Of a DNA stretch of 64,000 nt, positions 1-64,000 are shown in pieces. Position 1 is the first letter of the stretch. Each line of letters starts with the position of its first letter. The translations under genes were made by a program, and so were the position numbers. The DNA comes from Ectothiorhodospira sp. BSL-9. GTDB lineage: Bacteria > Pseudomonadota > Gammaproteobacteria > Ectothiorhodospirales > Ectothiorhodospiraceae. The notes beneath the pieces are model-generated. The model saw only the letters and a program-made list of their open reading frames with translations, made no database searches and was not told where the DNA came from. The stretch covers positions 3,358,001 through 3,422,000 of the forward strand of contig NZ_CP011994.1 in assembly GCF_001632845.1 (NCBI RefSeq), read 5' to 3'.

Positions 1-97
1 TTTTCCGTGACCCCAACGTTCCAGCCAGCCCAGACGCGTCGGGGTGTTTACGGGCAGATCAGGCTCAGCTTCTGACCAAACCCAACGCCGTCGGCAC

Positions 98-784
98 TCA
101 GGGGGAACGGGTGGGGGCGGGTGGGAACCGGTTCAGCCCCTGCCCCGTCGGACACTCCTCCAGCAGCACGCAGTCATTGCAACGGGGGCGGGGCCGGCAC
201 ACGTCCTTGCCATGGATCACGATCACCGCATGCAACTCATTGAGCATCGGCACATCATCACCGATCACGGCTTCCACCGAGGCCCTCAGACTCTCGTAAG
301 GCTCATCGCCGTCGGCCATGCCCAGCCGTGAGAACAGTCGTCGGGTGTAGGCATCCACCACGAACACCGGACGCTCAAAGGCGTACAGCAGGATGTCATC
401 GGCGGTTTCCGGCCCCACCCCGTTCACCGACAGCAGCTTGGTACGCAGCATGCCGGTATTCCAGGCGCTCAGGACCGCCTCACCGCCCTGCTCCAGGTAC
501 CACTGACAAAAGGACCGCAGGCGCTTGGACTTCACATTGAAATAGCCGGAAGGGCGGATCAGTACCCCCAGCTCTTCGGGTGGTAACGCCAGGATCCGCT
601 CAGGCGTAAGCACCTCGGCCCTTTTGAGGTTGGCGATGGCCTGTTCCACGTTACTCCAGGCGGTGTTCTGGGTGAGGATGGCACCCACCATCACCTCGAA
701 CCCGCTGTCGCCAGGCCACCAGTCCAGGGGGCCGTGGTGCTCGGAGAGACGATCAAACACCTGTTTCAGGCGCTGCGCATTCAC
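98..784 (-). CDS. endonuclease III-like DNA glycosylase (possibly MagIII-type)
   Basis: A 228-residue helix-hairpin-helix DNA glycosylase of the endonuclease III superfamily, predicted to excise damaged bases in base excision repair. The hairpin motif lies near residues 119-132, the catalytic Asp is D144 (VVDAYTRR) and four cysteines C196, C202, C205 and C211 form the C-terminal 4Fe-4S cluster site. The position of the lyase Lys of E. coli Nth (GRKTA) is Glu126 (GPETA). By family knowledge that fits monofunctional glycosylases such as Helicobacter MagIII rather than a bifunctional Nth. The GTG start overlaps the rluB stop by 4 bases (GTGA), so translation is probably coupled. Substrate specificity is inferred only. 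Confidence 0.85.
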   Translation of the reverse strand: MNAQRLKQVFDRLSEHHGPLDWWPGDSGFEVMVGAILTQNTAWSNVEQAIANLKRAEVLTPERILALPPEELGVLIRPSGYFNVKSKRLRSFCQWYLEQGGEAVLSAWNTGMLRTKLLSVNGVGPETADDILLYAFERPVFVVDAYTRRLFSRLGMADGDEPYESLRASVEAVIGDDVPMLNELHAVIVIHGKDVCRPRPRCNDCVLLEECPTGQGLNRFPPAPTRSP

Positions 785-1575
785 TGCCTTGGGAGACGGC
801 GGGTGCCGGGCGGGCGGGCGATCCGCGCGGGTTTACGGGGGCGCTTCCATTTCAGGTCCAGTTCCGAGTACAGGCGTTTCATCTCGTCCGGCGCCAGCTC
901 CCGCCAGCGCCCCGAACGCAGACCCTGATCCAGTTCCACCGGCCCATAGCGCACCCGGATGAGGCGACTCACCGTCACCCCTTGAGATTCCCACAACCGG
1001 CGCACTTCCCGGTTGCGCCCCTCACGCAGGACCACGTGATACCAGTGATTGGCGCCGGTGCCGCCGGCCTCGCGGATTTCATCGAAACGGGCTTCACCGT
1101 CATCCAGGGTGACCCCCTCCTGGAGGCGCTGGATCACGGCCGGATCCACCTCACCCAGCACCCGCACGGCGTATTCCCTTTCCATCTGACGGGAGGGATG
1201 CATCATGCGGTTGGCCAGCTCCCCGTCCGTGGTGAACAGCAGCAGGCCCGAGGTATTGATGTCGAGCCGGCCCACGCTGATCCAGCGGCCCTTGCGCAGC
1301 CTGGGCAGGTGATCGAATACGGTGACCCGTCCTTCCGGGTCGGACCGCGTGCTCACCTCCCCCTCGGGCTTGTGGTAGGCCAGCACCCGCAGATCCGGCG
1401 ACTCCACGGTGACCGGGCGACCCTGGATGGCGATCTCGTCATCGGGCCCTGCCTGATCGCCCACCTTGGCCACCTTGCCATTGACGGTGATCCAGCCCTG
1501 GGCAATCCAGCGCTCCACTTCGCGGCGCGAGCCCAGGCCCGCCTGGGCGAGCAGTTTGTGGAGGCGTTCGGTCAT
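781..1575 (-). CDS. rluB: 23S rRNA pseudouridine synthase RluB
   Basis: 264-residue pseudouridine synthase of the RsuA/RluB group, expected to convert U2605 of 23S rRNA to pseudouridine. An N-terminal S4 RNA-binding domain (residues 1-50) is followed by the catalytic segment VGRLDINTSGLLLFT with Asp105. The frame stays open to 1719, but the ATG at 1575 begins the conserved MTERLHKLLAQAG and is preferred. It lies between scpB and the glycosylase gene in the usual gammaproteobacterial order scpA-scpB-rluB. Assignment to RluB rather than RsuA or RluE rests on this context and general similarity. Confidence 0.9.
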   Translation of the reverse strand: MTERLHKLLAQAGLGSRREVERWIAQGWITVNGKVAKVGDQAGPDDEIAIQGRPVTVESPDLRVLAYHKPEGEVSTRSDPEGRVTVFDHLPRLRKGRWISVGRLDINTSGLLLFTTDGELANRMMHPSRQMEREYAVRVLGEVDPAVIQRLQEGVTLDDGEARFDEIREAGGTGANHWYHVVLREGRNREVRRLWESQGVTVSRLIRVRYGPVELDQGLRSGRWRELAPDEMKRLYSELDLKWKRPRKPARIARPPGTRRLPRQ

Positions 1576-1726
1576 GAAGGATTCCGTGGATAGACAGTCA
1601 GTGGATGGAAGGTGAAACCGGGGAGACACTGACAGTGCTCCCCATGGGCTGAGTAGTATGAGGCAAGCCGCAGGTCTTTTCGAGACCGGCCATCTCACCC
1701 CAGCAGGAGCGGCGAGCACACCTACC

Positions 1727-2275
1727 CTACCCCCCTGATAACGGATCCAGGTCCTTCAACTCCGCCAATGTGGGCAGCTCATCCAGCGACTTGAGGTTGA
1801 AATAATCCAGAAACCCGCGGGTGGTCCCGAACAGCGCCGGGCGCCCGGGCAGCTCCTTGTGCCCCACCACGCGAATCCACTCCCGCTCGGTGAGCGTGCG
1901 AATGATGTGGGAGCTCACCGCCACCCCTCGCACTTCCTCGATCTCCGCGCGGGTGATGGGCTGCCGGTAAGCGATCAGGGCCAGGGTTTCCAGCAGCGCC
2001 CGGCCGTAACGGGGAGGTTTCTCCTCCCATAGCCGGGACACCCACGGGGCCAGCTCCTCATCCACCTGGAAACGGTAACCGCTGCCCACCTCCTTGAGGT
2101 GATAGCCGCGATCCCGACAGGACTCGGCAATCTCCCTGAGGGCCTCACGGATGCTGGCCCGCTCGGGCCGGGTGGCATCGGCCTCGAACAGCCGTTCCAG
2201 CTCTTCAACGGACAGGGGGCGTTGCGCCGCCATCAGGGCGCCTTCCAGAATGCGTTGCAGTCGTTCGGGTGTCAT
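1727..2275 (-). CDS. scpB: segregation and condensation protein ScpB
   Basis: 182-residue ScpB, the winged-helix kite subunit that binds ScpA and SMC (or MukB-like SMC partners) in chromosome condensation. The conserved core ALLETLALIAYRQPITRAEIEEVRG and GRPALFGTT segments are present, the first around residues 90-115. The ATG overlaps the scpA stop by 4 bases (ATGA), consistent with stoichiometric, coupled translation. Length is normal for proteobacterial ScpB. Confidence 0.95.
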   Translation of the reverse strand: MTPERLQRILEGALMAAQRPLSVEELERLFEADATRPERASIREALREIAESCRDRGYHLKEVGSGYRFQVDEELAPWVSRLWEEKPPRYGRALLETLALIAYRQPITRAEIEEVRGVAVSSHIIRTLTEREWIRVVGHKELPGRPALFGTTRGFLDYFNLKSLDELPTLAELKDLDPLSGG

Positions 2276-3138
2276 GTGTTCGGCTGTGTGTCGCCGGCAT
2301 CATCCCAGCCGGGATTGGGGCCCGCCGGGCGCAGGTAGATGGGCGCATACACCTCAGCCTGCACCCACTCCACCAGATGCCCCTTGATCAATTCCAGGAT
2401 GGCGAGAAAGGTGACCACCACCCCCCGTCGCCCCTCCTCCACGGTGAACAGGGCGCAGAACTCCACATGACCCCGCTCACCCAGGGAGGCCAGCACCCGG
2501 CTCATGCGCTCGCGCACCGAGAGTGGTTCCCGCTGGATCTGGTGGTGGCTGAACATATCGGCCCGCCCCAGTACCTCACGAAAGGCCTGTAGCAACTCGT
2601 CCAGGCCCACGTCCGGCAGGGGCTTTTCATGATGCATGGGAGGCGGTTCCATGGCGGCCATGAAGATATCCCGCTCCAGGCGCGCCAGGTCGTCCAGATC
2701 CTCAGCCGCCTGCTTGAAACGCTCATACTCCTGCAGACGACGCACCAGGGCCGCGCGGGGATCCTCCTCGTCCTCCACCTCGGCAGCACGTGGCAGCAGC
2801 ATGCGGGATTTGATCTCCGCCAGTACCGCTGCCATCACCAGGTATTCCGCCGCCAGCTCCAGACGCAGTTCCTGCATGAGCTCGATGTACTTCATGTACT
2901 GCCGGGTGATCTCGGCGATGGGGATATCCAGTACATCCAGGTTCTGGCGGCGGATCAGATACAGCAGCAGATCCAGCGGACCCTCGAAGGTCTCAAGAAA
3001 GACCTCCAGGGCGTCCGGCGGGATATACAGATCCTTGGGCGTGAGGGTCAGCGGCTCGCCACGGACCCGGGCTGTGACCGCCTCCCCCTCCCCTGCGCCC
3101 TCGTGCGCAGGCGAAGGGACGGACAAGCCATCGTTCAT
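2272..3138 (-). CDS. scpA: segregation and condensation protein ScpA (kleisin)
   Basis: 288-residue kleisin ScpA, which bridges the SMC heads and ScpB. The N-terminal kleisin motif FEGPLDLLLYLIRRQNLDVLDIPI-like segment (about residues 53-76) and the C-terminal winged-helix FLAILELIKGHLVEW segment are clear. A roughly 45-residue N-terminal extension before the kleisin motif is longer than in many homologues, so an internal start is possible. It overlaps trpS upstream by 4 bases and scpB downstream by 4 bases, forming a tightly packed operon. Confidence 0.95.
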   Translation of the reverse strand: MNDGLSVPSPAHEGAGEGEAVTARVRGEPLTLTPKDLYIPPDALEVFLETFEGPLDLLLYLIRRQNLDVLDIPIAEITRQYMKYIELMQELRLELAAEYLVMAAVLAEIKSRMLLPRAAEVEDEEDPRAALVRRLQEYERFKQAAEDLDDLARLERDIFMAAMEPPPMHHEKPLPDVGLDELLQAFREVLGRADMFSHHQIQREPLSVRERMSRVLASLGERGHVEFCALFTVEEGRRGVVVTFLAILELIKGHLVEWVQAEVYAPIYLRPAGPNPGWDDAGDTQPNT

Positions 3139-4352
3139 CGGTAGGCCAGCCCCATGGCGCGCCGGACCTCTTCCAGGGTATCCCGGGCAATGTCGCGAGC
3201 GGCTTCGCAGCCCTCTGCCACCACGGAGCGCACCAGGTTGGGATCGGACTCATAGTCCCGGGCACGGGCCTGCATGGGGCCCAGTTCGGCCAGCACCCCA
3301 TCCACCACCGGCTGCTTGCACTCAAGGCAGCCGATACCGGCCGAGCGACAGCCCTCCTGCACCCAGTTGTGTACGTCTTCGGTGGTGTACACCTGATGCA
3401 GCTGCCATACGGGGCATTTGTCGGGATCACCCGGATCGGTGCGACGCACGCGGGCCGGGTCGGTGGGCATGGTGCGGATCTTCTTTTCCACATCCGCCGG
3501 CTCGTCGCGCAGGGAGATGGTGTTGCCGTAGGACTTGGACATTTTCTGCCCATCCAGCCCGGGCATCTTGGAGGCCTTGGTGAGCAGCGGCTGGGGCTCG
3601 GGGAGAATGATGCGACCACCCCCTTCCAGATACCCGAACAGGCGCTCCCGATCCCCCAGAGAGATGTTCTGCTGAGTCTCCAGCAGGGCGCGAGCCACAT
3701 CCAGGGCCTCGTCCTCGCCCTTCTCCTGGTAGCGCCGGCGCAGATCCCGGTACATGCGGGCGTTCTTCTTGCCCATCTTGTCCACCGCCGCCTCGGCCTT
3801 GTCCTCAAAGCCGGGCTCGCAGCCGTAGAGGTGATTGAAGCGCCGGGCCACCTCGCGGGTTACCTCCAGGTGAGACACCTGATCCTCGCCCACCGGCACA
3901 AGACCGGCCTTGTAGATGAGCACATCGGCACTTTGCAGCAAGGGATAACCCAGGAACCCATAGGTGGCCAGGTCCAGCTCCTTGAGCTTCTCCTGCTGAT
4001 CCTTGTAGGTGGGCACCCGCTCCAGCCAGCCCAGAGGCGTGATCATGGAAAGCAGCAAGTGCAACTCCGCATGCTCCGGCACGCGGGACTGAATGAAGAT
4101 CCGCGAGGAACCCGGGCTGACCCCGGCCGCCAGCCAGTCCACCACCATCTCCCATACGCTCTCACCGAGCACGCGCGGGTCTTCGTAATGAGTGGTCAGG
4201 GCGTGCCAGTCGGCAACGAAATACAGGCACTCGTAGGAGTGCTGCAGTTCAACCCAGTTTTTGAGAACGCCGTGATAATGGCCCAGGTGCAGCCGGCCCG
4301 TGGGACGCATGCCCGACAGGACGCGCTGATTTTGTGTCGGCAGGGAACTCAA
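3135..4352 (-). CDS. trpS: tryptophanyl-tRNA synthetase, probable Fe-S type
   Basis: 405-residue class I aminoacyl-tRNA synthetase charging tRNA-Trp. The HIGH-like motif is TGRLHLGHYHG near residue 18 and KMSKS lies at residues 270-274. At 405 residues it is about 70 longer than E. coli TrpS (334), mostly through an insertion between about 180 and 255. The C-terminal domain contains C313, C335, C342 and C345 (C-x21-C-x6-C-x2-C), close to the C-x22-C-x6-C-x2-C motif that binds a 4Fe-4S cluster in Thermotoga TrpRS. Cluster binding is inferred. It overlaps scpA by 4 bases; no trp leader was seen upstream. Confidence 0.95.
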   Translation of the reverse strand: MSSLPTQNQRVLSGMRPTGRLHLGHYHGVLKNWVELQHSYECLYFVADWHALTTHYEDPRVLGESVWEMVVDWLAAGVSPGSSRIFIQSRVPEHAELHLLLSMITPLGWLERVPTYKDQQEKLKELDLATYGFLGYPLLQSADVLIYKAGLVPVGEDQVSHLEVTREVARRFNHLYGCEPGFEDKAEAAVDKMGKKNARMYRDLRRRYQEKGEDEALDVARALLETQQNISLGDRERLFGYLEGGGRIILPEPQPLLTKASKMPGLDGQKMSKSYGNTISLRDEPADVEKKIRTMPTDPARVRRTDPGDPDKCPVWQLHQVYTTEDVHNWVQEGCRSAGIGCLECKQPVVDGVLAELGPMQARARDYESDPNLVRSVVAEGCEAARDIARDTLEEVRRAMGLAYR

Positions 4353-4390
4353 GTGGACTCCTCACACATGATGTTGGATAAACGAATCGG

Positions 4391-5068
4391 TTAACGCCAG
4401 GATGGCAGGGCAAACACGGTCTGGAGCAGGTCCACGAAGAAACCGTAAACCGGGAACAGGATGGCCCCCAGAATGCCCGTAAACAGAAGAATCAGGATGA
4501 TCACCAGCCCGTAAGGCTCCAGGCGCTCATAGCGAGCCGCCACCCGGGGCGGCAGAAAACCGGCTACCACGCGCCCTCCATCCAGCGGTGGCAGGGGCAG
4601 CATATTGAGCACCATGAGCAGGATATTGATGGTGATCCCCGCAATGCCCATGTAGAACAGTGGCGTGGCCACCCAGTCCACGGTGCCCTGCAGCAGCACG
4701 GAAAGCTTGATCATCAGGGCCCAGAAGATGGCCATGAGCAGATTGGCGGTGGGCCCGGCCACGGCCACGATGGCCATGTCGCGCTGTGGATTCCTGAGAT
4801 TGTTGGTATTCACCGGCACGGGCTTGGCCCAGCCGAAGACAAACGGCGGCGCCGGGGTGAGCGCAGTGAACAGCAACAGACCAATGGGCACCAGCACGGT
4901 CCCCACCGGGTCGATGTGCTTCAAGGGGTTGGCCGTGAGCCGGCCCAGCATCTTGGCCGTGGGGTCGCCCAGCTGCTTGGCCACCAGGCCATGAGAGGCC
5001 TCGTGCAGGGTGATGGCAAAGAGTACCGGCAGGGCCCAGATGGCGATGATCTGCAAGATGCCGTCCAT
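4391..5068 (-). CDS. site-2 protease family (M50) membrane metalloprotease
   Basis: 225-residue integral membrane zinc protease of the M50 group. The zinc motif HEASH occurs at about residues 22-26 in the first membrane segment, and the second metal motif NMLPLPPLDGGR is near residue 160. Four to six hydrophobic segments are visible and no PDZ domain is present, so this is the short S2P type rather than RseP. The same gene sits between yciO and trpS in many gammaproteobacteria. Its substrate is unknown. Confidence 0.9.
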   Translation of the reverse strand: MDGILQIIAIWALPVLFAITLHEASHGLVAKQLGDPTAKMLGRLTANPLKHIDPVGTVLVPIGLLLFTALTPAPPFVFGWAKPVPVNTNNLRNPQRDMAIVAVAGPTANLLMAIFWALMIKLSVLLQGTVDWVATPLFYMGIAGITINILLMVLNMLPLPPLDGGRVVAGFLPPRVAARYERLEPYGLVIILILLFTGILGAILFPVYGFFVDLLQTVFALPSWR

Positions 5069-5074
5069 GGGGCC

Positions 5075-5701
5075 CTATTCCTCAAGACCCGGGGGTACTT
5101 CACCCCGGCCGCGCCGCATGAGCCGGGGTACATCCCCCTCGAGATCGATCACCGTGGTGGGCTCCAGGCTGCAGGCGCCAGCGTCGATCACCAGATCCAC
5201 CAGCGGCATCATGCGTTCACGGATCTCGAAGGTGTCGGACATGGGATGATCATCGCCCGGCAGTTCCAGGGTGCTGCTCATCAGGGGTTGTCCCACCGCC
5301 TCCAGCAACGCCTGGGAGATGGGATGATCGGGGATACGCAGCCCCACGGTCTTGCGTTTGGGGTGCTGCAGGCGTCTGGGCACCTCGTGGGTGGCCTTGA
5401 GCAGGAAGGCATAAGGTCCCGGCGTGAGTGCCTTGAGCAGCCGGTAGGCACTGTTGTCCACCTTGGCATACACCGAGATCTCCGAGAGATCGCGACATAC
5501 CAGGGTGAGGTGATACTGATCATCCAGTTGGCGAATGCGGCGAATACGTTCCATCCCCGCCTTGTTGCCCATGGCACACCCCAGGGCATAGCAGGAATCG
5601 GTGGGGTAGACGATGACGCCACCCTCCAGCACCACGTCCGCCGCCTGCTTGATCAGGCGCGCCTGGGGGTCTACCGGATGGATCTCGATCACGCGACTCA
5701 T
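5075..5701 (-). CDS. Sua5/YciO/YrdC family protein (YciO-type)
   Basis: 208-residue protein with one Sua5/YrdC domain, the fold that makes threonylcarbamoyl-AMP for tRNA t6A; YciO-type members have a less certain role. The nucleotide-binding stretch GGVIVYPTDSCYALGC is near the N terminus. The ATG at 5701 is chosen because GGGAGA lies 4-9 bases upstream and homologues begin MSRVIEIHP; the frame extends to 5737 without support. It is the first gene of the minus-strand block ending at the glycosylase gene. Confidence 0.85.
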   Translation of the reverse strand: MSRVIEIHPVDPQARLIKQAADVVLEGGVIVYPTDSCYALGCAMGNKAGMERIRRIRQLDDQYHLTLVCRDLSEISVYAKVDNSAYRLLKALTPGPYAFLLKATHEVPRRLQHPKRKTVGLRIPDHPISQALLEAVGQPLMSSTLELPGDDHPMSDTFEIRERMMPLVDLVIDAGACSLEPTTVIDLEGDVPRLMRRGRGEVPPGLEE

Positions 5702-5850
5702 GCTGTCTCCCTGAGCGGTCGGAAGTTGAACCCGCAAGTTTATCAGACCCAGCGGCCATCGCCCGAATGGTTTCTCCCGGCTTGAATGTCATCACATACC
5801 GCCAGAGCTTTTCCCCGTGGGAATTGTATCCCATGGGAGCCACAACACCC

Positions 5851-6088
5851 TGTGGGAGCGGCCCTTGGCCGCGAAGGCTTCGCTGGGCCGCGGCACCCTG
5901 GGTTCAGGGCATCGGGGTGAACCTCGGTGGGGCCGTGCCTCCGTCCGCGGGACGCCGTGAATACATCCCTGTAGGCTTGACCGTCGCATCCATGCGACGA
6001 ACACCCGCTCCCGGAGACACGACCCCACCGAGGTCCGGACACTGTTGAGGCTTTCGGATGCCATTCGCGGCCAGGGGCCGCTCCCACA
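5851..6088. repeat. composite REP-like palindromic repeat region
   Basis: The spacer 5738-6204 holds no convincing gene. Two copies of a REP-like unit face each other: 5851-5875 (TGTGGGAGCGGCCCTTGGCC then GCGAA) and 6064-6088 (its near complement). Between them are 16-bp inverted arms, CCTCGGTGGGGCCGTG at 5922-5937 and its complement with one mismatch at 6018-6033. Inside these is a perfect hairpin GTCGCAT-CC-ATGCGAC at about 5984-5999 and a segment GACGCCGTGAATACATCC that resembles intergenic repeats common in gammaproteobacteria. The unit recurs near 14.6 kb and 35.8 kb. Confidence 0.75.
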
Positions 6089-6204
6089 GGATGCGCTGGG
6101 CTTCGGATACTGCCGGGTCTTGCTGGCGTGGCGGGCGCTGTATTCCATGGACTGGGTGGGTTACCCTTCCCGACGTTTATCCGTTGCCCGCCAGGAGGTG
6201 CTTG

Positions 6205-6504
6205 ATGCTCTACGCCATCATCAGTCAGGACGTGGAAGACAGTCTGGAAAAACGCCGCTCGGCCCGCCCTGCCCATCTGGAGCGCCTGCAGACCCTGCAG
6301 GATGGCGGTCGTCTCGTGCTGGCCGGCCCCTATCCGGCCATCGACAGCGCCGATCCGGGTCCCGCGGGCTTCACCGGCAGCCTGGTGGTGGCCGAATTCG
6401 ACTCTCTGGACGCCGCTCAGGCCTGGGCCGATACCGACCCCTACGTGGCCGCAGGCGTGTATGCCCAGGTCACCGTCAAGCCCTTCAAGAAGGTCTTTCC
6501 CTGA
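6205..6504 (+). CDS. YciI family protein
   Basis: 99-residue YciI-like protein with a ferredoxin-like alpha/beta fold of uncertain enzymatic role. The core [17 protein letters not shown], the conserved His in RPAHLERL and the GPYP segment typify the family. The ATG at 6205 has a strong ribosome site (CAGGAGG, 5-11 bases upstream); the upstream in-frame extension runs into the palindromic repeat and is rejected. The foldase lipoprotein gene follows 35 bases later and may be co-transcribed. Confidence 0.88.
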
Positions 6505-6539
6505 ACGCTGAGCAGGATCATTCCAAGGACATTCATTCC

Positions 6540-7373
6540 ATGACCCGATTCAAGTCTCTCCCGCTGCTGGCCGCCGTGATCCTCGCCCTGGGCGCCTGCT
6601 CATCGGAACCGTCGCCAGACCAGCGCGCTGACCACAGTGACGCCATGGCCGTGGTCAATGACATCCCCATCACCGATCGGGACCTCACCGATTTCCTGCA
6701 ACTCCGGCAGATGTCCGGGCATCATCACGGAGAATTGCAATCGCCGGAGTCGGCCCTGGATGAGATGGTGAACATGGAGTTGCTGCGCCAGGAAGCTCTT
6801 GAAAAGGGTCTGCATGAGGACCCGGAGATCCTTCGCCAACTGGAGCGTACCCGCACCAATCTGCTGGTCAACACACTGGTGGAGCGCTACCTGGAGGAAC
6901 AGGATTTCTCCGAGGCAGAACTGCGGGCCGAGTATGACCGACAGATCGCGGCTCTGGACGCCCGGGAATATCGGGCCCGGCATATCCTGGTCGACAGCGA
7001 GGAAGAGGCCCGGGTGCTGATCGAGGCCCTGGATCAGGGGGATTCGTTCCCGGATCTGGCCCGGGAATATTCCCAGGACACCTCTGCCGAGGCCGGTGGC
7101 GACCTGGGCTGGTTCCGCCTGGACATGATGGTACCGGAGTTCTCCGAAGCGCTGGCCTCACTGGAGGCCGGTGAATACTCCGACTCACCGGTGGAATCCC
7201 AGTTCGGCTGGCATGTGATCCTGCATGAGGAAAACCGCGAACTGACCCTGCCCACCTTCGAGGCATCCCGGGATCGCCTGGAACAGATCCTGGCCACCGA
7301 GGCACTGCAGGGCTACGTGGACGATTTGCGCGAACGGGCGACCATCGAGATTCACGAAGATCGGGTGCGGTAA
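6540..7373 (+). CDS. PpiC-type peptidyl-prolyl isomerase lipoprotein
   Basis: 277-residue exported foldase. It begins with a lipoprotein signal peptide ending in the lipobox LGAC (Cys20), so it should be anchored to a membrane from the periplasmic side. An N-terminal SurA/PrsA-like helical region is followed by a parvulin domain at about residues 125-235 with YRARHILVDSEEEA, GGDLGWF and SQFGWHVI. Such proteins assist folding of exported or outer-membrane proteins. The start at 6540 is chosen by the signal peptide; the frame's upstream extension overlaps yciI and the repeat. Confidence 0.9.
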   Translation: MTRFKSLPLLAAVILALGACSSEPSPDQRADHSDAMAVVNDIPITDRDLTDFLQLRQMSGHHHGELQSPESALDEMVNMELLRQEALEKGLHEDPEILRQLERTRTNLLVNTLVERYLEEQDFSEAELRAEYDRQIAALDAREYRARHILVDSEEEARVLIEALDQGDSFPDLAREYSQDTSAEAGGDLGWFRLDMMVPEFSEALASLEAGEYSDSPVESQFGWHVILHEENRELTLPTFEASRDRLEQILATEALQGYVDDLRERATIEIHEDRVR

Positions 7374-7388
7374 ATCAGGGGCGCGTTT

Positions 7389-7414
7389 GTGGAGCCCCCC
7401 AAGGGAGGCTCCAC
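7389..7414. terminator. hairpin between convergent genes
   Basis: GTGGAGCC and GGCTCCAC form an 8-bp perfect stem around a 10-base centre, followed on the plus strand by CTTTG. It lies between the stop codons of the plus-strand foldase and the minus-strand phosphomannomutase, so it is a plausible two-way terminator, although the T run is short. Confidence 0.55.
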
Positions 7415-7431
7415 TTTGCCTCGCGCACCCG

Positions 7432-8787
7432 TCAGGCGATCAACCCACCCAGTTCCCGCGTCTTCTCCCGCATCAACCCGGCATCCCCCCGGGCTTCCAC
7501 GTTGAGACGAATCACCGGTTCGGTATTGGAGGCCCGCAGGTTGAAGCGCCACTCGGCAAATTCCATGCTGAGCCCATCGGTGTCGTCCAGTTGCGGCCCC
7601 TGGGGAAGATAGAACTGCGTCACCCGCTCCAGGGTGGTGGGCACATCCTCCACCCGATAATTGATCTCGCCGCTGCAGGGGTAGGCCCGGATACGCTCCT
7701 CCACCAGGGCGGACAGCGGCTTGCCCGTGAGACTCATGCGCTCGGCGGTCAGGAGCCAGGGGATCATGCCGCTGTCGCAATAGCTGAAATCACGGAAGTA
7801 ATGGTGGGCTGACATCTCCCCCCCGTAGAGGGCGTCTTCCCGCCGCATGCGCTCCTTGATGAAGGCATGACCCGTCTTGCTCATCACCGGTACACCGCCA
7901 GCAGCCTGCACCATCTGCTGCGTGTTCCAGGTGAGCCGTGGATCATGAACGATGCGTGAGCCCGGCTGTTTCTCCAGCATCTGCGACGCCAGCAGGCCCA
8001 CCATGTAATAGCCTTCCACGCACTCGCCCCGCTCATCGAAGAGAAAGCAGCGATCGAAATCCCCATCCCAGGCAATCCCCAGGTCGGCACCATGGGCCAC
8101 CACGGCCTCGCCGGTGACGGCGCGATTCTCCGGCAACAGCGGGTTGGGAATGCCATTGGGAAAACGCCCATCGGGTGCATGGTGGATGCGGGTCACACGA
8201 AACGGCAGCCGTGCCGCCAGGGCATCAAAGGTAGGCCCAGCGGCACCATTGCCGGCATTCACCAGCAGGTGCAACGGACGCAAGGTCGACAATTCCACAA
8301 AACCGAGGACCCGCTCCACGTAGCCTTGCATCACATCCAGGCTGCGATCCTCACCGGGCACATCCGCCACCGGCCCGGGATCCCCTTCCCGGACCCGTCG
8401 CTCGATCTCCTTGAGCCCGGTATCCCCGCTGATGGGGATGGCCTGCCCGCGCACCAGCTTCATGCCGTTGTAGTCCATGGGGTTGTGGCTGGCCGTGACC
8501 ATGATGCCGCCGCCCATGCCATCAAGGGACGCAGCATGGTAGACCGTCTCGGTGCCGCACAGGCCCAGAGAGCGGGTATGCACGCCGGCGTCGTTCAGGC
8601 CCCGGATCACGGCCTGGGCCAGTTCCGGGCTGCTGAGGCGGATATCCTGCCCCACCGCCACCGCCCCCGTGGGGGCGATCACTCTGGCGTAGGCTCGACC
8701 GATACGGTAGGCCAGGTCAGGGTTGAGTTCACTGGGGATGCGCCCACGGATATCGTAGGCCTTGAAACAGGGCAGCGGCGCGGACAT
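7432..8787 (-). CDS. algC: phosphomannomutase/phosphoglucomutase
   Basis: 451-residue alpha-D-phosphohexomutase interconverting hexose 6- and 1-phosphates for GDP-mannose and UDP-glucose supply. The phosphoserine loop TASHNPMDYNGMKL (Ser near 104), metal loop DGDFDR and sugar loop GGEMSAHH are all present, as is the C-terminal phosphate-binding RASNTEP. With the epimerase and dehydrogenase genes just upstream on the same strand it suggests a surface-polysaccharide function. The symbol follows the bifunctional Pseudomonas enzyme; ManB would be an equally fair name. Confidence 0.9.
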   Translation of the reverse strand: MSAPLPCFKAYDIRGRIPSELNPDLAYRIGRAYARVIAPTGAVAVGQDIRLSSPELAQAVIRGLNDAGVHTRSLGLCGTETVYHAASLDGMGGGIMVTASHNPMDYNGMKLVRGQAIPISGDTGLKEIERRVREGDPGPVADVPGEDRSLDVMQGYVERVLGFVELSTLRPLHLLVNAGNGAAGPTFDALAARLPFRVTRIHHAPDGRFPNGIPNPLLPENRAVTGEAVVAHGADLGIAWDGDFDRCFLFDERGECVEGYYMVGLLASQMLEKQPGSRIVHDPRLTWNTQQMVQAAGGVPVMSKTGHAFIKERMRREDALYGGEMSAHHYFRDFSYCDSGMIPWLLTAERMSLTGKPLSALVEERIRAYPCSGEINYRVEDVPTTLERVTQFYLPQGPQLDDTDGLSMEFAEWRFNLRASNTEPVIRLNVEARGDAGLMREKTRELGGLIA

Positions 8788-8820
8788 GGGAAACCTGTCG
8801 TCTTGAGTGGGCTTGAACGT

Positions 8821-9828
8821 TCAGACCTTGTAGAAATCCCGGTACCAGCGCACGAAGTTTTCCACTCCCTGCTCCACCGGGGTGGCGGGCCGATAGCCCA
8901 CGTCGGCCACCAGGTCCTGCACATCCGCGTAGGTATCCGGTACATCGCCGGGTTGCAGTGGCAGGAGGTTCTTCTCTGCCTTGCGCCCCAGACAATCCTC
9001 CAGCACCTGGATGTAGTGAAGCAGTTCCACCGGTTGATTGTTGCCGATGTTGTAGAGGCGATACGGGGCGAAACTGGTGGCTGAATCCGGGTTGTCGCCG
9101 GACCACTCCGGGTTGGGCTCTGCCACCTTGTCCAGGGTGCGGATCACGCCTTCCACGATGTCGTCGATGTAGGTGAAATCGCGGCGGTGCTGGCCATAGT
9201 TGAAGACATCGATGGGTTTGCCTTCCAGGATATTGCGGGTGAACATGAACAGGGCCATGTCCGGTCGCCCCCAGGGGCCATACACCGTGAAGAAGCGCAG
9301 CCCTGCCGTGGGCAGGCCGTAAAGCGAACTGTAGGTATGTGCCATGAGTTCGTTGGCCTTCTTGCTGGCCGCATACAGGCTCATGGGATGGTCCACGTTA
9401 TCGTGCACCGTGAAGGGCATGGTGGTGTTGGCCCCGTACACGGAACTGGAGGAGGCATACACCAGATGCTCCACCCCGTGGTGCCGACACCCCTCAAGGA
9501 TGTTGATGAACCCTACCAGGTTGGTTTCCACATAGGCGTGGGGGTTCTCCAGGGAATAGCGCACCCCCGCCTGAGCCGCCAGGTTGACCACCCGCTGTGG
9601 CTTGTGACGGGCGAAGGTCTCCTCCATCACGGCCCGATCGGCAATATCGGCCCGCACCTCGGTGAATCCGGCATGGTCCTTGATGCGATCCAGCCGGGCC
9701 AGCTTGAGGTTCACGTCATAGTAGTCGTTGAGGTTATCGACACCGATGACCTCATCTCCCCGATCCAGTAGCCGCATGGCCAGGGCCGAACCGATGAATC
9801 CGGCGGTGCCGGTCACGAGAACCTTCAT
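8821..9828 (-). CDS. NAD-dependent UDP-sugar epimerase (UDP-glucuronate 4-epimerase-like)
   Basis: 335-residue extended short-chain dehydrogenase. The N-terminal Rossmann motif is [11 protein letters not shown], and the catalytic YAASK (Tyr-x3-Lys) lies near residue 152 after [18 protein letters not shown] and the overall length match the UDP-glucuronate/UDP-galacturonate epimerases found in capsule clusters. It should supply a uronic or hexosamine nucleotide sugar to polysaccharide assembly together with the TviB-like dehydrogenase upstream. Exact substrate is inferred. Confidence 0.88.
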
Positions 9829-9888
9829 ATCATCCTGCCTTGGTTGTCAATTTGGGCTGTGCCGTCGCAAACCACCGCTCGCCGTGGC

Positions 9889-11169
9889 TTACAGGCTCCA
9901 GTAGCGAGTGATTTGCGGGATGTCGTCGGGATGCAGGGCTGATTTCACGTCCAGCAACACACCGCCCTCGCTCAGGCGCGTGCAGAGGGCACCCGCCCCA
10001 TCTTCCAGGTAGGCCCGATGGGGTACGGCCAGGATCAGACCGTCCAGTTCCGTGAAGGCATCCAGGTCGACCAGTTCCAGGTCGTATTCATGGCGCGCCT
10101 CTTCCGGGTCGGCCAGGGGATCGTGCACCAGTGGTTCGATACCGAACTGACGCAACTCGCGGATGATGTCCGGCACCCGTGAATTGCGCAGGTCCGGTAC
10201 GTTCTCCTTGAAGGTGAGCCCCAGCACGCCCACACGACCGCGTTTCACCGGGTGATCCTGCTCGATGAGAAGCTTGACGAGGCGCTGGGCGATATAGGCT
10301 CCCATGCCATCGTTGATGCGCCGCCCGGCCAGGATCACCTGGGGGTAGTAACCCACGGCCTTGGCCTTGGCGGTGAGGTAATAGGGGTCCACGCCGATGC
10401 AGTGCCCGCCCACCAGGCCAGGGCTGAAGGGCAGGAAGTTCCACTTGGTGCCCGCCGCCTCCAGGACGTCCTTGGTGCGGATGTCCAGGCGATCGAAGAT
10501 CAATGCCAGCTCGTTCATCAGGGCAATGTTCAGGTCTCGCTGGGTATTCTCGATCACCTTGGCGGCCTCGGCCACCTTGATGGTGGGGGCATTGTGCACG
10601 CCGGCCTCGACAATGCGACCGTAAGCCTCGGCCACCCGGTCCAGCGTTTCCGCGTCCTCGCCAGAGACCACTTTCACGATGCGGGTCAGGGTATGTTCCT
10701 TGTCACCCGGATTGATGCGCTCCGGGGAGTAACCCAGCTTGAAGTCCTCGCCCTGTCGCAGACCGGACACCCGGGCCAGAATGGGACCGCAGATCTCCTC
10801 GGTCACGCCCGGATATACGGTGGATTCAAATACCACCACGGCGCCGGGAGTGAGCATCTGCCCCACGGTCTCACAGGCCTTCATCACCGGGGTGAGGTCC
10901 GGCTGGCGGTTTTCGTCGATGGGGGTGGGCACGGTCACCACGAAGAAGGTGCAGCCCTTGAGATCGGCCGGGTCCCGCGTGTAGAGCAGATCGTGCTCCG
11001 CCAATTCCTCGGGCGTGACCTCAGCGGTATAGTCGTGCCCTTCCCTGAGGGTGTTGATACGCCGTTCGCTGATGTCAAAACCGATGGTGCCAGGATAGTG
11101 GCGGGCGAACCCCAGGGCCACAGGGAGCCCCACATAACCCAGTCCAATGACGCCGATCTTTTCGCTCAT
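9889..11169 (-). CDS. tviB: UDP-N-acetylglucosamine 6-dehydrogenase-like (TviB family)
   Basis: 426-residue nucleotide-sugar dehydrogenase oxidising C6 of a UDP-hexosamine to the uronate. The NAD-binding GLGYVGLPVA is at the N terminus, and the catalytic Cys is in GVDPYYL-preceding GGHCIG. The C-terminal UDP-binding domain begins around residue 320. The frame extends upstream to 11262, but the ATG at 11169 starts the conserved MSEKIGVIGLG and has AAGGA upstream. Together with the epimerase it resembles the tviB-tviC pair of Vi-type or O-antigen clusters; glycosyltransferases are not adjacent. Confidence 0.88.
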   Translation of the reverse strand: MSEKIGVIGLGYVGLPVALGFARHYPGTIGFDISERRINTLREGHDYTAEVTPEELAEHDLLYTRDPADLKGCTFFVVTVPTPIDENRQPDLTPVMKACETVGQMLTPGAVVVFESTVYPGVTEEICGPILARVSGLRQGEDFKLGYSPERINPGDKEHTLTRIVKVVSGEDAETLDRVAEAYGRIVEAGVHNAPTIKVAEAAKVIENTQRDLNIALMNELALIFDRLDIRTKDVLEAAGTKWNFLPFSPGLVGGHCIGVDPYYLTAKAKAVGYYPQVILAGRRINDGMGAYIAQRLVKLLIEQDHPVKRGRVGVLGLTFKENVPDLRNSRVPDIIRELRQFGIEPLVHDPLADPEEARHEYDLELVDLDAFTELDGLILAVPHRAYLEDGAGALCTRLSEGGVLLDVKSALHPDDIPQITRYWSL

Positions 11170-11352
11170 GAGAGCATCCTTCCAGGCCGTTTCCTCGATG
11201 CCGGAAAGATACCGCAAATGCCGGAGCCGCGCGACCTCGCACCACCGCCCGGCAACCCGCACTTTCGGGCTCCCGGGATCTTGGCTATTCTATATGACCC
11301 TTGAGCCGGCCCCTGCCAACGCAGGCATACCCTCATCGTCCCGGCCCATCAT

Positions 11353-11429
11353 GCCCCGGTAGCTCAGCTGGATAGAGCGTCCCCCTCCTAAGGGGAAGGT
11401 CGCAGGTTCGAACCCTGCCCGGGGCGCCA
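11353..11429 (+). tRNA. tRNA-Arg (CCU anticodon)
   Basis: A 77-base cloverleaf. The acceptor arms GCCCCGG and CCGGGGC pair perfectly, the D arm is GCTC-AGCTGGATA-GAGC, the anticodon stem TCCCC/GGGGA encloses CTCCTAA with anticodon CCT, the T arm is GCAGG-TTCGAAC-CCTGC, and the CCA end is encoded. It reads AGG codons. Confidence 0.97.
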
Positions 11430-11469
11430 TTCTTTCAGGCAGCCACCCTGCCCCATCATGGAGGTTTCA

Positions 11470-12006
11470 ATGTCCAACCATAGCCCGCAGTCACGCATCC
11501 CCGGAATACACCGCCTTGCCCTGGTATCCGGTTTGGCCGCCATGGCCCTGCTGATGCTGCCATGGGGCGCAAGTGCCAACGAGCCCACCCGCACCACGCA
11601 CCAGGACTGGCAAAGCGTATGCCTGGAGGTTGAGGGTACCGAGCGTTGCCAGATTCAGCAGACCCTGGAGATGGATGGTGCCGAAGGGCGCGGGCCCGCC
11701 ATGCAGGTGAACATCCGCGACATGCGCGATGGCACCCGCATCATCGAGGTGTTGCTGCCCCTGGGGCTGGATCTGCGGGCGGGTATTGTCATGCAGGTGG
11801 ACGACGGTGACGAATACAACGCGCCGTTTCTTACCTGCTTCGAACAAGGATGCCTCACGGCACGCACGCTGGACCCGGAACTGGAAGAGGCCATGCGCGC
11901 GGGAACCAACATGCGGGTGGGTTTCCGGCCCTTCAACAGCGAGCAGATCCTCGTGGCCGATGTCTCTCTGATGGGCTTCACGGCGGCCAGTCGCGAGATC
12001 AAGTAA
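11470..12006 (+). CDS. invasion-associated locus B (IalB) family exported protein
   Basis: 178-residue predicted periplasmic protein. A signal peptide with hydrophobic core [21 protein letters not shown] ends near residue 36. The mature part has the IalB-family features [16 protein letters not shown] and [12 protein letters not shown] with four cysteines likely in two disulfides. GGAGG sits 6 bases before the ATG at 11470, so that start is preferred over the in-frame ATG at 11458. Function outside Bartonella is not established. Confidence 0.82.
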
Positions 12007-12158
12007 GACATCACCCCAGTGAAAGAAATCGTAGACGCTGGGTGCTGCATCGCAATAAAGTGTGGCATTGGGGCCGCCCAGTGGGCTGGTCGCGAAACAC
12101 AGATCAGGGGCCCAGCCCCGAGACCAATCATCCGAACAACGGACGACGAGGACAATCC

Positions 12159-13457
12159 ATGACATCCCGTACCGTCACGGTTATCGATAACGCCACCGGC
12201 AAACAGGTGGAACTGCCCGTACTTGAGGGCACTCAGGGCCCCGCCACCGTGGACATCCGGCCACTGTCCAAGGAATTGGGCTATTTCACCTATGACCCGG
12301 GCTTCATGTCCACGGCCAGCTGCCGCAGCGATATCACCTATATCGATGGCGATCAGGGCATCCTCATGTACCGGGGGTACCCCATCGAGCAACTCGCCGA
12401 ACACAGCAGCTACCTGGAGACCAGCTACCTGCTGCTCTACGGTGAACTGCCCACCGCCACCGAGCTGGAAACCTTCACCCGCATCATCCAGAAGCATTCC
12501 ATGCCCCACCAGGCGATCCGTCGTTTCTATGACGGCTTCCGGCACGATGCTCACCCGATGGCCATCATGGTGGGTGTGTTCGGAGCCCTGTCGGCCTTCT
12601 TCCACGACACCACCGATGTGCACAACCCGCGCCACCGGGAGATCGCCGCCCATCGGATGATCTCCAAGATGCCCACCATCGCCGCCTGGTCCTACAAATA
12701 TGCCGTCGGCCAGCCCTTCCTGTATCCCGACAACGAACTGGGCTATTCGGAAAACTTCCTGCGCATGATGTTCGGGGTGCCCACAGAGCGTTATGAGCCC
12801 AACCCGGTGTTCGCCAAGGCGCTGGACCTGATCCTGATCCTGCACGCCGATCACGAGCAGAACGCCTCCACCTCCACGGTACGCCTCTCCGGCAGTTCCG
12901 AGGCCAACCCCTTTGCTGCCGTCTCCGCTGGCATCGCCTCCCTCTGGGGCCCGCTGCATGGTGGTGCCAACGAGAAGGTGGTGCGGATGCTCGAATCCAT
13001 CGTCGACAGTGGCCAGTCGGTGGAGTACTTCGTCAATCGTGCCAAGGACAAGGACGACTCCTTCCGCCTGATGGGCTTCGGCCACCGGGTGTACAAGAAC
13101 TACGACCCCCGCGCCACGATCATCCGCAAGATGTGTCACGAGCTGTTACGGGAGATGGGCGCGGACAACGAACCCCTGTTCGAGGTGGCCATGGAACTGG
13201 AACGCATCGCCATGGAGGACGACTACTTCAAGGAACGCAAGCTCTACCCCAACGTGGACTTCTACTCGGGCCTGATCCTGCGTGCCATGGGCATCCCGCT
13301 GAACATGTTCACCGCCATCTTCGCCCTGGCCCGCATGGTGGGCTGGAATGCCCACTGGTGCGAGATGATGCAGGACCCCGAATCCCGCATTGGGCGTCCC
13401 CGCCAGTTGTACACCGGCGCTGCCACCCGGGACTACGTGCCCATTGAGAAGCGCTGA
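12159..13457 (+). CDS. gltA: citrate synthase (type II)
   Basis: 432-residue hexameric-type citrate synthase condensing acetyl-CoA and oxaloacetate in the TCA cycle. Catalytic segments include [22 protein letters not shown] and [14 protein letters not shown], and the C-terminal RPRQLYTG signature is intact. The start is ATG 12159 ([10 protein letters not shown]) with a GAGGA ribosome site. The frame extends upstream without support. Confidence 0.96.
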
Positions 13458-13505
13458 GCGTATCACTATATTAGGAGACCCTAAATCAACGGAGAGGGAA
13501 GCACC

Positions 13506-13706
13506 ATGACGATTGATCGCGCAGTACTGGCATTTGCCGGTAGCATGATTCTGCTCAGCCTGCTGCTGTCGCTGCTCAGCCCCCTGTGGCTGTGGCTCAC
13601 CGCATTTGTGGGTCTCAACCTGCTGCAATCGGCCTTCACCGGGTTCTGCCCGCTGGCCATCGTGCTGAAGAAATTCGGCATGAAACCGGGCGAAGCCTTC
13701 AGCTGA
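13506..13706 (+). CDS. DUF2892 small membrane protein (YgaP-like)
   Basis: 66-residue protein with two closely spaced membrane segments around [20 protein letters not shown] and the family signature [15 protein letters not shown]. In YgaP a similar domain anchors a rhodanese; here it stands alone. GGAGAGGG lies 7 bases upstream of the ATG. The nearby metallo-beta-lactamase-fold gene at 13866 may be functionally linked in sulfur chemistry, which is inference. Confidence 0.85.
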
Positions 13707-13799
13707 TGCCGGCCCGGCTCATGCCATGCCCGCGGATCCCAAGTGGCGAGCCCCTGGCGTGAGTCCCCCTCTTCACCATTGGGGGTGAACTGACTTGCT

Positions 13800-13825
13800 G
13801 CCCCTTCCCGTTATCGGGAAGGGGC
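13800..13825 (+). terminator. stable hairpin after DUF2892 gene
   Basis: GCCCCTTCCCG and CGGGAAGGGGC form an 11-bp perfect stem with a TTAT loop. No T run follows, so it may be an mRNA-stabilising or weak termination structure rather than a classical intrinsic terminator. Confidence 0.5.
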
Positions 13826-13865
13826 ATGGTCCTAGACCCGTGCCCTTGCCTTCTGGAGGACCTTC

Positions 13866-14567
13866 ATGACCGCATCCCCCACCCACGTCGTCCATACCCT
13901 GCAACTGGGCCCCATGGATAACTTCATTTACCTGGTGGAAGACCAGGCCTCCCGTCAGGCGGCCATTGTCGATCCGGCCTGGGAAGTGGATGAGGCTCTG
14001 GAACGCGCCCGATCACTGGGCCTTGAGATCACCCACATTCTGCTCACACACACCCATCAGGACCACATCAACGGCCTGGACGAGGTGCGTGCGCAGACCG
14101 GGGCCGAAGTACACCTGCTCCAGGCCGAGGCCGATTACTGGGGACAGGCACCGGCGGACGCCGTGCTGCACAACGATGGCGACGAGATTCATCTGGGCGA
14201 TACCTTGATCCGCGTGCTACACACACCGGGACACACCCCGGGCGGCACCTGTTACCACCTGGGTGATGACCTGATCACCGGAGACACCCTGTTTGTGTAC
14301 GGTTGCGGCCGCTGCGACCTAAAGCAGGGAGACCCCAGAGCGATGCTCCGTTCCCTGAAGCGATTGCGGGACGAGCTTCCGGGTCGAACGGTCATCCATC
14401 CCGGACATGACTATGGCGTGCAGCCCACCTCCACCCTGGCGGAACAGGCCCGGGGAAACCCCTTCATGCATTTCGAGGAGGAGGCAGCCTTCGTGCATTA
14501 CCGCATGGAGGAACATGACCGGGTGCGCAGTGGCCCGTATGGGCCGGAGAAGCCCCCCACAGGGTAA
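13866..14567 (+). CDS. metallo-beta-lactamase-fold hydrolase (glyoxalase II-like)
   Basis: 233-residue metal hydrolase. Metal ligands are visible in THTHQDHING, TPGHTPGG, TGDTLFV and HPGHDYG. GCGRCDL after the third motif resembles the persulfide-dioxygenase/glyoxalase II group, but the length and missing C-terminal glyoxalase II domain leave the substrate open. A typical GGAGG ribosome site precedes the ATG. It converges on nifM. Confidence 0.85.
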   Translation: MTASPTHVVHTLQLGPMDNFIYLVEDQASRQAAIVDPAWEVDEALERARSLGLEITHILLTHTHQDHINGLDEVRAQTGAEVHLLQAEADYWGQAPADAVLHNDGDEIHLGDTLIRVLHTPGHTPGGTCYHLGDDLITGDTLFVYGCGRCDLKQGDPRAMLRSLKRLRDELPGRTVIHPGHDYGVQPTSTLAEQARGNPFMHFEEEAAFVHYRMEEHDRVRSGPYGPEKPPTG

Positions 14568-14583
14568 GGGACGAAGTGCCTTT

Positions 14584-14670
14584 ATGTGGGAGCTGGCCTG
14601 CCGGCGCATCGCTGCGGCAGCACAGCGCGATGTGTGCAGCTCCTTTTCGCGGCCGAGGGCCGCCCCCATG
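14584..14670. repeat. REP-like repeats between convergent genes
   Basis: A unit TGTGGGAGCTGGCCTGCCGG begins at about 14585, and an opposite-facing variant TTTTCGCGGCCGAGGGCCGC begins at about 14644. They are variants of the unit at 5851 and 35820 and occupy the 125-base gap between the hydrolase and nifM. Confidence 0.6.
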
Positions 14671-14692
14671 GTTTTCTGAGGGCATGGGGGTT

Positions 14693-15541
14693 TCAGGGCT
14701 TGAGGCTTTTGAGCCACTCCCGCTGGCAGACGCTGCGGCGACGCTTTTCCAGCTTCTCGCGGATACGCCCTTCCACCTCCGCCAGGGGGATGGTGTGGGC
14801 CGCGTGGATGCCCTCGCATAACAGAATGTGAAGCCCCATCTCTGTCTCGACAATCGGGCTCACCTGCCCCGCCTTCATGTTGAAGAGCGCCTCGTCCAGG
14901 TTGGCAAAGAGGGTGCCCCGGGGCACCTTGCCGATCAGCCCCCCCTTCATGGCACTGGGACACTCCGAGTGACGGGTGGCCTGGACAGCAAACTGGTCCA
15001 CATCCCCGGTCAGGTCATCGGCCAAGGCCTGCAGTCGCTGTCGTGCCCGCTCGCGGGTGTTTTCAGGGTAGTCCGGGTTGATGGTGATCAGGATCTGACG
15101 CACGGTGCGTGATTCGGGCACCTGGAATCGCTCCAGGTGCAGGTAGTAGAAGAGCTTCACATCCACATCGCTGACCTGGGCCGAGCGGTTGGCCACGCGA
15201 TCCAGCATCGCTTCCAGGCGCAGCTCCCGATGCAGCGCCTCCCGGAAGCTGGCCAGGTCGAACCCATGAGCCTCCAGTTCCGCCGCAAAGCCCGCCTCGT
15301 CCGGGTAGCGACCGCGAATCTCCGCCAGGGCATGGTCCAGCGTCTCCTGCGGCACGTGCACATCCGGCGCCTGGTCCGATGCCAGCGCCCGGGCACCGAT
15401 CTCGTAGGCCCGAGCCGAGCGGGCGCGCACAGTCTGTCGCTCTGCCTCATCCAGTTTACCCAGGGGCTTCTCGAAGCTGTCCAGCGCCGTGCGCAGTTCA
15501 ATGTAGGCCAGTTCCGGGCGATGTTCCAGTGTGGGCGTCAT
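14693..15541 (-). CDS. nifM: NifM, nitrogenase-iron-protein maturation isomerase
   Basis: 282-residue PpiC-related protein. NifM is required for maturation of the nitrogenase Fe protein (NifH). The N-terminal NifM-specific helical region is followed by a parvulin-like domain from about residue 140 with SRTVRQILITINPDYPENT and ETEMGLHILLCEGIH. It is the last gene of the nifVWZM unit, 32 bases after nifZ. Confidence 0.9.
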   Translation of the reverse strand: MTPTLEHRPELAYIELRTALDSFEKPLGKLDEAERQTVRARSARAYEIGARALASDQAPDVHVPQETLDHALAEIRGRYPDEAGFAAELEAHGFDLASFREALHRELRLEAMLDRVANRSAQVSDVDVKLFYYLHLERFQVPESRTVRQILITINPDYPENTRERARQRLQALADDLTGDVDQFAVQATRHSECPSAMKGGLIGKVPRGTLFANLDEALFNMKAGQVSPIVETEMGLHILLCEGIHAAHTIPLAEVEGRIREKLEKRRRSVCQREWLKSLKP

Positions 15542-15573
15542 ACAGCCTCCCGCTCAAAATGCTTGATGTCGAT

Positions 15574-16029
15574 TCACGATGTCATGTCTTCCCCCGGGGG
15601 GTCCCCAAGGGCCGATTCCGGGACCTGCAGGACACGCCCCTCAAAATTCACGTGGTACTCCACCCCATCGGGCAGGTCCCGCAGCACCTTGCAGACCTCG
15701 CCCACCACACCGGCCTCCACCACCGGCTGCCCCTTGATGCCAAGCGGCACCCGGGGCGTCACCTTGTCGCGGAACTCGTAGCGGGTGGGCACCCAATGGG
15801 CATCGGCATCCAGCAACTCCTCCTGGCGGCAGCCAACGATACGACCATGCTCCATGAAGTTGACGGTGTAGATGATCTGATCCTGAAGGAATCTGCCCAT
15901 ATCGATCACCACGCCGACACTGCCCCTGGGCACCAGCAGACTCCCCCGGTCCATGCCCGGGTAGCTGCCATCGTTGCGGACCGGGCGCACCACACGCACC
16001 CGTTCACCATATTCATACATGGGCTTCAT
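15574..16029 (-). CDS. nifZ: NifZ
   Basis: 151-residue NifZ, involved in maturation of the second P-cluster pair of the MoFe protein. Recognisable segments are YGERVRVVRPVRNDG, PRGSVGVVIDMGRFLQDQ and VYTVNFMEHGRIVGCR-like sequence; the fold repeats twice (a second copy ends VEYHVNFEGRVLQVPE). Short C-terminal acidic tail. It lies between nifW and nifM. Confidence 0.93.
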   Translation of the reverse strand: MKPMYEYGERVRVVRPVRNDGSYPGMDRGSLLVPRGSVGVVIDMGRFLQDQIIYTVNFMEHGRIVGCRQEELLDADAHWVPTRYEFRDKVTPRVPLGIKGQPVVEAGVVGEVCKVLRDLPDGVEYHVNFEGRVLQVPESALGDPPGEDMTS

Positions 16030-16086
16030 GTGCAGTTCCTTATCCTTGCCATTCCTTGAGACTTGGGCTGGTGCCCATCGATGGGT

Positions 16087-16419
16087 TCACGACTTGCGGC
16101 CGAAGGCCTCGTCCAGGGGCACGTAGGCCACGCCCGGAGGGGGGCGCTGGAACACCTTGAAAACCTTCTCGGTCTGGGCATCGGAGTTCACGAAATCAGT
16201 GTAGGCCTGGGCCAGCAGGCCCCGGTACAGGTCCCTCAAGGCACCGGCATCGCCGGATTCTCCCGGTGTCTGAGCAGCCAGGTAGTCGTGGAAACGCTGC
16301 AGGATATGCAGGCGGTTCACCTTCACCGTGGCCTCATCGTAGGGGATGTCGAAGTACTCCAGAAAATCCTCGGCGGATTCCAGATCCTGGAGGTCGTCTT
16401 GCAGGGTTTCAGCGTTCAT
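16087..16419 (-). CDS. nifW: NifW, nitrogenase-stabilising/protective protein
   Basis: 110-residue NifW. The family motif SAEDFLEYFDIPYDEATVKVNRLHILQRFH-type segment covers residues 14-44, and PGVAYVPLDEAF is near the C terminus. NifW associates with the MoFe protein and protects it or aids assembly. The ATG at 16419 has AGAGGA upstream; the open frame to 16620 overlaps nifV and is not used. Confidence 0.95.
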   Translation of the reverse strand: MNAETLQDDLQDLESAEDFLEYFDIPYDEATVKVNRLHILQRFHDYLAAQTPGESGDAGALRDLYRGLLAQAYTDFVNSDAQTEKVFKVFQRPPPGVAYVPLDEAFGRKS

Positions 16420-16441
16420 GGCGTGATCCTCTTTGGGGGTT

Positions 16442-17611
16442 TCAGGTGAGGGCGTGATGCGCGGTTGATGTGGGGGCGGCGGCCAGGCTATCCAGTTCCT
16501 GATACCACAGCGCCAATTCACGCTCGGTAGGTGCCCGCTTGGTCCGCGAGGCAGCGCTTCGGATTCTGGATAGCAGCAGGGTGGCCTCGGGACGGCCCAG
16601 CGTGATTCCCAGACGTGCATAGGCCTGGATCACCGCACTGCTGCCTGAGTGCTTGCCCAGCACCAGCCGATGCTCCCGGCCCAGTTCCGCCGGGTCCACA
16701 CCCTGGTAATTGGCCGGGTCCTTGAGCAGACCGTCCACATGGATGCCGGCTTCGTGGGTGAAGACGCCCTCGCCTACCAGGCTTTTCTGCCAATGAATGG
16801 GATGGCCGGTGGCGGTTTCCACCAAGTGGGACAAGGTTTGAAAACGACGCAGATCCACGCCGGTCTCGATGCCGTGCAACTGCCGCAGGCCCAGCACCAC
16901 TTCTTCCAGGGCAGCGTTGCCGGCCCGCTCCCCAATGCCGTTGACCGTGGTGTTCACATGGGTGGCCCCTCCCAGGGCAGCGGCCAGACTGTTGGCCGTG
17001 GCCAGTCCCAGATCATCATGGGCATGCATCTCGATTTCCAGGTCCGAAGTGGCCCGAAGCCGGCGCATGCGTTCCAGGACGGTAAAGGGCTCAAGGATGC
17101 CCACGGTGTCGGCAAACCGAAAACGTCGGGCGCCGGCCTGTTGTGCCGTCTCCATCACCCGTGACAGGAAATCCACATCGGCCCGGGAGGCATCCTCCCC
17201 CCCCACGCCTACCTCCAGGCCCAGTTCCAGGGCCTCGGCCACATGGCGCCGGATGCAGTCCAGCACCCACTCCCGACTGCGTCCGAGCTTGCGGGTAATC
17301 TGCTGATCAGACACGGGAATGGACAGATCCACCATATCCACCCCCAGATGGGCGCAGCATTTCAGATCATCGGTGCGCATGCGGCTCCAGACCAGCAGGC
17401 GGGCGTTAAGTCCCAGGCCTGCCAGCAAACGGATGGAGTCGCGTTCCTCGTCCCCCATGGAGGGGATGCCCACCTCCAGTTCCGGCACGCCCAGTTCATC
17501 CAGCCCACGGGCAATGGCAATACGCTCGGCATCGTTGAAGGCAACGCCGGCGGATTGTTCGCCGTCCCGAAGGGTGGTGTCGTCGATGACGATGGCAGGA
17601 GGGTGGCTCAT
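16442..17611 (-). CDS. nifV: homocitrate synthase NifV
   Basis: 389-residue DRE-TIM metallolyase-family enzyme condensing acetyl-CoA and 2-oxoglutarate to homocitrate, the organic ligand of FeMo-co. DDTTLRDGEQSAGVAF starts the barrel, with the HAHDDLGLA metal site and the GERAGNA and FTHEAGIHVDG segments later. First gene of nifVWZM, with its own sigma-54 promoter 38-52 bases upstream. Confidence 0.95.
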   Translation of the reverse strand: MSHPPAIVIDDTTLRDGEQSAGVAFNDAERIAIARGLDELGVPELEVGIPSMGDEERDSIRLLAGLGLNARLLVWSRMRTDDLKCCAHLGVDMVDLSIPVSDQQITRKLGRSREWVLDCIRRHVAEALELGLEVGVGGEDASRADVDFLSRVMETAQQAGARRFRFADTVGILEPFTVLERMRRLRATSDLEIEMHAHDDLGLATANSLAAALGGATHVNTTVNGIGERAGNAALEEVVLGLRQLHGIETGVDLRRFQTLSHLVETATGHPIHWQKSLVGEGVFTHEAGIHVDGLLKDPANYQGVDPAELGREHRLVLGKHSGSSAVIQAYARLGITLGRPEATLLLSRIRSAASRTKRAPTERELALWYQELDSLAAAPTSTAHHALT

Positions 17612-17648
17612 TGGCGGCTCGCTCGGTACAGGTTCCGGGAGGGATACT

Positions 17649-17663
17649 GCGAGTTTCGTGCCA
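17649..17663 (-). promoter_or_regulatory. sigma-54 (-24/-12) promoter of nifV
   Basis: Minus strand TGGCACGAAACTCGC matches TGGCACG-N4-TTGC with one mismatch (second T of the -12 element). It places the transcript start near 17637, 26 bases before the nifV ATG. An IHF-like site with one mismatch lies at 17669-17681 and a NifA site at 17747-17762. Confidence 0.8.
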
Positions 17664-17746
17664 ACTCACATACAGTTGATTTTTAGATACTTTCTAGCCG
17701 GTCGACGGGTATGCCAAGCGTGGTTATGCGACTTCCGGGAGAGGAT

Positions 17747-17762
17747 TGTGGGATTTGCTACA
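17747..17762. promoter_or_regulatory. NifA upstream activator site for nifV
   Basis: TGT-GGGATTTGCT-ACA fits the TGT-N10-ACA consensus exactly and is centred about 117 bases upstream of the predicted nifV start, a usual NifA distance. The region 17612-17817 holds no gene. Confidence 0.75.
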
Positions 17763-17817
17763 TGGTTTGGGGTGAGGGGAAAATCAGTCACGAATCCCCC
17801 CACCCTTTCCACCACCA

Positions 17818-19026
17818 TCAGGCATAGGCTGGCGCAAACGCCTGTTCGGGATTCTCCACCGGGCCATTCTCACCCCAATACGGCGACATCTTGCGCAAAC
17901 GGGAGACGATCTCCGGCATCACCTGGATCACCCGATCCACCTCCTCCTCCGTATTGAAGCGGGACAACGAAAACCGCACCGACCCATGGGCAGCGGTGTA
18001 GGGAATCCCCATCGCCCGCATCACATGGGAGGGCTCCAGAGAGCCGGAGGTGCAGGCAGAACCGCTGGACGCCGCGATACCCTGATGATTGAGCATGAGC
18101 AGGATGCCTTCGCCCTCAATGTATTCAAAGGCCATGTTCAGCGTGTTGGGCAGGCGGTTGTCCACATCCCCGGTTACAAAGGCATTGGGGATCTGTTCCA
18201 GCAACCCGGCCTCCAGGCGATTTCTCAGGGCGCGCACCCGCTGGCGCTCCTCGTCCAGATGGCTCAAGGCCAGTTCCGCAGCCTTGCCCAGGGCAATGAT
18301 GCCCGGCACGTTCTCCGTGCCGGCACGACGCCCCCGCTCCTGATGCCCACCACGCAGCATTGGCCGGAACCTCAAGCCACGCCGTACATACAACACCCCC
18401 ACACCCTTGGGTGCATGCAGCTTGTGACCCGAGATGGAGAGCATGTCGATGCAGGTGTACTTGAGATCGATGGGCAGCTTGCCCACGGCCTGAACCGCAT
18501 CGGTGTGGAACATCACACCCTTGGCGCGGGCCATCTCGGCCATGCTCTCCACCGGAAACAGGGTGCCCGTCTCGTTATTGGCCCACATCACTGATACCAG
18601 GGCCACCTGATCCGACAACACCTGGCGGTAGTGAGCCAGATCCAGGCGACCCTGACCGTCGACGCCCAGGCGATGGATGGTGTAGCCCTCCTTTTCCAGC
18701 TGCTCGCAGACATTGAGTATCGCCGGATGCTCCACCTCGGTGGTGATGATCTCCCGCCGCTGGGGCTGGGCACGCACGGCGGACAGGATGGCCGTGGAAT
18801 CCGACTCGGTGCCACAGGAGGTAAAGATGATCTCCGAGGCATGTTCGGCCCCCACAAGCGCCTGCACCTGCTCGCGGGCCTGCTTCAGAGCCCGCCCTAC
18901 CTGATCGCCAAAACTGTGCATGGAAGAGGGATTGCCAAACTGCTCGGTCAGAAACGGCAGCATGGCCTCCACCACCAGGGGATCCACGCAGGTGGTGGCG
19001 TTGTTGTCCATGTAGATGGGTTTCAT
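17818..19026 (-). CDS. nifS: cysteine desulfurase NifS
   Basis: 402-residue PLP enzyme mobilising sulfur from cysteine for nitrogenase Fe-S clusters. The PLP Lys is in SISGHKLHAPKG (about residue 202) and the catalytic persulfide Cys is in SSGSACTSGS (about 327). The start MKPIYMDNNATT is canonical. nifU ends 3 bases upstream, forming the usual nifUS pair. Confidence 0.96.
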   Translation of the reverse strand: MKPIYMDNNATTCVDPLVVEAMLPFLTEQFGNPSSMHSFGDQVGRALKQAREQVQALVGAEHASEIIFTSCGTESDSTAILSAVRAQPQRREIITTEVEHPAILNVCEQLEKEGYTIHRLGVDGQGRLDLAHYRQVLSDQVALVSVMWANNETGTLFPVESMAEMARAKGVMFHTDAVQAVGKLPIDLKYTCIDMLSISGHKLHAPKGVGVLYVRRGLRFRPMLRGGHQERGRRAGTENVPGIIALGKAAELALSHLDEERQRVRALRNRLEAGLLEQIPNAFVTGDVDNRLPNTLNMAFEYIEGEGILLMLNHQGIAASSGSACTSGSLEPSHVMRAMGIPYTAAHGSVRFSLSRFNTEEEVDRVIQVMPEIVSRLRKMSPYWGENGPVENPEQAFAPAYA

Positions 19027-19029
19027 CGT

Positions 19030-19701
19030 CTATTCCCCCATGGCCATGACACGCACATTCATGGGAGGCAGGGCCCCGTTGCTGGGCCGCGGTGCCTCGG
19101 TGGCGTGGTTTTCCGGATCAAACGCCTCTCCCTTTTCCGCCAGCACCCGGGTGAGGACTTCCTCGATCCCTTCATGACAGGTGGAGCAACCGCCACCCGC
19201 CTTGGTGTAGCCGGTCACGTCCTGCACCGTGCGCAGGTCATGGGCGCGGATGGTCTGCTCGATCTTCACGGCATCGATGGCGAAGCACTTGCAGATCAGG
19301 GCACCCTCCTCGTGATCATCCTTCCAGACCTCGCCGCGATAATTGGCGATGGCAGCCTGCAGGGCCTCATGGCCCATGACGGAGCAATGCATCTTCTCCG
19401 GGGGCAGGCCACCCAGCGCGTTGGCAATATCCTCGTTGTTGATACGCTCGGCCTCTTCCAGGGTCAGGCCAATGATCATCTCGGTGAGCACCGAACTGGA
19501 GGCCACCGCGGAACCGCAGCCGAAGGTCTGAAAACCCGCCTCCTGAATCACGCTGCTCTCGGGATCCACCTTGAGCGTGAGGCGCAGGGCATCGCCGCAA
19601 CTGATGGAACCCACCTCGCCGGTCGCATTGGCGTCACGCACCATACCGACGTTGCGGGGGTTGAAGAAGTGCTCTTTCACCTTCTCGGAATAATCCCACA
19701 T
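19030..19701 (-). CDS. nifU: NifU scaffold protein lacking the Nfu domain
   Basis: 223-residue Fe-S scaffold for nitrogenase clusters. The IscU-like domain has cysteines in ISCGD, FGCGSA and HCSVMG; the central 2Fe-2S domain has ICKC and GGGCSTC. Canonical NifU (about 310 residues in Azotobacter) ends with an Nfu domain carrying a CxxC motif; this protein stops about 30 residues after the central domain, at VRVMAMGE, and no Nfu-like sequence follows before nifS. No frameshift evidence is seen, since nifS begins 3 bases later. Confidence 0.93.
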
Positions 19702-19728
19702 GATCTTGACCCTCCAGGGTGTGTACCG

Positions 19729-20031
19729 TCATACCGCCAGAGCGGCGGGGGCATGGGTGTGACATTTCTTGGGGCAGACCTGAGAGCAGGCCTCGCATCC
19801 AATGCAATCCATGGCATCGGCAAGCCGCATGACCATGGAGGTGTCGTCGGAGAAGCCGTCATCATCGTCGTCTTCGTCGTCGTCCATGTCCCGCTCCACC
19901 AGTTCAAAGCAGTTGCGGGTACAGACCTTGAAACAGCGGCCGCAGCCGATGCAGTTTTCTTCCTTGAGCTCCATGATGAAAGCGGGTGTCCACTGGGTAC
20001 CGCCACGGGTGACGCCGGTAATGGGGTTCAT
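19729..20031 (-). CDS. fdxB: nif-specific ferredoxin III (FdxB)
   Basis: 100-residue dicluster ferredoxin with two 4Fe-4S motifs, CIGCGRCFKVC (about residues 27-37) and CIGCEACSQVC (about 76-86). A very acidic insertion DMDDDEDDDDDGFSDD separates them. It is a likely electron donor in FeMo-co synthesis or nitrogenase function. It lies between the nifX-associated gene and nifU in the same transcript. Confidence 0.92.
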   Translation of the reverse strand: MNPITGVTRGGTQWTPAFIMELKEENCIGCGRCFKVCTRNCFELVERDMDDDEDDDDDGFSDDTSMVMRLADAMDCIGCEACSQVCPKKCHTHAPAALAV

Positions 20032-20088
20032 GGTTCTATGCCTCTTCTCGTATGTCTTATGGTTTTGTGTCTTGTACTGTTTCGGCCA

Positions 20089-20568
20089 TCAAAGACCGGC
20101 CACCTTGGGGTGGTCACCAATAATGTTCAGGGCCACGGACAGGAGCTTGTCGGCTTCGTTCTTCATCTTCGACAGGCTGTCAAAGCCAAAGCGGTGTACG
20201 TCACGCAGGCTCTTGTCCACCACGATCAGCTTGCCCACCGCGATGATCACGCGACCGAAACCCTCGCGATTCAGGCTCATCATGGGCGAGGCCAGGAGCC
20301 CGCACTCGCGTTCAATCATCATGGCCAGGGCGTTGTAGAACACGTGCAGGCGGGCAATGGCGCCCGCGTCGGGATCGCCCACAATGGGTATCTGACGGCG
20401 TTGTTCGGCGGTGAGAATCAGCTGCTCCAGTAGTTGAGCATCGGGTTCGGATTCGCGGGTGCCGTAGGTATCCAGAGCGCGCACCTGACGGATCACCTCC
20501 CGGATGAAATCCGTCTCCAGGATGGGGTCGTCGGTGGCAATGATGGCGGTGGCGGTATCGGTGGTCAT
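20089..20568 (-). CDS. NifX-associated nitrogen fixation protein (DUF269)
   Basis: 159-residue protein of the family that regularly follows nifX. Segments TDFIREVIRQVRALDTYG, FYNALAMMIERE and GRVIIAVGKLIVVDKSLRDVHRFGF are typical. Role in cofactor handling is presumed from linkage. It starts 64 bases after nifX. Confidence 0.92.
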   Translation of the reverse strand: MTTDTATAIIATDDPILETDFIREVIRQVRALDTYGTRESEPDAQLLEQLILTAEQRRQIPIVGDPDAGAIARLHVFYNALAMMIERECGLLASPMMSLNREGFGRVIIAVGKLIVVDKSLRDVHRFGFDSLSKMKNEADKLLSVALNIIGDHPKVAGL

Positions 20569-20632
20569 GGTCGAATTCCTGATCGGATGTTGATGTCATG
20601 CATGGGTAAGGGGCGATGGGCCGGGTGGCTGG

Positions 20633-21136
20633 TCACCCCTCCTCTTCCCAGGGTTCGCTGGCCATGGCGTCAAAGCGACCCGGGTCGCCTTGCTGGCGCT
20701 GGACGGCCTTGGCCATCCAGGGGGGCGGGGTATGCTCTTTCAGGCAGGTCTGCAATTCGCGCAGCAGATCGGAAATGCGCGTTCCATGGGACACCCGCAC
20801 TGGCTGGATATCCAGCGACAGAAGTTGTTTCACAGCCGATGATCCGGCGGCGGTGCAATAGACGGCTGCACACTCCTCAAGGCACTCGAACTTGGCCAGC
20901 AGCTTGTCTTCGCCACCGTCCTGGGCCTGCTCGCCAAACTGAGCCGCCTCCACCAGGTCCGCGCTCTCCTGGGTCAGCCGGTAGATGGCCATCCCCCGGG
21001 CGGACCCGAAATGCTGATCCACGCGGATCATGTCCGTGCTGGCAAAGGCCACCCGAATCGATGCATCACCCTCTTCCATGGCGGCAGACTCAGTGCCAGA
21101 TGGCGTGATCACTTGCAGACGACGCTGTAGTGTCAT
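20633..21136 (-). CDS. nifX: NifX, FeMo-co precursor carrier
   Basis: 167-residue NifX, which binds NifB-co and the VK-cluster between NifB, NifEN and the apo-MoFe protein. The domain core [26 protein letters not shown] (residues 27-52) is clear. The ATG at 21136 has GGAGGAATCGCAGC upstream and the start [10 protein letters not shown] resembles Azotobacter NifX. It overlaps the 3' end of nifN by 47 bases in another frame. The frame's extension to 21361 lies within nifN and is not used. Confidence 0.93.
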
Positions 21137-22508
21137 GCTGCGATTCCTCCCAGGTTTGGGCTTCGGGATGGGCGTAGACGGAACGGTACGGCGCCACGTC
21201 ATGGGTTGGGTTCGATAACTGCAGATTGGCCAGATCGAACAGGGCCTGGCGGGCGCCCGTATATCCGATCCAGGTACGCTGGAATCCCCCCAGCCAGTCA
21301 TACTGGGGAAAGCCCGCCCGCAGCAGGGGAATGCCCAGACGTCGGGCTGGCTCCACGCCATGGGTATTGGCGATCAGGCACTGGGCCCCTCCCTCGCCAG
21401 CCAGTTCTTCCAGATCCTGCAGGTCGCCAATCTTGACCTGCTCTGCCGCCACCCGCTCAAGTACCGGTGCCCGGGTGGGCGCCACGGCGGCCACCACCTC
21501 GCCACCGATCTCCCTGACCAGATGTGAAAATCCGTGCAGCAGGTCCGGGTCGGCGGCGATGGCCACACGAGAGAAGCCCAGCATGAAATGGGTATCCAGC
21601 ATGGCGTCCTGAAGGCGGGCACGTTCCCGCTGCAGGCGTGGTGGCACCGGGCGACCACTGAGCCGGGACAGGGTGAGCATGAGCTCATCCGTGGCTTCCA
21701 GGCCCATGAGGCTGTCGAAATGGACATTGGGTACGCCGGTGCGGGCCTCAAGATGCTCCGCTGCGCTGCCCATGGAGGCCCCCATCACCAGGGTGGCGGC
21801 CGACTGGCCCAGCCGATCCAGATGACTCAGCGGTGTCCCACCCGTGGTCAGCGCTGACAGGCGGGCCTCGGACAGATGCCCATCCAGCGAACCGGAGAGA
21901 TCCGGCACCACCAGGGGTTCCAGACCGAAGGCTTCCACCATGTCCTTGAGGCTTTCCACGTCGCCCGGTGTGAGCGCGGCGCCGGCGAGGATATTCACTT
22001 GCCCGGGGGCCTCACCCGCCTGCTTCGACTCGGGTACCCGGTGATCAATCAGGGCCGTGACGGCCAGGGCAAACCCTGTTTCCGCCGATCCGGAAAAGTC
22101 CGGGGTGGACACCGGCACCACGGCCACATCGGCAAATTCCGGATGCTGCTGGCGAAATTCCCGTATCACCCGCTCCACATCAGCGCCCTCGGTTTCCGAA
22201 AGACCGGTGGTGAGCACCCCGATCAGGTCGGGCCGGGACTTGCCACACACGGTGGCCAGACCCTCCATGAGGTTCTCGTCAGCCCCCATGACGGCACTGA
22301 CCTGATCCATGGCGGTGGTCTGCAGGGGGATGGGCTCCCGAAAATGGCGCACCAGAAAGACCTTGGCAAAGGCCGTGCAGCCCTGGGAGCCATGCAGCAT
22401 GGGAATGGCGCGATCCATGCCCAGCATGGCCAGCGCCGCCCCCAGGGGCTGGCTGGCCTTGAGCGGACTGACGGAAAGGGCCTTGTTACGACGAATGATC
22501 CGGGCCAT
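21090..22508 (-). CDS. nifN: nitrogenase cofactor assembly protein NifN
   Basis: 472-residue NifN, partner of NifE in the scaffold on which FeMo-co is built. [20 protein letters not shown] and [22 protein letters not shown] are typical N-terminal blocks with the conserved Cys in GSQGCTAF. nifE ends 1 base upstream. Confidence 0.95.
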
Positions 22509-22509
22509 G

Positions 22510-23928
22510 TCAGCGGGCCTCCTGATGGGTGTGGGAGTCCAGGGGCATGCCGGTACTGTCCCAGGGGGCGGGCTGACGCACGTGGGGCCAGATGGGGCTC
22601 TCCAGGGTCAACGCCAGTTGACGGGCCAGCTCCAGCATTCCCTGGTAGCCCGCGTAGGCGGATTCGCGCTCCTGGTTGATATCCAGGAAGGGAATACGGG
22701 CCTTGAGGGCGGTGTACATGTTGCGCCCCCCGGCGATGAGCACGTCCGCCCGGGTTTCCTCGAAGATGCCCAGCAGGGCCTTGGGATTGCCGTCCTCGAT
22801 CATGCGGGCGTCCTCCCCCATGAGTTCGCGGATGCGGGCCTTGTCCTCCTCGGTGGATTTGCGGGTGCCGGTGGCCACCACTTCCATGCCCAGATCCTGA
22901 AGGGCCGAGACCACGGACCAGGATTTCACGCCGCCGGTGTAGAGCAGCACCCGCTTGCCCGCCAGACGTTCCCGCCAGGGGGCCAGTTCGGCACGGATAC
23001 GGGCCTCCTCACGGGCGATGAGCTCTTCGGTGCGCCCCGTGAGGTCCGGGTCGCCCAGCAAGCGGGCGAATTGGCGCAAGGCGTGGGACATGTCGTTGAT
23101 GCCGTAGAAACTGCCCTCGAACCAGGGCGTGCCGTAGCCTTCCTGGAGCTTTCGGGCCACATTGATCATGGCCTTGGAGCACACCATCATGTTGGCTTCA
23201 GCCCGGTGCATGGTCTGCACCTGGTGATAGCGGGCATCCCCGGACAGGGTGCACAGCACGCGCAACCCCAGTTCATCCAGCAGCGGCAGCACATGCCAGA
23301 ACTCGCCGGCGATGTTGTATTCGCCGATCAGGTTGATGTCATGCACCGTGATGCCGGGGCGCTGTGCCGACTCGGGTGGGGGCTCGGGTTCGCGGCTGCC
23401 CACCACCTGCTTGACCATGGACTCGCCAGCGATGCGGTTACCCAGGTTCTTGGAGCCATAAAAGCCTGCGGCGTCCACGAACACCACCGGCACACCCCAA
23501 CGCTCCTGGGCCACCTTGCAGACCGCCTCCACATCGTCACCGATCAGGGCGGGCACGCAGGTGTTGTAGACGAAGACGGCCGGCGGATTGAAGGATTCCA
23601 CCGCCTGACGGATGGAATGCAACAGACGCTTCTCGGAGCGCCCCATGATGACATCCTGCTCCGTGAGGTCGGTGGTCAGGCCCAGGCGGAACAGGTCAGG
23701 CCCTGAGGAGCGGGTACCGCGGTTATCCCAGGAGTTACCCGCGCAGGCGATGGGGCCGTGAACGATGTGGGCCACATCCGCCACCGGCAGCAGGGCGATC
23801 TGGGCCCCATCAAATGCGCATCCCCCGGCCGCGGCCCCGGGCTTGGGGCGGGCGCAACCGGACTTTTCCTTGGTGTTGTGGTCACATGCCGGCTCATCCA
23901 GCAATGCCTTGATGTCCTGTGCCTTCAT
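22510..23928 (-). CDS. nifE: nitrogenase cofactor assembly protein NifE
   Basis: 472-residue NifE, structural homologue of NifD. Cluster ligands lie in [18 protein letters not shown] and [15 protein letters not shown], with [18 protein letters not shown] further on. First gene of nifENX-orf-fdxB-US; the region 23929-24062 upstream carries a sigma-54 promoter, an IHF-like site and a NifA site. Confidence 0.96.
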
Positions 23929-23967
23929 TGTCTGCTCCGCTGCGGAATCGGCTTTGCAGGGAGAAAT

Positions 23968-23982
23968 GCAAGACGCGGGCCA
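23968..23982 (-). promoter_or_regulatory. sigma-54 (-24/-12) promoter of nifE
   Basis: Minus strand TGGCCCGCGTCTTGC differs from TGGCACG-N4-TTGC by one base. Transcript start is predicted near 23956, 28 bases before nifE. An IHF-like sequence TTTCAAGTTATTG (one mismatch) at 23984-23996 and AT-rich DNA separate it from the NifA site. Confidence 0.78.
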
Positions 23983-24025
23983 TTTTCAAGTTATTGTTTA
24001 TTAGGTATTTATTTTTTCAATGGCG

Positions 24026-24041
24026 TGTAGGAAAGGCGACA
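24026..24041. promoter_or_regulatory. NifA upstream activator site for nifE
   Basis: TGT-AGGAAAGGCG-ACA is an exact TGT-N10-ACA match about 77 bases upstream of the predicted nifE transcript start. It lies just after the nifY stop codon. Confidence 0.72.
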
Positions 24042-24062
24042 ACGGGGAGGTCAGGCAACAAA

Positions 24063-24773
24063 TCAGCCCTCGCCGAACCGGGCCACTGTCCCCGGCTCCC
24101 GCCCCATCACCTTCGCCAGCCAGGGCGGTGGCGTCCCTTCCAGCACTGCTTGCAGGCGGGCGATCACCTCAGAGGCTGCAGGAGTGTCCGGCAATTTGAT
24201 GGGATGCACGCCCACGCGGATCACCTTGGCTGCCGCCGGGCCGCCAATGCTCTCCACGTACAACAACTGACAATCCGACAGCAGTTGCGCCCGCGCGGCG
24301 TTGCGATCCTCTGCCTTGTCCGCCTCGTCGGTGAAACGGATCTCCACCAGCCGCGCCGCGGCCTGGGACACCTGATAGATCAGAAAACGGGCACAGGAAC
24401 CAAAATGGCCATCCAGTTTGTCGCCGGTATTGGAGGCCAGGGCAATGCGGATGGAGCCGGGCATGTCATCCTCGCCAAGAGACTCCACGGCAGGCAGATC
24501 CGGCTCCACCTCCCGTTCGCCAGACAGATAGCGCACGGCCATTTCCAGACTCTGGCTGTTGCATTCATCCTGCTCGATATCGGGATGGCGGGTGCGTTTG
24601 AGACCCTGCCTGAGATCCTCGACCGTCATCGAGGCCAACGCTTCTTCCTTGATGGGAGCACCGATGCGCTCAATGATGATCTCGAGCAACCGGGGTAGTT
24701 CAATCCCGGGCATGACCTTCTTGGCCAGTGCGATCCGCAGGGCGCATTCACGGTCGAGGATGTCGGTGGACAT
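24063..24773 (-). CDS. nifY: NifY, dinitrogenase cofactor-associated protein
   Basis: 236-residue protein with an N-terminal helical domain (residues 1-90) and a C-terminal NifX/NifB-like domain (about 107-225; SIRIALASNTGDKLDGHFGSCARFLIY). NifY/NafY proteins hold apo-MoFe protein and FeMo-co during insertion. Position after nifT and before nifE matches the Azotobacter order nifHDKTY-ENX. Confidence 0.9.
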   Translation of the reverse strand: MSTDILDRECALRIALAKKVMPGIELPRLLEIIIERIGAPIKEEALASMTVEDLRQGLKRTRHPDIEQDECNSQSLEMAVRYLSGEREVEPDLPAVESLGEDDMPGSIRIALASNTGDKLDGHFGSCARFLIYQVSQAAARLVEIRFTDEADKAEDRNAARAQLLSDCQLLYVESIGGPAAAKVIRVGVHPIKLPDTPAASEVIARLQAVLEGTPPPWLAKVMGREPGTVARFGEG

Positions 24774-24831
24774 GGGGGTACCTCATCTAATGTTTAAATC
24801 GGTGGCAGGCGCGGTCACCCGATCCCTCGGG

Positions 24832-24895
24832 GGCGCATGGCGCCGATGACGCCCATCGGCTGATCCTGGCTGCGGGCACTCCTTCGCGAGCGAAG
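24832..24895. repeat. three short hairpins between nifT and nifY
   Basis: In the 164-base gap 24774-24937, GGCGC-ATG-GCGCC (24832-24844), CCGATG-ACGCC-CATCGG (24843-24859) and CTTCGC-GA-GCGAAG (24882-24895) follow one another. No promoter match was found there. They may protect the nifHDKT transcript or limit nifY expression; this is inferred. Confidence 0.5.
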
Positions 24896-24937
24896 CCCCG
24901 TCTGAGGTGGGTGTGCCGGACGGAGCGTGCCTTGGGC

Positions 24938-25147
24938 TCAGAGGCGCTTGGCGCGCAGGGTGATGGGCAACCGGGGAGCTTCGTCCATGGGTTCCAGGAA
25001 GTAACGGGAGCCGTCAGCCAGAGTGATCTCGCCACCCCAGCGCCCCGGCCCCTCGTGCTCCATGGAAACGATAGCCTCTTCCAGGTCCTTTTTGGGGACG
25101 TAGAAGGACATTCCCGATTCCGTCTTGTTGATCATGACGCTTGGCAT
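24938..25147 (-). CDS. nifT: NifT
   Basis: 69-residue NifT, of unproven function. PSVMINKTESGMSFYVPKKD, GGEITLADGS and the end LPITLRAKRL match the family closely. The ATG at 25147 is chosen from this similarity; the in-frame extension to 25213 runs through a repeat hairpin. Confidence 0.92.
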   Translation of the reverse strand: MPSVMINKTESGMSFYVPKKDLEEAIVSMEHEGPGRWGGEITLADGSRYFLEPMDEAPRLPITLRAKRL

Positions 25148-25173
25148 GGTGTGTTCTCGCTTCGATACAGAAG

Positions 25174-25197
25174 CCCCTCTCCCTTGAGGGAGAGGGG
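25174..25197. repeat. intergenic hairpin repeat between nifK and nifT
   Basis: CCCCTCTCCCT and AGGGAGAGGGG arms, separated by a two-base centre, form a strong stem, followed by GTTGGGGTGAGGGG. This resembles a dispersed intergenic repeat of many proteobacteria. Being just after nifK it could stabilise the nifHDK mRNA. Confidence 0.55.
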
Positions 25198-25218
25198 TTG
25201 GGGTGAGGGGCAAACCTA

Positions 25219-26790
25219 TTACCGCACCAGGTCGTAGCTGTAGTCCGTCACACCCATTTCCTGGGTTTCGTCATCCAGCTGCTCCAGCACCGAGTTCACC
25301 AGGGTGGTGAGGATGTACATGCCGCCCTCATAGCCCAGGGTGGTCATGCGATGCAGATGGTGACGATCGAAGATGGGGAAGCCGATCCGCACCAGCGGCA
25401 CCTTGAACTCCTTGCCCTTGGCCAGGGTGTCGCGCTCAAGGAACTTGCCGTAGGAGTTTCCGATCAGGAAGTCCGGCTTGTCGGTGAACAACAGCGAGCG
25501 CAGGTGCCACAGATCCTTGTTGAAATACACCTCGGACTTGGCGCCGTAAGGGCTTTGGGAGAGCATCTCATCCATGGCCTTCTTCCAGCGCTTGTTGGCA
25601 TGGTTGCACAGGATGTGACGCGGCTCGGCGCCCAGTTCCAGCAGGAAGCGGGTCATGCCCATCACGAAGTCCGCATCCCCGTACAGGGCGTACTTCTTGC
25701 CATGCAACCAGGTGTGGGAGTCGGTCATCATGTCCACCAGGCGGCCCCGCTCCTTCTCCAGAGCGGCGGAGATGGGCTTGCCGGTGATTTCCGAGACCTT
25801 CATCAGAAACTCGTCGGTGCCACTCAGACCCATGGGGATACTGATCTTCGGGGCCTCGTGATGCCAGGTGTTCTTGACGAACTTGCGGGTCTTGTCCAAC
25901 TGCCAGGGCTGCAACAGCAGCGTGTCGTGGGCATTGGGCGCATCCTTGATCTCTGCCTGTGTGGTTCCCCCGGCATACATGCGATATTCACCATCGGCGG
26001 GGGTGTCGAGCACTTCCTCGGGGTCGCACAGCAGGCTGAAGTCCACATCCATGTCCTTCATCATGCGCTTCATTACCCGGTAATTGCCCAGGTAGGTTTC
26101 AAAGCCTGGCACCAGGTTGATCTTGCCGTTCTTGCCCGGCTCCTTGTCTTCCATGTGATTGAGGGTGAAGTAACGGATCGTGCCCTCGAACATGTTGTCC
26201 CAGCCCGTGGTGTGGCTGCCCACAAAGGAAGGCGTGTGGGCGTAGGGCGTGGGGAAATCTTCCTCGATGTACCCTTCCTTCCTGGCGTTACCGATGAAGG
26301 CATTGAGGTCGTCACCGATGACCTCGGCCATGCAGGTGGTGGACACGGAAATCATGTCCGGCTTGTACAGGGCCTTGGCGTTCTGCAGGCCTTCCATGAT
26401 GTTCTTCTGGCCACCGAAGACGGCGGCATCCTCGGTCATGGAGTCGGACACACAGGCGATGGGCTCGCGGAAGTGCCGATTGAAGTAGGTGCGGAAATAG
26501 GCCACGCAACCCTGGGAGCCGTGCACATAGGGCAAGGTCTTCTCAAAACCCAGGGAGCAGAGCACTGCACCCAGGGGCTGGCAGGCCTTGGCCGGATCAA
26601 CGGTGAGGGCTTCGCGCTGGAAGTTGAGTTCCTTGTATTCCTCGGTGGTGGTCCACTCGAAGACCTCACGGATCTTCTCCGGGCTGTGGGCCTCCTCGGA
26701 CGTTTCCCGCTTGCGGGCCAGCACCTGCTGGTAGTCTTCGTCCTGGAACAGGGGGTAACAGGGCTTGATGTTTTCGGGATTCTGGCTCAT
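25219..26790 (-). CDS. nifK: nitrogenase MoFe protein beta chain NifK
   Basis: 523-residue beta subunit of dinitrogenase. P-cluster Cys ligands appear in AKACQPLGAV (about residue 69), HGSQGCVAYFRTYFNRHF (about 94) and STTCMAEVIGDDL (about 152). The C terminus GVTDYSYDLVR is typical of the molybdenum form. nifD ends 106 bases upstream, with a hairpin in the gap. Confidence 0.97.
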   Translation of the reverse strand: MSQNPENIKPCYPLFQDEDYQQVLARKRETSEEAHSPEKIREVFEWTTTEEYKELNFQREALTVDPAKACQPLGAVLCSLGFEKTLPYVHGSQGCVAYFRTYFNRHFREPIACVSDSMTEDAAVFGGQKNIMEGLQNAKALYKPDMISVSTTCMAEVIGDDLNAFIGNARKEGYIEEDFPTPYAHTPSFVGSHTTGWDNMFEGTIRYFTLNHMEDKEPGKNGKINLVPGFETYLGNYRVMKRMMKDMDVDFSLLCDPEEVLDTPADGEYRMYAGGTTQAEIKDAPNAHDTLLLQPWQLDKTRKFVKNTWHHEAPKISIPMGLSGTDEFLMKVSEITGKPISAALEKERGRLVDMMTDSHTWLHGKKYALYGDADFVMGMTRFLLELGAEPRHILCNHANKRWKKAMDEMLSQSPYGAKSEVYFNKDLWHLRSLLFTDKPDFLIGNSYGKFLERDTLAKGKEFKVPLVRIGFPIFDRHHLHRMTTLGYEGGMYILTTLVNSVLEQLDDETQEMGVTDYSYDLVR

Positions 26791-26857
26791 GGTCTCTTCT
26801 CCTGCCGCGCCACCAATCTGTGGACTACGGTCTGGGGAACATCATCAGGTGGTCACC

Positions 26858-26882
26858 GTGGCGCCGGTTGCGTCGGCGCCAC
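26858..26882. repeat. perfect hairpin between nifD and nifK
   Basis: GTGGCGCCG and CGGCGCCAC form a perfect 9-bp stem with a 7-base loop in the 106-base nifD-nifK gap. No T run follows, so an mRNA-processing or stability role is more likely than termination. Confidence 0.6.
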
Positions 26883-26896
26883 GGGCAGGTTTTTCC

Positions 26897-28348
26897 TCAG
26901 GCGACCTTCTTCCAAGGGGCCTGCAGCTTGTCCCAGCAGGGATTGTTCAGGGTCATGTCCATATCCCGGGCAAAGATGGCGAAGCCGTCGTAGCCGTGAT
27001 ACGGGCCTGAATAATCCCAGGAGTGCATCTGACGGAAGGGGATGCCCATCTTCTGGAAGATGTACTTCTCCTTGATCCCCGAACCCACCAGATCCGGACG
27101 CACCCGCTTGACGAATTCCTCCAGCTCGTAGCCGGTCACGTCGTCGTACAGCAGCGTGGCATCGCCCATTTCCTTGATGGTGCGGTCATAGTCATCGTTG
27201 TGGGCAAACTCGTAGCCGGCCCCCACGATCTCCATGCCCAGGTCCTCATAGGCACCGATCACATGACGGGGACGCAAGCCCCCCACATACAGCATGACCT
27301 TGCGGCCTTCCAGGCGCGGACGGTACTTGGCAATGACCGCGTCCATCTCGCTCTGGTACTTCTCGATCACCCGTTCGGCACCTTCCTTGATCTTGTCGTC
27401 GAACAGCGAGGCGATCTTGCGCAGGCTCTCGGCGATCTTGGTGGGACCGAAGAAGTTGTACTCCATCCAGGGCAGGCCGTATTTCTCCTCCATGTGCCGC
27501 GCCAGGTAGTTCATGGAACGGTAGCAGTGGAGCAGATTCACTTTGGCCTTGGGTGCCAGCTCCAGCTCGGAGATGGTGCCATCCCCGGACCACTGAGCGA
27601 TCACCCGCAAGCCCATCTCCTCGAGCAGAATGCGCGAGGCCCAGGCGTCACCACCGATGTTGTAGTCACCCGTGAGGGCCACATCGTAGGGGGTGGACTC
27701 GAAGCTGTGATCATCATCCCGGCGCGGCAGCACCGAGTCGCGGATGGCATCGTTGGCAATGTGGTGACCCAGGGACTGGGACACACCCCGGAAACCTTCG
27801 CAGCGCAGGGCCACGACGGGCTTGTCCGTCTCCTTGGTCTTCTTCTTGGCCACCGACTCGATGTCGTCCCCGATGAGCCCGACGGGGCACTCGGACTGGA
27901 TGCTGACCCCTTTGCTCAGAGGGAACAGGGTCTCCATCTCGTCGATCATCTTCTCCAGCTTCTTGTCGCCGCCGAAGACGATGTCCTTCTCCTGGAAGTC
28001 GGAGGTGAAGTTCATGGTGCCGAAGGTGTTCACCCCGGTGTGGCCCGTATAGTAATTCCGACGACCCGCACGAGAGTACGCACCGCAACCCACCGGGCCG
28101 TGGGAGATATGGATCATGTCCTTGATCGGGCCCCACACCACACCCTTGGAACCGGCATAGGCACAACCACGAATGGTCATGACACCGGGCACGGACTTGC
28201 GGTTGGACACCAGGCACTTCTTGGCCTGTTCCACATTGGGGTCATTCACGGCCAGGTGCTTGGCGCGATCCTTCCTGGCCTTTTCCGGATAGACTTCAAG
28301 CACTTCCTGGATGAGGGCTTCAGCCTCGTCACGTTTCATAGCGCACAT
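26897..28348 (-). CDS. nifD: nitrogenase MoFe protein alpha chain NifD
   Basis: 483-residue alpha subunit carrying FeMo-co. P-cluster ligands are in IRGCAYAG and [14 protein letters not shown]; the cofactor Cys is in [10 protein letters not shown] and the cofactor His in [17 protein letters not shown]. These features identify the Mo enzyme. The ATG at 28348 ([10 protein letters not shown]) has AGGAG 9 bases upstream and aligns with Azotobacter NifD; the open frame to 28390 is not needed. Confidence 0.97.
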
Positions 28349-28430
28349 TTCGATGGACTCCTCTGTTCGCCGCCACTCATCCGTGGACATGCGTCAGGTG
28401 GAATGGGGTGGACTGGGTTCACCGCCGGGC

Positions 28431-28444
28431 AGCCCCATGGGGCT
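28431..28444. repeat. palindrome between nifH and nifD
   Basis: AGCCCCATGGGGCT is a perfect 14-base palindrome in the 118-base nifH-nifD gap. A stem-loop here often accounts for the excess of nifH over nifDK mRNA; that role is inferred. Confidence 0.45.
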
Positions 28445-28466
28445 TACCCGACCGCTTTTCGAGGAC

Positions 28467-29441
<975 letters not shown>

Positions 29442-29523
29442 TCAAGTTACTGTTTTAAATACTTTTTATACGGAACAACCGGACCGACACTACGCGTGGG
29501 ATACCCGACAAAGACCCTAACTC

Positions 29524-29539
29524 TGTATGGATAACGACA
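29524..29539. promoter_or_regulatory. NifA upstream activator site shared by nifH and draT
   Basis: TGT-ATGGATAACG-ACA is an exact TGT-N10-ACA site centred about 132 bases upstream of the nifH start. It overlaps the draT ATG at 29527-29529, so NifA bound here could affect draT initiation. Confidence 0.75.
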
Positions 29540-30351
29540 CGTCCCCTCCCCCCACCCTGCCCGCCTGCGCCCGCCTGCCCATCAACCGCTGCAATCTGCC
29601 GGCCGTGATCCTGGGCAGCCTCACCTACCAGCAGCATCCAACACCACTCATGATCGATGGCCTTGGTGATCTGCATCGTTACCTGTGGCAACACCTGGAC
29701 ACCCTCGACACGCCGGAACTCAGGGCCGAGGACTTCAAGGCCTACATGCGCGGTCATTTCTGCCTGGATGACCTGTCGGCCTGCGGGCTGGAGGGGGACG
29801 GGGGGCGCGGCAATGCGGATTATCTGCGCCTGGTGCGGGGCTGGTGGTTCAACCCGGACGGGCGCGAGGCGGCGGTGCTCAAGGGCTGGGTGGAGTCACG
29901 CTTTGGGCTGATGACCCGATTTCACCGGCAGCCGCTCAAGGATAACGAGGGGGAAGGCTATGCCCGCTTCATGCACGAACGGACTTGTGGGCTTTACAAC
30001 ACCAACGCCCTGGAATCGCAGATGGACCTGCTATTCGGCTTTTGTCAGTACGAACTGGGCCGACAATATCCGGAACAGACCCATCTCACCCTGTACCGTG
30101 GGGTAAATGGTCTGGAGGATCACGAAGTGCTCTGGCGCAGGGGCAAGCGGGCCGTGGTGCTGTTCAACAACGTGAACGCCTTTTCCAGCCACCGGGAGCG
30201 GGCGGACGAATTCGGGGATTACATCCTCACCGTTCGGGTGCCGATGGCCAAGGTGTGCTGCTTCCAGGAACTGTTGCCCGGACTACTGAGGGGAGAAGGG
30301 GAACATCTGGCGATCGGCGGGGTGTACGAGGTAAGTCTGAGCACCCTGTGA
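29527..30351 (+). CDS. draT: NAD-dinitrogenase-reductase ADP-ribosyltransferase DraT
   Basis: 274-residue enzyme that switches off nitrogenase by ADP-ribosylating an Arg of NifH in response to ammonium or darkness. Segments INRCNLPAVILGSLTYQQHP, THLTLYRGVNGLEDHEVL, NNVNAFSSHRERADEFGD and GEGEHLAIGGVYEV match the family and include the Arg, Ser and Glu blocks of ADP-ribosyltransferases. It is divergent from nifH. draG, normally adjacent, is absent from the window. The ribosome site is weak. Confidence 0.93.
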   Translation: MDNDTSPPPTLPACARLPINRCNLPAVILGSLTYQQHPTPLMIDGLGDLHRYLWQHLDTLDTPELRAEDFKAYMRGHFCLDDLSACGLEGDGGRGNADYLRLVRGWWFNPDGREAAVLKGWVESRFGLMTRFHRQPLKDNEGEGYARFMHERTCGLYNTNALESQMDLLFGFCQYELGRQYPEQTHLTLYRGVNGLEDHEVLWRRGKRAVVLFNNVNAFSSHRERADEFGDYILTVRVPMAKVCCFQELLPGLLRGEGEHLAIGGVYEVSLSTL

Positions 30352-30355
30352 GCGA

Positions 30356-31084
30356 TCACGACGGGCGTCGGTACCAGAACCAGCTCAGCCGCCGCGAACG
30401 CAGGGCAAAGGGCACCAGCAAAACCACCAGGGTCATGAGCAGATGCTGCCAGGGGCCGAACCATTCGGTCTTGCGCCCTGAAGTGAGCACCGGGGGCTCG
30501 TCCAGGATGCGAAACACCTGACCCCGCCGCCGACCATCGCGGGCCAGACGACGGGAAAGGAACACCTCCTCGCCGGCATACACCTTCTCGGTGAAGCCCC
30601 CTACCCTCTCGAAGGCATCGCGGGTACAAAAGACATAGCAGCCAGCCGCCAGGCGCAGCCGGGAGGACAACCCGTTCCAGGCAATCACGCCCAGGCGGTA
30701 GGCCGACAGGGAGAGGCGATCAAAGCGGATACGCGCCCCACCCCCACAGACCTGACCACTGCCCAGGGCCCGCAGCGTGGCTTGAAGCAACGGGCCATCG
30801 GGCCAGGTATCGGCATCCACGAAGATCAGCCATTCACCACGGGCCTCGGCAGCACCGGCGTTGCGAGCGCGGGCGATGCGCTGTTCCGGCTCGAAGACCA
30901 CCCGGGCCCCGGCAGCCTGGGCGATGGCGGCGGTATCGTCCGTGGAGGCGTTGTCCACCACGATCACCTCCGAGATCTCCGGCTGCTCCGCCCGGGCGGC
31001 ATTCACGGCCTCCAGGGTCCGGCCAATCCAGTCGGCCTCGTTCCAGGCGGGGATGATGATGGAGACTTGGGGGTGTTCTGACAT
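30356..31084 (-). CDS. family 2 glycosyltransferase
   Basis: 242-residue GT2 enzyme with GT-A fold: SIIIPAWNEADWIGRTLEA at the N terminus, VVDNASTDDT, and the metal-binding DAD of IFVDADTWPDG. A C-terminal hydrophobic stretch (LLMTLVVLLVPFAL) may bind the membrane. It lies just after a DUF2064 gene, a pair often annotated as TIGR04283/TIGR04282 'arsenosugar' transferases, but that biochemical label is weak here. Confidence 0.85.
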   Translation of the reverse strand: MSEHPQVSIIIPAWNEADWIGRTLEAVNAARAEQPEISEVIVVDNASTDDTAAIAQAAGARVVFEPEQRIARARNAGAAEARGEWLIFVDADTWPDGPLLQATLRALGSGQVCGGGARIRFDRLSLSAYRLGVIAWNGLSSRLRLAAGCYVFCTRDAFERVGGFTEKVYAGEEVFLSRRLARDGRRRGQVFRILDEPPVLTSGRKTEWFGPWQHLLMTLVVLLVPFALRSRRLSWFWYRRPS

Positions 31085-31110
31085 GAGGTAACGGGGCGCT
31101 CCAAAAACGG

Positions 31111-31767
31111 TTACTCGTTCAGGGCCAGGGCAGCGGGGCTCAGCCAGGGATAGCTTTCTCTCAAGATCTCCCAGTCCTCCGGCGTATCCAGATCCTGCCG
31201 CGATTCCAGCTCATCCCAGGACCAACCCAGGGCCTCGAACCGCGACCGGGTCTGCGCCAAAACCTGATCCGTGCCCCATTCGATACCCTGGAACACCTGC
31301 GGTTCCGCCCGACGCATGCCGATCAGCACATAGCCCCCATCATGGGCTGGCCCCAGCACCGCATCCCGACCCGATCGCAGGCTGTCAGCGGCCTGGCGGA
31401 TGTCCTGCACTGTCATCTCCGGACAGTCAGTCCCGATGACAATGGCCCCACCAAAGCACTCCAGGGCACGCCCCAGGGCCTCCTGAAGGCGATCACCCCG
31501 GTCGATACCCTGCTGGGAGGTCAGCGCACAGCCGTAATCCACCGCCAGCTTGCGCAAAAAGACGTGACTGGCATCCGGGGCACCATGGATGATCACCGAG
31601 CCGCAGTCCGCAGCACAGGCCACCATCATGGCGTGACGTACCATGGCCTTGTGGATACGGCAGGCATCCTCGGCGCCCACGGCCGGGATCAATTGGGTCT
31701 TGGTGCGCCCCGGCACCGGGGCCCGCGTGAACACCAGGACCGGGATTTCCTCAACACTTGCAGACAT
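31111..31767 (-). CDS. DUF2064/TIGR04282 glycosyltransferase-like protein, copy 1
   Basis: 218-residue GT-A-like nucleotidyl/glycosyl-transferase. VLVFTRAPVPGRTKTQLIP, VIGTDCPEM and GPAHDGGYVLIG are family signatures. ATG 31767 follows GAGGGG by 7 bases; the extension to 31854 enters purL. A second copy lies at 36583-37206. Confidence 0.85.
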   Translation of the reverse strand: MSASVEEIPVLVFTRAPVPGRTKTQLIPAVGAEDACRIHKAMVRHAMMVACAADCGSVIIHGAPDASHVFLRKLAVDYGCALTSQQGIDRGDRLQEALGRALECFGGAIVIGTDCPEMTVQDIRQAADSLRSGRDAVLGPAHDGGYVLIGMRRAEPQVFQGIEWGTDQVLAQTRSRFEALGWSWDELESRQDLDTPEDWEILRESYPWLSPAALALNE

Positions 31768-31778
31768 GACAATGCCCC

Positions 31779-34700
31779 TCACCCGACCCACAACCGGGCA
31801 TTGCGGAACATCCGCAGCCAGGGACCATCCTCGCCCCACTCGGCCGGGGCCCACGCATGCTGCACGGTACGGAACACCCGCTCCGGATGCGGCATCATGA
31901 TGGTGGCACGACCATCGTGACTGGTCAGCCCGGTAATGCCCTCGGGGGAACCATTGGGGTTGAAGGGATAACGCTCCGTCGTCCGACCAAAATGATCCAC
32001 ATAACGCAGCGACACCAACCCGGAACCCGACAAGGCATCCACATCCGTATTGCCCAGTGCGACACGACCCTCACCATGGGAAACAGCCACCGGCAGACGC
32101 GAACCAACCATCCCTGCAAGCATGATGGACGGGCTTTGGGTCACCTCCACCAGCGAAAAACGGGCCTCGAACTGCTCGGAGCGATTACGCACAAAACGTG
32201 GCCAGTGCCCTGCCCCCGGGATGAGGTCCTTGAGCTGGGAGAGCATCTGGCAGCCATTGCATACCCCCAGAGAGAAGGTATCGGAACGCTCGAAGAAGGC
32301 CTGGAAGGCGTCCCGCAGGCGGGCGTTGAACAGGATGGATCGAGCCCACCCCCCGCCGGCACCGAGCACGTCGCCATAGGAGAATCCACCGCAGGCTGCC
32401 AGCCCCTGGAAGCTGGCCAGATCCACCCGGCCCTCCATGAGATCGGTCATGTGCACATCCACGGCGCAGAAGCCTGCCCTGTGGAAGGCCGCCGCCATCT
32501 CCAGCTGACCATTGACGCCCTGTTCCCGCAGGATGGCCACCCGGGGCCGCGCGCCCGTTTGAATGAAGGGCATCGCCAGGTCGTCTGTGGGGTCGAATGT
32601 CAGATGGGCATTGAGGCCCGGATCGTCATCCGGCATCAGGGCCTCGAACTCCTCCCGGGCGCAGTCGGGGTCATCCCGCAGGGCCTGCATGTGGTAACTG
32701 GTGCGGGCCCAGCACTGCTGGAGACGGGCTCGGCTGTCCGCAAAGACCACCTGATGACCACGCCGGAATTCGATCTGCCCGGCGTCGTTCAGGGTGCCGA
32801 TCACATGACTGTGATGCGCAAGGCCGGCACCATGCAGCATGGACAACACTTCTTCGGTATCGTCGTGACGCACCTGGATCACGACGCCCAGCTCCTCGCA
32901 GAATAGCGCCGCCAGGGTGTCATCACCCAGATCATCCAGATGCACGGTAATGCCCGTGCGTCCGGCAAAGGCCATTTCGCACAGGGTAGCCAGCAGGCCA
33001 CCATCGGACCGGTCGTGATAGGCCAGCAGATGCCCCTCGCGCCGCAGATCCTGGATGGCGGCGAAGAATCGTTTGAGGGTGTCCGGATCATCCAGATCCG
33101 GGGCGTGATGCCCCACCTGACCGGTCACCTGGGCCAGGGCAGATCCCGCCAGGCGCTGGCGACCCTTGGCCAGATCGATCAGGATCAGGTCGGTATCGCC
33201 CTGATCGGTGCGCAACCCGGGGGTGAGGGTCTGCCGGATATCCGAGACCGGCGCAAACGCCGAGATGATCAGCGACAAAGGCGAGGTCATCAGGCGCTGC
33301 TCGCCGTCCTGCTCCCAGACCGTACGCATGGACAGGGAGTCCTTGCCCACCGGAATGGCAATCCCCAGGCGCGGGCACAGCTCCTCGCCCACGGCGCGAA
33401 CGGTATCGAACAGGGCCGCATCCTCGCCGGGATGACCGGTGGCGGCCATCCAGTTGGCAGACAGGCAGATCCTCGACAGGTCATCCACCGCAGCGGCGGC
33501 GATGTTGGTGATCGCCTCACCAATGGCCATGCGACCCGAAGCCGCCGGGTGAACCATGGCGATGGGCGCCCTCTCACCCATGGCCATGGCCTCGCCGGTG
33601 TAGCCATCGTAATCACTGGCAGTCACCGCCACATCGGCCACGGGCACCTGCCAGGGGCCCACCATCTGATCCCGGGCCACCAGGCCGGTCACGGTGCGGT
33701 CACCGATGGTGATCAGGAAGGATTTGGAGGCCACCGCAGGCAGTTGCAGCACCCGCTCCACGGCCTCGGCCAGATCCACCACGCCGGTATCCACTTCCGG
33801 CTTCTGGAAGGTTTGATGGTGCACATCGCGCAGCATCTTGGGGGGCTTGCCCAGCAGCACCTCCATGGGCATGTCCACGGGCGTTGCATTGAGCAGGGCG
33901 TCGCCCACCAGCAGGCGCTGCTCCGCCGTGGCCGTACCCACCACCGCAAACGGCGCCCTCTCCCGTTCGCACAGGGCCACAAAATCATCCAGGCGATCGG
34001 CCTCGATGGCCAGTACATAGCGCTCCTGGGCCTCGTTGCACCAGATCTCCATGGGGGACAGGCCTTCCTCATCGGAGGGCACGGTGCGCAGTTCGATACT
34101 GCCACCGCGACCGGCATCGTTGAGGATTTCAGGGATGGCATTGGACAGCCCGCCGGCGCCCACATCGTGAATGGAGAGCACCGGGTTGGCCTCACCCAGG
34201 GCCGTGCAGCGGTCGATCACTTCCTGGCAGCGTCGCTGGATCTCCGGATTGCCTCGCTGCACCGAGGCAAAATCCAGTTCCTGGGCACTCTCGCCACTGG
34301 CCATGGAAGACGCCGCACCGCCCCCCAGGCCGATCAGCATGGCCGGACCACCCAGCACCACCACCGGTGTGCCTTCGGGCAGGGCCTGCTTCTCGATATG
34401 CTCGGCGCGCATGCTGCCCACCCCGCCGGCGATCATGATGGGCTTGTGATAGCCCTTGAGCTCGGTGCCCGCAGGCCCGGGCACTTCAGCCTCCAGGGTG
34501 CGGAAATAGCCCGCCAGGGCCGGGCGCCCGAATTCATTATTGAAGGCCGCCGCACCGATGGGGCCCTCCAGCATGATGTTCAGGGCCGACTCGATCCGCT
34601 CGGGCTTGCCAAAATCCTCCTCCCAGGGCTGTTCCAGGCCAGGAATGCGCAAGTTGGATACGGAGAATCCGCACAGCCCCGCCTTGGGCTTGGAGCCGCG

Positions 34701-35675
34701 ACCGGTGGCACCCTCGTCACGGATTTCGCCGCCAGAACCGGTGGCAGCACCCGGGAAGGGCGAGATGGCGGTGGGATGGTTGTGGGTTTCCACCTTCATG
34801 ATGATGGGCAGATCCATCTCCACGGACTGGTATTCGCCGGTGCGGGGATCAGGGATCAGGCGACGGGCCCGATGGCCCTCCATCACCGAGGCATTGTCGC
34901 GATAGGCGGAGAGCACCCCGTCGGGAGACTGGGCGTGGGTGTTGCGGATCATGGCGAACAGGGATTTTTCCTGGGGACGCCCGTCGATCACCCAGTCGGC
35001 ATTGAAGATCTTGTGGCGGCAATGCTCGGAGTTGGCCTGGGCGAACATCATCAGTTCCACGTCGGTGGGGTCGCGACCCAGGGCCTCGTAGGCCTCCACC
35101 AGGTAGTCGATCTCATCGTCGGTGAGTGCCAGACCCAGTTCCGTGTTCACCCGCTTCAGGGCACCCTTGGCATCGGCGCCCCGCTCCACCACCCGCAGCG
35201 GTGCCGGGGAGGCCGTGGAGAACAGCCCTTCGGCCTCGTCCCGGTCGGTAAGCACGGTCTCGGTCATGCGGTCATGCAGCAATGGCAATGCCCGGTGAAG
35301 ATCCTCGGTGCTCAGCGCAGTGTCAGCCTTGAGCCAGAAGGCCGTACCCCGCTCGATCCGCCGCACCACGCCGTCGAGCCCGCAGTTGCGGGCAATGTCG
35401 GTGGCCTTGCTGGACCAGGGTGAGATCGTGCCGATGCGCGGCACCACCAGCACCAGCTGCCCCTGCTCTGCCAATGCGTCATCAGGCTGCTCGCCATAGC
35501 TGAGCAACTGCCCGAGCACCTGGTGTTCATCGGGGGTCAGCTCCCGCTCCGTCTGCACGAAATGCTCGAATCGGGCCCACACCCCGCTGATCCCCGGCAC
35601 CTGACGACGCAGATCCTCCAGCAGGCGTTGACGACGAAAACTGGACAGGGAGGGACTACCCGGAAGACACAGCAT
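31779..35675 (-). CDS. purL: phosphoribosylformylglycinamidine synthase PurL
   Basis: 1298-residue large-type FGAM synthase of purine synthesis, matching E. coli length (1295). N-terminal domain begins [16 protein letters not shown]-binding core includes [16 protein letters not shown] and GGGAASSM; the C-terminal class I glutaminase has [12 protein letters not shown], catalytic Cys in [11 protein letters not shown] and His in [10 protein letters not shown]. The start at 35675 follows homologues; its ribosome site is weak and the frame is open to 35864. Confidence 0.96.
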
Positions 35676-35819
35676 TGAAGACCCCGAACTCAGGCTTGAA
35701 AAGCCGTCCATGATACTTGAAAAGCGCCCCAAAAGCCCCCGATTGCCCCCATTGGAAACACAGCGCCCCCCATGGGAGCCGCCCCGGGAAAGCCCCCACC
35801 CCATGCCCGTGCATGCCCC

Positions 35820-35842
35820 TGTGGGAGCGGCCCTGGCCGCGC
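35820..35842 (+). repeat. REP-like unit between purL and ssrA
   Basis: TGTGGGAGCGGCCCTGGCCG then CGC, a near copy of the units at 5851 and 6064. It lies in the 275-base gap 35676-35950, which has no other gene; CATGGGAGCCGCCCC at about 35772 may be a decayed second copy. Confidence 0.65.
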
Positions 35843-35950
35843 ATCCCCCTCCGAACACCGCCATGAAAGGCCAGCAACCCCGTTTTTTCTTCCGGACGGG
35901 CTAGTGACAGGGAACTCCCCCCCGGGTACCATGTCTATTGTTACAACACC

Positions 35951-36304
35951 GGGGGCGACCTGGCTTCGACGTGGGTCGTGAAACCTGAGGTGCATGCCGA
36001 GGATACAGCTTACCTCGTAAATCATGCTGTAACGCTATAGTTGCCAACGACGACAACTACGCTCTGGCCGCTTAAAAACCGGCTAGCCTCTGACTGGACC
36101 TGCTTGTGGGTTCTACTCAGAGGTCATCGCACACAAGCTCGCGGAGCGGACCTGCCCGGGTCTTAACCGTTAAAACCAAGCGGGCTCGCGCCAACGCATC
36201 CTGTTCGTCGGAGGCCGCGGCGTTAACTGAAAAGACGAACTAAGCATGTAGTACCAATGGCGTAGGGCTTGCGGACGCGGGTTCGATTCCCGCCGCCTCC
36301 ACCA
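35951..36304 (+). ncRNA. ssrA: transfer-messenger RNA (tmRNA)
   Basis: 354-base tmRNA for rescue of stalled ribosomes. The 5' end GGGGGCGACCTGGCTTCGAC pairs with the 3' CGCCTCC-ACCA, the T arm GCGGGTTCGATTCCCGC is present, and CCA is encoded. The tag reading frame at 36043-36075 encodes ANDDNYALAA and a TAA stop, a gammaproteobacterial tag. Confidence 0.98.
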
Positions 36305-36311
36305 ATACCCA

Positions 36312-36341
36312 AAGGTCAACAGTTCGCTGTTGGCCTTTTTT
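36312..36341 (+). terminator. intrinsic terminator of ssrA
   Basis: AAGGTCAACAG-TTCG-CTGTTGGCCTT (one G-U pair) followed by a T run. A textbook rho-independent terminator 8 bases after the tmRNA. The following 36342-36582 shows no convincing gene. Confidence 0.92.
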
Positions 36342-36582
36342 CTTGCCCGATCGCGCCGGCTCCCGCGCATTCGCGCGGGTTCCTACGGTCGTGATTCGGC
36401 AGCTCATCGTCCAAGATCGCGGACGCGATTGGATCGCCATCGCCCCTGATGCCGATCCAGGACGCGCAGACCCTCCTCACACCCACACACCGCCAGGCCG
36501 TGCTGGCCCGGATCGCCAGGTTGACCGGCCTGCCCGGTGCGGTGGCCATGGCTGCCCTGCTCCATTTGAGCGCGTGAATCGC

Positions 36583-37206
36583 TCATCCGGTGCATTCCTC
36601 CCAGTGGCCTGGGAGATGGCGCAGATCATCGGGTTCGTCGATGTCCCACAATGCCGGTTGCTCATTCAAGGACCAGCCCAGTGCGCGAATGTGCTCGCGG
36701 GTCTGTTGGGCTACCCGCGAGGTACTCCAGTCGATCCCACCGAAGAGGGTCGGATGAAAACGACTCAGTGCCAACGCCGCATAACCCCCGTCGGCCACCG
36801 GGGTCATGACGGCATCATGGGCAGCCAGGGCGAGCGCCATGGCACGCAGACGATCCTGTGTGAGTCCGGGGCAGTCGGTGCCCATGACGAGCACCCTTTG
36901 TTGGCCGCAGGCCAGTACCCGCGCGGCACCCCGGGCAAGGCGCGCGCCCAGATCGCCGTCTCCCTGAGGAGCGGTGGTCAGGCGTGTGGGCAGAGGGATA
37001 TCCGACCACGCGCCAGCGTCATCCGGGGTTCTCAACAGGGTGACCGGCCCGAGGTCAGCGCCAAGGGCTTCGTGGATGGCATGGTTCAGAAGACGCTCAG
37101 CCAGCGCTGCCGCGCCCTGGGGGCCCAGCGCCGGGATGAGGCGGGTCTTGGCCAGGCCGGCATGGGGAGCCTTGGCAAAGATCAGGATATGCGTTTCGGG
37201 AATCAT
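36583..37206 (-). CDS. DUF2064/TIGR04282 glycosyltransferase-like protein, copy 2
   Basis: 207-residue paralogue of the gene at 31111. ILIFAKAPHAGLAKTRLIPALG, VMGTDCPGLTQ and TPVADGGYAALALS are the same family blocks. The two differ substantially, so the duplication is old. Substrate unknown. Confidence 0.85.
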   Translation of the reverse strand: MIPETHILIFAKAPHAGLAKTRLIPALGPQGAAALAERLLNHAIHEALGADLGPVTLLRTPDDAGAWSDIPLPTRLTTAPQGDGDLGARLARGAARVLACGQQRVLVMGTDCPGLTQDRLRAMALALAAHDAVMTPVADGGYAALALSRFHPTLFGGIDWSTSRVAQQTREHIRALGWSLNEQPALWDIDEPDDLRHLPGHWEECTG

Positions 37207-37270
37207 GGAGATCCTGCCTCAGCCACAGCGGCGCCCAGGACCGGCACGATCACCGCCAGCGTCCGCCTGG

Positions 37271-38137
37271 TCACGATGGATCCTTGCGGTGCGCCGGTGC
37301 ATCCTCCGGGCGGCGGTTGATGGGATAGCTGTGATCGGGGCCGACAAAGGGCTGCACCAGCAATTTATCCAGACGGGTCCATTCTGGCTCGCGGAACTGG
37401 TTGATGCCGATCGTCATGTCATCATGCCCCTCGCGGGGCTGCGCCTGATAGGTGCCCAGCAGCCGGTCCCAGCAGGAGAGGTTGAAGCCGAAATTGGCAT
37501 TGGTCTCGTTGGGATGCCAGGAATGATGCACCCGGTGGAAATCAGGCGTGACAATGAAGCGACGCAGCCACCGGTCAAGGCCTTCAGGGAGGCGAACGTT
37601 GGAGTGGTTGAACAAGGCCATGGAACTCAGGATGACCTCAAACAGCAACACGGCCAGTGCCGGTGCCCCCAGGGCAACGATGGCCGCGGCCTTCAGGGCA
37701 AAGGACAGCAGGATCTCCAGCGGATGAAAGCGCAAACCAGTGGTCAGGTCGAAGTCCAGGTCGGCATGGTGTACGCGATGCAGTCGCCACAGTGCCGGGA
37801 CGGCATGGAAGAACACATGCTGTGCCCAGACAATAAAATCGAGAATCACCACGCACAGCAGAAGCACCAGCCAGCCGGGAAGATCCAGCACCTGGAACAG
37901 GCCCCATCCCTGCGCCTCCACATACAGTGCCAAGCCCACGGCGCCCGCGGGGAAAAGTACCCGCACCAGCAGGGTGTCGAGCATCACGATGCCGCCGTTG
38001 TTGATCCACCGGTAGGGCTTGCTCACCGAGAGCGGCCGGCGGGGCCGCCAAACCTCCAGGGTTGCCATGATGCCCACCACGCCGAAGAGGAACCCCAGTC
38101 GAATCACTGGCTCCTGCGCCATCACCCAGTCTCCCAT
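37271..38137 (-). CDS. sterol desaturase / fatty-acid hydroxylase family membrane protein
   Basis: 288-residue di-iron membrane oxygenase. Histidine clusters are HVFFH, HRVHH and HRVHHSWH with NANFGFNLSCWDRLLGTY typical of the family; four or more membrane segments are visible. ATG 38137 has GAGGTG 9 bases upstream; a GTG at 38149 would sit on that site. Possible substrates are a lipid or a carotenoid; the crtA-like gene lies just upstream on the same strand. Confidence 0.87.
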   Translation of the reverse strand: MGDWVMAQEPVIRLGFLFGVVGIMATLEVWRPRRPLSVSKPYRWINNGGIVMLDTLLVRVLFPAGAVGLALYVEAQGWGLFQVLDLPGWLVLLLCVVILDFIVWAQHVFFHAVPALWRLHRVHHADLDFDLTTGLRFHPLEILLSFALKAAAIVALGAPALAVLLFEVILSSMALFNHSNVRLPEGLDRWLRRFIVTPDFHRVHHSWHPNETNANFGFNLSCWDRLLGTYQAQPREGHDDMTIGINQFREPEWTRLDKLLVQPFVGPDHSYPINRRPEDAPAHRKDPS

Positions 38138-38366
38138 GTTCGATATCACCTCGGTGGAGCAGGACGGACAGGCCCCCGCGCGGGGCTTGCCTCGGGTTGT
38201 TTAGATACATCACCAGACCATCAGTTTCGGCCTGCGACGACATGGGCGGGAATCAGGGCCTGCAAGCGTCGGGATCCTGTTGGCTGCCACGACTGGTGGT
38301 GCATCCACATGTTCAGAGCCCGACTCTCTCGCGCTGCTCATCCCGCAGCGCTCACGGTGATCGATA

Positions 38367-39077
38367 CTATGCCGCCGCACCCGGCGCCAGGTGCGGCGAC
38401 CAGACGCTGAGATCGCCGGTGACATGCACCACCCGAAAACGCACGAAGATTGATTCCGAGAGCCAATCCTGCTGGCGGGCTGCGCGCAGGGTGCGATGGT
38501 GCGGGCTCTCGTGGTAGGCGAAGGCGCGCATTTGTTCGGCATCCTGCCACAGCGTGAAGGTGGCCAGGGTGCGCAAGGGCGTCTCACCAAAGCCGATATG
38601 GAACCAGCAGCCAGGGACCTGGTGCAGATGCTCCCGGATCGCAGGCACGGCGCGCCAAAAGGATCGAACCCGGTTACGACGTACGCGCGCGTGGGTGAGG
38701 ACCGCAACGGGCCCATCCGCTACGCGCTCGCCGCTGTACTCGAACGGCTCGCGCCCGGCCCAGGTGCCGTGACCCGAGATAGGTCGCAACTCGATATGCA
38801 GTTGTGCCTCGCTGGGCCCGGCGATGCGCCGATAGAAACGGCTTTGCCGCAGGCGCTGATCATCGGCAGGGTCTGGCAGCCCGCTTAGCAGGCAGTAGGT
38901 GCGCGGGTCGGGCAGGATCGAAAAACCGTCGCCCCCGCCGCAGCCCATGAGTCTGATATCGCCAGCGGGCACATCGGGGCCGATGAACAGGCGGCGAAAG
39001 CCCATAAAGAGGAAGGCTGCCGGGCTGTAGCCGAGCGGATAACGGAAAAAGCTGAAGGTGACACGGTTGGTCGGCAT
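38367..39077 (-). CDS. CrtA-like (spheroidene monooxygenase family) protein
   Basis: 236-residue protein resembling CrtA, which adds a keto group to acyclic carotenoids. TFSFFRYPLG at the N terminus and the C-terminal block HIGFGETPLRTLATFTLWQDAEQMRAFAY followed by SESIFVRFRV are characteristic. No other carotenoid or photosynthesis gene is present in the window, so a phototrophic role is only suggested. A dimeric alpha-beta-barrel monooxygenase of other specificity is the alternative. Confidence 0.75.
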   Translation of the reverse strand: MPTNRVTFSFFRYPLGYSPAAFLFMGFRRLFIGPDVPAGDIRLMGCGGGDGFSILPDPRTYCLLSGLPDPADDQRLRQSRFYRRIAGPSEAQLHIELRPISGHGTWAGREPFEYSGERVADGPVAVLTHARVRRNRVRSFWRAVPAIREHLHQVPGCWFHIGFGETPLRTLATFTLWQDAEQMRAFAYHESPHHRTLRAARQQDWLSESIFVRFRVVHVTGDLSVWSPHLAPGAAA

Positions 39078-39153
39078 GCGTTGGGCGTGAAGCTGGCAGT
39101 AGTTGGGTCAAGATGGTGCGCCCGCGTCAGATTCCCGGTCAACTGTCTCAATG

Positions 39154-40845
39154 CTAAGTCCGATGATCATGGAGGATGTTCACGTCCCGGCCGTGATGCG
39201 CGGGGGCGATGAATCCGGAACGCACCAGGAAGTCACCGAAGTGCTCGCCGGGCTCGCGGCCAGCGGCGAAACCCGCAAAGGCGGCATCCAGGTGTTCCAG
39301 TATCTCGGCCTCGCTGGCATTATCCAGCGCCAGCCGGTTGAGACGTGCCCCGTCAAAGGCCGCTCCCAGGTAAAGGTTGTAGCGGCCCGGCGCCCGGCCC
39401 ACCAGGCCAATCTCGGCCAGGTAAGGCCGGGAGCATCCGTTGGGGCAGCCGCTGATACGCACGGTGACCGGCTGCTCTTCCACCCCATGCCGGGCAGCCA
39501 TCTCCTCGATACGGCGGATCAGATCCGGCAGATAGCGCTCGGCCTCGGCCATGGCCATCCCGCACGTGGGGAGCGCCACGCAGGCCAGGGCGTTCAGACG
39601 CAGCGGCGAGGCTTTGTCATGCGCGTCCAGCCCGTAGGTGGCGATGGCCTCCTCCATCCGCGCTCGGTTTGCGGCATCCACGCCGGCCAGCACCAGGTTC
39701 TGGTTGGGCGTGACCCGCACATCGCTGACCATGTGCTCGTCGATCAGCGCGCGCAGGCCCTGGAGTTGTGTCGGGAACAGCCGGCCGGACTGGATGAAGA
39801 GGTTCATTTGCCAGGTGCCATCCACGGCCTCGGTCCAGCCATAACGGTCCCCGTTGCCGGTAAAATCAAAAGGGCGCGCAGGCTCGAGAAAGACGCGTGA
39901 GCGCCCCTCCAGTTCCCGGACCAGCCAGTCCAGCCCGCGGTCCTCGACGGTGTATTTGAAGCGCGCGTGCTTGCGGTCCTCTCGGTCGCCGAAGTCGCGC
40001 TGGATGGCGACCACCGTTTCGGCCACCTTGAGTAATTGCTCGGGTGGGACGAAACCGATCACGTCACCAAGACGCGGGAAGGTCTTGGGCTCCCCGTGGC
40101 TGCAGCCCAGCCCGCCCCCTACGGTCACGTTGAAGCCCACCAACCGCCCGCCCTCTTCCATGGCGATGAACCCCAGGTCCTGGGAGAAGATGTCCACATC
40201 GTTGACCGGTGGGATGGCAACCCCGATCTTGAACTTGCGCGGGAGATAGGTCTCCCCGTAGAGGGGTTCGGCCTCGGGCTCGCCATCGGTGACCTTCTCG
40301 CCGTCGATCCAGATCTCGCGCCAGGCTCCGGTCTTCGGGGTGAGGTGTGCACTCAGACGCTGTGACCATTGCAAGGCCTCGGCGTGGATCTGGCTGGCTT
40401 CGGGCTGGACGTGGCACATGACGTTGCGATTGACATCGCCGCAGGCCGCCAGAGAATCCATCAGCACCGCGTCGATACCGCGGATGAGGGTCTTGAGGTT
40501 TTCCTTGGCCACGCCGTGAAACTGCACGGCCTGACGGGTGGTGAGCCGGATGGTACCGTTGGCCACACGACTGGCCAGCTCGTCCAGGGCCAGCCATTGA
40601 TCCGGCTGGATCACCCCGCCGGGCACCCGCACCCGGATCATGAACTGATACGCCGGCTCCAGCCGCGCTTCCCGACGCGCGTTGCGAACGTCGCGGTCAT
40701 CCTGCTGATAGATGCCGTGGAACTTGGTGACCACGGTGTCTGAATCCGCAAGGGCGCCGGTGACCGGGTCCTGGAGCCCGTCAGCCACCGTGCCGCGCAG
40801 GTGACGGCTGTCGCGCTTGATCTTTTCCACATCGGTGCCAGACAT
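39154..40845 (-). CDS. cysI: sulfite reductase hemoprotein beta subunit
   Basis: 563-residue siroheme/4Fe-4S enzyme reducing sulfite to sulfide for cysteine synthesis. Cluster and siroheme Cys ligands are in CVALPTCGMAMAEAE and ISGCPNGCSRP near residues 425-480; RLTTRQAVQFHGV is a siroheme-binding segment. It starts 1 base after the cysJ stop, with AAGGAGG inside the cysJ end, so the two are coupled. Confidence 0.95.
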   Translation of the reverse strand: MSGTDVEKIKRDSRHLRGTVADGLQDPVTGALADSDTVVTKFHGIYQQDDRDVRNARREARLEPAYQFMIRVRVPGGVIQPDQWLALDELASRVANGTIRLTTRQAVQFHGVAKENLKTLIRGIDAVLMDSLAACGDVNRNVMCHVQPEASQIHAEALQWSQRLSAHLTPKTGAWREIWIDGEKVTDGEPEAEPLYGETYLPRKFKIGVAIPPVNDVDIFSQDLGFIAMEEGGRLVGFNVTVGGGLGCSHGEPKTFPRLGDVIGFVPPEQLLKVAETVVAIQRDFGDREDRKHARFKYTVEDRGLDWLVRELEGRSRVFLEPARPFDFTGNGDRYGWTEAVDGTWQMNLFIQSGRLFPTQLQGLRALIDEHMVSDVRVTPNQNLVLAGVDAANRARMEEAIATYGLDAHDKASPLRLNALACVALPTCGMAMAEAERYLPDLIRRIEEMAARHGVEEQPVTVRISGCPNGCSRPYLAEIGLVGRAPGRYNLYLGAAFDGARLNRLALDNASEAEILEHLDAAFAGFAAGREPGEHFGDFLVRSGFIAPAHHGRDVNILHDHRT

Positions 40846-40846
40846 T

Positions 40847-42646
40847 TCAGTACACCTCCTTCTTGTAGCGACCGGCGGACTTCATCCTGGCAAGGCGTTC
40901 CTCGGCAACCTTGGCGCTCACTCCGGCGTGTTCGGCGATCACACCCGCCAGCGCCCGGTGAACATCCCTGGCCATGCCCTGTCCGCTGCCGCAGATATAC
41001 ACGTGAGCACCCGAGTTCAGCCACTCGAAGACCTCGCGGCCCTGCTCGGCGATTCGGTGCTGCACATAAACCTTGTCGGCCTGGTCTCGGGAGAAGGCCA
41101 CCGAAAGCCGGGAAAGGGTTCCTTCGCGCAGGTGGCGAAGCCACTCCAACTGATAAAGGAAATCCGTCTGACGGTGCTGTTCGCCAAAAAAGAGCCAGTT
41201 CCTGCCACTGTGGCCCAGCGCTGCGCGATGTTCGACGAAGGCCCGGAAGGGCGCCACGCCCGTGCCAGGCCCGATCATGATGACGGGTGTCTCGCCGCTC
41301 TCAGGCAGACGGAAACTGGGGCTGGCCTCGACATATACCGGCAGGCTATCTCCCGGTCGCAGCGCCCGGGTCAGCTGCCAACTCGCAGCGCCGGCGCGTA
41401 GCCGGTCATCGATCTCGCGGCCTTCGAGCTTGACGGTCAGGTGGACCTCTTCTTCATCGACCAGCGGGCTGGAGGCGATGGAATACAGCCTGGGGGCGAT
41501 GGTGCGCAGGCAGGATACAAACTGGTCGGCATCCAGTTCGAAGGGGAATTCTTCGATCACGTCAACCACCTGACGCGTCCTGCACCAGGCAGCAAAGGCG
41601 TCACGGTCTTCCAGTAACTCAACGAGCTTCGTGACCCCACCCAGCTCGGCGTAGCGCTCCACAAAGGGCCTCGCCACCTGGGTCAGCTCCAGCCGGCTGG
41701 TCAGCCATTGGGCGAGGGGTCGGGCCTCGCCGCCATATTCGACGGCCTTGTCACCATCCAGGCCGGTGCGTTCCAGGATCTCCTCGACCAGACGGGGATC
41801 ATGGCTCGGCCATACGCCCAGGGAGTCCCCGGGCTGATAGCTGAGCCCGCTGCCTTCCAGGGAAAGGGCCAGGTGATGAACGCTCTTGGCCGAGGGCGGC
41901 ACGGTCAGCGGCGACACCTCCAGGACTTCGGCCATAAACGGGCTGCGGCGCCCGTACATCATGGGCGCGGCCACCGGGGTGGCGCTGTCACGGACCACCT
42001 GTAGATGGGAATGATTGCCCTGCACCGGTTCCAGCAGCGGTTTGACGGCCTCGAGGATCCTGGGCTGCCAGGCATCTTCGGAGGATTCGAGATCCACATC
42101 GCAGTCGACCCGCTGTAGCAAGCGGCTGGCCCCCGCCTTTTCCAGCGCTGCATCCAGATCGCGCCCCACCTGGCAGAAATCCGGATACGAGGAATCCCCC
42201 AGGGCGAAGACCGCATAGCTCAGGTCGTCAAGTTTCGGGGCCCGGTCGGAAGTCATGAGCTTGTGGAAAGCCTCAGCCTCCTCGGGTGGCTCACCCTCGC
42301 CGTGGGTGCTGATCACCAGTACCAGCAGCTTCAGCTTGGTAATCCGCCGCGGCTGGATGTCGGCCAGGCTGGCCAGGTCCACCACGAATCCCTGCGAACG
42401 CGCCTGGGCCGCCAGGCGTTCGGCCACGCCGCGCCCGTTACCGGTCTCCGTGCCGTACCAGATGGTCAGCGTCGCGGCCGGGTCGGCTTCATTGGCTGGC
42501 TGGGATTCCGCCAGCGCCTGCCCACCTGCCGAGGCGAGCCCGGCAAAGTAGCCGGACGCCCACAACAGCTCCGGCCCGTCGAGGCGGTCGACAAGGCGGT
42601 CGAGTTCAGTTTGCAGCACCTGCTGCCGTTCTGGGGATAGCGCCAT
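40847..42646 (-). CDS. cysJ: sulfite reductase flavoprotein alpha subunit
   Basis: 599-residue diflavin reductase passing NADPH electrons to CysI. FMN domain: IWYGTETGNGRGVAE (about residues 63-77) and FALGDSSYPDFCQVG. FAD/NADPH domain: LYSIASSP, IGPGTGVAPFRAF, LFFGEQHRQTDFLY, and the conserved C-terminal aromatic. First gene of cysJI. The 211-base upstream region 42647-42857 holds no gene; a CysB-type site could not be assigned with confidence. Confidence 0.95.
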   Translation of the reverse strand: MALSPERQQVLQTELDRLVDRLDGPELLWASGYFAGLASAGGQALAESQPANEADPAATLTIWYGTETGNGRGVAERLAAQARSQGFVVDLASLADIQPRRITKLKLLVLVISTHGEGEPPEEAEAFHKLMTSDRAPKLDDLSYAVFALGDSSYPDFCQVGRDLDAALEKAGASRLLQRVDCDVDLESSEDAWQPRILEAVKPLLEPVQGNHSHLQVVRDSATPVAAPMMYGRRSPFMAEVLEVSPLTVPPSAKSVHHLALSLEGSGLSYQPGDSLGVWPSHDPRLVEEILERTGLDGDKAVEYGGEARPLAQWLTSRLELTQVARPFVERYAELGGVTKLVELLEDRDAFAAWCRTRQVVDVIEEFPFELDADQFVSCLRTIAPRLYSIASSPLVDEEEVHLTVKLEGREIDDRLRAGAASWQLTRALRPGDSLPVYVEASPSFRLPESGETPVIMIGPGTGVAPFRAFVEHRAALGHSGRNWLFFGEQHRQTDFLYQLEWLRHLREGTLSRLSVAFSRDQADKVYVQHRIAEQGREVFEWLNSGAHVYICGSGQGMARDVHRALAGVIAEHAGVSAKVAEERLARMKSAGRYKKEVY

Positions 42647-42857
42647 GGTGAACCGTCACAAATTCGAATGCGTACAGTTCACGCTAGCGATGCGCTGCCA
42701 CCAAGGGAAAGATTTTTTAGTTCTAGGGTTATGCTGTTCCGAAACTCCGAACCCGGTCGCCCCGCGCCAGGCGAAACATATCCGGGCATCCCCACGGATC
42801 ACCGACCAGCCATGGCAGCAGCGAAGAATCTTTCTTGGATCGCGGAACATGCCATTA

Positions 42858-44024
42858 TCACTGGCGTAGCCGCAACGGCATACCCACCGTGAACTGCAGG
42901 TCCGGCGAATCCGCGGTTACGCCAATGCCCAGACCGAAATCCACTGTGAAATCCGGAGACATGGAGTAGGACGCGCCCACGTTGAACGACGAGGTCACCA
43001 GGGAGGATCCGGGGATGCGCGCGTCGTCAATCCGGCTACTGGCAGATAACTGCTGGGAAAATCCGAAACTGATGGACGTGTCCAGGTTCAACGCCAGAGC
43101 CAGACCCACCTGCGCACCGACGGTATTACCGCTGCGAAACCGACCCGCCTCGATGTCCACCCCCTCATTGTAAGTGTAGGACAGTCCGCCAAAGAAAACG
43201 GCCGGATCCGTCACATGCACCACGGTCAGCGAGCCGGCATAACTGTTGAAACCGCTGCCCAGGGAAAGCTGTCGACCCAGCTCCTGGTCGAAGGGGTTAT
43301 TACCGGTCGTGGTCTTCCAGCGCAGGCTGCCCAGCAGATCGGGCCACCTTTCCGAGCCCCTGATCAATTGATGAGACAAGGCAAGTTCGATATCACCCAG
43401 CCCCTGAGCGGACTGGGTGCTCTCCTCGTTTTCGGCAGTGACCACCTGACGGCGCTGCCATCCCCAGGGAATGCGCGCCTCCAGCTGCCAGTCTTCAGGC
43501 AACCCGATGCGTCCGGTGAACGTGGTCTGGGCGATATCGGTGCGGACCCGCTCATTGACAATGTCCCCGACCACCAGAACCGGCAGTATGGTGAAGCCGT
43601 CGATGACGATACGATCGCTGGAACTGCTGATGTAACTGAAGCCCAGGTCTGCTTCGAAGGTTCCAGGCGGCAGCAGCAGACCGCCACGATCGATGAGGGT
43701 TTGTTCGAACGCGGCCCGAATCAGGCGTTCCTGTTCACGACGCTCTTCCTCCGCGGCTTCCTGGACGGCCTGTTCCAGGGCCTCCTGTTGCGGATCGGGT
43801 TCCCTGATCTGTGCCGGGCCCGGCGCAGATGGATGCAGATGGGATTCCAGTTCGTCAAGACGGTCGATGAGATGCCGGATGACGTCATCACGCACGACGA
43901 TGGCCCGTCGCAGTTCCCGCAACTCCTCCTGCAATTGATCGATGCGTTCATCGGCCATGGCCATGGTGGCAGGCACACCGCTCACCGCCACGATGCATAG
44001 CCACGACATCCCCCGCATGGACAT
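42858..44024 (-). CDS. outer-membrane beta-barrel with coiled coil, FapF-like secretion pore
   Basis: 388-residue exported protein. A signal peptide ends at AMA near residue 24; residues 26-62 (ERIDQLQEELRELRR onward) and 78-108 are strongly coiled-coil-forming; the rest from about 120 is an alternating beta-barrel of the Phenol_MetA_deg type ending FTVGMPLRLRQ. FapF of Pseudomonas has the same plan: signal, coiled coil, plug, barrel, and exports Fap amyloid. The start could be ATG 44024 or 44018; AGGAG is 4 or 10 bases away. Last gene of the five-gene unit. Confidence 0.75.
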   Translation of the reverse strand: MSMRGMSWLCIVAVSGVPATMAMADERIDQLQEELRELRRAIVVRDDVIRHLIDRLDELESHLHPSAPGPAQIREPDPQQEALEQAVQEAAEEERREQERLIRAAFEQTLIDRGGLLLPPGTFEADLGFSYISSSSDRIVIDGFTILPVLVVGDIVNERVRTDIAQTTFTGRIGLPEDWQLEARIPWGWQRRQVVTAENEESTQSAQGLGDIELALSHQLIRGSERWPDLLGSLRWKTTTGNNPFDQELGRQLSLGSGFNSYAGSLTVVHVTDPAVFFGGLSYTYNEGVDIEAGRFRSGNTVGAQVGLALALNLDTSISFGFSQQLSASSRIDDARIPGSSLVTSSFNVGASYSMSPDFTVDFGLGIGVTADSPDLQFTVGMPLRLRQ

Positions 44025-44047
44025 CCCACTCCTGGTCGGAGGCACCC

Positions 44048-44755
44048 TCACGGGGTCACCGGGAGATGGCGTATGGCCGGTGGCACGGGTCCACCCGCCC
44101 TCAGCAGGCGGTGAACATAGTCCAGGTTGGGTAGTGGCGTGTTCAGCGCATTGGGAGCCAGCGGTCCTTGTCCCGGGTCCCATGGCGATTGGCCCACCTC
44201 CCGCACGAAGAACCCGATACGACTGGACCAGGCCTCGTCAAACTGTGCCAGCGACAGGGTGAGGTTGCCGAAGGCCGGATCACCAATCAGGACACGGTTT
44301 CCGGCGCGGCCCCGGAACACCACAAAATGATCCAGGTCCCGATAGCGAATGGGGAGAATCGCAGGCACCGGACTGTGTTCCAGATCCTCCAGGGTCAATT
44401 GTGCGTAGCCCTCTGCCTGATAGCCCACGGCCTCGGCGAAGCGCTTGAGATCGAGAAGGGAGAATCCGCCACGTGCCCTGACCCTCTCCGGGTCTGTGTT
44501 GGCCAGGATACTGACGGCAATCGTGGCCTCACTGAAGGGGTCGCCAAAATGGTAGGTGAGAATGGTGCTCAAGGCAGCCGATCCACAGCTGACATCCCAC
44601 CCCTGGCGCACCAATCCTGCCTCACGCAACTGCTTGAGGGGCATCACGTCGGTGGAAACGCGACCCGCTGCGGTCGGAAGTGGCGTGCCCCCATCCACCA
44701 CCGGGCTTGCTGTCGCAAGCACCGATATCAGCAGCGCGGGGGCGACGGCTTTCAT
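44048..44755 (-). CDS. exported C39-family cysteine peptidase, FapD-like
   Basis: 235-residue protein with a signal peptide (cut near residue 18-22) and a C39 peptidase domain. Gln51 and Cys57 (QGWDVSCGSAALSTIL), His143 (DHFVVFRG) and Asp159 (IGDPAFG) form the expected oxyanion and triad residues. C39 enzymes cut after double-glycine leaders; here no ABC transporter domain is attached, as in FapD. Its ATG overlaps the stop of the small cargo-like gene by 4 bases. Confidence 0.82.
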   Translation of the reverse strand: MKAVAPALLISVLATASPVVDGGTPLPTAAGRVSTDVMPLKQLREAGLVRQGWDVSCGSAALSTILTYHFGDPFSEATIAVSILANTDPERVRARGGFSLLDLKRFAEAVGYQAEGYAQLTLEDLEHSPVPAILPIRYRDLDHFVVFRGRAGNRVLIGDPAFGNLTLSLAQFDEAWSSRIGFFVREVGQSPWDPGQGPLAPNALNTPLPNLDYVHRLLRAGGPVPPAIRHLPVTP

Positions 44756-45186
44756 CTGGGGCCTCCCAGCGACGCAGGGGAAGATGCCAACTCCCTCTGG
44801 AGGTTGATTTGCTGCATCTGACCGACCACGGAGTCGATATTGACGTTCAGATTCAGCAAGACATTCACGGGTGAGTTGACCGCGTTGATGTTGATCAGCG
44901 AGGAAAGGTTCTGCTGAGCATTGTCTCCCAGTATCAGCAGGGCCTGGGGGTTGGAGCGGCCGTCCAGAAGCGCAGCCTGACCTTGAACATGGATGTGACT
45001 GCCCCGCCGGGTGGTTCTTGCTGCCTCGAACCGGGCCAGCTCCTGGGAATCCCCCATCACCGCACCGGCCACCACGCGATCCAGCCAGGCATCATCCATC
45101 AGTCGAGGCGACTGGGCATGCGCGGTTCCCGCCATCCAGAGGGTGCAAGCCAGCAGCCATGTCTTGCGAGATTGGATGGGCATCAT
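44752..45186 (-). CDS. small exported repeat protein of the Fap-like locus
   Basis: 144-residue protein with no family I recognise. Signal peptide ends at AHA (residue 24). A double-glycine-leader-like motif MDDAWLDRVVAG is at residues 30-41. Residues 87-116 hold one copy of the locus repeat (GDNAQQNLSSL, then INAVNS, then LLNLNVN), rich in Asn and Gln. The ATG overlaps the stop of the 587-residue gene by 4 bases. It could be a nucleator or chaperone equivalent of FapB/FapE; that is inference. Confidence 0.7.
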   Translation of the reverse strand: MMPIQSRKTWLLACTLWMAGTAHAQSPRLMDDAWLDRVVAGAVMGDSQELARFEAARTTRRGSHIHVQGQAALLDGRSNPQALLILGDNAQQNLSSLININAVNSPVNVLLNLNVNIDSVVGQMQQINLQRELASSPASLGGPR

Positions 45187-46946
45187 TGAAACCCCTGCAC
45201 AAAGGTGTTGCTTTGGCTCACGGCCAAGGGATTCCCTTGCGTGGCACGTACGTGGGCGGGGGTGCGCGCCACGTTGGTGGCCCCTCCCATGAGCGAGGTG
45301 GTGACGTTGGCAGCATTCAACGCTCGCAAAGTCTGCTGAGCGCCCCCGTGCACCTGAACGACATGGTAGGTCTCCACCCGGGACTGACTTCCGGACAGGG
45401 TGATCAGGTCCGCCCGGGCTCCGACCAATTCACCGCCGGTCGTCTGCTCTATCTGTTCCCTCCGGGACCACCGATCCTGCTCCCATTGATGCTCCCAGGT
45501 GTGGGTTTGCTCCTCCAGCACGCGCTCGAATGACTCCAGGCGCTCGATGGATTGGGTGCCGCAGGACTGCGCGGAGCGGGTTAGACAGAGGATGCCATCG
45601 GTCAGGTCAGCCCGCATGCCGAATTCGGTCGACCAGGGCGGACCCTGCTCACCGCCCGGGTCAAACAAGTCTCCCAGGGAGATTTCAAAGCGGGCATCGG
45701 GAAGTGACAGATCCAGTTCCAGTGACTGCAGCGGGCGACCCGGCAGCAGTTCCAGGGCTGCCGGGGTCAGTATGCCGGCGACGGGCTCCAGGTCCAGGAC
45801 AAACGATTCAGTGATGCCTGGCAGCGAGAGGCCCAGATTGAGATCAACCCCCGTCTGGGGTGTCTGCATCTCGAAACGACCACTGCCCACGGCCGCGATC
45901 CCTTGGCCCAGCTTGATATCCAGGTCCTGGAGCGGGTTGGCGCCTGCGAGGCGGATCTCGCCCACATCCAACGACGCGGTGGTGCGATTACCCACATTGA
46001 AGTCAAGGTCGGCGCGTACGCAGCCGCCCAAACATAGCTCTCCACGCACGGTGGGAAGATCTGGAGGGGGGAGGCTGATTTGCCCCAGGTTCACCACCAG
46101 ATCATCTCCCTCCCCCCGAATCGAGGCCGGCGTCACCTGAGCACCCTGGATTTGCAGACCCGAAAACTCGGCACCGATACCGAACCTTGCGGGTTCTTCT
46201 CCGGTAAACCAGTCAAATGAGACGGCGGGGAGTGTCAGCGAGGGCAGCGTGCAGGTGGGGGCACCGCACAGATCCAACCCCACCTCCCAATCACGCCCCA
46301 GGCTGTCGCCGGGTACGGCAGCGTTGTAACGGGCACGTGTGCGGACCTGGTTCATTTCCTGGTCCACGCGCGTATCCATGCGTGATTGGCGATCGCCAAT
46401 GCCTTGCCATGACTGGGCCGCTTCCCAGCGGCGGCTGTCCTGACCACTTGTGGTGGCACCAAGTTGAGCGCCGTCCGCACCCTCCTGCACAAAATGATTG
46501 GTCTGGTCCACCCGGGAGGTGGGCCCACCCACGGCCCCACCCTCAAAGACATTCAGGCCGGTGATGGTGTCAGCTCGGGAGGCGTTAACCACATTCAACC
46601 CGGTCAGGCCGGACTGGGCAGCGCCCCCTAACTGGACCTGATTCAGCGATTCCCGCTCGAACACGGTGCCTCCCGCCACCACACCAGACACGTCGCCCGG
46701 TGGCGGAGGTAATCCTGCGTCCATGGAAGCTCCGCCCTGCACGCCGGCGCGGGCCCGGTCCGGAAGGGGACGATCGGGAGGTCTGATGGCGCTCTGGCCG
46801 GGTTGCTGTACCACCATGCCCGAAGCCTGAACCCGGTCCAGGGCAAAGTCGTCCAGTGCCCTGGGGGCCGCCGCAAGGGTCGGCGTCAACGCAAGGCCCA
46901 GCGCCATCCCGATGGGCACCCCCAGTCGACCCTGGAACATGCTCAT
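45183..46946 (-). CDS. large exported repeat protein B of the Fap-like locus
   Basis: 587-residue exported protein, not recognised. Signal peptide to about residue 27 (AAA), then a leader-like motif LDDFALDRVQASG at 31-43. Two locus repeats: residues 107-133 (LTGLNVVNAS to ITGLNV) with QTNHFVQ at 148-154, and 534-559 (LRALNAANV to GGATNV) with SQSNTFVQ at 575-584. The middle (about 230-470) is predicted beta-rich, with repeated short strands of the form L-x-L-x-L and four cysteines in LCGAPTC and LCLGGC. GGGAGG is 8 bases before ATG 46946. Confidence 0.72.
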   Translation of the reverse strand: MSMFQGRLGVPIGMALGLALTPTLAAAPRALDDFALDRVQASGMVVQQPGQSAIRPPDRPLPDRARAGVQGGASMDAGLPPPPGDVSGVVAGGTVFERESLNQVQLGGAAQSGLTGLNVVNASRADTITGLNVFEGGAVGGPTSRVDQTNHFVQEGADGAQLGATTSGQDSRRWEAAQSWQGIGDRQSRMDTRVDQEMNQVRTRARYNAAVPGDSLGRDWEVGLDLCGAPTCTLPSLTLPAVSFDWFTGEEPARFGIGAEFSGLQIQGAQVTPASIRGEGDDLVVNLGQISLPPPDLPTVRGELCLGGCVRADLDFNVGNRTTASLDVGEIRLAGANPLQDLDIKLGQGIAAVGSGRFEMQTPQTGVDLNLGLSLPGITESFVLDLEPVAGILTPAALELLPGRPLQSLELDLSLPDARFEISLGDLFDPGGEQGPPWSTEFGMRADLTDGILCLTRSAQSCGTQSIERLESFERVLEEQTHTWEHQWEQDRWSRREQIEQTTGGELVGARADLITLSGSQSRVETYHVVQVHGGAQQTLRALNAANVTTSLMGGATNVARTPAHVRATQGNPLAVSQSNTFVQGFQ

Positions 46947-46967
46947 GATCCGAGCCTCCCTGTTGGT

Positions 46968-47003
46968 CAAGGGTGGCGGGACACATGCCCACCGCCACCC
47001 TTG
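46968..47003. terminator. 12-bp hairpin between the two large cargo genes
   Basis: CAAGGGTGGCGG at 46968-46979 and its exact complement at 46992-47003 with a 12-base loop. No T run follows on the minus strand, so it may be an attenuating or RNA-stabilising structure setting relative levels of proteins A and B. Confidence 0.55.
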
Positions 47004-47016
47004 TTTGACGGCGATC

Positions 47017-48228
47017 TCAGCGGCTGTGGCTGATGACGTTGGTCTGCGTCAGATTGAGGGATTGCCCCCCGCTGGCATTGAGTGCTCCGGAGCGTTGGGT
47101 GGCCACATTGACGCCGTTGGCCACGGCGCTGCCCGCAGCATTGACCACATTCATTGCCCGCACATCAGCCTGGGCATTTCCCGCCAGCACCACCAGGTAG
47201 CTGGATTCCACCGTCAGATCCGAACTGTCCACCACGATGTACTCGGCCTGGGCGTCACGCAGCACGAAGGGTGCCCGGATTCGTTCATCCAGTGCCGTGT
47301 CCCAGGAGCGCTCGCTGACCTCACTGCTCTCCTGGATGTGAGCAGTCGAGCGGTCCACCATGTCCGTGATCTCCTCTTCGAAGCGCCCCTCGGCCTGGCA
47401 GGAGCCGTTCTGGACCGCACACCCTGCCCCCTCGAATTCCACCGTCATCTCGGGCAGCCTGAGGTTGACCCTCACCTCTCCATCAAAGGAGACAACCCCG
47501 GGCAGCGAGACACCTCCGCCTGACTCGAACGTGAACTCACCGGCATCAAAGTGCACACCGAGATCACCGGCACCCGACAGACCCCGTCCCGCCTGGATCT
47601 CCTGCCCCAGCACCGTCGACTTGGCGTTCACGCGACCACTGCTCTCGTTGCTGCGCGCGAACGAATGCGTCTCCACGTTGGCGATGTTTTCAGACGAAGC
47701 CAGTTCTGAAGACTCGAAACTGGAGCCGCTGTCCGACGTTACCCGGTCGATATTGGCCTCGATTCGCTCGTAGGATGGCACTGAGGCCACGCGGCGCTGT
47801 TCCTGGACGATGTCGTTGATCTGGGCCACGTTGAAGTGCGCACCGTCCATGATGTCGGAGGTGGTCTCGGCCCGCCCGTCAAAGACATTGATGCCGTTGG
47901 CAATGGTGCTCTCGGCTCCTGTGACCAGGTTCATCGCCCGGGCGTTGGCCTGAGCGCCCTCAAGTAACTCAACATGACCTGTTGAGTTCAGCGTCGCCGA
48001 GGAGTCGTTTCCGACGATGGCCCCTCCGCTGGCACTGAGGGGGTGACCAGAGGCAACCCCTGCCGTAATGTTATCCATCTCTTCCAGGTTCAGTTGGGAA
48101 GGTCCGGATTGGGAAGCCACAACCGGTGCGGTTGCTCCGACCAGCGCCAGCGTCACCGCCACCGGGAGCACCCGGGGTGCGTGGAGAAAAAAACGTTGCT
48201 TGCTCAAGCCCTCAGTTCTGCGCCTCAT
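47017..48228 (-). CDS. large exported repeat protein A of the Fap-like locus
   Basis: 403-residue exported protein, not recognised. Signal peptide to about residue 39 (VVA-S). Leader-like motif LNLEEMDNITAG at 46-57, directly after it. Two locus repeats: 91-115 (ARAMNLV to IANGINV) with NVAQINDIV at 133-141, and 350-375 (VRAMNVVNA to VANGVNV) with NLTQTNVIS at 392-400. The centre is Ser/Glu-rich with FDGEVRVNLRLPEMTVEFEG. First gene of the unit; GGGAGG 7 bases before the ATG. Confidence 0.72.
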   Translation of the reverse strand: MRRRTEGLSKQRFFLHAPRVLPVAVTLALVGATAPVVASQSGPSQLNLEEMDNITAGVASGHPLSASGGAIVGNDSSATLNSTGHVELLEGAQANARAMNLVTGAESTIANGINVFDGRAETTSDIMDGAHFNVAQINDIVQEQRRVASVPSYERIEANIDRVTSDSGSSFESSELASSENIANVETHSFARSNESSGRVNAKSTVLGQEIQAGRGLSGAGDLGVHFDAGEFTFESGGGVSLPGVVSFDGEVRVNLRLPEMTVEFEGAGCAVQNGSCQAEGRFEEEITDMVDRSTAHIQESSEVSERSWDTALDERIRAPFVLRDAQAEYIVVDSSDLTVESSYLVVLAGNAQADVRAMNVVNAAGSAVANGVNVATQRSGALNASGGQSLNLTQTNVISHSR

Positions 48229-48273
48229 AACCCACCCTCCCGTCGCCAGAATTCAACATAACGCGTCAAACGG

Positions 48274-48301
48274 AAGATAGCAGAGTATTGATATAACGCA
48301 A
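48274..48301 (-). promoter_or_regulatory. possible sigma-70 promoter of the Fap-like operon
   Basis: On the minus strand TTGCGT-N16-TATCTT lies 46-73 bases upstream of protein A. It is a moderate match to the -35/-10 consensus. No sigma-54 element was found there. Confidence 0.35.
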
Positions 48302-48796
48302 TGAAATGCGATCGCGCCTTTCGGCGCCTGGGTCATCGCGGTGAGTACAGCGCAGCTTTGCCCAAGGAGTGAGGGCTGGCCAGGTCAACCTTTTTCTCCA
48401 ATGGCGATACAACGCAGACCTCGGCCGGCACGATACCCTGCTCGAGCAGCTCCGATGCCGGTCGAGCATAGTAGGCGCTGAGCAAATCCAGGTTCGCATA
48501 TACGAACTCGGACCGATCCCTGGGAAAGGGGCGGGTGCTGATGCTCCCGAGGTGTGCCAGGTTGACTGCGCCACCGTGAAACGAACCACTGCGCCATTGG
48601 ATATCCGTTTGCCCTTCCGGAGGCACGGACTCCAGCACCAGCAAATGGGGATAGGCGCGTTTGGGGGGATGAGGATGCGCCCGGGGCGCGGGATAAGAAA
48701 TGATGTCCAGCAGCCGGTAGGGCTGACCTTCCTTGCGGAAGGCCCCATTGAAGGACACAAAAGACACATACAGACTTTGGCCGATCCAGGATCTTA

Positions 48797-49709
48797 GGTT
48801 CTGTCTGAAAAGTGATTTTGCTAAGTTTGTACCATGATGAATCTGTACAGGAGGACTCATGGCAGGGCGGTACGAGCTTTCCGATGCAGAGTGGGAGCTG
48901 GTCAAGGATATCGTATCGACACCACAGCGCATGGGGCGTCCCCGGCGTGATGATCGACAGATGCTCAATGGTATCTTCTGGATTCTGTGCACTGGCGCCA
49001 AGTGGCGTGATCTGCCGGAACGATTTGGTCCATGGAAGACTGTGTATGACCGATTCCGGACTTGGCGGGATGAGGGGACTTTCGAGCTGGTCCTGGAGCG
49101 CCTGCATTTACGGCTTCGCGAGGACGGCTTGATGGATCTGGAGACCTGGATGCTGGATTCGACATCGACCCGCGCTACTCGAGCCGCCTCTGGAGGCGGT
49201 AAAAAGGGGGGTCTGAAGAACCCGTAGACCATGCCCTGGGGCGCAGTCGAGGCGGCCTGACCACCAAGATCCACCTGGTGTGCGACGGCCGTGGGCACCC
49301 GCTGGCGTTCGAGTTGTCGCCGGGTCAGCATGCGGACTCCCGATGGTTCACGACGGTGATGGAACGTGTTCATTTGCCCGGACCTGTGGGTCGCCCAGTA
49401 AAACGCTGTGATCACATCGTGGCCGACAAGGGTTATGACAGTGACGCGCTCCGACGATACTGTGATCGCTACGGCATGAAACCAGTGATTGCCAGCCGGA
49501 AGATGCACAGGCGACCGCGTCGTGGCCGGAGTCGGGGCTTCGACAAGGCACGCTACCGGCAACGGAACATTGTGGAGCGCCTTTTTGGCTGGATGAAGGA
49601 AATGCGACGTATAGGCACTCGATACGACAAGCTTGCCAAGAGCTTTCGAGCCATGGTTTGTCTCGCATGTGTTGTTCGTTGCTTCCGATCATACTTTTCA
49701 GACAGAACC
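48797..49709 (+). mobile_element. IS5-family (IS427-like) insertion sequence
   Basis: 913-bp element bounded by 17-bp perfect inverted repeats GGTTCTGTCTGAAAAGT, with TA duplicated on both sides (48795-48796 and 49710-49711). TA duplication and a two-frame transposase are typical of the IS427 subgroup of IS5. Confidence 0.92.
48859..49227 (+). CDS. IS5-family transposase, frame A
   Basis: 122-residue N-terminal half with the DUF4096-type segment YELSDAEWELVKDIV, WRDLPERFGPW and the first catalytic Asp in WMLDSTSTR. A slippery heptamer G-GGG-GGT at 49206-49212 is in the right phase for a -1 frameshift; the shifted frame continues SEEPVDHALGRSRGGL into frame B. The frame-A stop is 13 bases downstream. 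Confidence 0.9.
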   Translation: MAGRYELSDAEWELVKDIVSTPQRMGRPRRDDRQMLNGIFWILCTGAKWRDLPERFGPWKTVYDRFRTWRDEGTFELVLERLHLRLREDGLMDLETWMLDSTSTRATRAASGGGKKGGLKNP

Positions 49710-49712
49710 TAG
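49278..49712 (+). CDS. IS5-family transposase, frame B
   Basis: C-terminal half, probably made only as a frameshift fusion from 49212. Second catalytic Asp in VADKGYDS and Glu in NIVERLFGWMKEMRR. The stop TAG at 49710-49712 uses the target TA plus the next base, so the ORF ends at the junction itself. Confidence 0.88.
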   Translation: MCDGRGHPLAFELSPGQHADSRWFTTVMERVHLPGPVGRPVKRCDHIVADKGYDSDALRRYCDRYGMKPVIASRKMHRRPRRGRSRGFDKARYRQRNIVERLFGWMKEMRRIGTRYDKLAKSFRAMVCLACVVRCFRSYFSDRT

Positions 49713-49902
49713 ATCTCCCACCAAACGGTAGTAGCGGGAGGAAGGCCAGAGCGTTCCTTCAGAATCGCTTTGCATGGTAGGTAACGCGACGTCTTGCCTG
49801 GCCATGACATCCCCCTCATCCTGGTCTGCACGGGGTGGAGGATAGCAATGGCCTCAGCGCGCGAAAAATACTCACACTCCGCGTGAGGTTCACCCGACAA
49901 GC

Positions 49903-50361
49903 TCAGGGGTGTGGCTGCTGACCGCCCAGAAGCCACCCCATGCTTTCGAATCCCACCACCGTAGCCACCAGGGTAATCAACGACCAGACTGCGAGACTCA
50001 GGGTCATCCAGACCACAGTCAAACGTCGGTCCGCGTGCATGGCCAGCGCCATGACCGCGGCCAGGTGGATCCCGGTGAGCACGGGGCCCGCAAACGCGAC
50101 CCCCGGCAGACCATAGCGGTCCCACACACGCTGCGCCCTGGGGCTCCAGCGCCTTTGAATGGGTCCCCGACGCCCCTCCCACCAGCGGAACAGGGCGATG
50201 ATGCCGAACACTGGCAGGGCGTTGCCAACGAAACTCACGATCGTCACCGGCACCGGAGACAACCCAAAACCGACGGCCACCGGGATCACGACCATGATTT
50301 CAAGCCAGGGCGTGGCTGCAGCAAGAAAAACCAGGGAATATTGCCAAAGAAGATCGGGCAT
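49903..50361 (-). CDS. small multidrug export family membrane protein
   Basis: 152-residue integral membrane protein with about four membrane segments. PWLEIMVVIPVAVGFGLSP, GNALPVFGIIALF and GLPGVAFAGPVLTGIHLAAVMALAM match the Sm_multidrug_ex family, whose transport role is not proven. ATG 50361 begins MPDLLWQYS; the extension to 50493 lacks support. It is divergent from the acyl-ligase fusion. Confidence 0.8.
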   Translation of the reverse strand: MPDLLWQYSLVFLAAATPWLEIMVVIPVAVGFGLSPVPVTIVSFVGNALPVFGIIALFRWWEGRRGPIQRRWSPRAQRVWDRYGLPGVAFAGPVLTGIHLAAVMALAMHADRRLTVVWMTLSLAVWSLITLVATVVGFESMGWLLGGQQPHP

Positions 50362-50549
50362 GGGGTGATCAGGAATGCACGGGGGAACGGATAAGGGGCA
50401 CGCAGTGTAGACGAAACAGGACGTCCCCGCGATCTCAATGGCCTGGCCTCTTTGCCCGTTCTGCATTGCAACACCTGGAGGTCGGGTCCACACTCCATAT
50501 AGCCGGACAAACGGTGCCCCTTTCCGTCTGAAAACGGAGGCCAGCGATC

Positions 50550-53198
50550 ATGACAGCATCCGATATCAACGCGTTGCTCGGGTCCCGCGAATTACCAGGA
50601 GCCCGGGAAGCGCTGTTGGAGATGACTCGCGATGGATCCCGCAGCTGGCGGCGTGAAGAGTTGCTGGACATGGCTGGCAGGCTGTCGGCAGGTCTGACCG
50701 CCGCCGGCCTGAAGACCGGTGACCGGGTGGCCCTGATGGCACCCAATAGCGCCCATTGGGTAGCGGTGGCATTGGGTGTGATGCGGGCGGGGGGCGTACT
50801 CGTCCCCCTGGACACTCAGATGCCGGGCGAGGACCTGGCCCATGCCCTCAACGACTGCCGGCCAGGCACGGTCCTGACTACTGACAAGCTGCTTTCCCGT
50901 TTGCCAAAACACATTGAGGCCGACGTGTGGCTGCTGGACAATGACACCGCCGATGAGCGTTCCTGGCGGAACCTCGTGGCCGACAGTTCCGGGCCGGCCC
51001 GGGCAAGCAGCAAGGACATGGCGGCCATCTTTTACACCTCCGGCACCACCGGGCCACCCAAGGGGGTACCCCTTTCCCATTACAACCTGGCCACCAACGT
51101 CCAGGCCCTGTGCGACCAGTCCCTGGCCGACGATCGGGATCGGGTACTGGTCCCCCTACCCTTTCATCATGTCTATCCCTTTACTGTGGGGATTCTCACC
51201 CCCCTCACCCTGGGGGCACCGCTGATCGTTCCGTATTCACTGGTAGGGCCGCAAATCGTCCGTGCCCTGCGCGACGGTGAAGCCACGGTGATGCTGGGTG
51301 TGCCCAGGCTCTACGAGGCCATCTGGACTGCTCTGGAACAACGGGTGACCGGGCGCGGGCGCACGGCTGCCCGACTCTTTCACGGCATGCTGCAGGTTTC
51401 CATGATGGCCCGCCGAGGGCCGGGATGGCGTCTGGGGCGGCGCCTGTTTGCGGGCCTGCATCGACGCATGGCACCGCGGCTGCGCCTGGTGGTTGCTGGC
51501 GGAGCGGCGCTGGATCCGGGGCTCGGGCGCCGCCTGCAGGGGCTGGGCTGGGAGGTGGCCACAGGTTACGGGCTGAGCGAGACGGCGCCGATCCTCACCT
51601 ACAACCCGCCGGATAGGGTTCGCCTGGAGAGCGCCGGGCTGCCACTGCCCGGGGTCGAACTGGCCATCGATGGCCAGGAGAATACCGGCGAGGTGATGGC
51701 CCGTGGGCCGAATGTGTTTGCCGGTTATCTCAACCTGCCCGAGAAGAGTCGGGAAGTGCTGGATGATGATGGATGGTTCCGCACCGGTGACACCGGCTGG
51801 ATCGACGAAGACGGTTTTCTCCATCTGGGAGGCCGCACCTCGGCCATGATCCTGCTTTCCGGAGGCGAGAACGTGGATCCTGAAAAGGTGGAAAAACAGC
51901 TGGAGAAAGCCTCAGGGATCCGTGAAGCAGGGGTGCTGGCCCATGACGACCGCCTGGCAGCGGTGGTGGTGCCCGAGCCGCAACTCTTGCGCGAAGTCGA
52001 GGGGGATGAACTCAGCAAGCGCCTCAAGAGCGCCATGGAGAAGGCCACGCAGGATCTACCCACTCACCACCGCCCTGGCACATTGAAGGTGAGCCTTGAC
52101 CCCTTGCCCCGCACACGGCTGGGCAAGCTGCGTCGCCACAAGCTGGAAGAACGCTTCGAGGCCCTGGGTGAGGGTGCTGCCAGCAAGGGGGAGGCCAAAC
52201 CGATGGATCCGGAGGCCATGGCCCCGGAGGACCAGCAGTTGCTGTCGGATCCCACCGTGGAGCAGACCTGGCAGTATCTGGCCGAGCGCTTCCATGACCG
52301 GCGGCTCACGCCGGACAGCGGCCTGTACCAGGACCTGGGGCTGGACTCCCTGGCCTGGGTGGATTTAACCCTCACGCTGCGCGACCGCATCGGCGTGGAA
52401 ACGGAGGATGAAGCCATCTCACGGGTGCAGAGCGTGCGGGACCTGCTGCGCGAGGTGGCTGCGGCTGGCGAAGCCAAGGAGGGTGGTGACGAGCGGGATC
52501 TGCAGACCGCCCTGAAAGACCCCGAGCGACACCTGGACGACGCGGCGCGGCGCTGGCTGGCACCGCGAGGATCCGTACGCCAGTTCATCGGCCTGGTGCT
52601 GCTGGGCATCACCCGGCTGGGGGTCCGGCTCCTGTATCGTCTGGAGGTGCAGGGGCACATCCCCCGCGAAGGCGGCCCTTACGTACTGGCCCCGCGACAC
52701 CTGAGTGCCCTTGATCCGCTGGTGCTGACCCGGGTTCTCACCTGGCGGCAGTTGCGCACCCTGTACTGGGCGGGATGGACCGGGCTGATGTTCTCCAGTC
52801 GCCTCGCCCGGGCCTTTAGTCGTATCGTCGGGATCCTGCCCATCGACCCGGGGAGATCCCCGCGGCGCAGCCTGGCATTGGCGGTCACCTGTCTTGAGCG
52901 CGGACACAGCCTGGTGTGGTTTCCGGAAGGACGCCGTTCCCCGGATGGCCAGTTGCAACCCTTCCGGCCCGGTATCGGCAGTCTGCTGCTGGCCAGGCCG
53001 TCACCCGTAATTCCCGTGCACATCGCGGGTACCGGGAAGGCCCTGCCGCCGGGGCGGCGCTGGCCCCGGCCAGGACGGGTGCGCATCATCATGGGTGAGC
53101 CGCTGGATCCGGGCACCCTGGGCAGCGATCCCCGGGAGATTGCCCAGCGCCTTCAGGATGCGGTGGCGGCTCTGGGGGAAGCCGACAACACGACTTGA
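50550..53198 (+). CDS. acyl-CoA ligase / ACP / PlsC acyltransferase fusion
   Basis: 882-residue three-domain protein. Residues 1-540: AMP-forming ligase with IFYTSGTTGPPKGVP, GYGLSETAPILTYN and WFRTGDTGWIDEDGF. About 570-650: acyl carrier domain with phosphopantetheine Ser in GLDSLAWVDL. About 690-882: glycerophosphate acyltransferase domain with HLSALD (HX4D) and FPEGRRSPDGQLQPFRPG. It could activate a fatty acid, load it on its own carrier and transfer it to a lysolipid, as Aas does. GGAGG is 9 bases before the ATG. A roughly 25-residue basic, hydrophobic stretch precedes PlsC. Confidence 0.88.
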   Translation: MTASDINALLGSRELPGAREALLEMTRDGSRSWRREELLDMAGRLSAGLTAAGLKTGDRVALMAPNSAHWVAVALGVMRAGGVLVPLDTQMPGEDLAHALNDCRPGTVLTTDKLLSRLPKHIEADVWLLDNDTADERSWRNLVADSSGPARASSKDMAAIFYTSGTTGPPKGVPLSHYNLATNVQALCDQSLADDRDRVLVPLPFHHVYPFTVGILTPLTLGAPLIVPYSLVGPQIVRALRDGEATVMLGVPRLYEAIWTALEQRVTGRGRTAARLFHGMLQVSMMARRGPGWRLGRRLFAGLHRRMAPRLRLVVAGGAALDPGLGRRLQGLGWEVATGYGLSETAPILTYNPPDRVRLESAGLPLPGVELAIDGQENTGEVMARGPNVFAGYLNLPEKSREVLDDDGWFRTGDTGWIDEDGFLHLGGRTSAMILLSGGENVDPEKVEKQLEKASGIREAGVLAHDDRLAAVVVPEPQLLREVEGDELSKRLKSAMEKATQDLPTHHRPGTLKVSLDPLPRTRLGKLRRHKLEERFEALGEGAASKGEAKPMDPEAMAPEDQQLLSDPTVEQTWQYLAERFHDRRLTPDSGLYQDLGLDSLAWVDLTLTLRDRIGVETEDEAISRVQSVRDLLREVAAAGEAKEGGDERDLQTALKDPERHLDDAARRWLAPRGSVRQFIGLVLLGITRLGVRLLYRLEVQGHIPREGGPYVLAPRHLSALDPLVLTRVLTWRQLRTLYWAGWTGLMFSSRLARAFSRIVGILPIDPGRSPRRSLALAVTCLERGHSLVWFPEGRRSPDGQLQPFRPGIGSLLLARPSPVIPVHIAGTGKALPPGRRWPRPGRVRIIMGEPLDPGTLGSDPREIAQRLQDAVAALGEADNTT

Positions 53199-53253
53199 GC
53201 TGGCACGTGGCCTCCCGCAGCGTCCACGTTGTGGGCGCCTTGTGTTCACTGCC

Positions 53254-55158
53254 TCAGGCGATCAATTGCCGCTCGCGCAGCAGTTTGATGACCGCATCGG
53301 CGGCTTCTTCGGTGCTCATCTCCGCTGCCTTGAGATGCAGTTCCGGGCTTTCCGGAGTCTCGTAGGCAGAGTCGATGCCGGTAAAGTTCTTCAGCTCACC
53401 ACGGCGGGCCTTCTTGTAGAGCCCCTTCGGGTCGCGCTCCTCGGCCACATCCAGGGGCGTATCCACGAAGATCTCGATGAACTCACCCTCCTCCATCAGA
53501 TCCCGCGCCATCCGCCGCTCACTGCGAAACGGCGAGATGAACGCCGTCAGCACGATCAGGCCAGCATCCGCCATCAATTTGGCCACCTCCGCCACCCGGC
53601 GGATGTTCTCCACCCGATCGGCATCGGTAAAGCCCAGGTCCCGGTTGAGACCATGGCGCACGTTATCGCCATCCAGCAGATAGGTGTGCTGGCCGGCGGC
53701 ATGCAGCTTCTTCTCCACCCGATTGGCAATGGTGGATTTGCCGGCACCGGACAGGCCCGTGAACCATAGCACGGCCGGCTTCTGCCCCTTGGAGGCCGCC
53801 CGTGCCTGCTTGTCGATATCCACATGCTGCATGTGAATGTTCTGGCTGCGACGCAGGGCAAAATGCAGCATGCCGGCACCCACGGTATTGTTGCTCATCC
53901 GGTCGATCAGGATATAGCCACCGGTGTCGGCGTTCTCCTTGTAGGGGTCAAAGGCCACCGGCCTGCTCAGGCTCAGGGTACACACCCCAATACCGTTCAG
54001 ATCGAGCTGCTTGGCCGCAGTGTGCTCCAGGGTATTGACGTTCACCTGATACTTCACCTGGCTCACCGTCGCCGACACCGTCTGCGTACCCAGCTTCAGC
54101 AGATAGGGTCGCCCCGGCAGCAAGGGCTGATCGTGCATCCACACCAATGTGGTCTCGAACTGATCGGCGGTCTCGGCGGGGGCATCCACGCCGGAAATCA
54201 CATCACCTCGGGAAATGTCGATCTCATCCTCCAGCAGCAAGGTCACCGATTGCCCGGCAATGGCCTGTGCCAGGTCTCCATCGTAGGTGTAGATCTGCTT
54301 GATGCGGCTGGTCTTGCCCGAGGGCTGCACGCGGATGGCATCTCCTGGCTTGACAGCGCCGCTGGAAATCATGCCGGTGAAACCGCGAAAATCCAGGTGC
54401 GGTCGGTTCACCCACTGCACCGGCATGCGGAAGGGTGTGCGCTGCAGGCGCTCTTCGTCCACCTCCACGGTTTCCAGATACGCCATCAGGGTCGGGCCGT
54501 GATACCAGGGCATGTGGTGGCCGTGCTCGATGACGTTATCGCCCTTGAGCGCCGACAGGGGGATGAAGGTCATCTCCTCCAGGCCCAGCTGCCTGGCGAA
54601 TGCCCGGTACTCATCCACTATCTCGTCAAAGCGCCCCTTGGAATAATCCACCAGGTCCATCTTGTTGATGGCCACCACCAGGTGCCGAATGCCAATCAGC
54701 GACATCAGGAAGCTGTGGCGGCGGGTCTGGGTGAGGATGCCATGGCGGGCATCCACCATCAGGATGGCGGCATCGGCAGTGGAAGCCCCGGTCACCATGT
54801 TGCGGGTGTACTGCTCGTGCCCCGGGGTGTCGGCCACGATGAACTTGCGCTTGCCGGTGGAGAAGAAGCGGTAGGCCACGTCGATGGTGATGCCCTGCTC
54901 CCGCTCGGCGGCCAGGCCATCCACCAGCAGGGCAAAGTCCATCTCGTCCCCCTGAGTGCCATACTTCTTCGAGTCCGCCTCGATGGCGGCCAGTTGATCT
55001 TCGAACAGCAGTTTGGATTCGAACAGCAGCCGCCCGATCAGGGTGCTCTTGCCGTCGTCCACGCTGCCGCAGGTGATGAAGCGCAGCAGGCCCTTGTGCT
55101 CGTGGGCCTTCAGGTAGCCCTCGATATCCCCGGCGATCATGTCGGATGCGTGTGCCAT
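53254..55158 (-). CDS. cysNC: bifunctional sulfate adenylyltransferase GTPase / APS kinase CysNC
   Basis: 634-residue fusion making APS and then PAPS. N-terminal GTPase: [15 protein letters not shown] (P-loop near residue 31), [12 protein letters not shown] and NKMD; then EF-Tu-like domains. C-terminal APS kinase from about 450: [30 protein letters not shown] and [10 protein letters not shown]. The ATG overlaps the cysD stop by one base (TGATG). Confidence 0.96.
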
Positions 55159-56060
55159 CAGAAGTACCCTTCCTGCTTTTTCTTTTCCATGGAGGCGGCG
55201 CTGTCATGGTCGATGACGCGGCCCTGGCGTTCGGAGGTCCTGGTGAGGAGCATTTCCTGGATGATCGCCGGCAAGGTATCGGCCTCGGATTCAATGGCAC
55301 CCGTGAGCGGGTAGCAGCCCAGTGTCCGGAACCGTACCTTGCGCATCATCGGCACTTCACCGGGTTTGAGCGGCATGCGGTCATCATCCACCATGATCAG
55401 GGCCCCGTCGCGCTCCACCACCGGGCGCTCGGCAGAGTAGTAAAGCGGCACGATGGGGATGCTCTGCAGGTAGATGTACTGCCAGATATCCAGCTCGGTC
55501 CAGTTGGAGAGCGGGAACACCCGGATCGACTCCCCCTTGTGCTTGCGGGTGTTGTAGAGCCGCCATAGCTCCGGGCGCTGGTTCTTCGGGTCCCAGCGGT
55601 GCTGGGCGGTGCGGAACGAGAACACCCGCTCCTTGGCGCGGGACTTCTCCTCATCCCGGCGCGCCCCGCCAAAGGCGGCATCAAAGCCATACTGGTTCAG
55701 CGCCTGCTTGAGGCCTTCGGTCTTCATCACATCGGTGTGGATGGCCGAGCCATGGGTGAAGGGGTTGATGTCCTTCTCCACCCCTTCCGGATTGATATGC
55801 ACCAGCAGGTCCATGCCCATCTCCCGGGCCATGTTGTCCCGAAACTCGTACATGGCGCGAAACTTCCAGCGGGTGTCCACATGCAGCAACGGGAACGGGG
55901 GCGGCGCCGGGGCAAAGGCCTTGCGCGCCAGGTGCAGCATCACCGCACTGTCCTTGCCCACCGAATAGAGCATCACGGGGTTCTCGGTCTCGGCGACCAC
56001 CTCGCGCATGATATGGATGCTCTCGGCTTCCAGCTTTTGTAAATGGGTGAGTGATGTCAT
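55158..56060 (-). CDS. cysD: sulfate adenylyltransferase subunit 2
   Basis: 300-residue ATP-sulfurylase catalytic subunit. PP-loop [17 protein letters not shown] near residue 28; [15 protein letters not shown] and [14 protein letters not shown]-like region later; C-terminal Arg-rich [20 protein letters not shown] 56060 ([11 protein letters not shown]) matches homologues. With CysN it forms APS from sulfate and ATP. Confidence 0.95.
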
Positions 56061-56095
56061 GGCATTGGCCTGTCTGGAAAAGTCGAACCGACCCG

Positions 56096-56884
56096 TTATT
56101 GGGGCGGAACGTTGATCAGGTAGAAATCCGGGTGTGCCTCCAGCCACCGCCGAATATCGGGGCTGGCCTGGAAATGGGCGCCGTGGAACACCAGCGCTAA
56201 CGGCTTGCCGGGGAACAGGTCGCGCAGGCGCTGGAACAGCGTCAGATAATCTTCCGCCAAGGGCGGTGCCCACAGGCAACGGGTGTGGAGCGCACCGCGT
56301 TTGCCATGCAGATAGAGCTGATAGCGGGGAGAACCTGACGCCACTGCCTGATCCCCCCTGGCGACTCTCACCCCTCCCTGCCAGATGGCACCGCCACCCT
56401 TGCGGACCATCTCCAGCACGGGCTGCACCTGCTTGCGATACCAGCGGCTGGCGCTGCTGCGTTGATGCGCCACAGCCTCCAGGGTCAACGGTTCGGGCTT
56501 GAGACCACGGGCCTCCAGCCAGTGCTCGATGGCACGGGCAGAGACCGGATGGCCCGCTTCGCCGAGCGCATCGGCCAGGGCACGACTACTCCAGGCCGGC
56601 TCACCGGAATCGGGCGATGTTGTCAGCCGTGCCATCAGCATCTGCTGAGCGGCGGCATCAAGCCGGCCCGCCTGCCCCGTCTTGCGACCGCGCGCGCGCA
56701 CGGGAACCGCGTCCCAGCCTCCCTCCCTGAATGCCTTCCAGGCCGCCGACACGGTGGGCGCCGAGAGCCCGGTGCGTACTGCCGTAGCGGCCACCGTGTG
56801 GCCGTCCAGGCGCAGGCGCACGGCCTCAAGGCGGCGCTCATTCAATGGTTCAGGCGATAAATGTTTATTAACCAAATCATTCAC
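56096..56884 (-). CDS. IS630-transposase-derived HTH protein ahead of cysDN
   Basis: 262-residue protein. Residues 15-60 form an HTH ([29 protein letters not shown] pattern); 80-140 a second winged helix ([31 protein letters not shown]); the rest resembles the IS630 DDE domain. Expected catalytic residues are lost: the VDE position reads IWQGG, and the second Asp block reads [19 protein letters not shown]. The protein stops at VPPQ, where transposases continue PPYSPELNPIE. It ends 35 bases before cysD, same strand. It is more likely a domesticated DNA-binding regulator than a transposase; no terminal repeats were seen. Confidence 0.7.
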
Positions 56885-56953
56885 ATGATGTTGTTTTTAT
56901 TTGGTTTTCTTTCCAACGATGACGTAACTTCACAACCATATGATCAACATCAT
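56885..56953. promoter_or_regulatory. inverted 9-bp arms upstream of the cysDN leader gene
   Basis: ATGATGTTG at 56885-56893 and CAACATCAT at 56945-56953 are exact complements, with an AT-rich spacer containing CCAACGATGACG, a partial third copy. The gap 56885-57146 separates two divergent genes and has no ORF of note. A binding site for the adjacent HTH protein or another regulator is possible. Confidence 0.35.
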
Positions 56954-57146
56954 AAAAGCCTCACAAAAATCCCACAAGCCTGACATGACAGGATTGTACG
57001 GAACCGGGGCCCTGCGTATATGGATACCGGCCATGCCACCATGGCATCTACCCGGCCTGGGAGAACCAAGCCACTTGACCGCACCAGCGGACTCCCGCAA
57101 CGTTGGGTCGCAGACTCACATCATCCCCCGTCATGAGGACGCTTCC

Positions 57147-57899
57147 ATGCACTTTCGACAGCTCTTTGAAGCGGATTCTTCCACCTTCACCTACCTGCTG
57201 GCCTGCCCCGATACCGGGATCACGGCCCTCATCGACCCCGTGCTGGAAACCGTGGACAGGGATCTGGAACTGCTGCGATCCTTGGGGCTGACCCTGGATT
57301 TCGTGGTGGAAACCCATATCCACGCGGACCACATCACCGGGGCGCGGCGGCTCAAGCAGGCTACCGGCTGCCAGATCGCGGGGCCGGCGCTGGATGAAAT
57401 CCCCTGCCGGGATGTGGGACTGCGCGAAGGCGAGCCATTCAAGCTGGGCAGCATCACCCTGAACCCCTTGTTCACCCCCGGACACACCGACACCCACCAC
57501 GCCTACCTGCTGGATCACCACGGTCTCAAGCTGCTGTTCTCGGGCGATGCCCTGCTGATCGAGAGCTGCGGACGCACCGACTTCCAGTCCGGCGACGCCC
57601 ACGTGCTCTATCACAGCATCCAGGACAAGTTCTTCACCCTGCCCGACGAAACCCTGGTCTACCCCGCCCACGACTATGAAGAACGACGCATTACCACCAT
57701 CGGCCAGGAAAAGCTGCGCAACCCCCGCCTGGGCAAAGGCCGCACCGAGGCAGAGTTCGTGAAGATCATGCACGACATGGACCTGCCCTACCCCCGAAAG
57801 ATTGATTTCTCGGTGCCCGGCAACGAGCAGTGCGGTGCCTGCCCGGACAACCTTCCCGAAGAGATGCGCGGCCTGTGCGAGGCGAGTCGGCAGGGGTAG
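57147..57899 (+). CDS. ETHE1-like persulfide (sulfur) dioxygenase
   Basis: 250-residue metallo-beta-lactamase-fold enzyme oxidising glutathione persulfide to sulfite. Metal ligands: ETHIHADHITGARRL, FTPGHTDTHHAYL, SGDALLIESCGRTDFQ and YPAHDY. The CGRTDFQ segment and end CGACPDNLPEEMRG are ETHE1-type. ATG 57147 follows GAGGA; the frame to 56940 extends into the divergent promoter. It lies next to cysDNC, so sulfite and sulfate metabolism are clustered. Confidence 0.9.
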   Translation: MHFRQLFEADSSTFTYLLACPDTGITALIDPVLETVDRDLELLRSLGLTLDFVVETHIHADHITGARRLKQATGCQIAGPALDEIPCRDVGLREGEPFKLGSITLNPLFTPGHTDTHHAYLLDHHGLKLLFSGDALLIESCGRTDFQSGDAHVLYHSIQDKFFTLPDETLVYPAHDYEERRITTIGQEKLRNPRLGKGRTEAEFVKIMHDMDLPYPRKIDFSVPGNEQCGACPDNLPEEMRGLCEASRQG

Positions 57900-57951
57900 T
57901 GCGGAACAAGAAACCTTGTTCCGCAGCAGGCAACCGGATCAAGACGTCGAG

Positions 57952-58950
57952 CTACGGTGAAATACTGAAGTCGTAGCGCAAGGAAACCATGGCAGTGCTC
58001 AGGTCCTTCTGACCGGGCTCATCAAACGAGGTATTCTTGTAACCGAAGTAGGCCGAAGTACGGCGATCGAAGAAATACCGCCCCCCTAACGCATAATACG
58101 TCTGATCACGGTTGTTCCCGTCGTTATCATCAAGGTCGCCGTACTGGGCCACCAGCATGGTTTTGCCAATGCGATAACGAGCCCCGAGAAAAAGGATGTC
58201 GTGGTCCCGAACCTGCGTACCCATCAGGGAGACATCCTCATACTGAATGAATCCGGTGAAATCCCCAAAGCGCGCGCGCATGCCCAGCTTACTGTTTCCC
58301 TTGCGCCCGTCCTCCAGTGTTTTCACGGAGTTCGTGGCACCGATCACCTGATAGTTATCCAGAAAATCATAGGTCACCCCCAGGTTATAGGCACCCTTGT
58401 AGTTGTCGATGTCGTTAGAGCGATCACGCTCGTCGATACTGTACTGAACCACGGCATTCAGGCCGTTGATATTCGGAGACTCGTACTGCACGGCGTTGTG
58501 GAAGTAGCTGGTCGTGCCAAACGGCCCCGTGGCCATTCCACCATTGCCTCGGGCCTGCAGGGCGGTGGAGGCGAAGGCATCGAACTTCGCCCCTCCGGTT
58601 GCCTTGTAAGCACCATCAAACGAGCCCACACGCACCGTACCCCAACGACCCTGAAGGCCGATATTGTGATCTCGATCGGTTAAATTGGCGTCAGAGTCAC
58701 CCACATTGAGATTCCAGGCCGCAGTGCCCACCAAGGTCAGGTTTTCATCAATCCGATGACTCCCTCGCACTCCGACGCGCCCCATTCCATTCTCGTCCCC
58801 GGTATACCCACGCGACTCGGCATCGCCCCCCTCTTCCACCTGCCCGATCTCAACATAAAGCCTGCCGAAGACTTCAAAGTCATTAGCCATGCCAGCCATC
58901 GGCGCCATCACGGTGCTACCGACAATCCATACGAGCATCTGCTTTTTCAT
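57952..58950 (-). CDS. Gram-negative porin
   Basis: 332-residue outer-membrane porin. Signal peptide MKKQMLVWIVGSTVMAPMAGMA; beta-strand repeats such as FEVFGRLYVEIGQ, RWGTVRVGSFDGAYK and a C-terminal ...VSLRYDFSISP. The frame runs upstream to 59130 but ATG 58950 with the signal peptide is clear. A sigma-54 promoter and palindrome precede it. Solute unknown. Confidence 0.92.
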   Translation of the reverse strand: MKKQMLVWIVGSTVMAPMAGMANDFEVFGRLYVEIGQVEEGGDAESRGYTGDENGMGRVGVRGSHRIDENLTLVGTAAWNLNVGDSDANLTDRDHNIGLQGRWGTVRVGSFDGAYKATGGAKFDAFASTALQARGNGGMATGPFGTTSYFHNAVQYESPNINGLNAVVQYSIDERDRSNDIDNYKGAYNLGVTYDFLDNYQVIGATNSVKTLEDGRKGNSKLGMRARFGDFTGFIQYEDVSLMGTQVRDHDILFLGARYRIGKTMLVAQYGDLDDNDGNNRDQTYYALGGRYFFDRRTSAYFGYKNTSFDEPGQKDLSTAMVSLRYDFSISP

Positions 58951-59036
58951 GTGCTGCACTCCTCCCAGGGTTCTTGGTATCAACGCCCAGCGGCAGGGGT
59001 TCAAATCACGACCCCACTGGCGCGCCGGTGAAGAGT

Positions 59037-59051
59037 GCAAATAGCAAGCCA
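59037..59051 (-). promoter_or_regulatory. sigma-54 promoter of the porin
   Basis: Minus strand TGGCTTGCTATTTGC followed by A matches TGGCACG-N4-TTGC with two mismatches; the invariant GG and GC are correctly spaced. Start predicted near 59025, 75 bases before the porin ATG. Confidence 0.7.
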
Positions 59052-59104
59052 TCCATAGCCTTATGATCTTAAAAGAATATCTATATTCTATAAATGAATC
59101 TGGT

Positions 59105-59139
59105 GATTGCATTTTGCATCCGTATTGCAAAACGCAATC
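59105..59139. promoter_or_regulatory. 14-bp imperfect palindrome, likely activator site
   Basis: GATTGCATTTTGCA at 59105-59118 and TGCAAAACGCAATC at 59126-59139 are complementary with one mismatch around a 7-base centre. It is about 97 bases upstream of the predicted porin start, the usual place for a sigma-54 activator, and just after the activator gene. Confidence 0.65.
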
Positions 59140-59154
59140 CTCGTATGGTCAATA

Positions 59155-60513
59155 TCAACGCATCTGACCCAATCGCCGGTGTAATGTAGAAGCATTAATG
59201 CCCAGGCGCCTGGCCGCCTCCCGCTTGTTGCCAGCGCAGCGCGTGAGCATGTGACGAATCCAGGCCTCCTCAACCATTTCAAGGCTGGCATCCGGGTCCA
59301 TGCCGGGTATGGGGCCTCCCGGTGAGGACTGGCGACGGCTCACTTCTGCCGGCAGGTGTTCAAGACCCACCTCGCACTGCTGGGAAGCCAACACTACAGA
59401 TCGTTGAACCGCATTCTCCAGTTCGCGGACGTTACCCGGCCAATCGTAGGCAGCCAGCGCCTCCAGGGCCTCCAGAGTGAAACCAGGCAACCGTCGCCCA
59501 TAGCGGCGACCATAGTCGGCGAGAAAATGCTCCGCCAGAGGGATCACGTCCTGAGGGCGCCGCCGCAACTCAGGCACATCCACCGGGAAAACATTCAGAC
59601 GATAATAGAGGTCCGCGCGGAAAGCGCCCTCCGCTACCAGACACTTGAGCGGCTCATTGGACGCACACACGATGCGCACATCCACGGGAAAGGTGCGCTC
59701 TCCTCCCACACGCCTGACAACACGCTCCTGCAGAAAATGCAGCAGTCTCACCTGGATCTCCGGTACCGCGCTGTTGATCTCATCAAGCAGGAGGGTTCCG
59801 CCATCGGCCAGTTCCAGCAAGCCGCGCTTGCGCTTGCGCGCCCCCGTAAACGCGCCCTCCTCGTGTCCAAAGAGCTCACTCTCAGCCAGGGTGGATGGGA
59901 TACCCGCGCAATTGAGGCTGAAGAAAGGCCCGTCCCGCCTTGGGCTCCAGGCATGCAGGTATCGGCCCAGCAGACTCTTGCCAGTACCCGTTGCGCCGCT
60001 GAGAAGCACCAGGATGTCCGTATCCGCTGCCTGCTGAAGCAGTGAGACAGCCTGCGCCATCGGCTGAGAACAGATCACCGGCGCGCTCCCCGGCCCGGGC
60101 TCCAGCTGTTTGAGGCGGGTACTGAGCCCCTCGATCCGCCAGCGGTGCTCGAGATGCGAAAACAGCCTTTGCAGGATCACCCTGATACGCGACACATCGA
60201 GGGGCTTGGTGATCAAATCGAACACGCCAAGGCGAAAGGCCTCAATGGCATTATCCGCAGTCGCAAACCCGGTAATCATCACCACGGGCATATCAGGATC
60301 CTGCTCCCGGGCCAGCGCCACTAGAGCCAGACCATCCGGAGGCGGCACGCGCAGGTCCGTAATCATCACGTCTGGCTGGGTACTGCGCAGTTCACGCTCT
60401 GCCGTCTCACCATCCGGCGCAATTCGAACCGAGAAGCCCGCCCCCATGCCCAGCTCGCGCACCATCGCAGCCACATCGGCATCGTCCTCAACCACCAATA
60501 ACGTGGGTTTCAT
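59155..60513 (-). CDS. NtrC-type sigma-54 response regulator
   Basis: 452-residue three-domain activator. Receiver 1-120 with acidic pocket ED/D and phospho-acceptor Asp53 (MITDLRVP); AAA+ domain with GATGTGKSLLGR, the sigma-54-contact GAFTGA (EEGAFTGARK) and GGTLLLDEINS; C-terminal Fis-type HTH in NKREAARRLGINASTLHRRL. No sensor kinase gene is adjacent. It lies directly upstream of the sigma-54 porin, its probable target. Confidence 0.94.
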   Translation of the reverse strand: MKPTLLVVEDDADVAAMVRELGMGAGFSVRIAPDGETAERELRSTQPDVMITDLRVPPPDGLALVALAREQDPDMPVVMITGFATADNAIEAFRLGVFDLITKPLDVSRIRVILQRLFSHLEHRWRIEGLSTRLKQLEPGPGSAPVICSQPMAQAVSLLQQAADTDILVLLSGATGTGKSLLGRYLHAWSPRRDGPFFSLNCAGIPSTLAESELFGHEEGAFTGARKRKRGLLELADGGTLLLDEINSAVPEIQVRLLHFLQERVVRRVGGERTFPVDVRIVCASNEPLKCLVAEGAFRADLYYRLNVFPVDVPELRRRPQDVIPLAEHFLADYGRRYGRRLPGFTLEALEALAAYDWPGNVRELENAVQRSVVLASQQCEVGLEHLPAEVSRRQSSPGGPIPGMDPDASLEMVEEAWIRHMLTRCAGNKREAARRLGINASTLHRRLGQMR

Positions 60514-60721
60514 GATGATGTGCCCCGAGACGATGCTGGCCTGCTATTCGGCTTCATGTGACTATAGTGATCAGGATGCATCAAGGTGTCGACATGTTCA
60601 TCCTCATGACCTGTTGTTCCAGTGTATCCAGGTCACTCAGGGTGGCCACCTGCTCCTTAATGTGCACCAGCCGATGAAAATGACCGCGGATACGCAAGAT
60701 CTGCCGCAGTCCTTCGCAGAT

Positions 60722-61054
60722 TCAGACCTTGCCTCGAATGGCATCCACGAACTGGAGTAAACCCATCAGACCTCGGGCGGTCTCGATCTGTCTGACAGGG
60801 ATACCACCGGTAACCTTGTTGGGGCTACGCATGAAATGGCGCACCCAGGCCTGATCACCACCGGCAAGGGCAAACACTTCCCTGGCAAGACGGATAAGTA
60901 GCAGTGCCAACTCGCCCTGTTCGGACTGTGGGTCCAGTGCGGGATTCTGTTTGAGCCTGCTGACTGCGGTTCTGTGAACACCCAGCACCGCCGCCAGTTC
61001 GGCCTGGCCAAGGCCTAACTGCCTGGAGGCCTTGAGCACGGCCTTGGCCAGCAC
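60722..61054 (-). CDS. MbcA/ParS/Xre-type antitoxin-like protein, 5' end displaced by IS66
   Basis: 110-residue protein, HTH in LGLGQAELAAVLGVHRTAVSRLKQN (about 13-37) and the DUF2384 C-terminal domain WVRHFMRSPNKVTGGIPVRQIETARGLMGLLQFVDAIRGKV. Current start is GTG 61054. Before insertion the frame ran on across the IS site to ATG 63689 ([10 protein letters not shown], then PSAAHSPAVVLAK), overlapping the end of the ETF-QO gene. The domain core is intact but its native start is gone. No RES-domain toxin follows; 60514-60721 has no convincing gene. Confidence 0.8.
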   Translation of the reverse strand: MLAKAVLKASRQLGLGQAELAAVLGVHRTAVSRLKQNPALDPQSEQGELALLLIRLAREVFALAGGDQAWVRHFMRSPNKVTGGIPVRQIETARGLMGLLQFVDAIRGKV

Positions 61055-61170
61055 GACGGCAGGGCTGTGTGCGGCGCTTGTACGCGTCCGCTAGAACCCA
61101 TATTTCATAGCCCGCCCTGATCCCCCATCGTCCACGGCACGATCTCAAGCAACCAAGGAGATGTGCCGGT

Positions 61171-61554
61171 ATGAACAGAGGTGTCCGACAGCGCAAGCGC
61201 GCTTTCTGGAAGGGACTGGTCCAGCAGTGGGCAGCTTCAGGCCAGAGCAAGGCGGCCTTTGCCCGTCAGCATGGGGTCACACCCCAGCAGTTGTCCCAGT
61301 GGGCAGTGCGCTATCCGGAATGGGTGGTGGCCACAGTCGACTCCAAGGCGGAGCATTCGCCCTCGAAGCCCGCCGCCGGGACGCAGCGCTTTTTGACGGT
61401 GCGCACGGTGGAGGACGCCCCTGATCCCGTGGACCTGTCGCCGCAGCCCGGTGGACCGGTGGTGGTGACCTTGAGCCACGGTCGTCGGCTCGAGCTCTAT
61501 CCGGGGTTTTGCGCCCAGACCCTGCAACGGGCCATGGAGGTCCTGGAGGCATGA
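61171..61554 (+). CDS. tnpA: IS66 accessory protein TnpA
   Basis: 127-residue first ORF of the IS66 element, with an HTH-like region SGQSKAAFARQHGVTPQQLSQW near residues 23-44. AAGGAG lies 10 bases before the ATG. Required with TnpB for IS66 transposition in known elements. Confidence 0.9.
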   Translation: MNRGVRQRKRAFWKGLVQQWAASGQSKAAFARQHGVTPQQLSQWAVRYPEWVVATVDSKAEHSPSKPAAGTQRFLTVRTVEDAPDPVDLSPQPGGPVVVTLSHGRRLELYPGFCAQTLQRAMEVLEA

Positions 61555-61916
61555 TCGCGTGGCCCACGGGGGTGGCCATCCACCTGGCAGTGGCGCCGGT
61601 GGATTTCCGCAAGGCCTTCGATGGTCTGTGCATCGAGATCGTCGAGGCCCTGGAGCGGGATCCGCTCAGCGGTGAGTTGTTCGTCTTCCGCAACCGGGCT
61701 GGGGACAAGCTCAAGGCCCTGTACTGGGATGGCCAGGGCTTTGTGATGATCTACAAGCGCCTGGAGAAGGGGCGCTTCAAGTGGCTCCAGCAGGTGGATG
61801 GAGATGCAGAGGGTGAGGTTCGGCTCTCCCGCAGCCAGATGCAGGCGCTGTTCGAGGGTATCGATTGGCGGCGCCTGGAAACCCCGCAAAAATGCCTTGC
61901 CACAGCCACCCGTTGA
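61551..61916 (+). CDS. tnpB: IS66 accessory protein TnpB
   Basis: 121-residue TnpB. PVDFRKAFDGL, LFVFRNRAGDKLKALYWDGQGF and KRLEKGRFKW are diagnostic. Its ATG overlaps the tnpA stop by 4 bases. Confidence 0.95.
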   Translation: MIAWPTGVAIHLAVAPVDFRKAFDGLCIEIVEALERDPLSGELFVFRNRAGDKLKALYWDGQGFVMIYKRLEKGRFKWLQQVDGDAEGEVRLSRSQMQALFEGIDWRRLETPQKCLATATR

Positions 61917-61975
61917 TAGATAAATACCATCAATAAGTCAGCCACTTAGCGCTTTCGGCGTGGTAAAATGCGGGC

Positions 61976-63613
61976 ATGTTGAACGGCACTGCACAAGACC
62001 TGCCGACACCCCCTTCCGGCCTGCGCGAATCGCAGTTCCGCGCTGCCCTGGCGGACCGTGATCAGCTCATTGAGCAGCAGTCCCAGCTACTCGCCCAGCA
62101 GCAGTCCACGATCAATGAGCTGAGCGAACAACTGGAGAATCTCAAGCGCCAGGTCCTTGAGGCCCAGCGCAAACGCTTCGGGCAAAGCTCCGAGCGTGGC
62201 TGTTACCTCCAGCAGGATCTCTTCCACCCGCAGGAAGCCCCGATCCCCGAGCAAGACGAAGAAGAAACCACCGAGGCGCCCAAAAAGCGGCGCAAGACCC
62301 AGCCCCCTCGAGGTCGCCGTGTCCTCCCACCGGAATTGCCCCGGGAGACGCAGCGCTACGACTACGACGACGAAACCCGGGCCCAACTGGAGGCCCAGAA
62401 CGGCGGCCCGCTGGTGGAGATCGGTGTCGAGGTGACCGAGACCCTGGAGTACCAACCCGGGCAGCTGTACGTGAAGCGCCACGAGGTGCCCAAGTATGCG
62501 ATCCAGGGGGATGACGGGGAGCGCACCATCGTCTCTCCACCGCGCCCCTCGCCACCGATCCCCGGCGCCCAGGTGGGTGCCAGCCTGCTGGCCCATACCG
62601 TGATCAGCAAGTTCGCGGATCATCTGCCGCTCAACCGCATCAGCCAGCAGCTGGCCCGGGATGGTTACGACGTCCCCCGCCAGCGGCTGTGCGACTACGT
62701 GCTGCTGTCCGCCTCGGTCCTGGCCCCGCTGGCCGACCTCGTTCGCCAGGATGCCCTGGCCAGTCCGGTCGTTCACAGCGACGACACCACGGTGCCGCAA
62801 CTGGAAAAGGGCCGACGACAAACCCGAACCTGTCGCCTGTGGCTCTACCTGGGCCGCGGGCGGGAGGACGGCATCATCCCGGTGTTCTACGACTACACCA
62901 CCAACCGATCCCAGGAAGGTCCGCTGGAACACCTGCGTGACTACCAGGGATATCTGCAAGCCGATGCCTATGCGGGCTACCTGAACGCCGAGCGGATCCA
63001 GGAGGCGCTGATCTGGTGTGCCTGCTGGGCCCATGCGAGGCGCCCGTTCGAAAAGATCGCCCGCAAACACAAAAAACGCGGCCGGGTGCATCTGGTGATG
63101 AAGCTGATCACGGCGATCTACCAGGTGGAGTCGCGCCTGCGCGAACAGGGGATCACGGACCCCGAGCAGATCCGCGAGGCCCGCCAGCGCCGCACGGTGC
63201 CCATCCTCAAGCGCTTGCGTCGCCTGCTGGATCGCATCCTGCCCAGCCTGCCGCCCCGGGGAGACTTCGCCAAGGCGATCGGTTATGTCCTCAACCACTG
63301 GCAGGCCCTGATGCGCTTCACTGAGGATGGCCGCCTGGAGCCCGACAACAACCGCGGCGAACGCGCCCTGCGCGGGGTGTGCGTGAGTCGCAAGAACTGG
63401 AACTTCACCGGCTCCGAGAATGGTGGCCACGCCCTGGCCATCCTGCTCACCCTCCTGGAAACCTGCAAGCAGAACGGGGTGAACCCGCGTCACTACCTGA
63501 TCGATGTGCTTGAGCGCATCCAGGATCATCCCGCCAATCGCCTCCACGAACTGCTGCCCTATCACTGGGAACCGCCCACCCAGGCCTGCGGGGAGAATGA
63601 CAGCGGGGAGTGA
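61976..63613 (+). CDS. tnpC: IS66 transposase TnpC
   Basis: 545-residue DDE transposase: N-terminal coiled coil (about 20-62), RRGRRVLPPELPR-type linker, catalytic Asp in VVHSDDTTVPQL, Asp in LQADAYAGY and Glu in the EPDNNRGERALRG block, and the C-terminal IS66 domain ILLTLLETCKQNGVNP. No disruption is visible. Confidence 0.95.
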   Translation: MLNGTAQDLPTPPSGLRESQFRAALADRDQLIEQQSQLLAQQQSTINELSEQLENLKRQVLEAQRKRFGQSSERGCYLQQDLFHPQEAPIPEQDEEETTEAPKKRRKTQPPRGRRVLPPELPRETQRYDYDDETRAQLEAQNGGPLVEIGVEVTETLEYQPGQLYVKRHEVPKYAIQGDDGERTIVSPPRPSPPIPGAQVGASLLAHTVISKFADHLPLNRISQQLARDGYDVPRQRLCDYVLLSASVLAPLADLVRQDALASPVVHSDDTTVPQLEKGRRQTRTCRLWLYLGRGREDGIIPVFYDYTTNRSQEGPLEHLRDYQGYLQADAYAGYLNAERIQEALIWCACWAHARRPFEKIARKHKKRGRVHLVMKLITAIYQVESRLREQGITDPEQIREARQRRTVPILKRLRRLLDRILPSLPPRGDFAKAIGYVLNHWQALMRFTEDGRLEPDNNRGERALRGVCVSRKNWNFTGSENGGHALAILLTLLETCKQNGVNPRHYLIDVLERIQDHPANRLHELLPYHWEPPTQACGENDSGE

Positions 63614-63663
63614 GGGTTGGGTATACGTGCCCTACCGGACACTTACCGGCGCTTGGCACTGTC

Positions 63664-64000
63664 TCACATGCCAGGATAGTTGGGTCCATCTCCACCTTGA
63701 GGCACCACCCAGTCGATATTCTGGTCCGGATCCTTGATATCACAGGTCTTGCAGTGCACGCAGTTCTGGGCGTTGATTTGCAGGCGTGATTCGTTGGCAT
63801 CGCCCGCTTCAACGTATTCGTACACACCTGCGGGGCAGTAGCGAGCTTCCGGCCCTGCGTAAACCGGGAGATTCAGAGCGGTAGGCCGATTTGGATCTCT
63901 CAGCTTAAGGTGGACTGGCTGGCCCTCTTCGTGATGCGTGTTGGACAGAAAAACCGAAGACAGGCGGTCGAATGTGATGCTCCCATCCGGACGGGGATAA
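63664..64000 (-). CDS. ETF-ubiquinone oxidoreductase, C-terminal part (runs off window)
   Basis: The last 111 codons of an ETF dehydrogenase, which passes electrons from electron-transfer flavoprotein to ubiquinone at the membrane. The 4Fe-4S domain is clear: a Cys in [12 protein letters not shown] and the C-x2-C-x2-C of [13 protein letters not shown], then [18 protein letters not shown] and TGA at 63664-63666. The 5' end lies beyond the window. IS66 is inserted 9 bases past its stop. Confidence 0.93.

Follow-up and report, generated by a model that had tools for sequence, protein, structure and literature searches.

We suggest that five genes of the purple bacterium Ectothiorhodospira sp. 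BSL-9, here called A, B, C, D and F, probably encode a secretion system that is a sister lineage of Fap, in which three cargo proteins would enter the periplasm by the Sec route, lose an N-terminal leader to the peptidase D and leave the cell through the barrel F, with the repeats of A and B assembling outside. A-B-C-D-F is a genuine conserved operon of five minus-strand genes, and among the 43 loci that one scan of named genomes yielded, 25 have C, D and F in this succession; they belong to Pseudomonadota, Thermodesulfobacteriota, Myxococcota and Acidobacteriota. The first-pass annotation had read the locus as a divergent Fap-like functional-amyloid export system, an overall interpretation which is partly supported here. 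All five packed reading frames that it had described are present, and so are the close or overlapping junctions: B shares 4 bases with C, as does C with D, and a GTG start of F would give the same overlap with the stop of D. Features are collected in Table 1, with positions counted from the first letter of the window, i.e. the whole stretch of 64,000 nucleotides that was analysed.

Table 1. Features of the A-B-C-D-F operon; functional assignments are predictions
Feature	Position	Strand	Description
Cargo A	47017..48228	-	403 aa; export signal, C39-type leader, repeat 1, Cys-pair middle region, repeat 2
Leader motif of A, LNLEEMDNITAG	48058..48093	-	residues 46-57; LahT-like spacing; predicted cleavage after motif
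Repeat 1 of A	47791..48027	-	residues 68-146; hhalign to repeat 2, E 2.6e-16
Repeat 2 of A	47020..47259	-	residues 324-403; C-terminal HSR invariant in nine aligned A proteins
Cargo B	45183..46970	-	595 aa from TTG; both ends homologous to A
Leader motif of B, LDDFALDRVQAS	46821..46856	-	from the motif tabulation
Small cargo C	44752..45186	-	144 aa; one repeat-like unit
Leader motif of C, MDDAWLDRVVAG	45064..45099	-	from the motif tabulation
D, C39 peptidase	44048..44755	-	235 aa; signal-like N-terminus; no ABC transporter part; Gln51/Cys57/His143/Asp159
F, FapF-like outer-membrane barrel	42858..44051	-	export signal, coiled-coil-like region, conserved pre-strand-1 segment

An ATG lies a few codons inside the TTG start of B, and the longest frame of F spans 42858-44183, but two starts are likelier, the GTG at position 44051 and an ATG at position 44024. 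Between 42600 and 48900 no sigma-70-like promoter was found (0.9 expected) and four terminators were counted, no excess over the 3.9 in shuffled sequences. A loose sigma-54 pattern, sought in nine upstream stretches of eight loci, matched only in the window and in the closely related L063, in both cases far upstream and in poor form.

F matched the NCBIfam FapF model over residues 61-436 (1.6e-40, 139 bits; equivalog cut-off 700) and the solved FapF structure (E 1.3e-23), as against 33 bits (6.6e-8) for Phenol_MetA_deg, and also matched FilC (5.7e-16; 58.8 bits vs a cut-off of 630). Judged by these scores, F is closer to FapF than to the ordinary Phenol_MetA_deg/COG4313 transporters, in line with its first assignment as a FapF-related barrel. 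The equivalog cut-off was passed in none of 369 genomes, and because canonical Fap loci also miss the 700 bits, the tree of F proteins is the better test of membership. A segment resembling x(F/L)xxxLxxRGGLLLPPG precedes strand 1, in the position of the FapF plug, in nearly all of the 26 F rows of this operon type when these are read by eye. The PTG motif, noted for FapF in a passage of a 2018 review (PMC6173800), is absent from all 26 rows, and is kept in 6/6 canonical Fap and 2/16 second-family rows.

D matched Peptidase_C39 (3.3e-17), and the four residues given for it in Table 1, picked out already in the first-pass annotation, are invariant among six C39 relatives. Its best NCBIfam match was FilB (2.7e-33; 115.5 bits vs a cut-off of 475), and FapD gave 93.8 bits vs a cut-off of 330, a threshold that FapD from L039, a canonical locus, fails to reach as well (280.7 bits). 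On these profile matches D is a predicted exported C39 peptidase related to FapD, as had been proposed, and to FilB. Fil of Acinetobacter, a "putative pilus system" in NCBIfam for which one literature search found no paper, is similar in its peptidase (FilB) and barrel (FilC), but D and F score far below the FilB and FilC cut-offs, and a locus that we read as Fil-like (L061) carries other cargoes and a further gene resembling, in our reading, a FadL-like membrane protein.

Trees of D (65 rows) and F (63 rows), from both of which L063, L065, L077, L093 and L107 were dropped, contain separate Fap clades with support of 99/96 and 98/95, respectively. D and F of the window fall outside these clades, and we therefore regard the operon as a sister system and not as Fap. 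The operon-type label, given also to L062, which has small cargoes only, changes three times on the D tree and twice on the F tree, i.e. the loci are strongly clustered without forming one exclusive clade, and the side of the D tree that contains the window has support of only 92/86. Like fapABCDEF of Pseudomonas, the operon unites a FapF-like barrel with an exported peptidase of the C39 family and with exported cargoes that contain repeats; it differs from fapABCDEF in gene order, in the separate D and F clades and in the missing PTG motif. Cargo A was found in 2 of 47 genomes of the order, both of the same genus, and Acidobacteriota (e.g. Edaphobacter, Granulicella) and Marinobacter have the operon as well; the role in sulfur-particle attachment suggested for it is not supported. 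The same genome holds a second, different FapF/C39 locus; it adjoins a frame that we read as a sigma-54-type regulator, and none was noticed beside A-B-C-D-F.

The cargoes are, judging from profile alignments, mutually homologous (hhalign B-A 2.4e-32, C-A 2.1e-8, C-B 6.6e-10) and have in common a repeat of ~75 residues, which bears out their description as two large repeat proteins with a small relative. Cysteine pairs are invariant in A and in B. Searches of Pfam and NCBIfam gave no family above cut-off for A and no NCBIfam model for A, B or C, PHROGs gave no match to any of the three, and the profile of A found none among solved structures. AlphaFold2 models were unusable, with a mean pLDDT of 36.8 for A (nine sequences) and 39.1 for B (11 sequences).

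Could the locus nevertheless be a true Fap operon that has diverged, A and B being FapC and FapB, and C being FapA or FapE? The profile matches of F and D to FapF and FapD would fit, as would a loose Ala/Asn pattern that the eye finds both in the repeats and in FapC. However, hhalign of A against FapC gave a probability of 1.3 and E 0.04 with a FapC alignment of four sequences only, and B-FapC, C-FapC, A-FapB and C-FapB were equally weak, the FapB alignment also comprising four sequences. The NCBIfam FapB and FapC models (repeats of ~39 residues, gasGN..GN..aaG..NqQN) did not match the cargoes, and the FapC model passes on L039; the FapE model, which finds canonical FapE in 5/5 given, matched none of A, B and C, and neither did the FapA model, which was never seen to match here. 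Profiles of C or B against FapE gave weak hits (7e-4 and 2.9e-4; probabilities 26% and 40%) spanning the signal and leader only. C and A likewise had no homology to C2 of the second family (E 0.039 and 0.043). The weak FapC and FapB comparisons, the position of D and F outside the well-supported Fap clade and the different gene order make a diverged Fap operon very doubtful, and the proposal that the cargo is unlike FapB and FapC holds, as no homology was detectable by NCBIfam or hhalign.

In 56 of 62 A/B/C-type ORFs the export signal is followed by the motif L-x4-[L/M]-D-x-[V/I]-T-A-[G/A/S], whose spacing (-12/-7/-4) is that read by C39 peptidases in double-glycine leaders. The 62 are every annotated ORF of this type, with the near-duplicate loci L063, L065 and L077 set aside and L087 only weakly A-like; of the six that are not counted, four have lost their N-terminus close to the start of a contig and two are parts of the A gene of L060, which is split in half, the first half starting with the motif but having no signal. 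Hydrophobic residues at -12, -7 and -4 and small ones at -2/-1, as in C39 leaders, are thus found in 56/62. The -2 position is A or G in 55 of the 56 and P in one, and R at -3 occurs in none. A hand-picked set was tabulated with a pattern that allowed Pro at -2 (46 A/B/C proteins, 45 of them with leaders tabulated, 9 of 12 E2, 11 C2 and 5 of 6 FapE; the remaining three E2 and one FapE were added later and read by eye), and in its 45 A/B/C leaders A stands at -2 in 44 and Pro in one, with L/M at -7 and V/I/M at -4 in all 45. These leaders are not independent of one another, because A, B and C are homologous. The first-pass annotation had mentioned neither the leader motif nor the cysteine pairs of A and B nor the second FapF/C39 locus.

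The motif was found in 32 of 54 exported ORFs lying up to 4 kb upstream of a C39 gene vs 8 of 190 other exported ORFs of the same loci (~14-fold; Fisher p 2e-18; shuffle rates 3.6% and 4.1%), and four of the eight control matches are themselves leader-type proteins from systems of this kind. Hydrophobicity served to recognise export signals, and the pattern, equal to the published LahT spacing, was fixed after the motif had been noticed. This enrichment, together with a gene order conserved across phyla, contradicts the view that these ORFs are unrelated neighbours whose signal peptides are ordinary ones, a view in favour of which no evidence was found, and chance or artefact is almost certainly not the explanation. 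Eight of the 43 loci (L095-L098, L102, L103, L106, L107) show no leader upstream of D, although several of these are truncated where the contig stops, and the motif is absent from the sequences of FapC and of the bulk repeat cargo R2 that were read.

How the leader ends depends on the clade of the peptidase: the ending is R-G-G in 12/12 E2 proteins, E2 being a small protein of the second, likewise Fap-like family, and R-G-R/K in 6/6 FapE, one from each canonical locus looked at, whereas in the operon described here all three cargoes carry a leader with Ala in place of Gly at -2. The E2 motif of L048 lies hundreds of residues in and not directly after the signal, and the pattern fits 1 of 11 C2 proteins examined. 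The C39 leader ends named in the parts of the literature consulted are GG, GA and GS, and both the Gly-Arg/Lys of FapE and the Ala at -2 of A/B/C fall outside them. In full-text literature (bioRxiv and most subscription papers lay outside the search) no leader on a large Fap-like cargo was found. LahT, the best-scoring solved relative of D, aligns to it, and with the ABC exporters that carry a peptidase domain (LahT, PCAT1, ComA) D shares the C39 fold, the catalytic residues and the leader spacing; it differs in having a signal-like N-terminus and no ABC part, with a leader that follows an export signal and has Ala at -2.

Because the cargoes carry this motif, D gains a candidate job, which would be to remove the leader of A, B and C in the periplasm, by putative cleavage, before export through F. 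Alternatively, the motif could be a tag for docking to a chaperone or to the pore, with D acting on F or as a chaperone and not as a leader protease; passages of PMC6173800 and PMC5557850 describe non-cutting chaperones among some C39 subsets and possible processing of the linker in FapF, respectively. Against this, D keeps the full catalytic set, the C38A exchange of the active cysteine of FapD abolishes secretion (in the part of PMC5557850 drawn on here), the spacing fits protease recognition and the end residues track the protease clade, and we hold the docking tag to be unlikely.

For the preferred reading, in which D is a leader protease, we propose the following sequence of events. A, B and C, with their hydrophobic N-termini, would reach the periplasm via Sec, and removal of the signal peptide would expose a leader of ~15-30 residues ending in the observed motif. 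Periplasmic D would bind this leader at the hydrophobic positions -12, -7 and -4, as in the solved LahT leader complex, and cut after A-G; until then the leader probably blocks cargo assembly, or marks the cargo for F. Mature cargo would exit through F, by homology a FapF-like trimeric barrel, and outside, in what is the weakest step of the scheme, the ~75-residue repeats of A and B may build a beta-rich fibre or coat on the cell surface, to which C would contribute as a minor or starter subunit.

The machine itself does not imply amyloid, because C39 genes on the same side of the trees adjoin leader-tagged small proteins of ~86-175 aa and, in the case of Caulobacteraceae, a protein of 372 aa. 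The same route might serve products that form no fibre, such as surface proteins or effectors secreted in soluble form. Close prior art exists in the nap island of Neisseria, which combines a C39 peptidase (NapP), a FapF homologue (NapF) and leader-tagged cargo, and in the parts of PMC11798529 consulted the first two are proposed to act in the processing and release of GG peptides that are small, cationic and 16-36 aa long when mature, with cleavage in the periplasm; the main text uses neither "signal peptide" nor "Sec". The cargoes described here differ from these in length (144-595 aa) and in their A-G or A-S leader ends, A and B are repeat proteins of 400-600 aa, and in Acidobacteriota the two repeats of A are separated by long Ser/Ala/Asn-rich linkers that recall the variable linkers of FapC. 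Non-fibre products are possible but, in our estimate, the less probable outcome, and assembly of A and B repeats at the surface is tentatively preferred.

According to a section of the 2018 review that names no cargo, FapD and FapF homologues are adjacent in five further phyla (PMC6173800). On balance, we lean towards a general route of Sec, then leader, then C39, then FapF in at least four phyla, with the leader as an entry code whose ends are matched to the peptidase clade (T-A-G here, R-G-G in the second family, R-G-R/K in FapE) and with cargo ranging from ~90 residues to 60 kDa. If this is true, the same code identifies the leader of FapE, the sole protein with complete N-terminal processing in the passages of PMC5557850 drawn on here, as the substrate of FapD. 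The leader is a concrete candidate for that substrate, and such cargo tags may reveal what the poorly understood Fap-type C39 enzyme cuts, a residue-level prediction which is open to point mutants. The leader can also guide searches: looking next to C39 genes for L-x4-L-x2-V-x-A-G after an export signal would retrieve uncharacterised cargo without the Fap repeat, and could in this way reveal possible surface fibres and secreted peptides.

The minus strand of the window (one contig, 3358001-3422000, of a 3.55-Mb genome) carries five head-to-tail genes, A-B-C-D-F, encoding three leader-bearing cargo proteins (A, B and C), a C39 peptidase (D) and a FapF-like barrel (F). On re-checking, the first-pass annotation, which had proposed a divergent Fap-like functional-amyloid export locus, was right about the gene coordinates, the overlaps of 4 bases and the four residues of the D active site. 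D matches the Pfam C39 peptidase at 3.3e-17. In NCBIfam it scores best against FilB (2.7e-33) and FapD (9.2e-27), in each case well under the cut-off, and its top solved relative is LahT150 (6mpz, 2.2e-6). Residues 61-436 of F match NCBIfam FapF at 1.6e-40 (139 of 700 bits), solved FapF (5o65) at 1.3e-23 and FilC at 5.7e-16, compared with just 33 bits to Phenol_MetA_deg. Because canonical loci (Pseudomonas-type fapABCDEF) likewise fall below the FapF and FapD cut-offs, these cut-offs alone are weak proof.

The trees, with 65 rows for D and 63 for F, are more telling: canonical Fap, represented by six rows in each, forms a separate clade (support 99/96 for D, 98/95 for F). A second family of Fap-like loci, with proteins termed E2 and C2, forms its own clade (100/98 and 100/100), with five (D) or four (F) unclassified rows inside. 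The window clusters with A-C-D-F loci in both trees, and the branch separating its side has support of 99/99 for F but only 92/86 for D. As that side includes rows with other cargoes (L062, L087, L088, L092, L094, L096 to L101), loci of the window's type cluster together without making up an exclusive clade.

One further genome of the genus, G001, has the same locus, cargo A was present in 2/47 genomes of the order, and D is 100% identical to that of Ectothiorhodospira haloalkaliphila ATCC 51935 (L065). Fourfold-site identity between the window and E. haloalkaliphila is higher within the block containing the operon (0.91-0.99) than in the single flanking gene tested (0.80), which suggests that the block was recently exchanged. 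FapF matches (E up to 1e-10) occurred in 39/369 genomes of the class; among the 27 stretches inspected for gene context, which include the surroundings of most of these matches, though not of the weakest, window-type loci were seen in the window genome, G001 and G199, as well as in G217, there with small cargoes. When named genomes were scanned with the peptidase as query, 43 loci emerged, 25 of them with the order C-D-F; an A-type gene or piece accompanies 23 of these 25 and a B-type gene or piece 11, with A and B on the opposite strand in L068. F is clear in 39/43 loci, and of the four without a clear F, three reach a contig edge just after D. Among the hosts are Ectothiorhodospira, Marinobacter, Desulfobulbaceae, Geobacteraceae, one record filed as Myxococcota, Edaphobacter and Granulicella.

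Coordinates of the operon and of features observed beside it or in other loci (G000, the window's own genome; L-numbers, loci)
Feature	Coordinates	Observation
A-B-C-D-F operon	42858-48228	
Block containing the operon	42837-48797	97% identical to E. haloalkaliphila; aligned flanks 88-93%
IS5-type element	48798-49709	Two transposase frames; 3-base TAG duplication at ends; breaks 185-codon frame upstream of A; E. haloalkaliphila lacks it here
Sulfite reductase and flavoprotein genes	39154-42646	Adjoin operon; absent at equivalent place in E. haloalkaliphila
AMP-ligase, carrier-protein and acyltransferase fusion	50550-53198	Single 882-aa protein
Second, different Fap-like locus (L003)	G000:C1:489725-495577	Regulator frame reading as sigma-54-type, FapF-like barrel; opposite strand: DSGNDNS-type repeat protein (506 aa), two small proteins, C39 peptidase; like loci in other genomes of the class
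Caulobacteraceae protein of another kind	L087:6772-7890; L088:6753-7871	372 aa; same leader; immediately before C39 gene
A gene apparently in two frames	L060:88-1199 (L077 too)	Real frameshift or assembly error

The three cargo proteins are mutually related in profile comparisons (B-A 2.4e-32, C-A 2.1e-8, C-B 6.6e-10). In A, two repeats of ~75 residues, matching at 2.6e-16, flank a variable middle in which two cysteines are invariant; B has two invariant cysteines of its own. In Acidobacteriota the middle of A is of low complexity and rich in Ser, Ala and Asn. In line with the first proposal of cargo unlike FapB and FapC, no homology to either was detected against alignments of just four FapC and four FapB sequences. 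FapC has stacked repeats, described as a Greek-key beta-solenoid, and variable linkers (PMC12392863); the resemblance of the cargo repeats and linkers is an analogy and not a result (AlphaFold2 models were unusable). Fibre formation by the cargo is a plausible hypothesis. No support was found for the suggested role in sulfur-particle attachment.

Following the hydrophobic export signal, each cargo carries a leader (A LNLEEMDNITAG, B LDDFALDRVQAS, C MDDAWLDRVVAG), and the pattern recurs in 56/62 annotated A/B/C-type ORFs, setting aside the near-duplicates L063, L065 and L077. Of the six ORFs that lack it, four are pieces with truncated N-termini close to contig starts; the other two are the halves of the L060 A gene, which is split, and the first half begins with the leader motif. 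Counted from the predicted cut, the 45 tabulated leaders have L/M/I at -12, L/M at -7, V/I/M at -4, A (44) or P (1) at -2 and G/A/S at -1. This spacing is identical to that of known C39 leaders, where the ComA consensus is Leu(-12)-x3-Glu(-8)-Leu(-7) and the usual ending GG, GA or GS (PMC6363468), whereas Ala at -2 departs from them. The spacing pattern is present in 32/54 exported ORFs lying <=4 kb upstream of a C39 gene, some of them spurious-looking or second-family, against 8/190 other exported ORFs of the same loci (Fisher p 2e-18) and 3.6% and 4.1% of shuffled sequences; four of the eight control matches are leader-type proteins of such systems placed elsewhere in the locus. Since the motif was known before the pattern was written, this enrichment is confirmation and not a blind test. 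In eight of the 43 loci (L095-L098, L102, L103, L106, L107) no leader of this kind was seen upstream of D.

In canonical loci FapE, which the NCBIfam model recognises in five of them, has the leaders LSDEELGGLRGR, LSDPELAQMRGR, LTDEEMGDMRGR, LSESRLSNIRGK and VGDDVLAGMRGR, with LTSAGLAGIRGK in L044; positions -12/-7/-4 are kept with G at -2 in 6/6, yet R or K stands at -1. Profile matches of C (7e-4) and B (2.9e-4) to FapE span the signal and leader alone; C-FapC, C-FapB and B-FapC comparisons, likewise with signals, gave 0.31-0.51. In the second family the motif ends in RGG in 12/12 E2 proteins (far from the N-terminus in L048), and the hydrophobic spacing is kept in 11/12, the twelfth, from the window's own genome, reading HELAEQRGG with Q at -4; the C2 proteins fit in 1/11. 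RGG also occurs in a near-identical pair of Sphingomonas loci with a peptidase belonging to the second clade, and R at -3 is found in 0/56 A/B/C-type leaders, although the argument from clade-matched endings is limited by shared descent of the cargo within each clade. On the window's side, however, small proteins of L094 and L100 (no noticed A/B/C similarity) and L062 (weak in one) end in T-A-G, A-A-G or T-G-G.

FapD is periplasmic and its cysteine is required for secretion, and FapE is the sole protein with complete N-terminal processing; the authors considered the FapD target unclear and the canonical C39 sequence absent (PMC5557850). A 2018 review placed FapD and FapF homologues side by side in five further phyla (PMC6173800), and in the Neisseria nap island GG peptides accompany a C39 peptidase and a FapF homologue, with periplasmic cleavage proposed (PMC11798529), so that the principle of leader-tagged export via a FapF-type pore is already published for small peptides. 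In the literature searched, we found neither large repeat cargo that bears both a signal and a leader nor a conserved A-B-C-D-F operon or clade-matched leader endings. Export of the cargo via leader, C39 peptidase and barrel is likely, and we conclude that A-B-C-D-F is a real system, conserved and sister to Fap, whose processing code is testable.
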